Shown: positions 1-45,229 of the stretch, in pieces
How the letters are laid out: every line of letters starts with the position of its first letter
Position numbering within the stretch: the first letter of the stretch is position 1
Origin: Alphaproteobacteria bacterium
GTDB lineage: Bacteria; Pseudomonadota; Alphaproteobacteria; Caulobacterales; Maricaulaceae
DNA length: 45,229 bases
NCBI GenBank assembly: GCA_016124665.1
Contig: WGNH01000039.1
Span: 1 to 45,229, forward strand
Reading direction: 5' to 3'
Notes under the pieces: model-generated
The model's input: the letters and a program-made list of their open reading frames with translations, nothing else
Database searches by the model: none
What the model was told of the DNA's origin: nothing
Position numbers and translations under genes: made by a program

Positions 1-2
1 CA

Positions 3-494
3 GCGCATCTTATCAGCCAATTACCACGCGCCCCGCGCCGTACCATTCGCGTTGTTTTGTTTGGCGCAGAGGAGGTCGGACTGCTGGGGGCCTTTGCCTA
101 TGCGCAACAGAATGCCGATGAGATTGGAAATATCGTTCTGGCATCGGAGTCCGATTTCGGGGCCGGCCGTGTCTGGTCGCTGACGTCCGGCACCAGCGAG
201 GAAGGAACAGCTTTCCTTGATGAAGCCCAGCGGATCATTGCCCCGCTGGGGATAATTCGAGGTGACCGAGCCAATCGTGGAGGCGGACCCGATATCATTC
301 CGCTCGCCCTGCAGGGTGTGCCGGTCTTCCGCCTGACCCAGGACGGGACGGATTACTTTGATCTCCATCACACGCCGGATGACACCTTCGACAAGATCGA
401 CCCGGATGAGCTCGCCCAGAACGTCGCGGCATGGGCCGCCATCGTCTGGCTGGCTGCCGACTCAAATGTCGAATTCCGAACGCAGGATGAATAG
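3..494 (+). CDS. M28 family metallopeptidase, C-terminal part
   Basis: Partial gene running in from the left edge. The open frame reads from base 3 without a start, so only the C-terminal 163 residues or so are present. The stretch VVLFGAEEVGLLGA matches the M28 (aminopeptidase Y/Q, glutamate carboxypeptidase-like) block, in which the Glu-Glu pair supplies the catalytic base and a zinc ligand. A later HHTPDDTFDKID stretch matches the C-terminal zinc-ligand His region of the family. The enzyme is a di-zinc exopeptidase, usually secreted or periplasmic in Gram-negatives; the N-terminus that would show a signal peptide is missing. A strong terminator follows at 538, so it is probably the last gene of its transcript. 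The substrate cannot be told. Confidence 0.9.
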   Translation, partial: AHLISQLPRAPRRTIRVVLFGAEEVGLLGAFAYAQQNADEIGNIVLASESDFGAGRVWSLTSGTSEEGTAFLDEAQRIIAPLGIIRGDRANRGGGPDIIPLALQGVPVFRLTQDGTDYFDLHHTPDDTFDKIDPDELAQNVAAWAAIVWLAADSNVEFRTQDE

Positions 495-537
495 ACCTGC
501 CCCCTGATCGCCCGTATTGGGCTTAACCGACACTTAA

Positions 538-559
538 CCGCCCCAATCGGGGCGGTTTT
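538..559 (+). terminator. Rho-independent terminator after the M28 peptidase gene
   Basis: The arms CCGCCCC (538-544) and GGGGCGG (549-555) pair perfectly around the loop AATC and are followed by TTTTGTCTTTT. It sits 44 bases after the peptidase stop and 120 bases before wecB, so it separates the two transcription units. Confidence 0.85.
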
Positions 560-677
560 GTCTTTTCTGTCCCGGAATCGCCTTTTAGCGGCGGTTATTA
601 CTCCCTGATTCAAGGCGACTTTCCCGGTGCGAGGGATTTCCGGCGGGCTTGCCCGCCAATCGCACTGGGGGGCGATT

Positions 678-1802
678 ATGGGAATCGCGATTGTTGCAGG
701 AACTCGGCCCGAGATATTGAAGCTCGCGCCGGTTTTCCGGAGTTTGAAGGACGCAGCACTGGATCCGGTCTGGATCGCCACGGGACAACACGGCGATCTG
801 GCAGAACAGGCGCTGGACGCCGTCGATATCCGGCCGGATGTAACACTGAGCGGTGGATGGGATCCCTGCTCGCTGACAAATCTGTCTGCCGGCCTGCTGG
901 ATCAGCTGGGCAGCTGGGTTACCGACCATCAGCCAAGGGCTGTGATCGTCCAGGGTGATACCGCCAGCGCCTGGTCCGGCGCGCTCGCAGCGCATCTGAA
1001 CAAGGTGCCGGTGGGCCATGTCGAGGCGGGACTTCGAAGTGGCGACACCAATAACCCGTTTCCCGAAGAGAGCTTTCGGCGGCTGATTGCGCCGATTGCC
1101 GATTTTCATTTCGCACCGACGCGTCTGGCCGAGAAAAACCTGCGGCTGGACGGTGTGCGCCCCCGGCAAATCTGGGTCACCGGAAATACCATCATCGACA
1201 CCGTTCTCGATATGGCGGACCGCGTCCGCGCACCGGCGATCCTTGATCAGGTGAAACCGGGCGAGCGGATCATTCTGTTGACCGCACACCGTCGCGAAAG
1301 CTGGGGCGAGGGTATCGTTGGCATTTGCCGGGCCGCGCTGGAACTTGTTCATCGGCATCCGGACATCCGCATCATTTTTCCGGCCCACTCCAATCCGCGG
1401 GTCCGGGAAACAGTCGAGGACATGCTGGGCGCAACCGATCGCATTCATGTGATCGCGCCGCTCGCCTATCCCGAATTCATTGCGGTGCTGAAAGCCAGCC
1501 ATCTCGTCCTGTCAGATTCCGGCGGTGTTCAGGAAGAAGCCCCCAGCTTTGATGTGCCGGTGCTGGTCCTCCGCGAGACGACCGAACGCCAGGAGGCGAT
1601 CGACGCCGGCGTTGCCAAACTGGTGGGCACGGATCCGGCGGTCATAGTGCGCGAAGCTTCGCTTCTGCTCACCCGGCCATCCGCTCACGGCAGAATGGCA
1701 AGCCGCAAAAACCCGTTTGGCGACGGCAAGGCCAGTCAGCGCATCACCGATATTCTGGCGAGCAAGCTGCTCGCAGGCAAAGAATTGCGGCAGGCGAGCT
1801 GA
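678..1802 (+). CDS. wecB: UDP-N-acetylglucosamine 2-epimerase (non-hydrolysing)
   Basis: Interconverts UDP-GlcNAc and UDP-ManNAc in the cytoplasm. About 374 residues, the usual WecB length. Visible family motifs are GTRPE near residues 8-12, HVEAGLR near 114, the TAHRRE block near 202 and SDSGGVQEEAP near 280, the last three lining the nucleotide and active site. The ATG at 678 is chosen because it follows a purine-rich GGGGGGCG and begins directly with the first beta strand; an in-frame ATG at 627 would add an unlikely 17-residue extension. The stop overlaps the next start in TGATG, so it is translationally coupled to the nfrB-like gene. In E. coli the NfrB glycan depends on WecB encoded elsewhere; here the epimerase is in the operon, which points to UDP-ManNAc as the donor (inference). 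Confidence 0.93.
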   Translation: MGIAIVAGTRPEILKLAPVFRSLKDAALDPVWIATGQHGDLAEQALDAVDIRPDVTLSGGWDPCSLTNLSAGLLDQLGSWVTDHQPRAVIVQGDTASAWSGALAAHLNKVPVGHVEAGLRSGDTNNPFPEESFRRLIAPIADFHFAPTRLAEKNLRLDGVRPRQIWVTGNTIIDTVLDMADRVRAPAILDQVKPGERIILLTAHRRESWGEGIVGICRAALELVHRHPDIRIIFPAHSNPRVRETVEDMLGATDRIHVIAPLAYPEFIAVLKASHLVLSDSGGVQEEAPSFDVPVLVLRETTERQEAIDAGVAKLVGTDPAVIVREASLLLTRPSAHGRMASRKNPFGDGKASQRITDILASKLLAGKELRQAS

Positions 1803-4153
1803 TGGAAGGGATTGATCCCGCCATGGCGCAAATCGCCTCAGCCGATGCGGGCCTTGCGGCATGGGGTGAAACCGTGCTCGCCAGCCTACTTTCGGGCGAG
1901 GCTATCCGGATTTACTGGACGATATTGAGCGGGCTGACGGTTTATGCCGCCATCGCCATCTTTATCTCATCGGTCGATGATACATTTCTGGACCTCTATT
2001 ATTGGGTCTTGACGGCACAGCGGATTGCAACGCGGCCCTTCCGCTACGTGCCCTCCATGAAGCAGCTCCATGAAATGGAGCAGAAAAAACTCGCTGTCAT
2101 GGTGCCAGCCTGGCACGAAGCCGATGTCATTGGCCGCATGCTGGTCAATACGCTCAAGACGATGGATTACCGCAATTACGAGATTTTTGTCGGCGTCTAT
2201 CCCAACGATCAGGAAACCATCGACGAGGTCAATCGCATCGTCCGCCAGAATGACGGCATCAATATCGCTTTTGTCGGTCACAACGGCCCGACCTGTAAGG
2301 CGGACAATCTCAACTGGATGATAGCCGGGATCGTCAAGCGCGAAGAAGAGCTTGGTGAGCGCTTTGACGGCATTCTGATGCAGGACTCGGAAGACGTTAT
2401 TCACCCCATGTCTTTCAAGGTGATCAACGCCTATCTCGACCGCGCCGATATGCTGCAATTACCGGTCTTGTCCATGCCGCGTAAGTGGACGGCGCTGACG
2501 GCCTGTCACTATATGGATGAGTTTGCGGAATGGCATGGCAAGGATCTGATTGCCCGGTCCCATATGACCGACCTTGTCCCTTCAGCCGGTGTCGCCACGG
2601 CCTTCAGCCGGGATGCAATCGAACTCCTGCGCAAGGAGCGGCATAATCAGCCCTTCAATGTGGATTCGCTGACAGAGGATTATGATATCGGCCACCGCTT
2701 TTACGAAGCCGGTCTGAAATCTATGTTCGTACGTTACTGGGCCCGGATGCCCTATGCCACACGCAAGGCCTGGTTTGCCAATCGGGACGTCCACAAGCAC
2801 CGGCGCGAACTGGTGTGTACACGGGAGTTTTTCCCGGACGGTGTGAAAGTATCCGTACGCCAGAAATCCCGCTGGATGCTGGGCATATCCTATCTCGGCT
2901 GGAAGCAGTTGGGCTGGATCGGCCCGGCCTCGCACCGCTATTTCCTCTACCGTGACAGGAAAGCCATCTGGACGGCTCCGACGGGCATGTTGGCCTATGC
3001 GATCCTGTTGCAATGGGCGCTGTACTGGCTGATCTCGACAGTCTTTCCGCAAATAGGGGGGCTGCCGCCGCTGATCGATCCCGATAGCTGGATCTGGTCC
3101 ATCGTGCTGATCAATTTCGTCTTCCTGGTGAACCGCGTTGTCCACCGCCTCATTTTTACCGGCGCTGCCCACGGGCTGAAATACGCGATCCTCGCTCCCG
3201 TTCGAATGGTGTGGGGCAATTATATCGGATATCTTGCCTCCATGCGCGCGGTCCGCCGCTATCTGTGGCACGTCATCAGCGGCAACCGTATCACATGGGA
3301 CAAGACCGCCCATGCCTATCCGTCCATGGCGGAGCTGGGGCAGGGCGAAGGCGGCCGCCTGGGCGAAGCCTTGATCTATTGGGGCGCCATAGATGAGCGT
3401 GGTCTGCAACGCGCCCTTGCCCTGCAGGAGGACGAATACCGCCCGCTGGGCCTGCTCCTGCTTGATCTGGGTGAGATCAATGATGATCAGCTGGCGGATG
3501 CCGTTGCCGAACATAAAGGTCTGGAACGCATTTCGCTCGACCCGCTCGCGACAAAGCCGGAAGTCCTGAAGCATTTCCCGCATGATCTTGCCGCAAAGTA
3601 TGGCGTTTTCCCAATGACGCGGGATGGCCGCAGCTTCCAGATTGCGGCGGGTGAACCGCTCAGCGAAACCCAGCTGACCGACCTCAGGCATCGGTTGGGA
3701 CGCAGCTTGAAGGTCTGCATTGCGCCGTTAAGCGATATCAGCTTCGGCATCCGTTTCGGCTATCAGCCGGAAATTCTGGAGGCAGACCGCCGGGCCGCCC
3801 GTGTGCTCAATCGCCTGTCGATTCTGGATGAGGGGCAGGTGGCGGCCGTCTGGCGCAGCCTGCGCAAGGACTGGGTCCGGCTCGGTGATCATCTGGTCCG
3901 GCGCGGCGCACTTAGCCATATGCAATTGTTGACCGAACAAAAAGGTGTCGATGCGGCTGACGAGTACGCGCTCGGCACAGCGCTGATCCGGAAACGTATC
4001 ATCAAGAAAACCGATTTCGACGCGGCACTGGCCGCCCAACCCAAAGTTCCGCTAGGGTTTGTCCAGCGCGCGAGGGCGCTGGGTTATCTGACTGATGTGG
4101 AATGGACCGAAATCCAGGAGGCTCATGCCGACCTGGTTATGGAGGATGCCTGA
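1802..4153 (+). CDS. nfrB: NfrB-like inner-membrane glycosyltransferase with C-terminal MshEN domain
   Basis: 783 residues, close to E. coli NfrB (phage N4 adsorption protein B). A membrane segment lies near residues 36-60. The GT2 domain starts around residue 95 (MVPAWHEADVIG) and shows an acidic QDSED near 194, TEDYDIG near 290 and a QKSRW motif near 355, the signature set of a processive GT2 polymerase. Two further hydrophobic segments lie near 395-415 and 430-450. A C-terminal MshEN (GSPII_E N-terminal) domain begins near 519, with two 24-residue units of RLGxxL...G...L..AL..Q type separated by five residues, the known c-di-GMP-binding layout. A second, degraded pair of such units follows near 693-746. 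It starts in the TGATG overlap with wecB and ends in another with nfrA. Probable role: c-di-GMP-controlled synthesis of a ManNAc-type surface glycan (domains seen, product inferred). Confidence 0.9.
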   Translation: MEGIDPAMAQIASADAGLAAWGETVLASLLSGEAIRIYWTILSGLTVYAAIAIFISSVDDTFLDLYYWVLTAQRIATRPFRYVPSMKQLHEMEQKKLAVMVPAWHEADVIGRMLVNTLKTMDYRNYEIFVGVYPNDQETIDEVNRIVRQNDGINIAFVGHNGPTCKADNLNWMIAGIVKREEELGERFDGILMQDSEDVIHPMSFKVINAYLDRADMLQLPVLSMPRKWTALTACHYMDEFAEWHGKDLIARSHMTDLVPSAGVATAFSRDAIELLRKERHNQPFNVDSLTEDYDIGHRFYEAGLKSMFVRYWARMPYATRKAWFANRDVHKHRRELVCTREFFPDGVKVSVRQKSRWMLGISYLGWKQLGWIGPASHRYFLYRDRKAIWTAPTGMLAYAILLQWALYWLISTVFPQIGGLPPLIDPDSWIWSIVLINFVFLVNRVVHRLIFTGAAHGLKYAILAPVRMVWGNYIGYLASMRAVRRYLWHVISGNRITWDKTAHAYPSMAELGQGEGGRLGEALIYWGAIDERGLQRALALQEDEYRPLGLLLLDLGEINDDQLADAVAEHKGLERISLDPLATKPEVLKHFPHDLAAKYGVFPMTRDGRSFQIAAGEPLSETQLTDLRHRLGRSLKVCIAPLSDISFGIRFGYQPEILEADRRAARVLNRLSILDEGQVAAVWRSLRKDWVRLGDHLVRRGALSHMQLLTEQKGVDAADEYALGTALIRKRIIKKTDFDAALAAQPKVPLGFVQRARALGYLTDVEWTEIQEAHADLVMEDA

Positions 4154-5901
4154 TGTCCCGTTATTATAATCGCGGCTGGATCACCCCGGCGAAAGACAAT
4201 TTGCGGCCCCGGCTCTTGCTGGCGTCCACCGCTTCGCTGACGGCATTGAGTTTTGCGGTCTCGGCGGGCGCGGATGAAGATCCGCGGACACTTGATCAAC
4301 GCCGTGCAGATGCACAGGCGCTTCTCGTCCAGGCGGGATGTGAGACTGCGCAGCCAACGCTTAATACGGTTGCAGCATCAGCGCAGCATGCGCTCGACCA
4401 CATCGCGGCCGCCGAATGTGCCGTGGAAACAGGCGCTGCGGCGCAAGCCTCCGAAGCCTTCTGGCAGGCTGTCATTTTCCGGCATCAACTGGATGAAGCG
4501 CAGCGCATCTATGTCTTCCGGAGCCTTGGCTACCAGGCGGAAGCGGCTGGCGAATTTACCCGCTCGGCAATCGGCTGGAGCGAGGCTGCCAGTATTACAA
4601 ATGACCCATTCGACGAATTGATGGCGGCGCGGGCAGCGCGTCTCGATGAGCGGCCGCAATCCGGCGCGGCACGCCTGCAACAAATTGATATAACAGGACT
4701 TTCGGGGCCTGATCTGGCGCTCTACTATGAAGAGCGGGCTTTGGTCATGGCTGATACACAACCGGATGTGGCGGCCATGTATCTTGCCCGCGCCATTGAA
4801 ATCGAGGACCTCCCCTATCGCCGTTTCCAGCGGGGTCTGTTCCTTCAACAGGCAGGTCAGGAGCGCGCCGCGCTCGCCGAATTCAGCCGGGCGCTGGAAG
4901 GTGATCCACGCAATATCGACATTCTCCTTTCGACTGCCTACGCCGCTCATCGTGTGGACGACCCGGACCTGGCCGCCAACCTGTTCCAGCGCGTATTGAT
5001 CATTGATCCGGAGCGCAGCGCTGTTCGCGAGGACCTGGGCTATGCCCTGATGCAGGCGGACCGTGAGGAAGAGGCCGCCGCCGCTTTCCGCGCGGCCATT
5101 CTTGATCCAACAGTGCGCGTGAACGAGACCGCTCAGGAGCGCTATCAACGCATTTACCGTCTACGCCGGCAGGTCGAACAGCTTGAGCGCACGACCTATG
5201 GCTTTGCCTTTGCCTCTTACCGGGATGGCTCGGCACCTGTAGCCATCAATCTGCCCGAAACGGGCCCGAACGAGACGCAATTTGGTGGCGAGTTTGGCTG
5301 GCGGCCGGACGCCTTCAACACTCAGAATACGGGTCTGACGCTGTTCGGACGCGGTTACGTCTCGGCGGACCCCGGCACCATAACGTTGAATGATGAAACG
5401 CTCCAGATGGGTGTCGGTGCCCGCTGGAAGCCCCTGCCCGGGCATGATTTCTATCTGGCGGGCGAGCGCATGATTGCTGGCGGTGATCAGGCTCGGGATG
5501 CTTGGTTACTTCGTGCCAGTTATGGATGGGCGGACGGACTCGACTGGAATCCCAACGAGGCGGACTGGAATTACACAACGGTCTTCGCCGATCTGGCCTA
5601 TATTCCGGACAATCCGGAATTCCTGTCCGCTTATGCTTCCGTCCGTCAGGGACGGCGCTTCCGGACGGGCGAACGCTGGACCTTCACGCCCTATGTAACC
5701 GGCGTGGCGCAATGGTCAGACGACACCTTCCAGACGCGCGAGCGGCTTGAAGTGGGGCCGGGCGTGGTGTTCTCGCACTGGTTTGACGAAAGCGAAGCTT
5801 CGGCTCCGGCGCAGCGTCTGGATCTGGAGATGGAATATCGCTTCGGCGTCGGCGACACAGATGATCAGGCGTTTATCGCCCGTGCTGTCTGGCACTTCTG
5901 A
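4153..5901 (+). CDS. nfrA: NfrA-like outer-membrane TPR/beta-barrel protein
   Basis: 582 residues from the ATG at 4153, which overlaps the nfrB stop as TGATG; an upstream in-frame ATG at 4102 lies inside nfrB and is rejected. The N-terminus has a basic stretch, then a hydrophobic segment ending ...AVSAGADE, consistent with a signal peptide. The middle part holds tetratricopeptide-like helices, for example near residues 215-320 with ALAEFSRALEGDP and LANLFQRVLIIDPE-type repeats. The last 230 or so residues alternate like beta strands and end in ...ARAVWHF, a C-terminal Phe typical of outer-membrane barrels, and correspond to the NfrA C-terminal domain. It is much shorter than E. coli NfrA (about 990 residues), mainly in the TPR part. 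Likely exports or displays the glycan made by NfrB at the cell surface and could serve as a phage receptor. Confidence 0.82.
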   Translation: MSRYYNRGWITPAKDNLRPRLLLASTASLTALSFAVSAGADEDPRTLDQRRADAQALLVQAGCETAQPTLNTVAASAQHALDHIAAAECAVETGAAAQASEAFWQAVIFRHQLDEAQRIYVFRSLGYQAEAAGEFTRSAIGWSEAASITNDPFDELMAARAARLDERPQSGAARLQQIDITGLSGPDLALYYEERALVMADTQPDVAAMYLARAIEIEDLPYRRFQRGLFLQQAGQERAALAEFSRALEGDPRNIDILLSTAYAAHRVDDPDLAANLFQRVLIIDPERSAVREDLGYALMQADREEEAAAAFRAAILDPTVRVNETAQERYQRIYRLRRQVEQLERTTYGFAFASYRDGSAPVAINLPETGPNETQFGGEFGWRPDAFNTQNTGLTLFGRGYVSADPGTITLNDETLQMGVGARWKPLPGHDFYLAGERMIAGGDQARDAWLLRASYGWADGLDWNPNEADWNYTTVFADLAYIPDNPEFLSAYASVRQGRRFRTGERWTFTPYVTGVAQWSDDTFQTRERLEVGPGVVFSHWFDESEASAPAQRLDLEMEYRFGVGDTDDQAFIARAVWHF

Positions 5902-5914
5902 CAGGTCCGCTGCT

Positions 5915-6718
5915 TCAGGAAAGGGTGTCAGCGGGCAGGACCTGCCAGCTCATGGCGACCCCAAGCTGACTGAAGGCCTGTGTCCAGTAGGTTCTGAGGG
6001 CACCATTCTGTTCTGATTCCCAGCCAGGCCGTTCGATCAGATGGATTTCCAGTACAACACCAGCCAGCGCCATGCCGTATTCTTCGCGGATGGCTTGAAC
6101 TGTATCGGCAACCGGCGGCAGACGGTCAAACACCGCGCCGCGAGACCGGCCATAGACCGAGAAAATCGCTGAATTCTGGAGCATGTCTGAAACGAGGATA
6201 ATCCGCCGTCCGGGTACGGTTTGTGCCATGGACCGCTCCTGCGCAAGCTCGGCCAGCGCTTCCAGTATAGGACTTTGCGGTGCATCCTTGGGCACTACAA
6301 GGTCTTCGAGTGCCTGCTGAAGCGGAGCATCAAACAGGGATTCATAGCGGGCCTGGATGCGGTCCGGATTACGGTAGAGTGGATTGACCTGATCGCCGCT
6401 GCCTGGATTGCACAGCGAGAAGTTGGTATCGTCCAGCCGGCCGCTCTCGTCGAGTTCGAACAGGGACAGGCGTTCACCCACGGCCAGCGTATCGCGCTGG
6501 GTCAGGATAATGCGCTCGATGGCGGCCGCTTGCTGCTGTGAATAGAGGTCTGTCTTGTCGATAATGACAACGCGGTGAGGCGGAACAATGCCCGTGATGC
6601 AGAGCGTTTCAGCATCGTATTCCGCTGGCCGCAGCGTCAGCGCAAAATAGCTGACCGCTGCCACCACGCCGGCCACGATTAACAGGTTGAATATGCCAAG
6701 CAGATCGCGTCCGGACAT
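5915..6718 (-). CDS. Membrane-anchored VWA-like protein of unknown function
   Basis: 267 residues, not recognised as a named family. An N-terminal membrane anchor (about residues 9-28) is followed by a soluble domain with strand-like VVIIDKTD (near residue 50), where Asp and Thr sit as in a partial MIDAS site, and later RRIILVSDML, resembling the second metal-binding strand of von Willebrand A folds. The canonical DxSxS is not intact, so metal binding is uncertain. ATG at 6718 is taken; a GTG three bases upstream is possible. It lies 20 bases downstream of the partner membrane-protein gene on the same strand, with a GGGGGT stretch before the start, so the two form an operon. It converges on nfrA with only 13 bases between stops. 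The topology suggests the VWA-like domain faces the periplasm, but this is a guess. Confidence 0.75.
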   Translation of the reverse strand: MSGRDLLGIFNLLIVAGVVAAVSYFALTLRPAEYDAETLCITGIVPPHRVVIIDKTDLYSQQQAAAIERIILTQRDTLAVGERLSLFELDESGRLDDTNFSLCNPGSGDQVNPLYRNPDRIQARYESLFDAPLQQALEDLVVPKDAPQSPILEALAELAQERSMAQTVPGRRIILVSDMLQNSAIFSVYGRSRGAVFDRLPPVADTVQAIREEYGMALAGVVLEIHLIERPGWESEQNGALRTYWTQAFSQLGVAMSWQVLPADTLS

Positions 6719-6738
6719 CACTTACCCCCAAGGCGGGA

Positions 6739-7668
6739 TCAGCGCGGGCGCGCTGATCCGAAATCTTCTGCCATATCCATCAGCAGAATTTGAGCTTCGG
6801 CAATTTGCTCTTCCGGCGAATTGCGACCGCCCGCAGCTTTCTTGACCACGCGGTTGAGTTCACGGGCCGAACGCTCGGCGCGGCGTTGCACCACACCAAA
6901 ACCCGGGATCGCATCATCAAACGTGCGGCCTTTATAGGCAGCGATGATGCCAAAGGTCAGGCCCAGTGTCAGCAAAAGATAGGCTTCGAGGGTCTGGAAA
7001 GAGAATGGAGCCGCGATGAGATGCTGGATCGGAGCGATCAGTTCTCCCGTCACATTGGCACCACCCAGTGCTAGCGATGCGGCATGTATTTCAAGCAGGT
7101 CACGGTAATGCGCCGCTGCCAGATTGAGCACGACGATGAAGGCGATGCCGATCGGCAGCCCGACAAGCGCTGCTGCAAAGGACCAGCGTTTTTGCGGATT
7201 GGTCAGGTGACGCAAGCACAGATATCCGATCACGAAAAAGGCCGTGATGACATTCACGAAAGAAACCGTGATGGCTTGCAACCAGCCACCCAGGAGGCCG
7301 AGATCGGAACTGCCGGAGAAGAAATAGGCATTCGCAAGACCCTCAAACAGGACCAGCGCCGCCAGAACAGAGAAAGTTAGGATATGAGAATCCGGGTAGA
7401 TCGCAGACCGCTCGATCGGCTTTCCGGGATTGCCGCTCTTTTCCTTGCCGATGGGATCATCAAAGGCCCAGCCGGATGTACGGCGGAAAGCGCGCAGGTT
7501 CTCGAAATCCCGGCGTGCCCGGGACAATGCAAACTGAAGATCAAAATCCTGAATGTGTGCACCATTGGAAAAATGATCACTCGCAAGAGCGCGCGACCTG
7601 TGATCGCGTTCATTCTCCGGCTTGTAGAATTGCCGTGTCGCAGTTTCGTTCAAATCGTTCAAAGCCAT
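6739..7668 (-). CDS. Polytopic membrane protein, partner of the VWA-like protein
   Basis: About 309 residues and not recognised. A charged soluble N-terminus of some 90 residues is followed by about four hydrophobic segments (beginning near TFSVLAALVLFEG, then ITVSFVNVITAFFVIGYLC, AALVGLPIGIAFIVVLNL and AYLLLTLGLTFGIIAA) and a charged C-terminal tail of about 60 residues. The ATG at 7668 is preferred over a TTG four codons upstream because CTTGGGGGAGAA stands directly before it. It is the first gene of a two-gene minus-strand operon and is divergent from the amidase gene at 7834, sharing a 165-base promoter region. No catalytic motif is visible. A transport, envelope or defence role would all be guesses. 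Confidence 0.75.
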   Translation of the reverse strand: MALNDLNETATRQFYKPENERDHRSRALASDHFSNGAHIQDFDLQFALSRARRDFENLRAFRRTSGWAFDDPIGKEKSGNPGKPIERSAIYPDSHILTFSVLAALVLFEGLANAYFFSGSSDLGLLGGWLQAITVSFVNVITAFFVIGYLCLRHLTNPQKRWSFAAALVGLPIGIAFIVVLNLAAAHYRDLLEIHAASLALGGANVTGELIAPIQHLIAAPFSFQTLEAYLLLTLGLTFGIIAAYKGRTFDDAIPGFGVVQRRAERSARELNRVVKKAAGGRNSPEEQIAEAQILLMDMAEDFGSARPR

Positions 7669-7833
7669 TTTCTCCCCCAAGAATTATTTTAGACAGCCCA
7701 CGCCGGGAGTGACGCAATGAGTTCGTTAACCATGAAATGTGGCAGATTACGGCGGCAATGCGGGCTGAATTTGGGTGATTTGATGGGAAACCGGATCAAA
7801 CTGTTTATGTTGCGTTCATAAAGGGAGGTCGGA

Positions 7834-9543
7834 ATGGCAGCGACACGGCGTGAATTACTGGGTGGTCTGGCGTTTGGGGGCAGTGCTCTGGCTCTCGGAA
7901 CGGGGGCACAGGCGCAGGACGCTTTGACTGCGGAAACGCTTCAATGCGCGGAAGGCCTGTTCGGAATTGACTATACGGAGTCTGAAGTCGAGCAGATGAT
8001 CATCGGTCTTGATGATTGGGCAGAAAGCGCGGCGCGGCTTCGTGCTATTGATCAGCCCAACACGCTGCAACCGGCCACAACATTCGATCCACGTTTGCCC
8101 GGAGTGTCTTACCCAACGCATAGCAGGGAATCCGGCGATGTTCCCGGCGAAGATCCGGGGCCTGTACCATCTACCGAAATTGACATTGCATTCGCGCCGG
8201 CATGGAAGCAGTCAATCTGGCTTAGAACCGGGCAGATTTCGTCCGAACGATTGACACGAATATATCTCGATCGCATCGAACGTTTCGGGGCGGACCTCGA
8301 ATGTTTCGTCACCGTGACGCCGGCACTCGCCATGAGTCAGGCCCGCGATGCAGACGCCGTAAGAGCGCGCAACCAACCCACAAGCCCGATCCATGGTTTG
8401 CCTTATGCGCTCAAGGACATAATCGACGTGGCCGGTATCCGTAGCACATGGGGTGCGACCCCGTTTCAGGACCGGGTCGGTGACATTGATGCGGCCGCAT
8501 ATGAACGCCTCCGGGACGGCGGAGCGGTCCTTTTAGGAAAATCCACAAGCGGTGCGATTGCCTATAATGATCTCTGGTTTGGTGGTTTGACGAGAAACCC
8601 CTGGAACACGGATGAAGGGTCCTCCGGCTCAAGTGCCGGCTCAGCGTCAGCAGTCGCCGCTGGTCTGGCCAGTTTTGCAATAGGCACTGAAACGCTGGGC
8701 TCGATAGTTTCGCCCTCGCACCGTTGCGGGACGACAGGACTCCGCCCGACTTTCGGGCGTGTTTCGCGGGCCGGTGCCATGGCGTTGTGCTGGTCGCTCG
8801 ACAAGATTGGCCCGATTACGCGTGAAGTAGCGGACACGGCACTCATTCTTGGCGCGCTCAATGGTCACGATGTGGCAGATGCATCATCCTTGGACACAAA
8901 CTTCGGCGTTGACTGGTCCTTTGATCCATCACGGCTGAGAGTTGGCCATATTCCCGGCGATTTTGACAATGCTGCGCCGCCCGACCGCGCCGCCCTCCAG
9001 GCTGTCCGCGGCCTTGGTTGCGAACTGGTTGAGATAGAAATGCCGGACCTGCCCTATGGCGCGCTGGGGACGGTGGTAGAGGTAGAAGCGGCGGCCGCAT
9101 TCGAGGAGCTTACCCTGACCGGCCAAGACGATGAGTTGCGCTGGCAGGAGCCTCGAGCATGGCCCAACACCTGGCGTCGGGCCCGGCTCCGCTCGGCGGT
9201 TGACTACATCAATGTCGACCGGTTCCGGCGCAGTGTTTGCGAGGTCATGGCAGGCATTTTTGAACAATGCGATGTGGTCATCGGGCCGAATTTTGCCTCC
9301 AACATGCTGCTGATCACGAATTTCACCGGCCATCCCGGCCTGATTTTCCGGTCGGGATTTGTCGACAGATCACTCAATCCGTTAACTGCCAGTGGGGCGG
9401 AGCCTCTGGATACCACTTTCCGTATGCCGCATGGCACATCACTCTGGGGACCGCTATTCAGGGAAGATCGGTTGCTCCAGTTGGGCCGGGCCATCGAATC
9501 GCGACTGGGTATATCAGATGAACGGCCGGAGCAGTTTTCATGA
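7834..9543 (+). CDS. Exported amidase-signature family hydrolase
   Basis: 569 residues of the amidase signature (AS) family, which hydrolyses amide bonds with a Ser–cisSer–Lys triad. The catalytic Lys is in LKDIIDVAG (about K194), the cis-Ser in the glycine/serine-rich block near residues 262-272 (about S267) and the nucleophile in GTETLGSIVSP (about S290). The N-terminus MAATRRELLGG followed by a hydrophobic run and AQA resembles a twin-arginine signal, so export as a folded enzyme is likely. The start has AAAGGGAGG upstream. The stop overlaps the start of the GST gene (ATGA). The substrate is not predictable; neighbours (GST, TonB receptor) hint at uptake and processing of an external compound, but this is only context. 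Confidence 0.9.
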   Translation: MAATRRELLGGLAFGGSALALGTGAQAQDALTAETLQCAEGLFGIDYTESEVEQMIIGLDDWAESAARLRAIDQPNTLQPATTFDPRLPGVSYPTHSRESGDVPGEDPGPVPSTEIDIAFAPAWKQSIWLRTGQISSERLTRIYLDRIERFGADLECFVTVTPALAMSQARDADAVRARNQPTSPIHGLPYALKDIIDVAGIRSTWGATPFQDRVGDIDAAAYERLRDGGAVLLGKSTSGAIAYNDLWFGGLTRNPWNTDEGSSGSSAGSASAVAAGLASFAIGTETLGSIVSPSHRCGTTGLRPTFGRVSRAGAMALCWSLDKIGPITREVADTALILGALNGHDVADASSLDTNFGVDWSFDPSRLRVGHIPGDFDNAAPPDRAALQAVRGLGCELVEIEMPDLPYGALGTVVEVEAAAAFEELTLTGQDDELRWQEPRAWPNTWRRARLRSAVDYINVDRFRRSVCEVMAGIFEQCDVVIGPNFASNMLLITNFTGHPGLIFRSGFVDRSLNPLTASGAEPLDTTFRMPHGTSLWGPLFREDRLLQLGRAIESRLGISDERPEQFS

Positions 9544-10181
9544 TGGAAGATCACGTTTTCTATGATTGTGCCACAGCGCCCAGCCCACGCAGGGCGCGCA
9601 TTTTCATTGCGGAGAAAGGACTGGAGATACCAACGGTTCAGGTCGATTTGCGAAATGGGGAACAATTGGGAGACGAATTCCGGGCCATCAATCCGCGCTG
9701 CACCGTTCCGGCACTGAAGTTACCAGACGGAACTGTCCTGGGGGATAATGCATCTATTGCCCGCTATCTGGAGGAAGTCCGTCCGGATCCACCGCTGATG
9801 GGGCGGCAAGCGGTGGAAAAAGCGGTCATTGCAGAATGGAATGCCATCGCGGAAAGCGACGGCTTGTTGGCCATGGCAGAAATCATCCGCAATTCCTTGC
9901 CCGGCATGAAGGGGAGGGCGCTGACCGGACCGCGTAATTACGCGCAAATTCCCGAACTGGCCGACCGTGGAAAAGAACGCATTGGGCAATTTTTCGAGTT
10001 ATTGAATTCTCGCTTGATGGACCATGCTTATCTTGCCGGTGGTGATTTTTCCGTTGCCGACATAACCGCTTTTGTCGCGGTTGAGTTCGCAGGCTGGGTT
10101 AAGCTGGCTCCGAACCGGAATCAGACTGCCCTCATCGAATGGCAAACGGCGATCGCCCAGCGGCCAAGCACCAGGAAGTGA
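9540..10181 (+). CDS. Glutathione S-transferase family protein
   Basis: 213 residues with an N-terminal thioredoxin-like GST domain. The segment from FYDCATAPSPRRARIFIAEK through the cis-Pro in CTVPALKLPDG to NASIARYLEE is typical of the glutathione-binding half. The C-terminal half is helical, with FSVADITAFV (N-capping/hydrophobic staple motif of GSTs). It begins inside the amidase stop (ATGA overlap), so the two are co-translated. Cytoplasmic; conjugation, isomerase or reductase activity cannot be assigned. Because the amidase seems exported, the pairing suggests co-regulation rather than a complex. A 214-base gap with small hairpins but no clear terminator separates it from the TonB receptor. 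Confidence 0.9.
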   Translation: MMEDHVFYDCATAPSPRRARIFIAEKGLEIPTVQVDLRNGEQLGDEFRAINPRCTVPALKLPDGTVLGDNASIARYLEEVRPDPPLMGRQAVEKAVIAEWNAIAESDGLLAMAEIIRNSLPGMKGRALTGPRNYAQIPELADRGKERIGQFFELLNSRLMDHAYLAGGDFSVADITAFVAVEFAGWVKLAPNRNQTALIEWQTAIAQRPSTRK

Positions 10182-10395
10182 ACAGCGTTTATGTGGCTTC
10201 CCTGCAACGATAAGCATCAAAAACGCCGCCAAAGCCCTTCGGGCGTCCGTGCTACCTCCCATTCTCTGCCGCAAGGTCCTTTTGCCTTGGCAGGAAATAA
10301 GACAGAATTATAAAACGAAAAACGGCGAAAAGCCGATAACACGGTGAAAAACCGAACAGTGTGTAACTGGCAAGACCAGGACCGGGAGAAACAGA

Positions 10396-12921
10396 ATGAA
10401 AACCTTTACCCGCGCGGCCCTAATGGCTGCCGTATCAGCCGCCGCATTTACCGCACCGGCATTCGCTCAGGAACGTCAGACGGTGGATGTCATCACCGTG
10501 ACGGCGCAGAAGCGTGAACAGGGCATCCAGGATGTTCCGGTGGCCGTGACTGCCTATACCGCCGAACTGCTGCAGAACTCGGGGGTTCGCGATATTCGCG
10601 ACCTGGCAGTCATTGCGCCCGGCCTGAATGTCACGTCAACAACCAGCGAATATTCGACAACGGCGCGCATCCGCGGCGTCGGCACGGTGGGGGATAATCC
10701 GGGCCTTGAATCTTCCGTGGGTATCGTGATCGATGGCGTGCCGCGTGCCCGCAACGGCGTCAGCTTTGGCGATCTGGGCGAAGTCGAGCGTATTGAGGTT
10801 CTTCGCGGACCACAGGGCACGCTCTTCGGTGCCAACACTTCGGCTGGTATTATCAACATCGTCACCGCAGGGCCGGAATTTGAATTCGGTGCCAATGCAG
10901 AAGCCACCTATATGACAGACGGGGCCGACGGTTTCCGAATTGCCGGAAGTGTGACCGGACCGCTCGTCGAAGATCAGGCGGCGTTCCGGCTTTATGCTGC
11001 CCGCGGGGACCGTGACGGTTTTCAGACCGTTCAGACCTTTGGCGGTCCACGCACGATTGGCGAGGACAACAATCAGGACTTCTATACGGTTCGCGGCCAA
11101 TTGCTTTTCAATCTGGGTGAGCGCGGCGAGCTGACGCTGCAGGCGGACTTTACCAACCGTGACGAGAATTGCTGCGGCGCGCCAAGCATTGTTTCGGGCC
11201 CGACCGCGGGCGCGATCAACGCGCTCGTCCCTGGAGGCCGCCCGATGCCAGGGGCTGAAGATCCGTTCAGCCGCGTCATCCAGTCCAACCGGGACACGAC
11301 CCAGGATATCGAGGATGGCGGCTTCCAGTTCGAATACACTTATGATTTCGAGAATTTCTCGCTGACGGCCATCGGCTCCACGCGTGATTATGAAATCACC
11401 ACCGGGCAGGATACCGACTTTACCGGTGCCGACATTGTGTATCGCGACCCCTCACTGAATTCATTCGAATTCGGCAATTCCACGTTCGAATTGCGGGCGC
11501 AGGGTCAACGCGGTAATCTGGATTGGCTTGTTGGTGGCTTCTTTTCCACCGAAGACCTCGTTCGCCGCGATGCGATCCAGTATGGCTCTGATTTCGAAGC
11601 CTATCTGGGTCTGATTGGGGGCGGTAACCCAACGCTCGTTACCACCCTGGCAAATGGACTTGGCGGCGCCTTCATTCCCGGTTTCACGCCATTTGCACCG
11701 GGTCAGGGCTTCCCGGCAGGAAGCGCAAACAGTGGTGGCGACCGTTATGAGCAGGATGGACAGACTTTCGGCCTCTTCACGCACAACACCTTTGCTGTAG
11801 CGGAAAACACAGACATCACCTTCGGTCTGCGTTGGAACTCAACCGAGAAGGACGCTACCGCTCAATTCTCTCCGGCAAATGCCCCGGCCTGTGACGTCTG
11901 GGAGGCCGTGTTTGGCGAAGCTCTGGATTTCTCGACGGCCCAGAACCAGGCAATCCTCGCAGGCTTCTCGCAAGCTTCCCAGGTGCCGGTTGCCAGCTTG
12001 ATCCAGTTCGGAACCTTTACCTGCCTGCCGAGCGCTCGTGATGTCTACTCCAACATCAACTTCAACGAATCGCTGTCGGAAGACGAAGTCACCGGCCTGA
12101 TTTCGCTGTCGCATCGCTTCAACGATGATTTCCTGATGTATGGGACCTATTCGCGGGGGTACAAGGCCGGCGGATTCAACCTGGATCGATTCACACAAGC
12201 CGGGTCCAATCAGGTAAATTTCACGAATGTCCTCGCGGGTACCAGCCCGTATCCGGCCCAGTTTGATCCGGAAATAGTAAATTCGTTTGAGATCGGTTTT
12301 AAAACCGAAGCGCTCGACGATACGCTCTTGGCAAACCTTTATCTGTTCCATTCAGACTTCGAGTCCTTCCAGTTGAACACGTTCAACGGCTTGGCCTTCT
12401 TCGTGACGTCGCTGAATGAAGGGGCTGTCACGCAAGGCGCTGAATTCGAACTCTTGTGGTTCCCGGAAACCGTGCCGGGCCTGACGATACAGGGTGGCGT
12501 CACCTATGCGGACGCGACCTATAACAGCTTTGCTCCGACCGGCACGCCGGACGTCGACCGCCTGTCCGGCCAGAACTTCTCGCTGGCTCCGGAATGGTAT
12601 ACGTCGGGTTCCATCAGCTATGTCCGCCCGTTCGGTGATGGCATGGAATGGCTGGCGCATCTGAGTGGCCGCTACATGTCGGATCAGAACACAGGGTCTG
12701 ATCTGGATCCTGAGAAAATCCAGGACGGCTATGCTGTTTTCAATGGCCGTATCGGCATTGGGGCTGATGACCAGAGCTGGGCTTTGGAACTGTTTGCCAA
12801 CAACCTGTTTGATGAAGACTATATTCAGGTTGGCTTTGACGGTCCCTTCCAACCGGGGTCGTTCAATGCCTTCCTCGGTCAGCCGCGGACATGGGGTGTA
12901 ACGCTCCGCGCCCGCCGCTAA
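10396..12921 (+). CDS. TonB-dependent outer-membrane receptor
   Basis: 841 residues with a classical signal peptide (MKTFTRAALMAAVSAAAFTAPAFA). A TonB-box-like DVITVTAQ comes next, then a plug domain (QDVPVAVTAYTAELL, RIRGVG, VERIEVLRGPQGTLFGANTSAG, INIVT), then a 22-strand-type barrel ending in the usual RTWGVTLRARR. It imports a substrate across the outer membrane using TonB energy. This iron-complex-style family in Caulobacterales and sphingomonads handles many substrates (siderophores, sugars, aromatic or peptide compounds), so the ligand is open. GGGAGAAACAG precedes the start. It is followed by a strong terminator and is probably monocistronic; no Fur-like box was seen upstream. Confidence 0.93.
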   Translation: MKTFTRAALMAAVSAAAFTAPAFAQERQTVDVITVTAQKREQGIQDVPVAVTAYTAELLQNSGVRDIRDLAVIAPGLNVTSTTSEYSTTARIRGVGTVGDNPGLESSVGIVIDGVPRARNGVSFGDLGEVERIEVLRGPQGTLFGANTSAGIINIVTAGPEFEFGANAEATYMTDGADGFRIAGSVTGPLVEDQAAFRLYAARGDRDGFQTVQTFGGPRTIGEDNNQDFYTVRGQLLFNLGERGELTLQADFTNRDENCCGAPSIVSGPTAGAINALVPGGRPMPGAEDPFSRVIQSNRDTTQDIEDGGFQFEYTYDFENFSLTAIGSTRDYEITTGQDTDFTGADIVYRDPSLNSFEFGNSTFELRAQGQRGNLDWLVGGFFSTEDLVRRDAIQYGSDFEAYLGLIGGGNPTLVTTLANGLGGAFIPGFTPFAPGQGFPAGSANSGGDRYEQDGQTFGLFTHNTFAVAENTDITFGLRWNSTEKDATAQFSPANAPACDVWEAVFGEALDFSTAQNQAILAGFSQASQVPVASLIQFGTFTCLPSARDVYSNINFNESLSEDEVTGLISLSHRFNDDFLMYGTYSRGYKAGGFNLDRFTQAGSNQVNFTNVLAGTSPYPAQFDPEIVNSFEIGFKTEALDDTLLANLYLFHSDFESFQLNTFNGLAFFVTSLNEGAVTQGAEFELLWFPETVPGLTIQGGVTYADATYNSFAPTGTPDVDRLSGQNFSLAPEWYTSGSISYVRPFGDGMEWLAHLSGRYMSDQNTGSDLDPEKIQDGYAVFNGRIGIGADDQSWALELFANNLFDEDYIQVGFDGPFQPGSFNAFLGQPRTWGVTLRARR

Positions 12922-12942
12922 CGGGCTCAAGGCAGTAAATGA

Positions 12943-12970
12943 GGGCCGGAGCCATGCTCCGGCCCTTTTT
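12943..12970 (+). terminator. Rho-independent terminator of the TonB receptor gene
   Basis: A ten-base perfect stem GGGCCGGAGC (12943-12952) / GCTCCGGCCC (12956-12965) around CAT, followed by TTTTT. It starts 21 bases after the receptor stop. Confidence 0.9.
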
Positions 12971-13043
12971 CTTTGCCAAAGAATCACAGACTCTGGATGA
13001 AGGGGCATCTTGTATTATGATGCCTTGGGAAAGTGAGTGCTGA

Positions 13044-14081
13044 ATGTCACCGGAACGCCGTACATTGCTGATCGGGATTGCCGTGTTCCTGGCATTTTCT
13101 GTTTATGTGACTGTCTTCAGTCCGATCTCGCCGGGACGTCTCGAAGCACGGCTTCAGTCGGCTGCCGAAACGGCCATTGCGGACCGGCGATTCCGATGGG
13201 CGAGCGTTGCAGTCGTTGGTCAGACCGCAACTCTGTCAGGGCGTTGGCCAGATGAAGCCGTTTATGAAGCGGCGATGGATGCATTGCGGGCCTCGGAATG
13301 GTCGGGCGGCTGGCTGGCCGGTGGCATTACGCGGATCATTGACGAGACAACCGCCCAGCAGGGCGAGGCGGCAAGCCGGATCATCGCTGTGTTGACACCG
13401 GAAAACATTACGCTGACGGGCATTGCGCCGGGCGATGCTGCGAGAACAGGATTGCTTGATCAGGCGCTTCCTCTATTCCGGGGACGCATACAGCCGCGGC
13501 TGGCGGCGAGGTCGGGTACGGCCAGCCCGGATGACTGGATAAACACCGCGATGGCGTTACTGACCGGTCTGGAACGGCTTGAACAAGGCGCGGCCATTCT
13601 CGATTCCAATACGGCTGTCCTTTACGGTGTCGCCCAAAGCAATGATGATGCGCAGGAAATTCAGGTAACACTGTCCAGCCTGCCGGAAGGCATTCAGCCG
13701 GTTTTCCTCATTCTGACCGATGGCGATATCGTGGGCAGCGTAGTCACACAAGCCGAGTGCACGATTTTACTCGAGGCGGCCTTTGCAATGGGCCGTTTAA
13801 GATTCAATCCCGGGAGCGCATCGCTCTCGCCAGCAGGGCGTGTTGGACTGGAGCATGTCGCGGCTGTTATTTCAGCCTGCCCAGCGGACCAGTTGAGCGT
13901 CAGTGTGCGGCCAGTCGTCAGTGGCGACACCGAAGCCGAAAGCCTGGCAATACAGCGTGCACAGGCTGTAAGGGCGGCGCTCATTACCTTTGGCGTCGCA
14001 GAAGCCCGGATTGGCGTAATCGCAGATGCGGATCAGGATCAACTTGTCCGGATTATTCTGGATAATGAAGGAGACGGCTGA
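13044..14081 (+). CDS. BON/OmpA-like domain envelope protein
   Basis: 345 residues. One N-terminal membrane segment (about residues 7-25, LIGIAVFLAFSVYVTVF) is followed by two regions like BON repeats (strands such as ATLSGRWPDEAVY and NITLTGIAPGDAA). The C-terminal OmpA/MotB-like fold begins around residue 235, where RLRFNPGSASLSPAG and SLAIQRAQAVRAALITFGV follow the family pattern around the peptidoglycan-binding loop. The layout recalls alphaproteobacterial OmpA-family proteins with BON repeats. A periplasmic protein anchored in the inner membrane is the likely location, contacting murein. The next gene starts immediately after its stop (TGAATG), so the two are an operon. Domain calls rest on sequence pattern only. 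Confidence 0.75.
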   Translation: MSPERRTLLIGIAVFLAFSVYVTVFSPISPGRLEARLQSAAETAIADRRFRWASVAVVGQTATLSGRWPDEAVYEAAMDALRASEWSGGWLAGGITRIIDETTAQQGEAASRIIAVLTPENITLTGIAPGDAARTGLLDQALPLFRGRIQPRLAARSGTASPDDWINTAMALLTGLERLEQGAAILDSNTAVLYGVAQSNDDAQEIQVTLSSLPEGIQPVFLILTDGDIVGSVVTQAECTILLEAAFAMGRLRFNPGSASLSPAGRVGLEHVAAVISACPADQLSVSVRPVVSGDTEAESLAIQRAQAVRAALITFGVAEARIGVIADADQDQLVRIILDNEGDG

Positions 14082-14597
14082 ATGCTCTGGTTAATCTGGC
14101 AGATGTGGTTTTTCCTGCTGCTCGCTTTCCTGATCGGACTGGGGCTGGGTTGGCGGCTTTGGTCGGCCTCTGGTGAAGCCGGACGCGCATTGCAAGCCGC
14201 CAAGGATGAAATCGGTCGCTTGCAACGCGAGAATGACAGTCTTTCCAGCGTTGCCGCAAGGCATCAGGCAGCGCTGGAAACCCGCAAAACGGCTGGAGAA
14301 ACGCAAGCATCTGAGTCGAAAATAAAAGCCGCGCAGTCTCTTAAATCGAAAAAGAATGCGCCCAGAAAAAAAGCGGAAAAAACCGCCTCAGCGACACCAG
14401 TTGTGAATGATCTGACGGCGATCAAGGGACTCGGACCGAAGACCGCCGCTGCGCTCAATGCAGATGGTATTACGTCTTTTGCCCAGATTGCAGGCTGGAC
14501 CTCAGCCGAAATTACTGAATGGGACGAAAGACTGAAGACCCGGGGCCGGATCGCCCGCGAGGACTGGGTCAGCCAAGCGAAGGCAAAGCTGAGCTAG
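14082..14597 (+). CDS. Membrane-anchored helix-hairpin-helix protein
   Basis: 171 residues: a hydrophobic N-terminal helix (MLWLIWQMWFFLLLAFLIGLG), a coiled-coil-like and then Lys/Ala-rich linker (residues about 30-105), and a C-terminal helix-hairpin-helix domain (DLTAIKGLGPKTAAALNADG, then FAQIAGWTSAEI). Such C-terminal domains are common in alphaproteobacteria, often joined to other proteins (for example NuoE- or ribosomal L21-like ones), and resemble small nucleic-acid-binding HhH modules; function is unknown. It directly follows the OmpA-like gene. Its TAG stop shares the bases CTAG with the stop of the convergent lipoprotein gene. DNA or RNA contact at the membrane is conceivable but not shown. 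Confidence 0.8.
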   Translation: MLWLIWQMWFFLLLAFLIGLGLGWRLWSASGEAGRALQAAKDEIGRLQRENDSLSSVAARHQAALETRKTAGETQASESKIKAAQSLKSKKNAPRKKAEKTASATPVVNDLTAIKGLGPKTAAALNADGITSFAQIAGWTSAEITEWDERLKTRGRIAREDWVSQAKAKLS

Positions 14598-15064
14598 CCG
14601 ATTGCCCGTAGCACGTCCCGGGCATCATAGGCTTCAGGACTGTCCGGACGTGGGCCCGACCGGATCAAAATTTCAATATAGACGGTCTTGTCACCGGCTC
14701 CTGGCGCAAACTGGATTCCTAGCCCGACACTGCTCCCTGAATAACGGCGCGACCCGAATGTCTGGCCTACCGAGCCCCCGACGCGAACCGGACGCTCATT
14801 GTCCCCATCACTCGAACGCGAAACGATTTCGAACCAGTCTCGTCCCTGTTCCAGAGTGAGATCGGCAGCACGCCTCAAGGCAAGATTTTCGAGTTCCTCA
14901 AAACTGACATCAGAACCGCCATCAAACCGGATGCGAAACCGGTCTGCTTCGATCTGCCGCTCCGAATACCCGCGGTCACTACCATTTGCGGGGGCATAGA
15001 TGGTTGGGCTTGAGGCGCATGCGGCGACGCTTGCGCAAAGCCCGATGATGATCAGTTTATACAT
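14594..15064 (-). CDS. CC0125/CC1285-type lipoprotein
   Basis: 156 residues. A short hydrophobic N-terminus ends in the lipobox-like VAACASS, giving a lipidated Cys near residue 16. The rest resembles the small alphaproteobacterial lipoprotein family known from Caulobacter (CC0125/CC1285), with FRIRFDGGSDVSFEELENLALRRAA and a later YIEILI strand. The ATG at 15064 is chosen because GAGGAG stands before it; an upstream ATG at 15079 overlaps the mutase gene and has no signal-like context. It starts 11 bases after the methylmalonyl-CoA mutase stop and may be read from the same transcript, though no functional link is known. Function unknown. Confidence 0.85.
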   Translation of the reverse strand: MYKLIIIGLCASVAACASSPTIYAPANGSDRGYSERQIEADRFRIRFDGGSDVSFEELENLALRRAADLTLEQGRDWFEIVSRSSDGDNERPVRVGGSVGQTFGSRRYSGSSVGLGIQFAPGAGDKTVYIEILIRSGPRPDSPEAYDARDVLRAIG

Positions 15065-15075
15065 TGCCGGTCTCC

Positions 15076-17208
15076 TCAAGACTTTACGGCGACCTCCATG
15101 CGTTGCAGGAGATTCAATGCGCTTTCCGCGATCACGGTTCCGGGCGGGAAGACCGCTGCGGCTCCCATCTGACGCAAGACGGCTTCATCGTCCGGCGGAA
15201 TAACCCCGCCAACGATAACCAGCATGTCCTCACGTCCGCGATCACGCAAGGCATTCCGTAAAGCTGGCAAGAGGGTAAGGTGGCCAGCCGCCAGTGATGA
15301 CATCGCCGCCGCGTGGACATTCTCCTCGTCTGCCAACTCGGCCGCCTCTTCCGGTGTTTGAAAGAGGGGGCCGATCACCACCTCCCAGCCCATATCTGCG
15401 AAAGCGGATGCCACAACTTTCTGTCCGCGATCATGGCCATCTTGGCCGAGTTTTGCGATCAGGATTTTTGGCTTACGGCCGGTGCGGTTTTCGAAGGCAC
15501 GGGCGGCCTTGACCGCTGCAGCAACCTTGGCATCAGTTCCGGCTTCGTCGGCATACACCCCTTTGATAACGCGGATTTCAGCTTCATGGCGATTGAAGAC
15601 CTGCTCCATCGCAGCTGACATTTCACCAACAGTGGCTTTTGCCCGGGCAGCGTCCACACATAGCGCAAGCAGGTTTCCGCCTTCGCGGGCGGCACGGGTC
15701 AGTGCCAGAAGCGCGGCCTCAACAGCACTGTCTTCGCGTTCCTCCCGTATGCGCTTCAGTTTCTCTTCCTGTTCCTTGCGGACCTGGTAATTGTCCACTT
15801 TCAGTACCGGCACGTCCTCGTCTTCCTCGAGGATGAATTTATTGATGCCGACAATTGTCTGTTGTCCACTATCGATGCGAGCCTGGGTCCGGGCAGCGGC
15901 TTCCTCGATCCGCAGCTTTGGGGTGCCTTCAGCAATGGCTTTTGCCATTCCACCAAGTGCGTCGATTTCGTGGATGTGATCGAGCGCTCGAGCTGCAAGG
16001 TCCTGTGTCAGGCGCTCGACATAATGGGATCCGCCCCATGGATCGATGGCATCGATCAGGCGGCTTTCCTCGGCGAGAACGAGCTGGGTGTTGCGCGCAA
16101 TGCGGGCAGAGAAATCCGTTGGTAGCGCCAAGGCTTCATCCAGTGAGTTGGTATGAAGCGACTGTGTGTGGCCGTCGATGGCCGCAATGGCTTCGAGTGC
16201 CGTACGTCCGACATTGTTGAATACATCCTGCGCGGTCAGGGACCAGCCTGAAGTCTGGCAATGAGTCCTCAGGCAGATGGATTTGTCCGATTTGGGCTCG
16301 AAGCGTTGTTGCACCAGCCCCGCCCAGAGCAAGCGCGCGGCCCGCAGTTTGGCAATTTCCATAAAGACATTCATGCCAATGCCGAAGAAGAAGGAGAGAC
16401 GTGGCGCGAACATGTCGACATCCAGCCCCGCCTCGATGCCGGTTCTGATATATTCGATGCCGTCTGCAATCGTATAGGCGAGTTCGATATCGGCCGGTGC
16501 TCCTGCTTCCTGCATGTGATAGCCGGAGATCGAAATGGAGTTGAATCGCGGCATGTTTTCAGCCGTATAGGCGAAAATGTCCGAGATGATCCGCATCGAA
16601 GGTTGGGGCGGATAAATATAGGTGTTGCGCACCATGAACTCTTTCAGAATATCATTCTGGATGGTGCCCGACAGTTGTTCCGGTTTGACGCCCTGCTCTT
16701 CGGCGGCTGCGATATACAGGGCCATAACAGGCAGGACGGCCCCGTTCATCGTCATGGAAACGCTCATTTCATCGAGCGGAATTCCGTCGAACAATTCCCG
16801 CATGTCATAAATGGAATCGATGGCCACGCCGGCCATGCCGACATCCCCCGCGACACGCGGACGATCGCTGTCATATCCACGATGCGTCGCCAGATCGAAA
16901 GCAACCGACAGCCCCTTCTGACCCGCAGCCAGATTACGGCGATAGAAAGCATTTGAGTCTCTGGCCGTTGAAAACCCGGCATACTGGCGGATCGTCCAAG
17001 GACGCTGCAGGAACATGGTCGGGTAGGGGCCGCGAATAAACGGTGCGGCACCCGGTAGGGTCTTGCTCAGACGTTTATCAACATCTTCTGCGCCATAATC
17101 AGATTTTATTTCAATACCTTCCGGGGCTTTCCAGCGAGTTTGCGCAGCGCCTTTCCCGGACAGATTTGCCTTGAATTCCTGTTTCGAGAAATCGACGCGA
17201 TGGCTCAT
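15076..17208 (-). CDS. mutB: Methylmalonyl-CoA mutase, large (catalytic) subunit
   Basis: 710 residues, the normal length of the alpha subunit. Isomerises (R)-methylmalonyl-CoA and succinyl-CoA using adenosylcobalamin, the last step of propionyl-CoA catabolism. The N-terminal TIM barrel carries the family stretch around [20 protein letters not shown]. The C-terminal B12 domain has [13 protein letters not shown] with the cobalt-ligand His (about H592) in DGHDRG, and a later [10 protein letters not shown]. It overlaps the small-subunit stop (ATGA), so the subunits are co-translated. No propionyl-CoA carboxylase, epimerase or MeaB chaperone gene is in the window. The symbol follows common bacterial usage, which varies between genomes. 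Confidence 0.97.
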
Positions 17209-18557
17209 GAACTCGCTCCGTTTTGCGCGGCATCCTCGAGCCGGATGGATGGAAACAGCAGCACGCTGGCGGGTGGTGTCCGGCCTTCCTTATATTTCAT
17301 CTCGCGCAGCTCCGGTGCAGCATACCGGTTGATACCGAACAGGACGCGTTCGCCGCGCTCATACATGGCAAGCAAAGCTGTCCTTGCCGTTTCAACCTGG
17401 GAGACGAATTCGCTGCCGGCCGTGATCGCGGAATAACCGCCATCGGCTTCAATCGACTGGAACATTCTCCAAGCGTGTTCCCCTAGTTGAGCTGTCAGAT
17501 GCTCATGCAGATAGGAACCACGCGCCGGATCATCCACCAGGCCAGAATGTGATTCTTCTTGCAGCAGAATGTGTAGATTTCTGGCAGCCCTGCGCGCCAG
17601 ACGATCGGGCCGGCCGAGCGCATGGGTCGCCGGCAGGACAGTGAGGCTGGTCACGCCGGAACAGGCCGCGGCAAATCCGGCGGCGGACGTTCTGATCATA
17701 TTGGTCCATGGCGCCTTGCGTGTCATCATCCGGCCAGATGTCACCGCACGAATTTTCGGCGCGCTGGAGGCGGCGTCATATGCTGATAGAATATTCTGGA
17801 GCACCAGATAGCCTGCCCGGATTTTGGAAAGCGACAGGTGAATATCGGCGTCGACGGCAAAAAGGACTTCGATCTGTGCGACCGCCTGGGTGGCAGAAAG
17901 GCCTGCCTCGATGAGCCTGCCGAAGGCTTCAGCAAACCCTGCAGCTGCAAAGGCAAGCTCCTGCGCTTCGGTCCCCCCGGTTTCGTGGATGACGCGGGCG
18001 TCAATGCAGGCGATGCAAAAACCAGGGTGGTTTTTGGCCAGGTCGGCCAGGCGGTCATCAGCGGCATCGAGACCCAGTCCGGCCCGGTTTGCGCCCGCCT
18101 TTTTCATCCAGCCTGCAAACAGGCCGGGGTCGAAATCATGTCCGGGTTCCAGAAACACGGGCGCAATCGAAACGTCCACGCCATCAAGCGCTCGACCCAG
18201 GTCATCTTGATCGGAAATGGCCACGCCAAAAACGCCCTGCGGGTCAATATGCAGCCCGATTTCAGAAACACCGCCCATCAGGTCTGCCAAGATTGCCGTA
18301 TTTGCCTCTGACGGGCTGGATTCGGTGAAAAACTGCCGGATCTGCCAGGGCCGAAACCCATCAGTACGAGGCGCAGCAGCGGCACCGAGACGATCCGCCG
18401 CGAAGAAAACAGGCCCGCGTTCAATGCCATCCGGCGTGCGCCGCACCAACGTCGAAACGAAGTCTTCACCGCGTAAAGCCGCGTCTGCGAGCGCACGCCA
18501 GTGATCGGCGCTGTGTGAGGGTAATCCGTCAATCAGAGTGTGGAGCGTTTCGGTCAT
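17205..18557 (-). CDS. mutA: Methylmalonyl-CoA mutase, small subunit
   Basis: About 450 residues from the ATG at 18557, preceded by AGGAA; the longer frame to 18632 would add a poor 25-residue extension. It aligns in style with the N-terminal barrel half of the beta subunit, with FSWRT-region relatives such as RPWQIRQF and [25 protein letters not shown]. It lacks the degenerate B12 domain found in longer (about 620-residue) beta subunits and ends soon after [13 protein letters not shown]. It forms the heterodimer with the large subunit and does not bind the cofactor itself. First gene of the minus-strand mutase operon; 150 bases separate it from the divergent DUF2793 gene. Confidence 0.93.
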
Positions 18558-18707
18558 CAATGAATTCCTGCTGGCCGCTTTCTTGAGAAGAAAAAGGCGC
18601 GGGCAAGACCAGAGGTCAAGCCGCGAGGGCATGGAGAGCGCCTGACGTTATCCGCTCCGTCCCGGTCTGCGTCTAGCCTTGAGGTCCGAATATGGAGCAT
18701 CGCAAGC

Positions 18708-20348
18708 ATGACCACAGAAAAATCCCCCCGGCTCGGACTTGATTTCATTATGGCGGCGCAGGCTCAGAAACATGTCACTGTAAACGAGACATTCCGGCGG
18801 CTGGATGGTCTGGTTCAGGCGCGCGCCTTGAGCCGCACGGTAGAGGCGCAGCCATCTGGCCCGGCCGAAGGCGATGCCTACATTCTCACCATGGGGAGGT
18901 CAGGAGAGGCGTGGTCCCTGATGTCGCCGGACAGTCTGGCATTTTTCCGGGATGGGGAGTGGACGGAGATTCTGCCGGTTGATGGCCTGGCCGTCTGGGT
19001 GAGCGACGAAGCCGGTTTCGTCATTTTCGACGGAACCGGCTGGACTGCCGCCAGTGACACGATCGGCCAGCTGCATGGTTTGAATCTACTGGGAATTGGC
19101 ACCACGGCAAATGCGGCAAACCCGCTCTCGGCCAAGCTGAACGCTGCCTTGTGGACTGCAAAGACCGCAGGGGAGGGTGGCTCAGGTGATTTGCGATATA
19201 CCCTGAACAAGGAAACCAGCAGCGATGTGCTCTCCCTGCTGTTCCAGAGCGGGTATTCCGGCCGCGCCGAACTGGGATTGATCGGCGACGATGAGCTTCT
19301 CCTGAAAATGAGCGAAGATGGCAGCAGCTGGACCGAATTGCTGTGTGCATCACCAACCCGGCTTTCCATTCCCGCAAGCGACGGTCTGACAGTAGCTTCT
19401 ATCAACGGCACGGCGCCGGGCCAGCGCCGGAATCTTGTGATCAATGGCGATTTTTCAATTGCCCAGCGGGGTACCGATTTCTCCGGAATTTCAGCGGGAA
19501 ACTACACGCTGGACCGGTGGCTCCTGGCGTCGGAAGGCGGAATGGCTGCCAGCATATCGCAAGAAAGTTTTGCGCCAGGTCAGGCAGATATTCCCGGTGC
19601 CCCGGCATACCATCTGCACTGGAGCCTGACCGGTACGGCAAGCGGCAATCCCCGGATTGAACAGCGTGTGGAAAATGTCCGGTCTTTGCCAGCAGGCGAG
19701 GCCATGATGAGTTTTTTCGCCCGGGGGTCGCGCGCAGTCACACTCATTTCAGGACTCAGCCGGAATTTTGGCTCAGGCGGATCGGCGACCGAGAATCTTG
19801 CACAGGAGTCCCTTGCACTGACGACGGATTGGCAGAGATTTGAAATCACGGTCGCCGTCACCAGCCTGTCCGGAAAAGTCCTGGGAACAGCACATTTTCT
19901 CGGCTTGGAATTCCATTTATCGCCTGGAGAAACCTCGGTCGATATTGATCTCGCTGACGTCCAGCTGGAATGCGGCCCCGTCGCCAGCCGGTTCGAGCGC
20001 CTGAGCGCGGCCGACAATCTACGTTCATGCCAGCGATATTTTGCGAAAACCTGGCCACAAGGTGTGGAGCCGGGCAGTGCTACTGAGCAGGGCAGCCTTC
20101 TGAGTGCGACGTCCGGTCCATCCACGACCGCAATATTTGACTGGCGGTTCCCGGTAGAGATGCGCGCCGCCCCCAGCCTGACGATTTATTCGCCGGCAAC
20201 GGCTGCGACTGAGAAAATCGACGCTGGCGGTACAGACCTCAATGCGTTGCCGCTCAATATTTCTGCCGCTTCTGCAGGCTTTCAATCAGCGTCGCATTCC
20301 GCGCTGGAACTGGCCCGTGCGCATGCGACGGCCAGCGCTGAACTCTAG
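18708..20348 (+). CDS. DUF2793 protein with phage tail-appendage C-terminal region
   Basis: 546 residues. Residues 1-110 fit DUF2793 (LGLDFIMAAQAQKHVTVNE, GDAYIL, WVSDEAGFVIFDGTGW), a domain found in gene-transfer-agent and phage tail-fibre proteins of alphaproteobacteria. From about residue 240 the pattern RRNLVINGDFSIAQRG, YTLDRW and, near 440, CQRYFAKTW is that of carbohydrate-binding-like modules at the tips of marine phage tail fibres. No signal peptide. The next gene is holin-like, and a 28-codon open frame lies between. No capsid, terminase or integrase gene is near, so this is a satellite of a gene transfer agent or a decayed prophage rather than a full phage. A role in host or surface recognition is inferred. 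Confidence 0.82.
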   Translation: MTTEKSPRLGLDFIMAAQAQKHVTVNETFRRLDGLVQARALSRTVEAQPSGPAEGDAYILTMGRSGEAWSLMSPDSLAFFRDGEWTEILPVDGLAVWVSDEAGFVIFDGTGWTAASDTIGQLHGLNLLGIGTTANAANPLSAKLNAALWTAKTAGEGGSGDLRYTLNKETSSDVLSLLFQSGYSGRAELGLIGDDELLLKMSEDGSSWTELLCASPTRLSIPASDGLTVASINGTAPGQRRNLVINGDFSIAQRGTDFSGISAGNYTLDRWLLASEGGMAASISQESFAPGQADIPGAPAYHLHWSLTGTASGNPRIEQRVENVRSLPAGEAMMSFFARGSRAVTLISGLSRNFGSGGSATENLAQESLALTTDWQRFEITVAVTSLSGKVLGTAHFLGLEFHLSPGETSVDIDLADVQLECGPVASRFERLSAADNLRSCQRYFAKTWPQGVEPGSATEQGSLLSATSGPSTTAIFDWRFPVEMRAAPSLTIYSPATAATEKIDAGGTDLNALPLNISAASAGFQSASHSALELARAHATASAEL

Positions 20349-20358
20349 GGGGCTCCAC

Positions 20359-20445
20359 ATGACAGGCACGTTTGGTGCACCCACGCGCGATGCAGCGCGC
20401 ATCATAAACACGAAATGCACTGAACATATCGGTGCGGAGGTATAG
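20359..20445 (+). CDS. Possible 28-residue small protein between the DUF2793 and holin-like genes
   Basis: A short frame starting MTGTFGAPTRDAARIINTKC, preceded by AGGGGGCTCCAC as a possible ribosome-binding site. It lies wholly in the 100-base gap between the two phage-like genes, in the same direction. No family recognised and no membrane segment. It may equally be a leader or chance frame; only its spacing and ribosome-binding site support it. Confidence 0.3.
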   Translation: MTGTFGAPTRDAARIINTKCTEHIGAEV

Positions 20446-20448
20446 ACG

Positions 20449-20952
20449 ATGGATATCGCAGATATCGGCGCGTCGGCCCTGTCGGGCGGTCTTCTCGGCA
20501 CTCTGGGGACAGCATTGGGACGCATTACCGGGTATTTCGAGCGCCGCGCGGAGTTCGGCCAGGAACGGGAACGCTGGACACATGAATTGCAAATGGAAGA
20601 ACTGCGTGCCCGGAACGCAGCTTCAGCAGCGCAGAGCGAACGTGAGACAGCGTTGCAAACGGCACGGTTTGATGCGCTCGGCGAAAGTCTCCGCGGTGAT
20701 GCAGCACTTGAGTCCGGCTATGCTTGGGTATCCGCTGTTCGCGCACTCGTGCGGCCGGTTCTGACACCGCTCTTGTGGGCGCTTTATCTGATCGTTTTCT
20801 TTGTCGTCATGAATGGCACGGCAGATCACTTCATCGCTGACGATGTGGAAGCTGAATTCATCGGATACTTCATTTCCAACATCGCGTTTACGGCAAGTGC
20901 CGCGACATTGTGGTGGTTCGGAGACCGCGCGCGGCCTTTACCCCGTCGCTAG
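20449..20952 (+). CDS. Holin-like small membrane protein
   Basis: 167 residues. An N-terminal glycine-rich segment is followed by a long charged helix (about residues 25-85) and then two hydrophobic segments (about residues 103-123, LVRPVLTPLLWALYLIVFF, and 140-155, GYFISNIAFTASAATLWWFG), ending in a basic tail. This fits 3TM-type phage holin families seen next to tail-fibre and lysis genes. GGAGG precedes the start. Its position behind the DUF2793 gene strengthens the phage or gene-transfer-agent reading. The TAG stop shares CTAG with the convergent iminopeptidase. Assignment as holin is by topology and context, not by a diagnostic motif. Confidence 0.6.
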   Translation: MDIADIGASALSGGLLGTLGTALGRITGYFERRAEFGQERERWTHELQMEELRARNAASAAQSERETALQTARFDALGESLRGDAALESGYAWVSAVRALVRPVLTPLLWALYLIVFFVVMNGTADHFIADDVEAEFIGYFISNIAFTASAATLWWFGDRARPLPRR

Positions 20953-21965
20953 GCAGCACCTTCTGCAAGCCGGGCAAGCGAAGATTTCAAAGCCGGATAA
21001 ACCGCATCTGTCATGGCGTGTCCGTTTTGCTGGATCAGGGTCAGCCTTGCATGCGGGCAGGCATTTTTCAGCCGGAACGCAGCGTCGGTAGGACACACCA
21101 TGTCATACCGGCTCTGGATGATTTCCATCGGAATGCTGGCAAGGCGACCTGCATTGCGGATCAGCTCGTCCGGTTGAAGAAAACAGCCATTGGCAAAATA
21201 CTGCGCTTCTATAAGCGAATGCGCAGCCACGAATTCCGGACCGCGCGAAGCAAGGCCTTGCCGGACTTTCTCAGGCGTGGCGTCGAGCCAGGAGATCCGA
21301 TCCTCGTATTCGGTCCATCGGTATAGCAAGGATCGCCGCAATTCTGTCAGAGAGACAGAGGATTCTGCCAGACGCTTGAGGTCTGGCATCCCTGAATCAA
21401 TCTCCTCTTGCATTGCATCGCGGACCGAGGCGAAAAAAGCTCGCACATTCATTTGATCCGGACCGGCCATTCCGCCTAGAAAATCCGTGAACGCATCGGG
21501 AAACAGGCTGGGCGCGCCAGGTGCGCAATGCCACCAGGCCAGCTCCTTGTCGGACGCCAGGAAAATACCTTCTACCAGCAGGCCACCGATGGCATCAGGG
21601 CAGGCTTCGGCATAGGCGAGAGCGAGCGTTGATCCCCAGGAGGGGCCGGCAACGACCCAGCGCTCAAAACCGAAGTGTGATCGTAAGGTTTCAATGTCCG
21701 CGATCTGGTTTTGAGTCGTATTTCCGTCTAGCGAGAAAAGCGGCTTTGATCGGCCGCAGCCGCGTTGATCAAACAGCACCACGTCAAACACATCCGGATC
21801 GAAATACCGGCGATGGGTTGAGGTGCAGCCGGATCCCGGCCCGCCATGCAGAAAGACAGCTGGCAGGCCGCCTTTTTTCCCGCATCTTTCCCAATACAGA
21901 GAACCGCCGTCATCTGTTGGATGAAAGCCGGTTTCGAAGGGAATAATGTCCGGAAAAAGATTCAT
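20949..21965 (-). CDS. pip: Proline iminopeptidase
   Basis: 338 residues, alpha/beta hydrolase of peptidase family S33, removing N-terminal proline from peptides in the cytoplasm. Motifs: FLHGGPGSGC (oxyanion region), FDQRGCGRS, and the nucleophile elbow in GPSWGSTLA. A late Asp (SRYDMVCP) and the His in QQNGHAM complete the triad. The start MNLFPDI fits family N-termini. The ATG lies only five bases after the encoded CCA of tRNA-Thr on the same strand; an upstream frame to 22031 would read through the tRNA and is rejected. No Shine-Dalgarno sequence lies between, so translation would be leaderless or would use a very short leader released by tRNA 3' processing. Confidence 0.95.
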   Translation of the reverse strand: MNLFPDIIPFETGFHPTDDGGSLYWERCGKKGGLPAVFLHGGPGSGCTSTHRRYFDPDVFDVVLFDQRGCGRSKPLFSLDGNTTQNQIADIETLRSHFGFERWVVAGPSWGSTLALAYAEACPDAIGGLLVEGIFLASDKELAWWHCAPGAPSLFPDAFTDFLGGMAGPDQMNVRAFFASVRDAMQEEIDSGMPDLKRLAESSVSLTELRRSLLYRWTEYEDRISWLDATPEKVRQGLASRGPEFVAAHSLIEAQYFANGCFLQPDELIRNAGRLASIPMEIIQSRYDMVCPTDAAFRLKNACPHARLTLIQQNGHAMTDAVYPALKSSLARLAEGAA

Positions 21966-21970
21966 GAAAA

Positions 21971-22045
21971 TGGTGCCGCAAGGCAGGATTGAACTGCCGA
22001 CCTCATCATTACCAATGATGCGCTCTACCACTGAGCTACTGCGGC
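21971..22045 (-). tRNA. tRNA-Thr (GGT)
   Basis: Read on the minus strand, the acceptor GCCGCAG pairs with TTGCGGC (one G-T). The D arm is GCTCAGTGGTAGAGC. The anticodon stem CATCA/TGATG encloses TTGGTAA, giving anticodon GGT. The T arm is GGCAG TTCAATC CTGCC, and CCA is encoded. 75 bases with CCA. Confidence 0.97.
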
Positions 22046-22135
22046 CAAAGCCATGGATCGCGGCGTATACCCCATGCTGCCGCGCTCGCCAAGTCCGCCT
22101 TGACGAGAACGTGCAGCATCGTCACATCAGTGTCC

Positions 22136-22273
22136 ATGAGTAAGAAAGACACCTCCCGAGAAACATCTGGCCGCCCAAAACCTGGCACCAGCCGGGAAGA
22201 CCGCCTGGCGGAGGCGCTGCGCAAGAATTTGCGCCGCCGGAAAGCCGCAGCGAAGGCTGCCAGAACGCCTTGA
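22136..22273 (+). CDS. Small basic protein upstream of murA
   Basis: 45 residues, starting MSKKDTSRETSGRPKPG. Very rich in Arg and Lys and ends in an Ala/Arg helix (RLAEALRKNLRRRKAAAKAA). Similar short proteins with a PREDRLAEALRxNLRRRK pattern are often found just upstream of murA in alphaproteobacteria (from memory). It lies between tRNA-Thr and murA on the murA strand, with 55 bases to murA. Function unknown; the charge suggests nucleic-acid or ribosome contact. Its conserved position is the main support. Confidence 0.7.
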   Translation: MSKKDTSRETSGRPKPGTSREDRLAEALRKNLRRRKAAAKAARTP

Positions 22274-22328
22274 AATGGCCATTGGCAGGGGTTGAACTAT
22301 TGCGGTTCACAGGCAAGAGCAGGGTTTC

Positions 22329-23588
22329 ATGGATTCGATAAAAATACGCGGCGGCAATCCTTTACGCGGTGAAGTGACGATTTCAGGTGCCAAGAATTCG
22401 GCGCTGAAGCTGATGGTCGCCACGCTGCTAACCGGCGAAAAACTGACCTTCACACGGATGCCCGATCTCGCCGATACGCGGTTTCTGTCCACATTGCTGG
22501 AACATTTGGGCGCAGATATTACCCGCAATGGCAGTGAAATGACCCTGCAAACGGCCAGCCTGTCAAATGCCGAAGCGCCCTATGACCTGGTCCGAAAGAT
22601 GCGTGCGAGCTTTAATGTTCTCGGTCCCTTGCTGGCCCGCAATGGAGAAGCTCGTGTCTCCCTGCCCGGAGGGTGCGCCATTGGTGCTCGTCCCGTCGAC
22701 CTGCACCTCAAGGCGCTCGAATCGCTGGGAGCCGGGATCGAGCTTGCTGATGGATATGTTGAGGCCAGGGCGAAAAACGGCCTCGTAGGCGCGCAGATTG
22801 TTTTCCCCTTTGTATCCGTCGGCGCGACCGAACACGCCATGCTGGCGGCGGTTCTGGCGAAAGGCGAAACAGTGCTGGAAAACGCTGCACGTGAGCCGGA
22901 AATCCAGGATCTCGCCAATTGCCTGAACGCCATGGGCGCGAAAATATTTGGCGCGGGTAGTGCTACGATCACCATTGAAGGCGTCGGCCGTTTGACAGGT
23001 GCCAGACATGCGGTTGTGCCGGACCGGATCGAGACGGGAACTTATGCCCTGGCTGCGGCCACTGCAGGCGGCGATGTCTTGCTGCGTGATGCGGTCTGGA
23101 AGCATAATTCCGCTCTATGGGACCTGATGATGGCGGCAGGCGCATCTGTCTCCGAGGAAAAAGAGGGTGTCCGCATCAGAGCCTCCGGGGGGCGCTTGCG
23201 GGCGACCGATATGGAAACGCGGCCCTATCCGGGCTTTCCAACCGATGAGCAGGCCCAGTTCATGGCCGCCATGTGCGTGGCCGAGGGCCGGTCCGTCATT
23301 CGTGAGACGATTTTCGAAAACCGTTTCATGCACGCGCCGGAGCTTATGCGTATGGGCGCGAAGATTGACCTGCGGGGCAATGAGGCGGTTGTGACCGGCG
23401 TTGAAAAACTGCGGGGCGCGCCGGTAATGGCCACTGATTTGCGCGCCTCGGTGTCGCTGGTGATAGCGGGACTGGTTGCCACAGGTGAAACAATGATCGG
23501 GCGAGTCTATCATCTGGATCGGGGATTCGAGCATCTGGAAGCCAAGCTGGCCGGCTGTGGCGCAGATATCGACCGGATAAAGGAATAG
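22329..23588 (+). CDS. murA: UDP-N-acetylglucosamine 1-carboxyvinyltransferase
   Basis: 419 residues. First committed step of peptidoglycan synthesis: transfers enolpyruvate from PEP to UDP-GlcNAc in the cytoplasm. The catalytic Cys, target of fosfomycin, is in [14 protein letters not shown] (about C116). The start [21 protein letters not shown], with its Lys, is the typical N-terminus, and the C-terminus [17 protein letters not shown] is family-like. It opens the conserved block DUF2948–UPF0262–infA–maf–RNase–yacG. Confidence 0.97.
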
Positions 23589-23597
23589 GACCGGGCT

Positions 23598-24038
23598 GTG
23601 CCACGACGCCAACCAATCAGGCTTGCAGCGCAGGATGCTGACGATCTGGCCGTGATTTCCGCCGCGTTGCAGGATGCTGTGGCGCAGCTGGGTGACTTCA
23701 CCTTTGACCGCAAGACGCGCCGGTTTACGGCGGTTTTCAACCGTTTCCGTTGGGAGGACGGCAAAGCCCGTCAGGGATGGCGCACGCGTTCCGCCCTTGA
23801 TGTCTCAAGCGTTCTGCACGTCAGGTCCAAACGCCTGAAACAGGATGCTCCCGGCGCAATCGTGTCGCTATTATCCCTGACTTTCGAGGAAGGCGATGCG
23901 CCCGGGGGCGAAATATGCTTCGCTTTTTCCGGCGGCGGCGAGTTACGCATCAAGGTGGAATGTATTGATGCCTTGCTGGTTGATATCGCCGAACCTTGGC
24001 CCGCCAAGGGGCGTCCGAAACACGAGACGGACGAATGA
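23598..24038 (+). CDS. DUF2948 family protein
   Basis: 146 residues. The opening IRLAAQDADDLAVISAALQDA and FNRFRWE match DUF2948, a family that follows murA in many alphaproteobacteria. Starts with GTG at 23598, nine bases after murA. The stop overlaps the UPF0262 start (ATGA). No membrane segment and no catalytic motif visible; function unknown. In many relatives hisD lies between this gene and the UPF0262 gene, but here they touch directly. Confidence 0.88.
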   Translation: MPRRQPIRLAAQDADDLAVISAALQDAVAQLGDFTFDRKTRRFTAVFNRFRWEDGKARQGWRTRSALDVSSVLHVRSKRLKQDAPGAIVSLLSLTFEEGDAPGGEICFAFSGGGELRIKVECIDALLVDIAEPWPAKGRPKHETDE

Positions 24039-24511
24039 GTGCCTCGGAATACATTGTCTCGATCGAATTGCTGGGCCTGTCCGGCAGCGATACGACGGCG
24101 GATCGCGAACGCCGTGTCGCGGTTTCCGACCTGCTTGAGTCGAACCATTTCTCGCCCGAGGGCGATAATCTGGGGCCTTATAACGTCAACCTGTCGATTG
24201 ATGATGGTAAGCTGGCCATCGATATCCGCACCGAAGCCGGCGAGGTCGTCCACGTCTTCATGTTTTCGCTCGGCCCGTTCCGGGGCATCTTCAAGGACTA
24301 TTTCATGATCTGCGAAAGCTATCATGAGGCGGTGCGTGATTCCTCCCTGGCACAGATCGAGGCTATCGATATGGGGCGCCGGGGTGTGCACAATGAAGGG
24401 GCCGAACTCCTGCGTGAGCGCTTCATGGGCAAGATCGATGTTGATTTCGAGACCGCCCGCCGCCTCTTCACCCTGATCGGCGCCTTGCACCATCGCGCGG
24501 GCAGCAACTGA
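24035..24511 (+). CDS. UPF0262 family protein
   Basis: 158 residues from the ATG in the ATGA overlap with the DUF2948 gene. Family features: an early SIELLGL strand, DLLESNHFSP, GPYNVNLS, and the highly conserved FRGIFKDYFMICESYHEA, then RRGVHNEGAELLRERF. Soluble and uncharacterised, widespread in alphaproteobacteria next to infA or hisD. 120 bases separate it from infA; an A/T-rich TATATA stretch there may be part of an infA promoter. Confidence 0.9.
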   Translation: MSASEYIVSIELLGLSGSDTTADRERRVAVSDLLESNHFSPEGDNLGPYNVNLSIDDGKLAIDIRTEAGEVVHVFMFSLGPFRGIFKDYFMICESYHEAVRDSSLAQIEAIDMGRRGVHNEGAELLRERFMGKIDVDFETARRLFTLIGALHHRAGSN

Positions 24512-24631
24512 TCTCGCAATCAATTAACAGGATTTGGGCTCGACTTGTGGCGGCCGCCAAGTCTATATACCGCGCCGCTTGACCATTTGTGTTAGGGTTG
24601 AGCGTTGATTCACCGCCAACAAGAGGAGCTC

Positions 24632-24850
24632 ATGGCGAAAGAAGAACTATTGGAGTTTCCCGGCGAGGTGACGGAATTGCTTCCGAATGCCACCTTCCGC
24701 GTGAAACTGGAAAATGATCACGAGATCATTGCCCACACGGCGGGCAAGATGCGCAAGAACCGTATTCGCGTTCTTGCCGGCGACAAGGTGCTTGTCGAGA
24801 TGACGCCGTATGATCTGACCAAAGGCCGGATCACCTATCGCTTCAAGTAA
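24632..24850 (+). CDS. infA: Translation initiation factor IF-1
   Basis: 72 residues, the standard length. The single OB-fold (S1-like) protein opens [20 protein letters not shown] and includes [19 protein letters not shown]. It binds the A site of the 30S subunit during initiation. The ATG at 24632 follows AAGAGGAG; a further upstream frame start at 24605 is rejected because the family begins at MAKEE. Followed by maf after 20 bases. Confidence 0.98.
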
Positions 24851-24870
24851 TTTTCAGGCGTGTTGCTGGC

Positions 24871-25455
24871 ATGAATGAGCCCTTGCGCCTTGTGCTGGCC
24901 AGCGCCTCTCCGCGGCGGCTTGAATTGCTGCGCCGCATCGGTGTGGAGCCGGATGAGGTCCGCCCCGCTGATATCGACGAATCCGAAATCCCGGGCGAGA
25001 CACCGCGGCAACTGGCCGAAAGGTTAGCGCGATCAAAAGCTGCGGCCGTGGAAGCAAGCGATGCCATCGTGCTCGGCTCGGATACGGTGGTCTCAGTGGG
25101 CCGCCGCATTCTGCCAAAGACCGAGGATGAAGCCGAGGCGCGCAAATGCCTGGCGCTGCTATCGGGGCGCGGTCACCGCGTCTGGACCGGCGTGGCATTG
25201 ACGGCCCCCGATGGCCGCATGGCCTCGCGGCTTGTGGAAACCCGGGTCACCTTCAAACGCCTGTCAGAGGATGAAATCAACGCCTATATCGCCAGCAGCG
25301 AATGGCAGGGCAAGGCCGGTGGTTATGGCATTCAGGGCATGGCCGAGGCCTTCGTCATGCGCTTGGCGGGCTCCTATTCCGGTGTGATGGGGCTGCCGCT
25401 TTATGAAACCGCAAATCTGCTTCGCGGCTTTGGCTATCCGGTGCTGTCCTCATGA
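24871..25455 (+). CDS. maf: Maf/YhdE-family nucleoside triphosphate pyrophosphatase
   Basis: 194 residues. Hydrolyses non-canonical or pyrimidine NTPs to NMP and pyrophosphate (house-cleaning). Motifs: LASASPRRLELL at the N-terminus, GSDTVV near residue 70, KAGGYGIQGMAEAF and GSYSGVMGLPLYET. The YhdE-like (dTTP/UTP) branch is more likely than the m7GTP branch, but the two are hard to separate by eye. The stop overlaps the RNase start (ATGA). Confidence 0.95.
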   Translation: MNEPLRLVLASASPRRLELLRRIGVEPDEVRPADIDESEIPGETPRQLAERLARSKAAAVEASDAIVLGSDTVVSVGRRILPKTEDEAEARKCLALLSGRGHRVWTGVALTAPDGRMASRLVETRVTFKRLSEDEINAYIASSEWQGKAGGYGIQGMAEAFVMRLAGSYSGVMGLPLYETANLLRGFGYPVLSS

Positions 25456-26528
25456 ACCGGCATATTGCGGTCGAGGAATGGGTAGGTGAAACCCGCGCCG
25501 CCATCGTCGAGAACGGGCAGATTGTCGAGCTTCATTTCGACCGCTGGAGCGAACAGGGCCAGCGCGTCTTTGCCGGCGAACTTTTTCTGGGCCGCGTGAA
25601 GAAGGTCGAGGGGGCGCTCAATGCCGCCTTTGTCGATCTGGGCCGTGGCGAGCCGGGTTTTCTGCCCTTCGGCAAGGCGGGGCGTCCGTCCGGTCTGCAT
25701 GAAGGCGCGGCGATCCCTGTGCGCGTGACCCGTGAAGCCTTTGCCGAGAAGGGCCCGACCCTGGCGCTGGCCGAGCGTGACGTATCGGGCGATGCACCGC
25801 AACTGATTGAGGCCGATGCCAATCTGGCTGAGCGGCTGTTGCGCCGCTATCCCGAGGCCGAAGCAATCTGGGCTGATGAGGCCGGAATAGATATTTCAGC
25901 CGCCATCGAGGCGGCCATGACGTCTCGCATCCCGATTCCCGGGGGCGGGGTGCTGATCATCGAGCCGACATCGGCGCTGACCGCGATTGATATCGACAGT
26001 GCCGGACGCACCGCCAATGCCGGCCGCAAACTGGCGCTGGATCTCAACGTTGCGGCAATGCCCGAAATCGCCCGTCAGCTCCGCCTGCGCGGGATTGGCG
26101 GCAATGTTGTGGTGGATTGCCTGCATCTGCGCTCTCAGCCTGACCGCAAGGCGGTAGAAGGCGCGCTCAAGCGCGCCCTGAAAGCCGACCCTGCCCGCAT
26201 AGATGTTCTGCCGATGTCGCCCTTTGGCCTGATCGAGCTGGTGCGCCAGCGGACCGGGCGCTCTATTGCTGAGGTCCTCAATGCCGGGCAGGGGCAGGCT
26301 TCCACTGAAACACTGGCGCTGACCGCTCTCAGGGGGCTTGAAAAAGAAGCAGTGGCCAACCGCGCCACGCAATTGGTCCTGCGCACATCTGCGGAAATCG
26401 CCCTCTGGCTTGAGGTAGATGCGATGGGCTGGCGTGGTGCCATGACTGACCGGATCGGTCCTCGTTTCGCACTCGAATCGCGGCAGGATGTCTTGCGTGA
26501 TTTCATGGAGGTTGTGGCGGCGAGATGA
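25452..26528 (+). CDS. Short RNase E/G family ribonuclease
   Basis: 358 residues. An N-terminal S1-like region (ELFLGRVKKVEGALNAAFVD, EPGFLP) is followed by an RNase E/G catalytic part with TAIDIDS (about residue 180) and GNVVVDCLHL (about 218), which carry the two metal-binding Asp positions. The late SPFGLIELVRQRTG is also diagnostic. It lacks the zinc-link and scaffold regions of RNase E, so it is a compact RNase G-like enzyme; about 100 residues shorter than RNase G. Positioned between maf and yacG, coupled to both by ATGA overlaps, as in many alphaproteobacteria. Probably acts in rRNA or mRNA processing. Confidence 0.92.
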   Translation: MNRHIAVEEWVGETRAAIVENGQIVELHFDRWSEQGQRVFAGELFLGRVKKVEGALNAAFVDLGRGEPGFLPFGKAGRPSGLHEGAAIPVRVTREAFAEKGPTLALAERDVSGDAPQLIEADANLAERLLRRYPEAEAIWADEAGIDISAAIEAAMTSRIPIPGGGVLIIEPTSALTAIDIDSAGRTANAGRKLALDLNVAAMPEIARQLRLRGIGGNVVVDCLHLRSQPDRKAVEGALKRALKADPARIDVLPMSPFGLIELVRQRTGRSIAEVLNAGQGQASTETLALTALRGLEKEAVANRATQLVLRTSAEIALWLEVDAMGWRGAMTDRIGPRFALESRQDVLRDFMEVVAAR

Positions 26529-26695
26529 AGGGTGTGAAGTGTCCGATCTGCAAGAAGCCGGCGGAGAAGAAATGGCTGCCCTTCTGTTCGAAACGCTGTG
26601 CCGATGCCGATCTCGGCCACTGGCTGGCGGAGGATTACACAATACCCGGTCCACCAGCTCCGCCTGACCTGCTTGATCCCTCTGCAGAAGACTGA
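26525..26695 (+). CDS. yacG: YacG, zinc-binding DNA gyrase inhibitor family
   Basis: 56 residues. Four zinc ligands in the pattern CPIC ... FCSKRC (Cys 6, 9, 21 and 25), followed by ADADLGHWLAEDY, the YacG signature. In E. coli YacG inhibits gyrase by binding GyrB. Starts in an ATGA overlap with the RNase gene, completing the operon before tRNA-Phe. Confidence 0.95.
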   Translation: MKGVKCPICKKPAEKKWLPFCSKRCADADLGHWLAEDYTIPGPPAPPDLLDPSAED

Positions 26696-26785
26696 TCTTT
26701 CAACGCAAGAGGGCGTGGACAGGCTGCAATCTGCCGCCTATAAACCCGCCTCTCAAAAGGCCTTGCCCTGCAAGGTCTGCAAGGC

Positions 26786-26861
26786 GCCCGGGTAGCTCAG
26801 TTGGTAGAGCAGCGGATTGAAAATCCGCGTGTCGGCAGTTCAATTCTGTCCCCGGGCACCA
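26786..26861 (+). tRNA. tRNA-Phe (GAA)
   Basis: The acceptor GCCCGGG pairs with CCCGGGC. The D arm is GCTCAGTTGGTAGAGC. The anticodon stem GCGGA/TCCGC encloses TTGAAAA with anticodon GAA. The T arm has GGCAG TTCAATT CTGTC, and CCA is encoded. 76 bases, 90 bases after yacG. Confidence 0.97.
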
Positions 26862-26879
26862 TTTTCACCCAGTCAAAAA

Positions 26880-27242
26880 TCACCGCTCCCGGCGCCGCAG
26901 GGCGATCATCAGTATGATCAGCATTAACAGGGTGAAGACGCCGGAGACGATCAGGGCTTCGTTCGAGGCACCAGCCATCATCGGGCTTGCGGCTGCCACC
27001 CCATCCATATTTGCGCTATCCGCAGAGTGACTGCGCACCATCATTTCCGGCTCCGGCGCGCCGAAAACGGCCACGGCTGTCTCGTCCACGAAAAAGCCGA
27101 AGCGGTAAAACAGGCCGGAGACAACATCCGGCAGGCCCGCCAGCCATTGATTGACCGGAACGCCGAAGCGCTCGAGCAGGTCCAGACCGCCGGTGACAAA
27201 CCCCACCAGCGACCCGATCGTGATCAGAAATCGGAACAACAT
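26880..27242 (-). CDS. Small two-helix membrane protein
   Basis: 120 residues from the ATG at 27242, which has GGGGAGG seven bases upstream. One hydrophobic segment near the start (FRFLITIGSLVGFVTGGLDLL) and one at the end (ALIVSGVFTLLMLIILMIAL) followed by RRRER. The loop of about 65 residues between them is acidic, with Met and Ser. No family recognised and no catalytic motif. It lies 106 bases downstream of the DUF4287 gene in the same direction, and its 3' end is 18 bases from tRNA-Phe on the other strand. Function unknown. Confidence 0.75.
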   Translation of the reverse strand: MLFRFLITIGSLVGFVTGGLDLLERFGVPVNQWLAGLPDVVSGLFYRFGFFVDETAVAVFGAPEPEMMVRSHSADSANMDGVAAASPMMAGASNEALIVSGVFTLLMLIILMIALRRRER

Positions 27243-27348
27243 GACAAACCTCCCCATCGACAAATCAGTTTCATGCGGGAAGCCTGCCCCTGGCAAGCTG
27301 AATATGGGCTGACACGCAACATGAGCGCCCGTTCATCCCGCGCCCGGA

Positions 27349-27906
27349 TCAACCTGCCGCGTCATAGGCGCGACGCACAATTGTGATGATGCCATCATCA
27401 ACCTCGTCTGGCGAATGCAGCGAGACGATATACTGGCACATACCGCCGGGCGGCACGGCCTTCATCAGCGGGTGATTGGCATCATCCTTCAGATTTATGC
27501 CGAGTTCAAAGCGGTCCTTGGTTTTGGGGCCCAGCATGGCGAACTGCTTCTTTCGCCGCAGAGCGACATAGCTCTTTTTCGGAGCCGTCTCGAACGCGCC
27601 AAAACCGTTGATACGTTTCATCAGCGCGTCATGGATCGGGCGCTGATGTGCCTTTGCGCCGCTATAGATGGCGTCCAGCGGGTCGGCTGGAGCGCCCGAG
27701 TCTTCAACAGACCGCCGCGCGACATGCACCAGCGTATTTGCATCGCCATGGCCGAGGCCCCAATTGTCCTTTACCCAGCTGACCATCTTGCCATGCTTGG
27801 ACAAGCCTTGTGCCAGAATGTCTTTCGACAACTCGGCGCGGGATCGTCCGGTCTTCGTCTCGATATTCGCCAATTGGGTTTCGGCAGCCTTATCCAGTAC
27901 GCTCAT
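27349..27906 (-). CDS. DUF4287/DUF5655 domain protein
   Basis: 185 residues from the ATG at 27906, preceded by GGAGA; a TTG nine codons earlier is less likely. The N-terminal half (ANIETKTGRSRAELSKDIL, HGKMVSWVKDNWGLGHGDANTLVHV) fits DUF4287. The C-terminal half (KSYVALRRKKQFAMLGPKTKDRFELGINLK) fits the DUF5655 transport-associated domain. Soluble and basic; function unknown. Divergent from the O-acyltransferase gene, with 145 bases between. Confidence 0.85.
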   Translation of the reverse strand: MSVLDKAAETQLANIETKTGRSRAELSKDILAQGLSKHGKMVSWVKDNWGLGHGDANTLVHVARRSVEDSGAPADPLDAIYSGAKAHQRPIHDALMKRINGFGAFETAPKKSYVALRRKKQFAMLGPKTKDRFELGINLKDDANHPLMKAVPPGGMCQYIVSLHSPDEVDDGIITIVRRAYDAAG

Positions 27907-28051
27907 ATCAGTCTCCGAATGCAGCTTTGACAAATCTTGCCTCTTCCCGACCGGGCATCAAGTCACTTTCGCGGCATTGTCCGGCCTGTTTCCGTCAATT
28001 GACCCTCGCGGTGAAGCACAGTCTATTTGCGGCCACGCGCGGGGCGGATGA

Positions 28052-29497
28052 ATGCTGTTCAATTCCTTCGAATTTCTGTTTCTCTTTTTGCCCGCAACGC
28101 TCGGTGTCTATTATGTGCTGCGCCGATGGGTGGCGCACCATGCCGCGCTGGTGGCGCTGACGATTGCCAGCTTCGTTTTCTATGCGTGGTGGGATGTCCG
28201 CTACCTGCCGCTTTTGCTCGGCTCCATCATCATCAATCACCTTTTCGGTCTCGCCATTGCGCGATGGAGGCCACAGCCCTGGCTGGCGATTGGCGTGGTG
28301 CTCAATCTGGCCAGTATCGGCCTGTTCAAATATGCCGACTTCTTCCTGTCGAACATCAACGCCGTGGCAGGATCCAATCTGCCGCTGCCCGGTTTCGCCC
28401 TGCCGCTCGCCATCTCCTTTTTCACCTTCCAGCAGATCAGCTTTCTGGTCGATGTCGCACGCCGTGAAACCCGGCCCTCCGGCTGGCTGGGCCATGGGCT
28501 TTTTGTATCATTTTTCCCGCAATTGATTGCCGGTCCGATTGTCCGCCACGACCAGATCGCACCGCAATATGAAGACACGGATCGCAAGGATGACTGGGCG
28601 GAAAATATCGGTGTCGGCCTGTCCATCTTCGCCATCGGTATCTCCAAGAAAGTGCTGCTTGCGGATAATTTCGAACCCTTCGCCGCCAGCGCTTTCGGCG
28701 CAGCTGCCCGCGGCGACGAGGTCGGTCTGCTGGAGGCCTGGACCGGGGCGCTTTGCTACACCTTCCAGATATTCTTTGATTTTTCGGGCTATTCCGACAT
28801 GGCCATCGGTCTGGCGCGCATGTTCGGCTATAAACTGCCGATCAATTTCAATGCGCCTTACCGGGCCCGGTCGATCATCGATTTCTGGCGGCGCTGGCAC
28901 ATCACACTGTCGCAATTTCTGCGCGATTATCTCTACATTCCGCTCGGCGGAAACCGCAATGGTCAGGCGCGCCGGGCAATCAATCTTGCCGTGGTCATGC
29001 TGCTGGGCGGGCTCTGGCATGGTGCGGCCTGGACTTTCGTTTTTTGGGGCGCCCTGCACGGGCTGGCACTGGGCTGGTGCAACTGGCTCAACAAGGTGCG
29101 GCCCAACGGGCTCTTACCATCCGCACCCTGGGTGTCTGTGGCTTTCACCTTTCTTTTTGTCGTCATCGCCTGGGTCTTTTTCCGGGCGACATCCTTTGAT
29201 GCCGCGCTTTTGATGTTACAGGGCATGGCAGGGCTGCACGGCATCGGGCCGGGCGTGGGTGACGAACCCTTTATCGCCATCGCCATCGGCCTGGCGATTG
29301 TCTGGGGATTGCCGGATACCGCGTCAGTCTTCATGAAATGGTTTGATGACGCGACGCTGAAAACAGCAGGACTGGTGCCGCAAAAAGGTCTGCGCTTTAC
29401 CACGCGCCCCTGGATATCGGGCACACTGGCCTTTTTGCTGTTTCTGTCGATCGTAAACGCCTGGAACACCGCGGAGTTCATTTATTACAACTTCTAA
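28052..29497 (+). CDS. MBOAT family O-acyltransferase (AlgI-like)
   Basis: 481 residues with many membrane segments. Moves acyl (often acetyl) groups across the inner membrane onto extracellular polysaccharides or other acceptors. The family region around RSIIDFWRRWHITLSQFLRDYLYIPLGGNR is clear, and the catalytic His is in GGLWHGAAWTFVFWG (about H323). The N-terminus MLFNSFEFLFLFLPATLGVYY is typical of the AlgI/DltB branch. Followed after 19 bases by a gene for a periplasmic partner, the usual layout of such acylation systems. No polymer-synthesis genes adjoin it, but the nfr-like glycan operon lies 22 kb away; a link is speculative. Confidence 0.93.
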   Translation: MLFNSFEFLFLFLPATLGVYYVLRRWVAHHAALVALTIASFVFYAWWDVRYLPLLLGSIIINHLFGLAIARWRPQPWLAIGVVLNLASIGLFKYADFFLSNINAVAGSNLPLPGFALPLAISFFTFQQISFLVDVARRETRPSGWLGHGLFVSFFPQLIAGPIVRHDQIAPQYEDTDRKDDWAENIGVGLSIFAIGISKKVLLADNFEPFAASAFGAAARGDEVGLLEAWTGALCYTFQIFFDFSGYSDMAIGLARMFGYKLPINFNAPYRARSIIDFWRRWHITLSQFLRDYLYIPLGGNRNGQARRAINLAVVMLLGGLWHGAAWTFVFWGALHGLALGWCNWLNKVRPNGLLPSAPWVSVAFTFLFVVIAWVFFRATSFDAALLMLQGMAGLHGIGPGVGDEPFIAIAIGLAIVWGLPDTASVFMKWFDDATLKTAGLVPQKGLRFTTRPWISGTLAFLLFLSIVNAWNTAEFIYYNF

Positions 29498-29516
29498 GTC
29501 CAAACCGCCCCTGACA

Positions 29517-30791
29517 ATGAAGGGTTATGCTGTGCGCCTGGTGCTGACACTGGCGGCATGGCTGATCCTGTTTGGCGGATTCACCTTCATCGTGGATCCC
29601 TATCATGTGAATGCGTGGAGCGAGATACCGGGTGTAAACGAGCGCCGCACCCGTGCTCATGCCGATGGCTACCGGGTCGCTGTCGGTCATGGTCTGGTCG
29701 AAACACAGGCCGGAACCCTGCTGTTCGGCTCATCGCGTTCACATGACGGTTTCCCGCAGAACATTCCCGATTGGCCCGGCGGTTTCGAAAACATGGCCAT
29801 GGGCGGAACCAACGCCTTCGAGATTGCCAATGCGGCTGCCCTGGCGGCGGAAAACGGACATCTGGACTGTGCCGTCATTGGTCTGGATCTGCGCGAATTC
29901 GGCGATTATCCGCGTGCCGATGCGACCTACTGGCTGACGCCGCTGGCGGGCGGGTCCCAACTCCAGTCCCATATCCAGACCTCGCTCTCGCTGGATGCCT
30001 TTGCCCGGGCGTTGCAGACCGTGATCGACAACGTGACGGGCGGTTCCGATGTGGACTGGGAAACCGCTTATGCGCCTGAAAATTCCCGCGAGCGCTTCGA
30101 TACCGAGCTGGCCAAACGCTATCGCAGCTATCTGGGCTTTGTGTATGACCCCGAACGATCCGATTTTGTGTTCCGGGGAATAGACGCCCTCCTGGCGCGC
30201 GGCGTTCAGGTGCGGGTCTTCATCCACCCCATTCATTCGCGCATCGAGGAAGCGCGCTGGCGTGCCGGGATTGACGATATCGATCTTCAGATCCGCCGCG
30301 ACCTGGTGCAGCTGGCCGCCGCGCGCAACCCGGCGCCGTCGCGCGCACCATGTTTCCCCGGCGCACCACTGGAGGTCTGGGATTTTGCCGGATTTTCAGA
30401 AGTTTCGCAGAGCGCGCCCCCCTCACATTCCGGCGATGAATTGAACCCATGGTATTATGAACCGTCGCATTACCGGCCCGCCCTGGGGCTTGCCATTCTC
30501 GACCGCATGCTGGGTGAGGACACAAGGCCTCCCGTCGCGCCGGAACAGTTCGGCGTCCGCCTGACCGCTGATAATCTGGACCAGCACTGGGCCGATGTGA
30601 CCGCACGCCGGGCGGACTGGCTGGAAAATGATGAATGGGCCGCCTGGCTGACCGAGCAATATGACGCCATGGAAGCCGACCCGCCGCCCATTGAGGAACG
30701 CCCGCACGTCTTTCTCAACCGGGATGATTTCAATTCACTGGAGCGGCGCGTCTCGCGGATCGAAGCGCAAGCCGCCGCCGGAAACGAGTAA
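29517..30791 (+). CDS. Membrane-anchored periplasmic partner of the MBOAT acyltransferase (SGNH-like)
   Basis: 424 residues. One N-terminal membrane segment (about residues 7-27) precedes a periplasmic domain. LLFGSSRSHDGF (Ser near residue 72) looks like the nucleophile block of an SGNH-type fold, with AVIGLDLREFG and HPIHSR as possible later blocks. This is the expected role of the second gene in AlgI/AlgX- or AlgJ-like pairs, which passes the acyl group to the acceptor. The C-terminus is acidic and ends in a short coiled segment. It follows the MBOAT gene and is closed by a hairpin terminator. The exact family is not certain; the active-site reading is inference. Confidence 0.75.
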   Translation: MKGYAVRLVLTLAAWLILFGGFTFIVDPYHVNAWSEIPGVNERRTRAHADGYRVAVGHGLVETQAGTLLFGSSRSHDGFPQNIPDWPGGFENMAMGGTNAFEIANAAALAAENGHLDCAVIGLDLREFGDYPRADATYWLTPLAGGSQLQSHIQTSLSLDAFARALQTVIDNVTGGSDVDWETAYAPENSRERFDTELAKRYRSYLGFVYDPERSDFVFRGIDALLARGVQVRVFIHPIHSRIEEARWRAGIDDIDLQIRRDLVQLAAARNPAPSRAPCFPGAPLEVWDFAGFSEVSQSAPPSHSGDELNPWYYEPSHYRPALGLAILDRMLGEDTRPPVAPEQFGVRLTADNLDQHWADVTARRADWLENDEWAAWLTEQYDAMEADPPPIEERPHVFLNRDDFNSLERRVSRIEAQAAAGNE

Positions 30792-30799
30792 TTCATCTG

Positions 30800-30835
30800 C
30801 AGGTCTGGACGAACGAAGGTCCAGCCTGTTTTCTT
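30800..30835 (+). terminator. Terminator after the O-acyltransferase pair
   Basis: CAGGTCTGGAC (30800-30810) pairs with GTCCAGCCTG (30819-30828) with one bulged base, followed by TTTTCTT. It begins 9 bases after the stop and precedes the oxidoreductase gene. Confidence 0.7.
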
Positions 30836-30877
30836 GAACTGTAACAGAGGCCGGACGGACCGGTCAGGGGGATCATC

Positions 30878-31852
30878 ATGAAAGCCGTTGTTTGCAAGGA
30901 ATTCGCGCCCTACCAGCAGCTCAGCATCGAAGAGGTCGAAGACCCGAAGGCCGAAGCCGGTCATCTCGTCATCGACGTGAAGGCGGCGGGCGTGAATTTC
31001 CCGGATATCCTGCTGGTGGAAGGCAAATACCAGATGAAGCCGCCCCTCCCGTTTATCCCGGGCGGCGAAGTGTCCGGCACGGTTTCGGCCATTGGCGAAG
31101 GCGTGACGGGCTTCAAAATCGGTGACCGCGTGGTCGCGGCGACCCTGCTGAACGGCTTTGCGGAAAAGGTGGCGACCGCCGCCGTCCAGGTCGCGCCCAT
31201 ACCGGACGCCATGCCGTTTGAAGAAGCGGCAGCCCTGATCACCACTTATGCGACGACCATCCACGCCCTGAAACAGCGCGCCGGGTTGAAGGCCGGTGAA
31301 ACCCTGGTGGTGCTGGGCGCCGGCGGGGGTGTGGGCACAGCGGCCTGCCAGCTGGGCAAGGCCTATGGTGCCCGTGTCATCGCTTGCGCGCGCGGTGAAG
31401 ACAAGCTCGCCGCGGCCAAGGCGGCCGGCGCGGACGAGCTGGTGGATTATGAAACCGAAGACCTGAAAGCCCGCCTCAAGGAATTGACCGGCGGCAAGGG
31501 CGCAGACGTGGTCTATGATGCGGTCGGCGGACCATTCTCGGAACCGGCCATGCGCGGCCTGGGCTGGGGCGGACGCTTCCTGGTGGTCGGATTTGCCGCC
31601 GGTGATATTCCGAAAATGCCGCTGAACCTGGCCCTCTTGAACAGCCGCGATATCCGCGGTGTGTTCTGGGGCGCCTGGGCCGGCCAGTTTCCGAAGGAGA
31701 ACGGAAAGAACATGGCCGAATTGTTCGAGCTTTATGCCAGGGGCCAGATCAAACCCATGGTCTCGGCGAGCTATCCGCTGGCAGAGGTCACGAAAGCCTT
31801 CGACGATCTGATGCAGCGCCGCGTCAAGGGCAAGGTCGTTCTCACCGCCTAG
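30878..31852 (+). CDS. NADPH:quinone oxidoreductase, zinc-free MDR family
   Basis: 324 residues of the medium-chain dehydrogenase/reductase superfamily, QOR-like branch. The segment AAGVNFPDILLVEGKYQ is the quinone-reductase N-terminal signature. The Rossmann fold has LGAGGGVGTAACQLGKAYGA (about residues 147-166). The zinc-ligand Cys/His set of alcohol dehydrogenases is absent. C-terminal MVSASYPLAEVTKAFDDL is typical. Likely reduces quinones or enoyl-type carbonyls with NADPH; the substrate is not known. Preceded by a terminator and followed by the islet boundary, so probably a single-gene unit. Confidence 0.92.
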   Translation: MKAVVCKEFAPYQQLSIEEVEDPKAEAGHLVIDVKAAGVNFPDILLVEGKYQMKPPLPFIPGGEVSGTVSAIGEGVTGFKIGDRVVAATLLNGFAEKVATAAVQVAPIPDAMPFEEAAALITTYATTIHALKQRAGLKAGETLVVLGAGGGVGTAACQLGKAYGARVIACARGEDKLAAAKAAGADELVDYETEDLKARLKELTGGKGADVVYDAVGGPFSEPAMRGLGWGGRFLVVGFAAGDIPKMPLNLALLNSRDIRGVFWGAWAGQFPKENGKNMAELFELYARGQIKPMVSASYPLAEVTKAFDDLMQRRVKGKVVLTA

Positions 31853-31985
31853 GAGCTCTCGTTTTTCAGCCGGTTGCGGCAAGGGAGGGCGATTCTCTTG
31901 CCGCGCCGGATAGGGTCCGGACTCAGGCCGGACAATGCCTGTCCCGGCGATTACGGGGATAAAGATTCCGGTTTTTGAAATTTCG

Positions 31986-32019
31986 ACTCCTACTACGACT
32001 ACTACGACAACGACGACAA
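31986..32019. repeat. ACN triplet repeat
   Basis: Eleven consecutive triplets, all of ACN type except one CCT, changing from ACT/ACG to ACA/ACG. If read in the forward frame it would encode mostly threonine. It stands in a gap without an accepted gene and looks like a microsatellite-like stretch. Confidence 0.7.
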
Positions 32020-32410
32020 TTGCTCCGGCGGGCCGGGCGGGCGCGCGTCCGGATCGTGTGTGTGGCAAGGCGTTCCCGGTCATTTGCACGTCTCCGGCCA
32101 TCTCCAGCTCACCTCCGATAGTCTCCGGCTGATTCCGGCTGTCTCCTACAGTTTTACGGGGACAGGCCCGCGCCGCAACGGCCGCAAAACCGGGACCGGG
32201 GCAGGGATTCAGGCGGGGAGTGTAAGCCGTGCGGGGGCAGGGAGGATAAGGCGGTGTGTGCCGCTTGCACGGCGTGGCACAAGCCTCTCGCGCGCGCCCA
32301 TCCGGACCTTTCCACGCCCGCCAGCTTTACCAATTCAATGTATTAGCACAGTGAAACAAAAAAGAGCGGTCGTGCCGATCAGATCGGGAGGCCATGAGGA
32401 GAGGGGGTAG

Positions 32411-32422
32411 GGCGTGTGTCCC
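32411..32422 (+). repeat. Left inverted repeat flanking the HEPN-like gene
   Basis: GGCGTGTGTCCC, matching 11 of 12 bases of the reverse complement of 34054-34065. It ends 13 bases before the stop of the islet gene and is followed by TGATTTT. Confidence 0.55.
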
Positions 32423-32435
32423 TGATTTTAAGAAG

Positions 32436-33890
32436 TCAGTTCTCAACCTGAGCACCGACCCGATACTCAAGGAACGGTCGCGTTCCTTTTGCGATGAATA
32501 GCTTCAAATTCATCACTCGTGTTGTTGGGTCGCGGTTTTCTATCCAATCGAAGCAATGCATGGCTATATTCCAAGCATCTTGGATACTTATTGTCGAGCC
32601 GTTAATCGAAAGCGGGAACTCATCCTTTACGATCAACCCATGTCGGCTGTGCTCGAAACTACAGCGAACAGTTTTTAGTGGTTTCGTCGGCTTTAGTGTA
32701 CGAGACTCCGTTTCCGCCCAGGTGTCGAGCTCAATTGTAAAAAGTTCCAACCCTCTGCCTGCGTGTGTCGTATCCAACCGGACGGTGTCAGCCAGTTGCC
32801 CCCCTTTCGCACAGGCTTTGATTGCCTCTCGCAGCGCCGCCAAACAGATTTTGCTTGAAATAACGGTAGTGGGGTAGCTCATGTCGAGCTGGAGTGAAGG
32901 TTCCTGATTCAAACGCCGAGTGTCGGTCCTGATCTTCGTTTCAAAGCCCGAGCTAACCGACTGTTCCCGGAAATTTTTAAGCGCCTCTGGCGAATATATA
33001 TCGTCAAGCGACTCTCTCATCACAATATGCCCCACAACCGAGCTCAGAAAGCGGGCTGGAGCTTCGAATTCTTCTTGCTTGTTTGGGTCCCAACGGTGCG
33101 GGCTTTTCAAGGAATGATGGCGCAATTTTCCTCGAAGAAGGACGACCTTCTTGATCTTTTCTTTCAAATCGAGATTGTCGTCGAATAGGTCTGCGAGGTG
33201 TTTAGACTTCGCTATTTCATGTCCTTTGAGGCGCTTGATGTTGTCTGCAAACCCATCATGAAACTCATCACTGGCTGCCAGCAAATCCACCTGCTTCTTA
33301 GTGTCAGTTTTTCCGTCGCAATACCGCGTCTCTAAGAACAAAAAAAGGTTGTTGTAGGCATCGACAAAACGACCCGCTGCGAATGCTAGGCGACCCTCGC
33401 GAAAGTGCGATGTTGATTCAATCCGTGCATCATCGATTTGGCCAACACAGAATGCTCTGCCGATCTGTTCGAAATCGCATTCTTCATTCAGTGCATCATC
33501 GTCTGTTCGATTGAACGATTTGAGCTGGATTTTGTCTTCCTCGTCCAATGACTCCGCGCGAAACTGCGTTTCATAGTGATCGTAATCAATATCAAAAACT
33601 TGCAGCCCACCTACAACCGATTGCCAGTTAAGTATCAGCTGAATGGCGCGTGACACATATTCGCCGGAGCTCAGTTTGATCGAGGCTTTAGGCTCATTGG
33701 CTACATCAGACTTCCCAACCTTGGTGATTTTGGGGGCCAATCCAACCGGAATTTTCGCGAAGGATACGCCGACGCGTTTGACCACGTTATCCTCGCGTTC
33801 CAGGAAAAAAGTCGTGTCACCAACCTTAATTGGCCAACTCTCCATGACCTCGACAAAGTTCTTGATCTTAAAGGTGACTGTCAGGATCAT
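32436..33890 (-). CDS. Unrecognised 484-residue protein with HEPN-like R-x4-H motif
   Basis: Not matched to a named family. Residues 1-150 look like a mixed alpha/beta sensor-like domain (ASIKLSSGEYVSRAIQLILNW, GLQVFDIDYDHYE). Residues about 160-290 are helical, with GRFVDAYNNLFLFLETRYCDG and, near residue 253, LLRGKLRHHSL, an R-x4-H arrangement as in HEPN ribonuclease or HEPN-like domains (for example the C-terminal part of ApeA-type defence proteins). Residues 300-484 form a further domain without recognised motifs. Composition is clearly more AT-rich than its neighbours (AAA, TTT, AAT and ATT codons are common), suggesting acquisition. The start at 33890 has only a distant GGGAG. It stands alone, bracketed by inverted GTGTGTCCC repeats. 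An anti-phage or RNA-targeting role is a hypothesis only. Confidence 0.65.
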   Translation of the reverse strand: MILTVTFKIKNFVEVMESWPIKVGDTTFFLEREDNVVKRVGVSFAKIPVGLAPKITKVGKSDVANEPKASIKLSSGEYVSRAIQLILNWQSVVGGLQVFDIDYDHYETQFRAESLDEEDKIQLKSFNRTDDDALNEECDFEQIGRAFCVGQIDDARIESTSHFREGRLAFAAGRFVDAYNNLFLFLETRYCDGKTDTKKQVDLLAASDEFHDGFADNIKRLKGHEIAKSKHLADLFDDNLDLKEKIKKVVLLRGKLRHHSLKSPHRWDPNKQEEFEAPARFLSSVVGHIVMRESLDDIYSPEALKNFREQSVSSGFETKIRTDTRRLNQEPSLQLDMSYPTTVISSKICLAALREAIKACAKGGQLADTVRLDTTHAGRGLELFTIELDTWAETESRTLKPTKPLKTVRCSFEHSRHGLIVKDEFPLSINGSTISIQDAWNIAMHCFDWIENRDPTTRVMNLKLFIAKGTRPFLEYRVGAQVEN

Positions 33891-34010
33891 GTTGCTTAGC
33901 CGCTCCCGCGGGGCTCATCCGAAGTTAGACCCGCACACTAGACCCACTGTGTCTGCAATACCTCATGGAGTCTCCGAAGTGAACCGGCGACACGCGGGCA
34001 CACATATTTG

Positions 34011-34033
34011 TATGCTCGACAGCATATTTTTTT
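34011..34033 (+). terminator. AT-rich hairpin with T tract at the islet's right side
   Basis: TATGCT (34011-34016) and AGCATA (34021-34026) form a six-base stem around CGAC, followed by TTTTTTT. It lies between the islet gene start and the isoaspartyl peptidase gene, on the plus strand. It may insulate the peptidase gene or be a remnant of a lost gene. Confidence 0.45.
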
Positions 34034-34053
34034 CCCGACGCGACAGAAAAAAG

Positions 34054-34065
34054 GGGACACACACC
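34054..34065 (-). repeat. Right inverted repeat flanking the HEPN-like gene
   Basis: GGGACACACACC, the partner of 32411-32422 in inverted orientation. Preceded by an A tract (GACAGAAAAAAG) and followed by AATTTTCC. Confidence 0.55.
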
Positions 34066-34161
34066 AATTTTCCTTACGAGTAGGGTGCCCTGACCTCCCT
34101 CCCCCCTTGCATTCCTGCCATAATCAGGCGGAATGGACGCAGCAATTTCGGGGAGGCGGAC

Positions 34162-35232
34162 ATGCGGATATTCACAGCAACACTTCTGGCGGGGCTGACG
34201 GCTTCGGCCGGCCTGGCGCAGGACGAGGGCCGCTGGGCGATTGTGGTGCATGGCGGGGCGGGCGTGATCGAGCGCGAGTCGATGACCGCCGAGACCGAGG
34301 CCGCCTATCGCGCGGCGCTGGAGGCTGCGCTGGAAACCGGCGGGGCCATATTGTCCGAAGGCGGCTCGGCGCTGGATGCCATCGAGGCCGTCATCCGCGA
34401 TATGGAAGATGATCCGCTGTTCAATGCCGGGCGCGGCGCGGTGTTCACCGCCGAGGGCCGCAACGAGCTGGACGCCTCCATCATGGATGGCGCGACGCTG
34501 AATGCCGGGGCCGTCGCCGGGGTCACCGGCATCCGCCATCCCATCACCGCCGCCCGCGCCGTGATGGAGCATTCGCGCCATGTCATGCTGGCCGGTGAGG
34601 GGGCCGAAATCTTTGCGCGCGAGCAGGAGCTGGAATTTGTCGATCCCGCCTTCTTCTTCACCGAGCGCCGCTGGCGCTCCATGGAGCGCGCGGTCGGCGA
34701 TATGGGCCTGTCCCTGCCGGAGCGCCCCGAAGGCGCGCCGGAGCCGGAAGAAATTCAGGAAGGCCATCTGGATCTGATGGAGCGCGAGCACCGCTTCGGC
34801 ACGGTCGGCGTTGTGGCGCTGGACCAGTCCGGCAACATCGCCGCCGGCACCTCGACCGGCGGCACCACGGCCAAGCGCTGGGGCCGGGTGGGTGACAGCC
34901 CGGTCATCGGCGCGGGGACCTATGCGACGGAGACTTGCGGCGTGTCGGCCACCGGCACCGGCGAGTATTTCATCCGCCTGAACATCGCCGCGCGCATTTG
35001 CCATGAGATGGACGTGATGGATCGCGGCGCCGAAGCGCGGGCCTTTGCCGCGCAGGATGCCGCCGACCAGGTGATCCAGGGCGCGTTGACGGACCTCGGC
35101 GGTGATGGCGGCGTGATCGTGCTGTCAGCCTCCGGCGAGACGGCGTGGAGCTTCAACACGCCGGGCATGTATCGCGCCGCTTGGGGCAGTGGCCGCGAAC
35201 CGGTGGTGGCGATCTATGGCGATGAGGACTAG
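34162..35232 (+). CDS. Isoaspartyl peptidase/L-asparaginase, Ntn hydrolase
   Basis: 356 residues with a signal peptide (MRIFTATLLAGLTASAGLAQ), so periplasmic. Family T2 (plant-type asparaginase): cleaves itself before a Thr that then acts as nucleophile. HRFGTVGVVALD contains this Thr (about T214), and STGGTTAKRWGRVGDSPVIGAGTYA and the later GDGGVIVL blocks are family-typical. The N-terminal VVHGGAGVI and FNAGRGAVFTAEGRNELDASIMDG are strongly conserved. It breaks down isoaspartyl dipeptides or asparagine. GGGGAGG precedes the start. The stop overlaps the start of a small membrane-protein gene. Confidence 0.95.
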   Translation: MRIFTATLLAGLTASAGLAQDEGRWAIVVHGGAGVIERESMTAETEAAYRAALEAALETGGAILSEGGSALDAIEAVIRDMEDDPLFNAGRGAVFTAEGRNELDASIMDGATLNAGAVAGVTGIRHPITAARAVMEHSRHVMLAGEGAEIFAREQELEFVDPAFFFTERRWRSMERAVGDMGLSLPERPEGAPEPEEIQEGHLDLMEREHRFGTVGVVALDQSGNIAAGTSTGGTTAKRWGRVGDSPVIGAGTYATETCGVSATGTGEYFIRLNIAARICHEMDVMDRGAEARAFAAQDAADQVIQGALTDLGGDGGVIVLSASGETAWSFNTPGMYRAAWGSGREPVVAIYGDED

Positions 35233-35626
35233 CCTTTCCGCCATCCGGCTGGGCGCCCTTTATGCGGGGGCGGTGTTTCTGGCCGGGTTTGCATTGGGCG
35301 CCTTGCGCACGCTGGTCATCGCGCCGCGCACGGGCGATCTGATCGCCGTAGGGATCGAGCTGCCTGTCATTCTGGGCGTGTCGTGGCTCGTCTTTGGATG
35401 GCTGGCCAGAGGCCGGGCCGCATGGCCCTTGCCCGCAAGAGGGCAGGCCGGTCTCGTCGCTTTCCTCATGCTGATGGCGCTGGAACTGGCCTTGTCGGTC
35501 GTCATTGCAGACGGCGGGGTGAGGGGATTTGTGGCCGACTGGCTGACCCTGCCGGGCGCTTTGGGGCTGGCCGGGCAGGTGGGCTTTGCCCTGATCCCCC
35601 TTGTGCATCCCGCCGCGCGAAATTGA
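35222..35626 (+). CDS. Small four-helix membrane protein
   Basis: 134 residues from the ATG at 35222 inside the end of the peptidase gene; the earlier in-frame ATG at 35189 is less likely because it overlaps further. About four hydrophobic segments: LGALYAGAVFLAGFALGAL, LIAVGIELPVILGVSWLVFGWL, GLVAFLMLMALELALSVVIA and LTLPGALGLAGQVGFALIPL. Short basic loops. Resembles unassigned small integral membrane proteins of alphaproteobacteria; no motif. Overlap with the peptidase gene suggests co-expression. Function unknown. Confidence 0.75.
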   Translation: MRTSLSAIRLGALYAGAVFLAGFALGALRTLVIAPRTGDLIAVGIELPVILGVSWLVFGWLARGRAAWPLPARGQAGLVAFLMLMALELALSVVIADGGVRGFVADWLTLPGALGLAGQVGFALIPLVHPAARN

Positions 35627-35634
35627 CGGCTTCC

Positions 35635-35658
35635 ATTTAGTTTCATTTGTAACTAAAT
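35635..35658. promoter_or_regulatory. Predicted operator upstream of hmgA
   Basis: A 24-base inverted repeat with arms ATTTAGTTTC (35635-35644) and GTAACTAAAT (35649-35658) around ATTT, one mismatch, ending 33 bases before the hmgA start. The TAGTT/AACTA half-sites and spacing look like a MarR-type operator. No MarR, IclR or GntR gene is in the window, so the regulator lies elsewhere. Confidence 0.6.
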
Positions 35659-35691
35659 TGGCGGTGAACCCGTTCGGCAGGAGAATGACGC

Positions 35692-36837
35692 ATGGCCAAT
35701 CGCAAATGGATTTACGCCTCCCGCGTGGAAGGCAACGCCTCCCGGCAAGCCCATGCCGACATGCCCGAAGGCACGTATGAGCGGGAAATGTCCAAGGAAG
35801 GCTTCTTCGGGCCGGCGGCCTTCCTGCACCACAAGAACCCGCCGACGGGCTGGGTGAAATTCGAGGGCCCGCTGCAACCGCGCGCCTTTGACCTGAACAG
35901 GCTGAATGCGGCGGAAAACTCGCCGTGGAATTCCAGCCGGGTCTTGCACAATAACGCCACTGATGTGCGCTTCTGGAAGCTGGCCGAAGCGATGACGGCG
36001 CTGGCCCGCAATGCCGATGGCGATCAATTGCTCTTCATCCATCGCGGTACGGCGGACCTGTTCTGCGACTTTGGCCATATCGAGGTGACGCAGGGCGATT
36101 ATGTCTATCTGCCGCGCGGCACGATGTGGCGGCTGAGCCCGTCCGAGCCGCTGGCCGTGCTGATGATCGAGGCGACCAACACCCATTATACCCTGCCGGA
36201 CAAGGGGCTGGTCGGACCGCATGCCGTCTTTGACCCCGCCATCCTCGATGCGCCGAAGGTCAATGACGCCTTCAAGTCCCAGCAGACAGACGAGAACCAT
36301 GAATGGGTGGTCGAGGTGAAAAAGCGCGGCGAGGTCTCCCGCATCACCTACCCCTTCAACCCGCTGGACGCGGTCGGCTGGCATGGCGAGCTCGCGCCGG
36401 TGCGCCTGAATGTGAAGGACATCCGGCCGCTGATGAGCCACCGCTATCACCTGCCGCCGAGCGCCCATACGACTTTCCTGTCGGACCGGTTTGTGGTCTG
36501 CACCTTCGCGCCGCGCCCGTTCGAGACCGATCCGGGCGCGCTGAAAGTGCCCTTCTTCCACAATAATGACGATTATGATGAAGTCCTGTTCTATCACGCC
36601 GGCGACTTCTTCAGCCGCGACAATATCGATGCCGGCATGATGACCTTCCACCCGGCGGGCTTCACCCATGGCCCGCATCCCAAGGCGCTGAAGAACATGC
36701 TGAAACAGACCAAGGACGCGACCGACGAATATGCCGTCATGATCGACACGCGCGATCCGCTCGATGTCGGCGAGGGGGCCTCCAGCGTTGAAAACCGGGA
36801 TTATGTGAATTCCTGGAAAACACCGGATCCGGCATAG
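35692..36837 (+). CDS. hmgA: Homogentisate 1,2-dioxygenase
   Basis: 381 residues. Ring-cleaves homogentisate to maleylacetoacetate in phenylalanine/tyrosine breakdown. Iron ligands are the His and Glu in FFHNNDDYDEVLFYHAG (about residues 287-301) and the His in FHPAGFTHGPHP (about 320-331). The cupin-like LPRGTMWRL also fits. This is the shorter bacterial form (human enzyme 445 residues). GGAGAATGACG precedes the start. The fumarylacetoacetase-family gene lies 2.1 kb downstream, beyond a bicarbonate module. Regulation by the palindromic operator at 35635 is likely. Confidence 0.95.
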   Translation: MANRKWIYASRVEGNASRQAHADMPEGTYEREMSKEGFFGPAAFLHHKNPPTGWVKFEGPLQPRAFDLNRLNAAENSPWNSSRVLHNNATDVRFWKLAEAMTALARNADGDQLLFIHRGTADLFCDFGHIEVTQGDYVYLPRGTMWRLSPSEPLAVLMIEATNTHYTLPDKGLVGPHAVFDPAILDAPKVNDAFKSQQTDENHEWVVEVKKRGEVSRITYPFNPLDAVGWHGELAPVRLNVKDIRPLMSHRYHLPPSAHTTFLSDRFVVCTFAPRPFETDPGALKVPFFHNNDDYDEVLFYHAGDFFSRDNIDAGMMTFHPAGFTHGPHPKALKNMLKQTKDATDEYAVMIDTRDPLDVGEGASSVENRDYVNSWKTPDPA

Positions 36838-36910
36838 AACCTGCGGCATGTGTTTGCCGATAGGGTGCAACCGGAATTAGTCTGACATCAGGCCAGACAA
36901 AGAGACCTGT

Positions 36911-37558
36911 ATGCCCAACCGTTCCATGCCCGCGGACCTGTCTGACGGTTTCAACCGCTTCCGGGCCGAGCTCTATCCGCGTCAGCACAGGCTGTATGAA
37001 ACCCTGTCCGACAAGGGGCAGCGGCCGCACACCATCGTCATCGCCTGCTGTGACAGCCGCGTCGACCCGGCCCAGGTTTTCGATGCCCGCCCGGGTGAGC
37101 TGTTCGTCGTGCGCAATGTCGCGAATATCGTGCCGCCCTGCGAAATTGACGGCGCGCATCATGGCGTGTCAGCGGCGCTGGAATTCGCGGTCCGCAAGCT
37201 GGAAGTGCCGAACATTCTGGTCCTCGGGCATCGCCAGTGTGGCGGCGTCAATGCCTGCGTGTGCGGCGAGAAGGACCCGGAATCGCTGTTTATCGACCAA
37301 TGGATCGAGCCGATCTCCGAGGCGCTCGCCGATGCGAAGGCCGAATTGCCGGAAACCGGCGATATCGAACGTCTGTCCGAGCGCACCGAATTACACTCCA
37401 TCCGCCGCTCCATGGCGCGATTGATGACCTATCCGTTTATTGCGGAACAGGTTGAAGCCGGCCGTCTGAAAATACACGGTGCCCGCTTTGGCATCGCGGA
37501 TGGCGAGCTGGAATGGCTGACCGTGGACAATGATTTCACACAGGTTGACCATCAATAA
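36911..37558 (+). CDS. can: Beta-class carbonic anhydrase
   Basis: 215 residues. Interconverts CO2 and bicarbonate in the cytoplasm. Zinc ligands: CCDSR (Cys 46, Asp 48) and HRQC (His 107, Cys 110). RNVANIVPP and the GxHHGxSAALEFAV-type region are family-typical. It is followed after 62 bases by SbtA and SbtB, and the three form an apparent inorganic-carbon module. A short GTCTG/CAGAC inverted repeat lies upstream, too weak to call. Confidence 0.95.
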   Translation: MPNRSMPADLSDGFNRFRAELYPRQHRLYETLSDKGQRPHTIVIACCDSRVDPAQVFDARPGELFVVRNVANIVPPCEIDGAHHGVSAALEFAVRKLEVPNILVLGHRQCGGVNACVCGEKDPESLFIDQWIEPISEALADAKAELPETGDIERLSERTELHSIRRSMARLMTYPFIAEQVEAGRLKIHGARFGIADGELEWLTVDNDFTQVDHQ

Positions 37559-37566
37559 ATTGTCCT

Positions 37567-37581
37567 TGCGAATGACTCGCA
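37567..37581. promoter_or_regulatory. Possible Fur-box-like palindrome upstream of sbtA
   Basis: TGCGAATGACTCGCA: 7-1-7 inverted repeat with one mismatch, in the 62-base gap between can and sbtA. It resembles proteobacterial Fur boxes, but a single site of this size can occur by chance. Confidence 0.3.
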
Positions 37582-37620
37582 GCCCTGCTACCCGCCTCCG
37601 GACCTTGATAGGAGTTGCCG

Positions 37621-38586
37621 GTGGGCCTGTTTGATCTTGCTGTTGCCAATCTGATTTCGCCGCCCATCCTGTTTTTTGCCCTCGGGCTGGGCGCGGCAAT
37701 GGTACGGTCTGACCTCGTAGTCCCGGAAGCGGTCGCCAAAGCCCTTTCCATTTATCTGATCATGGCCATCGGCTTCAAAGGCGGCGTCGAGATGGCCAGC
37801 AGCAGCCTGGCCGATGCGGCCCTGGCGATCGGGGCCGGGATCGTGCTGTCATTTGCCATCCCCTTCATCAGTTTCGGATTGCTGCGCGCCACCAGCCGGA
37901 CCGGGCGGACGGACGCGGCCGCCATCGCCGCGCATTACGGGTCGATTTCCATTGTGACCTTCATTGCGGCCTCCGATGCCGGTGCCGCCCTTGGCCTGGC
38001 GGCGGCCGGTTTCATGGTCGCCGTGGCGGCTGCGATGGAAGCGCCCGCGATATTCTCCGGGCTGATGCTGGCGGGAAAACAGGACGGCCAGTCCGGCAGG
38101 GAACTGGTCCGCGATGTGGCTTTCAACGGGTCTATTGTCCTGCTGATTGGTGCTTTCCTGATCGGCTGGGCCACCGGGGATTCCGGGCGTCTCGTGGTCG
38201 AGCCGTTTTTCTATGACATCTTCCGCGGTGTGCTTTGCCTGTTTTTGCTGGATATGGGCCTGGTCGCGGGACGCGGGCTCGTGCGGCAGGCGGGCGATAT
38301 CCGTTTCCCGGTCATTCTGCATGGCCTTTACATGCCGCTGATCGGTGCCGCGCTCGGCCTGATTGCCGCCATGCTGATCGGCATGGACCCCGGGAGCGGT
38401 GCCTTGTTGATGACGCTTTCGGCCAGCGCGTCCTACATCGCGGTGCCTGCCGCGATGCGGCTCGCTCTGCCAAAGGCCAGACCGGCGATATCCCTGACGC
38501 TGTCGCTTGGAATCACCTTCCCCTTCAACCTGATATTCGGTATTCCGCTCTATTATGCGGTCGCTGGAATGATGCTGGGCGGATAA
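37621..38586 (+). CDS. sbtA: SbtA-type sodium-dependent bicarbonate transporter
   Basis: 321 residues from GTG at 37621, placed six bases after AGGAG (37610-37614); a TTG at 37615 is too close to it. About ten membrane segments in two inverted halves. Family features are SPPILFFALGLGAAMVRSDL, IGFKGGVEMA, HYGSISIVTFIAASDAG and EAPAIFSGLML. SbtA imports bicarbonate with sodium in cyanobacteria; homologues occur in many heterotrophs. The SbtB-like gene starts two bases after its stop. Preceded by can. Na+ dependence and substrate are taken from the family. Confidence 0.93.
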   Translation: MGLFDLAVANLISPPILFFALGLGAAMVRSDLVVPEAVAKALSIYLIMAIGFKGGVEMASSSLADAALAIGAGIVLSFAIPFISFGLLRATSRTGRTDAAAIAAHYGSISIVTFIAASDAGAALGLAAAGFMVAVAAAMEAPAIFSGLMLAGKQDGQSGRELVRDVAFNGSIVLLIGAFLIGWATGDSGRLVVEPFFYDIFRGVLCLFLLDMGLVAGRGLVRQAGDIRFPVILHGLYMPLIGAALGLIAAMLIGMDPGSGALLMTLSASASYIAVPAAMRLALPKARPAISLTLSLGITFPFNLIFGIPLYYAVAGMMLGG

Positions 38587-38588
38587 CC

Positions 38589-38900
38589 ATGGACACGACG
38601 GCCAAGAAAAAGCTGGAAATCGTAATCGAGGCCCCGATGCTGGACCGGCTTTGCCGCCTTCTGGACCAGCTCGAACTCGGCGGCTACACCGTGCTTCCGG
38701 CCGTCTCCGGCCGCGGCCGGAACGGCTCCTGGTCGCGCAAGGGGGAAATCAGCGAAAGCCAGCGCATGTATGTGCTCTTCGCCGTGCTGGACGCCAGGGA
38801 TCTGCCGCGCGTCCTCGATGAAGTCTATGCGATCGTGGCGCGCCAGATCGGCATTGTGACGGTCTCTGATGTCGCGGTCATCCGTGCCGAGCATTTCTGA
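38589..38900 (+). CDS. sbtB: SbtB-like PII-family regulator
   Basis: 103 residues from the ATG at 38589. PII fold: KLEIVIEAPMLDRLCRLLDQ, the long loop GRGRNGSWSRKGE, then RMYVLFAVLDARD and VSDVAVIRAEHF. SbtB in cyanobacteria binds cAMP, AMP and ADP and plugs the SbtA trimer. The C-terminal Cys-Gly-Pro-x-Gly-Cys redox loop known in some cyanobacterial SbtB is absent here; the protein ends soon after the last strand. It overlaps nothing but is only two bases from sbtA, so the pair is coupled. Confidence 0.9.
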   Translation: MDTTAKKKLEIVIEAPMLDRLCRLLDQLELGGYTVLPAVSGRGRNGSWSRKGEISESQRMYVLFAVLDARDLPRVLDEVYAIVARQIGIVTVSDVAVIRAEHF

Positions 38901-38977
38901 TCCCGCAGACAGGCCTTGAACCCTCCGGTCCGCGCGTTAGTAAAGCGGCAAAGCCAATCTGCTGAAGGATCACCCAC

Positions 38978-39991
38978 ATGAAACTCGCCTCGCTCCGCAA
39001 CGGACATCCCGATGGCCAGCTCGTCGTCGTTTCCCGGGACCTTTCGCGCTATGCCGATGCCGGTGACATCGCGCCAACGCTGCAGGCTGCGCTGGATGAT
39101 TGGGACCGGTGCAAACCGGCGCTGGAAGCCTTGTCGAACAAGGTCAATGATGGCAGCGCGCAAACATCTCCCTTCGACACGGCACAAGCCCTGTCGCCGC
39201 TGCCGCGCAGCTATCAGTGGGCGGATGGCTCGGCCTATGTCAATCACGTCGAGCTCGTCCGCAAGGCGCGCAATGCCGAAATGCCGGAAACGTTCTGGAC
39301 CGACCCGCTGATGTATCAGGGGGGCTCCGATGCCTTTCTCGCACCGACAGAGGACATCCCGCTGGGTGATGACAAATGGGGCTGTGACTTTGAAGGCGAA
39401 GTCGCCGTGATCACCGGCTCCGGCCCGCAAGGCCTGACGCCGGACGAGGCGGCTCAGCAAATTCGCCTGATCATGATCGTCAACGATGTCAGCCTGCGCG
39501 GACTGATCCCGGGCGAGCTGGCCAAGGGCTTCGGCTTCTTCCAGTCCAAGCCGCCCTCGGCCTTTGCGCCGGTCGCCGTGACGCCAGACGAGCTGGGCGA
39601 AGCCTGGGATGGCCGCAAGGTGCATCTGCCGCTGGTCAGCCACCTCAATGGCGAGAAATTCGGCGAGCCCGATTGCGAGGTCGACATGACGTTTGATTTC
39701 GCCCAGCTGGTCGCGCATCTCGCCAAGACCCGCCCGCTGACCAATGGCACGATTGTCGGCTCCGGCACGATATCCAACAAGATGGATGACGGGCCCGGAA
39801 AGCCGGTCTCGGAGGGCGGGAAGGGCTATTCCTGTATCGCCGAAATCCGCATGATCGAGACGATTTATGACGGCGCGCCGAAAACGCCTTTCATGACGCC
39901 AGGCGATACGATCCGCATTGAAATGTTCGGCAAGGATGGCCAGTCCATCTTCGGCGCGATTGACCAGAAAGTGGTGCGCTACACCCGCTAG
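38978..39991 (+). CDS. fahA: Fumarylacetoacetate hydrolase family protein
   Basis: 337 residues, whole-length two-domain FAH form. Final step of tyrosine breakdown: splits fumarylacetoacetate to fumarate and acetoacetate. Metal-binding acidic residues lie in DFEGEVAVITGSG (about residue 138-150), and VNDVSLRGL follows. GKGFGFFQSKPPSAFAP and GTIVGSGTISNK are family motifs. Its position with hmgA supports fumarylacetoacetase over other family members. AAGGATCACCCAC precedes the start. Its TAG shares CTAG with the stop of hspQ. Confidence 0.92.
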   Translation: MKLASLRNGHPDGQLVVVSRDLSRYADAGDIAPTLQAALDDWDRCKPALEALSNKVNDGSAQTSPFDTAQALSPLPRSYQWADGSAYVNHVELVRKARNAEMPETFWTDPLMYQGGSDAFLAPTEDIPLGDDKWGCDFEGEVAVITGSGPQGLTPDEAAQQIRLIMIVNDVSLRGLIPGELAKGFGFFQSKPPSAFAPVAVTPDELGEAWDGRKVHLPLVSHLNGEKFGEPDCEVDMTFDFAQLVAHLAKTRPLTNGTIVGSGTISNKMDDGPGKPVSEGGKGYSCIAEIRMIETIYDGAPKTPFMTPGDTIRIEMFGKDGQSIFGAIDQKVVRYTR

Positions 39992-40326
39992 TTCGGGCGC
40001 ATATCGCCCGCCTTCAGCAGATAGCGCTGCCCGTCAAAGCCCTCGAACAATTCGCGGGTCTGGGGGTGTTTGACCGGGCCGCTGACCGCGTCCGGCAACA
40101 GATTCTGTTCCGAGACATAGGCCGTATAGAAGCTGTCCTCATTCTCGGCGAGGACGTGGTAGAAGGGCTGGTCCTTGGCCGGCCGGATGGCTTCGGGAAT
40201 GGCCTGCCACCACTCTTCGGTGTTGGCAAATTGCGGATCGACATCGAACACCACGCCCCGGAAGGGGAAGAGCCGGTGGCGCACCACATCGCCGATGCCG
40301 AACTTTGCGTCGCGTTCCAGAGTCAT
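39988..40326 (-). CDS. hspQ: HspQ/YccV, hemimethylated-DNA-binding heat-shock protein
   Basis: 112 residues from the ATG at 40326; a longer frame to 40416 is rejected because the family begins near AKFGIGDVV. Pattern: FGIGDVVRHRLFPFRGVV, DQPFYHVLAENED, AYVSEQNLLPD. In E. coli HspQ favours degradation of DnaA mutants, modulates Lon and binds hemimethylated DNA. AAGGATCGG lies upstream. Divergent from the Ppx/GppA gene, with 155 bases between. Confidence 0.93.
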   Translation of the reverse strand: MTLERDAKFGIGDVVRHRLFPFRGVVFDVDPQFANTEEWWQAIPEAIRPAKDQPFYHVLAENEDSFYTAYVSEQNLLPDAVSGPVKHPQTRELFEGFDGQRYLLKAGDMRPN

Positions 40327-40481
40327 GCGTGTACCGATCCTTTTTAAGCTGTGCCGGTATGAGCCGGTTTCGCTTGATGCTGACGAACTTCGCCTTATGC
40401 TGGGGGATGAAGGCAAAGATCAGGCCGAAACGCGGCGAGCCCACCGGGCTGACGCGCGAGACGGCGAGAGGTAGGTATATA

Positions 40482-41600
40482 ATGGCGCAGGACAAGCCTG
40501 CTGCCGCGCAATCGCGATTCACGGGGCCGACACCCGGCCAGCACAAGAAGGGCGGGCCGGGGCCGGCCTTTGCGGCGATTGATCTGGGCACGAATAATTG
40601 CCGCATGCTGGTCGCGCGGCGGGCCGGGCGCAGTTTCCGCATCATTGACGCATTCTCGCGCATTGTCCGGCTGGGCGGCGGGCTCACCGAGACCGGGCGG
40701 CTGAACGACGCTGCGATGGACAATGTCGTTGCCGCTCTGGGCGTTTGCGCGGAGAAAATGAACCGCCGCGACGTCATCAAATACCGGGCCGTGGCCACAC
40801 AGGCCTGCCGGCTGGCGGCAAACGGCCCCGAGCTGATGCAGCGCATCAAGACCGAAACCGGCCTCGATTTCGATATCATCACCCCGGAGGAGGAGGCCCG
40901 CCTGGCGGTGCTCGGCTGCCTCGATCTGATGGACGAAGACTATGACGTCGCGCTGGTCGTCGATATCGGCGGGGGCTCGACCGAATTGTCCTGGGTGGAT
41001 CTGGCACAATGGCGCGAGCGCGGCGGATTCGAGAGTGGCGGACGCCCGCCCATCCGCACCTGGGCCAGCGCGCCGGTGGGCGTCGTCACCCTGTCGGAAC
41101 ACATCCCCGAAGCGGTCCATGGCGATAAATGGTATGAGGCGATGAAGGCCTTTGCCGCCGACGCCATCAAGACTCCGCGCGGGGCGCGCAAGCTCCGCCC
41201 GCTCTTTACCTCCGGCCGCGCCCACATGATCGGCACATCCGGCACCATCACCTCGGTGGCCGGCGTGCATATGGGCCTGCCGCGATACGAGCGCGCGCTG
41301 GTCGATGGCAGCTGGATGACGGCTGCCGATGCGCGTGCCGCCTGCCTTGACCTGGCGTCGAAGGATATTGACGGCCGCGCCGCCAATCCGGTGATCGGCA
41401 AGGACCGGGCCGATCTGGTGCTGGCGGGCTGTGCCATCCTCGAAGTGGTCATGGACAAATGGCCGGTCGAGAAGATCCGCGTCGGCGACCGCGGCCTGCG
41501 CGAAGGCCTGCTGCTCAACCTGATGCGTAAACCCAAACGCCGCCGCCCGCGCAAGACCGGTGGCGGCGCAGCAAAATCCACACCGAAGGCCGCCGAATGA
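40482..41600 (+). CDS. Ppx/GppA family exopolyphosphatase/phosphatase
   Basis: 372 residues from the ATG at 40482, preceded by GAGAGGTAGG; earlier in-frame ATGs at 40305 and 40408 are possible but give an unlikely leader. ASKHA fold: AAIDLGTNNCRMLV (phosphate-1 loop), VDIGGGSTELSW (phosphate-2), and ITSVAGVHMG. Hydrolyses polyphosphate or pppGpp. The length is the short form without the C-terminal HD part of E. coli Ppx. The stop overlaps rlmE (ATGA), a ppx–rlmE pairing common in alphaproteobacteria. Confidence 0.93.
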   Translation: MAQDKPAAAQSRFTGPTPGQHKKGGPGPAFAAIDLGTNNCRMLVARRAGRSFRIIDAFSRIVRLGGGLTETGRLNDAAMDNVVAALGVCAEKMNRRDVIKYRAVATQACRLAANGPELMQRIKTETGLDFDIITPEEEARLAVLGCLDLMDEDYDVALVVDIGGGSTELSWVDLAQWRERGGFESGGRPPIRTWASAPVGVVTLSEHIPEAVHGDKWYEAMKAFAADAIKTPRGARKLRPLFTSGRAHMIGTSGTITSVAGVHMGLPRYERALVDGSWMTAADARAACLDLASKDIDGRAANPVIGKDRADLVLAGCAILEVVMDKWPVEKIRVGDRGLREGLLLNLMRKPKRRRPRKTGGGAAKSTPKAAE

Positions 41601-42337
41601 GTGACGAGAACAATCCCCCCGAGGAAAAGCGCCGCCGGCGTTCCGGCCCGGTGAAGAAGGGCGGTGATGCGCGTTCGGCCAAATCCCTGCACGAGAAGGT
41701 GAAATCCGCACGCGGCCGCAAGCTCTCCTCGACCCGCTGGCTGCAGCGCCAGCTGAACGATCCCTATGTCCAGCGGGCGAAGCAGGAAGGCTATCGCTCG
41801 CGCGCCGCCTACAAGCTGATCGAACTGGACCAGCGCTTCAAACTGCTCAAGCCCGGCGCCCGCATTGTCGATCTCGGTGCCGCCCCCGGCGGCTGGGTGC
41901 AAGTGGCGTTGAAAAAAGGGGCGGCCCATGTCGTCGGTGTTGATCTCCTGGAAATGGACCCGATCGAGGGCGCCATCATGATGACGCTGGATTTCTCTGA
42001 AGCCGACGCCCCGGAGAAGGTGAAGGCGGCGCTGGGCGGGCCGGCGGATATCGTGCTGTCCGATCTCGCCCCGTGGACAACCGGCCACAAATCGACCGAC
42101 CATTTGCGCATTGTCGCCCTGGTCGAACTCGCCGCCGAATTCGCGCTGGAAACACTGCGCCCCGGTGGCAGTTTTGTCGCCAAGGTGTTCCAGGGCGGCA
42201 CCGAGGATGATCTTCTGTCCCGGCTGAAGCCGAAATTCGAGACCATCCGCCACGCCAAACCCCCGGCCAGCCGCTCGGAAAGCGCTGAAACCTATCTGAT
42301 TGCTAAAGGTTATCGCGGCGATACGCCGGAGAAGTGA
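41597..42337 (+). CDS. rlmE: 23S rRNA (uridine-2552-2'-O) methyltransferase
   Basis: 246 residues. SAM-dependent FtsJ/RrmJ methylase of U2552 in the 50S A-loop. SRAAYKLIELDQ and IVDLGAAPGGW (SAM loop) are clear, and the catalytic K-D-K-E set is seen in RAAYKL, SDLAPWTTG, FVAKVFQG and RSESAETYLI. Extra N-terminal 40 residues are Arg/Lys-rich, as in alphaproteobacterial forms. Starts in the ATGA overlap with the phosphatase gene. Confidence 0.96.
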   Translation: MSDENNPPEEKRRRRSGPVKKGGDARSAKSLHEKVKSARGRKLSSTRWLQRQLNDPYVQRAKQEGYRSRAAYKLIELDQRFKLLKPGARIVDLGAAPGGWVQVALKKGAAHVVGVDLLEMDPIEGAIMMTLDFSEADAPEKVKAALGGPADIVLSDLAPWTTGHKSTDHLRIVALVELAAEFALETLRPGGSFVAKVFQGGTEDDLLSRLKPKFETIRHAKPPASRSESAETYLIAKGYRGDTPEK

Positions 42338-42402
42338 GGGTCGTTTCGAGGCGTTGCTCGCGCCGGGGGCCGCTACAAGGGAAAGCACAAATCCAGCGCC
42401 TT

Positions 42403-42449
42403 CCTCCGGCCGCGCCGGCGCGGGACCGGAGGATCTCGATGTCAAAGAG
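42403..42449. repeat. Palindromic interspersed repeat, copy A
   Basis: A 30-base GC-rich imperfect palindrome (42403-42432), starting CCTCCGGCCGCG and ending GACCGGAGG, followed by ATCTCGATGTCAAAGAG (42433-42449). The palindrome matches copy B in reverse orientation at 28 of 30 bases, and the 17-base tail recurs exactly in copy B in the same orientation. Lies between rlmE and coq4. Confidence 0.75.
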
Positions 42450-42509
42450 CCCCGAACCTCCGCATCCGCGAGGATAAGTGAATCGGGGAGTGACGGAAAC
42501 CGAACCCCC

Positions 42510-42539
42510 TTGACCAATAAGTAAACAGTGTTCACTTAT
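42510..42539 (+). promoter_or_regulatory. Predicted promoter with TetR-type operator upstream of coq4
   Basis: A -35-like TTGACC (42510-42515) is followed by a 23-base inverted repeat at 42517-42539 with arms ATAAGT...ACTTAT around a core AAACAGTGTTC, near-perfect dyad (three mismatched positions including the centre). The AACANTGTT core is typical of TetR-family operators. Start codon of coq4 at 42563. No TetR gene is in the window. Confidence 0.6.
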
Positions 42540-42562
42540 GATGTGTCCAAGGAGCGGGCATC

Positions 42563-43375
42563 ATGCCGGATACACAGTCATTCCAGAACGGGCCGGACCG
42601 GGCCGCGCCCGCCACAGCGGCCGCAGGCGGTTTTCCGCCGCCCCAGCCAATCCGGCCCCTGCGCGCCTGGAAAGCCTTTCAGGGCCTGGTCCGCGACAAG
42701 GAGGATACGCGCTATGTGTTCGCCTTTTTCGAGGCGGTGAATGGCCGCTCCTATGAGCGCTTCTACACACGTTTTGCGGCGTCGGACTATGGCCGCCGCG
42801 TCATGGCGGATCATACCGAAATCGGCCGCATCCTGATGGATCGCGGGACGCTGGAAAGCCATGGCCCCGGCACGTTTGCGGCGGCCTATCTGCACTATCT
42901 CGATAGTGAAAATCTGCATCCCGAGGGCGTCTATCAGGCCAATTGGGACAATGCGCCCGCGCGCATGCAGGCCCTGAAGGACGACTGGCCGCATCTCTAT
43001 GCCATGTCCTACATGATGAATCTCACCCATGACCTCTATCACGTGCTGACCGGCTATGGCCGCGATCCGCTGGGCGAGGCGCTGCTGCTCCTGTTTTCCG
43101 GCATCCAGACCGGCGGGCGCGGCCCGATCTGGCTGGGCCGCATGGCGGGGATGAAAATCCGCTCCGAAATCCCGGCCTGGCCGGTGGGCCGGATGATGGC
43201 CGAGGCCAAGCGCCTCGCACGCGATGCGGCGCATTTCCCGACCACGGACCTGACGGCGCTCCTGCCGCTGCCGCTGGATGAAGCCCGCGCCCGGCTGAGC
43301 ATGGGCCGCCCGGCGCTCTATCAGAAAACTCTGGCCGCATATGACGGCCCCGATCCGGTGGCGGTGCGGGCGTAA
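42563..43375 (+). CDS. Coq4 family ubiquinone biosynthesis protein
   Basis: 270 residues. The zinc-binding motif HDLYHVLTGYGRDPLGE (HDxxH-x11-E type, around residues 155-171) is the Coq4 hallmark. Coq4 is a scaffold or oxidative decarboxylation factor in ubiquinone synthesis; bacterial members vary. Residues 1-35 are Pro/Ala-rich and unstructured. Preceded by AAGGAG and a predicted TetR operator, which suggests induced rather than housekeeping expression. Flanked by repeat copies A and B. Confidence 0.88.
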   Translation: MPDTQSFQNGPDRAAPATAAAGGFPPPQPIRPLRAWKAFQGLVRDKEDTRYVFAFFEAVNGRSYERFYTRFAASDYGRRVMADHTEIGRILMDRGTLESHGPGTFAAAYLHYLDSENLHPEGVYQANWDNAPARMQALKDDWPHLYAMSYMMNLTHDLYHVLTGYGRDPLGEALLLLFSGIQTGGRGPIWLGRMAGMKIRSEIPAWPVGRMMAEAKRLARDAAHFPTTDLTALLPLPLDEARARLSMGRPALYQKTLAAYDGPDPVAVRA

Positions 43376-43387
43376 TTCACGCGTCTT

Positions 43388-43455
43388 GCTCCGGCTTGAC
43401 CGGAGCATCTCGATGTCAAAGAGGTCCTCCGGTCTCGCGCTGGCGCGGCCGGAGG
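43388..43455. repeat. Palindromic interspersed repeat, copy B
   Basis: Small stem GCTCCGG / CCGGAGC (43388-43406), then ATCTCGATGTCAAAGAG (43407-43423), then the 30-base palindrome (43426-43455) starting CCTCCGGTCTCG and ending GGCCGGAGG. Related to copy A as described there. Lies between coq4 and guaB. Confidence 0.75.
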
Positions 43456-43570
43456 AAGACGAGGTTGGGTTAGGGTTCACTCCTCCCGCAAGCAGGGATG
43501 ACAATAAGGTGTGCCCCGGAATGACGAAGGATGAGCCATCCCCCTTGCACCGTCGGCGATTCCGCATTAA

Positions 43571-45073
<1,503 letters not shown>

Positions 45074-45085
45074 GTTATGTGATGT

Positions 45086-45129
45086 CCTCCCCCGTTCACG
45101 GGGGAGGTGGCAGCGAAGCTGACGGAGGG
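45086..45129. repeat. Hairpin interspersed repeat after guaB
   Basis: CCTCCCCC (45086-45093) and GGGGGAGG (45100-45107) pair around GTTCAC, followed by TGGCAGCGAAGCTGACGGAGG. This hairpin-plus-tail word is a common interspersed sequence in alphaproteobacterial and some other genomes (from memory). It may also act as a terminator for guaB, though no T tract follows. Confidence 0.65.
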
Positions 45130-45135
45130 GGCCAG

Positions 45136-45180
45136 CCCCCCCCCCCCCCCCCGGGCCCCCCCCCCCCCAGCCGGGGGGGG
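45136..45180. other. Low-complexity C/G runs at the contig end
   Basis: A run of 17 C, then GGG, 13 C, then AGCC and 8 G. No normal gene sequence in this genome looks like this, and the preceding repeat breaks off into it. Probably sequencing or assembly error at the end of the contig. Confidence 0.8.
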
Positions 45181-45229
45181 CCAGGAGAGGATAAGCGCCC
45201 GGGTGGGCGGAGCGCCGCGGCGCGAGACA

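What the first reader, a model, noticed from the sequence alone, without database searches (positions are those of the whole stretch)
678..5901. Self-contained wecB–nfrB–nfrA operon: an N4-receptor-type glycan system outside the enterobacteria
Three genes overlap as TGATG at both joints: a UDP-GlcNAc 2-epimerase, a GT2/MshEN polymerase like NfrB, and a TPR/beta-barrel protein like NfrA. In E. coli, NfrA–NfrB with WecB makes a surface glycan that phage N4 uses as receptor, under c-di-GMP control. There wecB is in another locus; here it is in the operon, which independently supports a ManNAc-containing product. The small periplasmic partner YbcH seems absent and NfrA is much shorter, suggesting a minimal form of the system. 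The system is known; its form and setting here may be undescribed.
Basis: partly seen in the sequence, partly recalled or inferred. Interest (0 to 1): 0.75.

Follow-up and report, generated by a model that had tools for sequence, protein, structure and literature searches.

The report
Three-gene Nfr surface-sugar operon in Hyphobacterium
A bacterium related to Hyphobacterium and Caulobacter carries a compact three-gene version of the machine that in E. coli makes the sugar coat used by phage N4; the machine and its link to the sugar-making gene were already published, but its synthase seems to hold a second, apparently unreported sensor-like module for the signal molecule c-di-GMP.

Summary
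wecB (678-1802), nfrB (1802-4153) and nfrA (4153-5901) overlap as TGATG and each passes a curated family cut-off. The genome is a Hyphobacterium (Maricaulaceae) relative. In 71 of 80 named relatives wecB is within the fetched stretch. Particular here: no BcsB-like gene (present in 64 of 80 stretches, none of the 12 Maricaulaceae/Caulobacteraceae-type ones) and no YbcH found; the operon's wecB is the genome's only match; a congener lost wecB, nfrB and most of nfrA together and has no wecB. NfrA is short only in its TPR part; its predicted barrel has 12 strands that map onto E. coli's. Followed further, most NfrB proteins, E. coli's included, carry a second MshEN-type c-di-GMP motif pair in the C-terminal tail: 81 of 84 tails match a profile made from the first pair, 0 of 1680 shuffles; 11 of 95 NfrB lack the tail. 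The passages I saw do not mention it; in this species it is the weaker site. A known kind of operon, one testable new point.

The parts
536..557 (+). intrinsic-terminator-like hairpin (9 pairs, then TTGTCTTTTC) between the upstream M28 peptidase and wecB
   Evidence: longest of 3 hits in 400-6100, where shuffles gave a mean of 4.9, so a pattern match only; sequence
678..1802 (+). wecB, non-hydrolysing UDP-GlcNAc 2-epimerase, 374 aa
   Evidence: TIGR00236 407.6 bits; aligned to solved epimerases over residues 3-361; only wecB match in the genome
1802..4153 (+). nfrB, membrane GT2 synthase with C-terminal MshEN, 783 aa
2384..2398 (+). NfrB residues 195-199 DSEDV (acidic GT2 motif)
   Evidence: 95 of 95 aligned NfrB carry D(S/A/C)ED(V/I/L)
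2672..2680 (+). NfrB residues 291-293 TED
   Evidence: 95 of 95
2861..2875 (+). NfrB residues 354-358 QxxRW
   Evidence: 95 of 95
3356..3514 (+). first MshEN c-di-GMP motif pair, NfrB residues 519-571
   Evidence: NF053729 42.9 bits on this piece, cut-off 38; motif I scores 11 of 11, motif II 8 of 11
3518..3742 (+). PF05157 MshEN match, NfrB residues 573-647
3878..4039 (+). second MshEN-like motif pair, NfrB residues 693-746
   Evidence: NF053729 25.8 bits here, below the 38-bit cut-off
4153..5901 (+). nfrA, signal-type N terminus (by eye), TPR superhelix and outer-membrane barrel, 582 aa
   Evidence: NfrA_C 92.9 bits; model pLDDT 88.6
4282..5187 (+). NfrA helical TPR part, residues 44-345
5194..5895 (+). 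NfrA predicted 12-stranded barrel, residues 348-581

Best explanation
The operon is a self-contained exopolysaccharide factory of the Nfr kind. WecB turns UDP-GlcNAc into UDP-ManNAc. NfrB, a cellulose-synthase-like GT2 in the inner membrane, polymerises a ManNAc-containing chain and pushes it across; c-di-GMP binding to its C-terminal MshEN part (one clear module and a second, weaker one) switches it on. NfrA, a periplasmic TPR superhelix joined to a 12-stranded outer-membrane barrel, takes the chain out. This lineage seems to need no BcsB-like or YbcH-like periplasmic partner. Shown by sequence: gene order, families, active-site motifs, a single wecB match, no partner found, joint loss in a congener. 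Inferred: substrate, polymer, direction of transport, c-di-GMP activation. Any phage-receptor role in this host has no evidence here.
For: Family matches over curated cut-offs; GT2 motifs in 95 of 95 NfrB; the NfrB model resembles BcsA and hyaluronan synthases, with a separate match to MshE with c-di-GMP, 137 columns, target TM 0.81; the NfrA model is TPR plus 12 strands, with BcsC among its matches (550 columns, TM 0.29-0.31). The own genome has one wecB match, in this operon; its single PF00984 protein scores best against UDP-glucose dehydrogenase TuaD and far below the UDP-ManNAc dehydrogenase cut-offs. Of 60 related genomes 8 have a full NfrA_C match and all 8 have a wecB match (7 over the cut-off, one cut by a contig end); 16 of the other 52 have a match, 10 over the cut-off (related genomes, not independent). 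Congener G002 lost the unit and has no wecB match. wecB lies on the same strand in 71 of 80 named stretches.
Against: No biochemistry. A WecG/TagA-superfamily glycosyltransferase elsewhere in the genome could also use UDP-ManNAc, although 7 of 8 genus genomes have one, including G002, which has no wecB. In two Glycocaulis-group genomes (G020, G034) wecB lies on another contig than nfr, and 16 of 52 related genomes have a wecB match without nfrA. MshEN motif II of site 1 ends in H, not Q, so c-di-GMP binding in this species is less sure than in E. coli. No GGDEF domain on this contig.
Confidence: 0.78

Rival explanations
1. NfrB here polymerises UDP-GlcNAc or another sugar and wecB serves a different pathway.
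For: No direct proof of an NfrB substrate was in the passages I saw; a WecG/TagA-superfamily enzyme exists in the genome.
Against: wecB is on the same strand near nfrB in 71 of 80 named relatives in three arrangements (directly upstream 12, upstream at a distance 53, downstream 6); it is lost together with nfrB and most of nfrA in G002 while the WecG-type enzyme stays; E. coli genetics in PMC8669469 and PMC8669472.
Confidence: 0.12
2. The system is not under c-di-GMP control in this lineage and the MshEN part is a decaying relic.
For: Sister genera have lost it: Glycocaulis-group NfrB is 585-613 aa without recognisable motifs in the alignment, and the one scanned (L052) has no MshEN-type match; Maricaulis salignorans scores 18.0 bits. 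Window site 1 motif II lacks Q and site 2 is below cut-off.
Against: Window site 1 is above the curated cut-off (42.9 bits against 38) and its motif I is perfect.
Confidence: 0.2
3. NfrA is a BcsC-type exporter and the operon a cellulose-like system.
For: Same TPR-barrel layout; BcsC 9b8a aligned over 550 columns.
Against: NfrA_C matched at 92.9 bits and no BcsC family up to E 0.1; no BcsB in 0 of 5 genus genomes; 12 strands predicted against 16 in BcsC (recalled).
Confidence: 0.03

Closest known systems
E. coli nfrBA-ybcH with wecB (NGR, the phage N4 receptor glycan)
   Same: NfrB GT2 plus MshEN, NfrA TPR-barrel, WecB
   Different: wecB is inside the operon and is the only match in the genome; no YbcH found; NfrA TPR part about half as long; order wecB-nfrB-nfrA; NF008411 cut-off not reached
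wecB-linked nfr clusters of Pseudomonas, Burkholderia, Achromobacter (PMC8669469, PMC8669472; many of L059-L126 here)
   Same: wecB beside nfrB and nfrA
   Different: 64 of 80 named stretches hold a BcsB-like ORF, often between wecB and nfrB; none of the 12 Maricaulaceae/Caulobacteraceae-type stretches L047-L058 does, nor L072, L108, L114, L124
Cellulose synthase BcsABC
   Same: c-di-GMP-gated GT2 synthase, TPR-barrel exporter
   Different: PilZ instead of MshEN and need for BcsB (recalled), no epimerase, different families
MshE / PilB / PilF ATPases
   Same: MshEN c-di-GMP module
   Different: fused to ATPases, not to a glycosyltransferase

Membership tests
WecB (non-hydrolysing UDP-GlcNAc 2-epimerase) | TIGR00236 over cut-off, full length | tested here: met
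   407.6 bits, residues 1-361 of 374; aligned with solved epimerases
NfrB | GT2 with DxD-type, TED, QxxRW motifs | tested here: met
NfrB | curated glycosyl transferase family model NF012033 | tested here: met
   660.7 bits against 537
NfrB | E. coli NfrB equivalog NF008411 cut-off | tested here: not met
   564.9 against 1170; aligned 38-748: homologous, not called equivalent by that model
NfrB | MshEN c-di-GMP module | tested here: met
   PF05157 42.6 bits, NF053729 42.9 bits on the piece
NfrB | binds c-di-GMP | not testable with these tools
   motif II ends in H, not Q
NfrA | NfrA_C domain PF13283 | tested here: met
   92.9 bits against 25
NfrA | signal, TPR, outer-membrane barrel | tested here: met
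   TPR and barrel in the model, pLDDT 88.6; the signal peptide only by eye, in the stretch the model leaves at low confidence
NfrA | 16-stranded barrel (as stated for E. coli in PMC8669472) | tested here: not met
   12 strands in the model; E. coli's barrel aligns strand by strand to these 12 with like loops, so the published count may itself need checking
Nfr system (E. coli type) | YbcH partner | tested here: not met
   (sequence search only, no positive control)
Nfr system (E. coli type) | makes a surface glycan used by N4-like phages | not testable with these tools
   none
Bcs cellulose system | BcsB | tested here: not met
   0 of 5 genus genomes; the E. coli control rings

The most novel reading that the evidence does not exclude
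NfrB synthases, including that of E. coli K-12, carry two c-di-GMP-sensing MshEN modules, not one: the C-terminal tail is a second four-helix MshEN bundle. The phage N4 receptor glycan would then be gated by two c-di-GMP sites, and lineages tune the gate by letting one, the other or both decay (Hyphobacterium keeps both imperfectly, Maricaulis salignorans has a ruined one, Glycocaulis none).
Probability: 0.45. Interest if true: 0.6.

Novelty: new member of a known kind. Interest (0 to 1): 0.4.

Why it matters
In the papers seen the Nfr glycan is postulated, not solved. A genome whose only wecB match lies in the operon, with no recognised UDP-ManNAc dehydrogenase, and a congener with a natural loss of the unit is a clean setting in which to isolate the polymer. 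The second MshEN module, if it binds, changes the model of how the N4 receptor is switched in E. coli itself and offers a simple mutant test; sister genera that lost the module suggest that the synthase can be uncoupled from c-di-GMP.

Tried and rejected
Rejected: NfrA as BcsC-type by family; a smaller barrel (same barrel, shorter TPR part); a linked diguanylate cyclase (four GGDEF places, none on this contig); wecB placed by chance. In a note I took the 291-aa ORF after nfrA in Glycocaulis (L027:9818-10693) for a second barrel; the barrel query does not match it and its match is to the TPR part. G001, a congener without nfr, lacks the flanking gene too, so no empty site could be read there. 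first gave a hand-set motif view; the profile test is the stronger one.

ORF ends come from a simple caller, and three 'upstream at a distance' cases (L078, L079, L105) have over-long nfrB ORFs. Rows dropped: 99 NfrB ORFs became 95 distinct. The first tree also left out four Maricaulaceae rows by my mistake; it was redone with 64 of 95 rows after removing those 93% or more identical. Structure alignments held 39 of 60 NfrA and 45 of 76 NfrB within set lengths. Three of 84 tails (L040, L050, L101) do not match the site-1 profile and 11 of 95 NfrB have tails under 60 aa. Foldseek gave no aligned ranges, so the second MshEN fold rests on helix pattern and sequence. No Pfam MshEN match was found in 4 of 4 tails scanned. 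Supplements and figures of the papers could not be read, so the gene maps of PMC8669469 Fig. 7 were not seen.

Full report
What is there. A 9-pair hairpin with a T-rich tail at 536-557 separates them from the M28 peptidase upstream (the scan as a whole found 3 terminator-like sites where shuffles gave a mean of 4.9, so this is a pattern only; no promoter-like site was found upstream), and the next gene downstream is convergent (5915-6721, minus). Curated models name them: wecB TIGR00236 407.6 bits, NF012033 660.7 bits, MshEN 42.6 bits, NfrA_C 92.9 bits, all over cut-off. The E. coli NfrB equivalog model aligns over residues 38-748 but stays below its cut-off. WecB aligns with solved epimerases over residues 3-361.

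Whose genome. A named relative with 95% NfrB identity is Hyphobacterium indicum (L047). In a tree of the GT part (64 of 95 rows) the window lies with 6 other Maricaulaceae-type rows (bootstrap/SH-aLRT 100/100), inside a 15-row alphaproteobacterial group with Caulobacteraceae (100/96, rooted on E. coli for the test). An earlier tree with four of these rows missing gave the same grouping.

Is it new? Mostly not. PMC8669469 (abstract, passages including section 11, section 15 read) surveyed 406 species beyond E. coli, mentions alphaproteobacteria, and states that every species with NfrB and no other WecB has wecB directly beside nfrB, using this as evidence for UDP-ManNAc. PMC8669472 (abstract, passages, sections 5 and 9 read) describes nfrA, nfrB and wecB clustered with a BcsB homologue in Achromobacter xylosoxidans. 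Four text searches listed no paper that, by title and start of abstract, treats the alphaproteobacterial form; listings only, plus one passage of PMC13001222.

How it compares. In 80 named stretches wecB lies directly upstream of nfrB in 12, upstream at a distance in 53, downstream in 6, and was not found on the same strand in 9. A BcsB-like ORF (the query L067 protein matches PF03170) is in 64 of 80; it is missing in L047-L058 (titles Hyphobacterium, Maricaulis, Glycocaulis, Brevundimonas, Caulobacter, Caulobacteraceae and two unplaced alphaproteobacteria), in L072, L108, L114, L124, and in the window; of the 20 unnamed loci L026-L045 only L034 and L037 have one. No BcsB in 0 of 5 genus genomes. 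YbcH was labelled in 6 of 80 and not found here. So the three-gene form is a lineage-wide reduced form. NfrA_C occurs in 13 of 385 sampled genomes of the class, own included, and in 9 of 60 relatives, own included, one of them a remnant.

The unit is lost as one. The own genome has one wecB match. Of 60 related genomes, 8 have a full NfrA_C match and all 8 have a wecB match (7 over the cut-off, one cut by a contig end); of the other 52, 16 have a match, 10 over the cut-off. In 5 congeners fetched, the operon has the same flanking genes (L026, L028, L029, L031, L032; L028 ends inside wecB). In G002 the same flanks enclose only 54 codons alignable to the end of nfrA (window residues 529-582) plus a small pair with a TumE-type toxin and a helix-turn-helix protein, and the genome has no wecB match. 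The WecG/TagA-superfamily enzyme, another possible user of UDP-ManNAc, is in 7 of 8 genus genomes, G002 included. The own genome's one UDPG_MGDP_dh protein scores best against UDP-glucose dehydrogenase TuaD, 538.2 bits (cut-off 700), against 192 and 182.5 bits for two UDP-ManNAc dehydrogenase models (cut-offs 750, 459).

Proteins. The NfrA model (pLDDT 88.6, 39-row alignment) is a TPR superhelix followed by 12 strands. E. coli NfrA aligns strand by strand with similar loops, and the barrel is 229-264 aa in 38 of 40 sequences (two longer); the difference in total length is in the TPR part. PMC8669472 states 16 strands for E. coli; my model and alignment suggest 12, unresolved, since E. coli's own protein was not modelled. 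The NfrB model (pLDDT 85.7, 45 rows) resembles BcsA and hyaluronan synthases and, separately, MshE with c-di-GMP. The three GT2 motifs are kept in 95 of 95 NfrB.

A second MshEN. Beyond the known MshEN (residues 519-571 plus PF05157), residues 693-746 repeat the double 24-residue motif published in PMC5013675 (abstract and passages seen). Of 95 NfrB, 84 have a tail of 60 aa or more; in the alignment the last glutamine of motif II is in 83 of 84 rows with a residue there, while the last glutamine of motif I is in 0 of 78. The best single 24-residue motif reaches 9 or more of 11 points in 82 of 84 tails and in 0.07% of shuffles. A profile built only from the first site finds the second in 81 of 84 tails at E below 1e-6 (not in L040, L050, L101), in 0 of 1680 shuffled tails and 0 of 95 GT domains at 1e-3. 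A Pseudomonas tail alone matches the PilF ATPase chain 6f8l at 1e-8, and the c-di-GMP-bound domain structures only weakly (0.24 to 0.96). Pfam MshEN was not matched by 4 of 4 tails. NF053729 (cut-off 38) gives site 1 / site 2: E. coli 52.1 / 46.6; Brevundimonas L053 40.1 / 51.8; L035 38.3 / 48.5; Pseudomonas L067 57.1 / 31.7; window 42.9 / 25.8; L040 25.0 (piece cut a few residues short) / 28.8; Maricaulis L050 18.0 over its whole C terminus; Glycocaulis L052 no match; the E. coli, L035 and window tail scores are sums of two stretches. In the model helices 694-700, 706-715, 722-730, 736-745 repeat the pattern 520-526, 532-545, 549-555, 561-571. Searches inside the two Nfr papers for 'second MshEN', 'two MshEN' and 'tandem' found no mention of a second module ('tandem' occurs once in PMC8669469, for the two motifs of one MshEN); PMC8669472 speaks of a domain of unknown function in the C terminus, whose limits I did not see. 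The purified fragment 414-745 used for the published affinity covers both sites. In this species the second site is the weaker; whether it binds anywhere is open.

Verdict. Observation confirmed; function as read; novelty mostly pre-empted. The most valuable outcome is the doubled MshEN-type module, testable in E. coli K-12.

Noticed in passing
L033:8400-9400 (G002, same genus): Operon missing: after the M28 peptidase only 54 codons alignable to the end of nfrA remain, followed by a TumE-type toxin and a helix-turn-helix protein; no wecB match in that genome.
   Followed up: yes
L027, L030, L052 (Glycocaulis group) and L050 (Maricaulis salignorans): NfrB has lost (585-613 aa, no recognisable motifs) or ruined (18.0 bits) its c-di-GMP module, so sister genera seem uncoupled from c-di-GMP.
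   Followed up: partly
L027:9818-10693 and L030:9839-10693: A protein similar to NfrA outside its barrel (TPR part) follows nfrA in the Glycocaulis group; a possible separate periplasmic scaffold.
   Followed up: partly
E. coli K-12 NfrA (L046:983-3955, minus): Its barrel aligns to a 12-strand model although PMC8669472 says 16 strands.
   Followed up: partly
L043:9320-12514 and L044:4873-6096: NfrA_C proteins without an nfrB labelled in the fetched stretch.
   Followed up: no
window 15076-18632, minus: Methylmalonyl-CoA mutase and, next to it, a protein like its small subunit (below cut-off).
   Followed up: no
G000 contigs C10 and C28: Two further MshEN matches in the genome besides NfrB.
   Followed up: no
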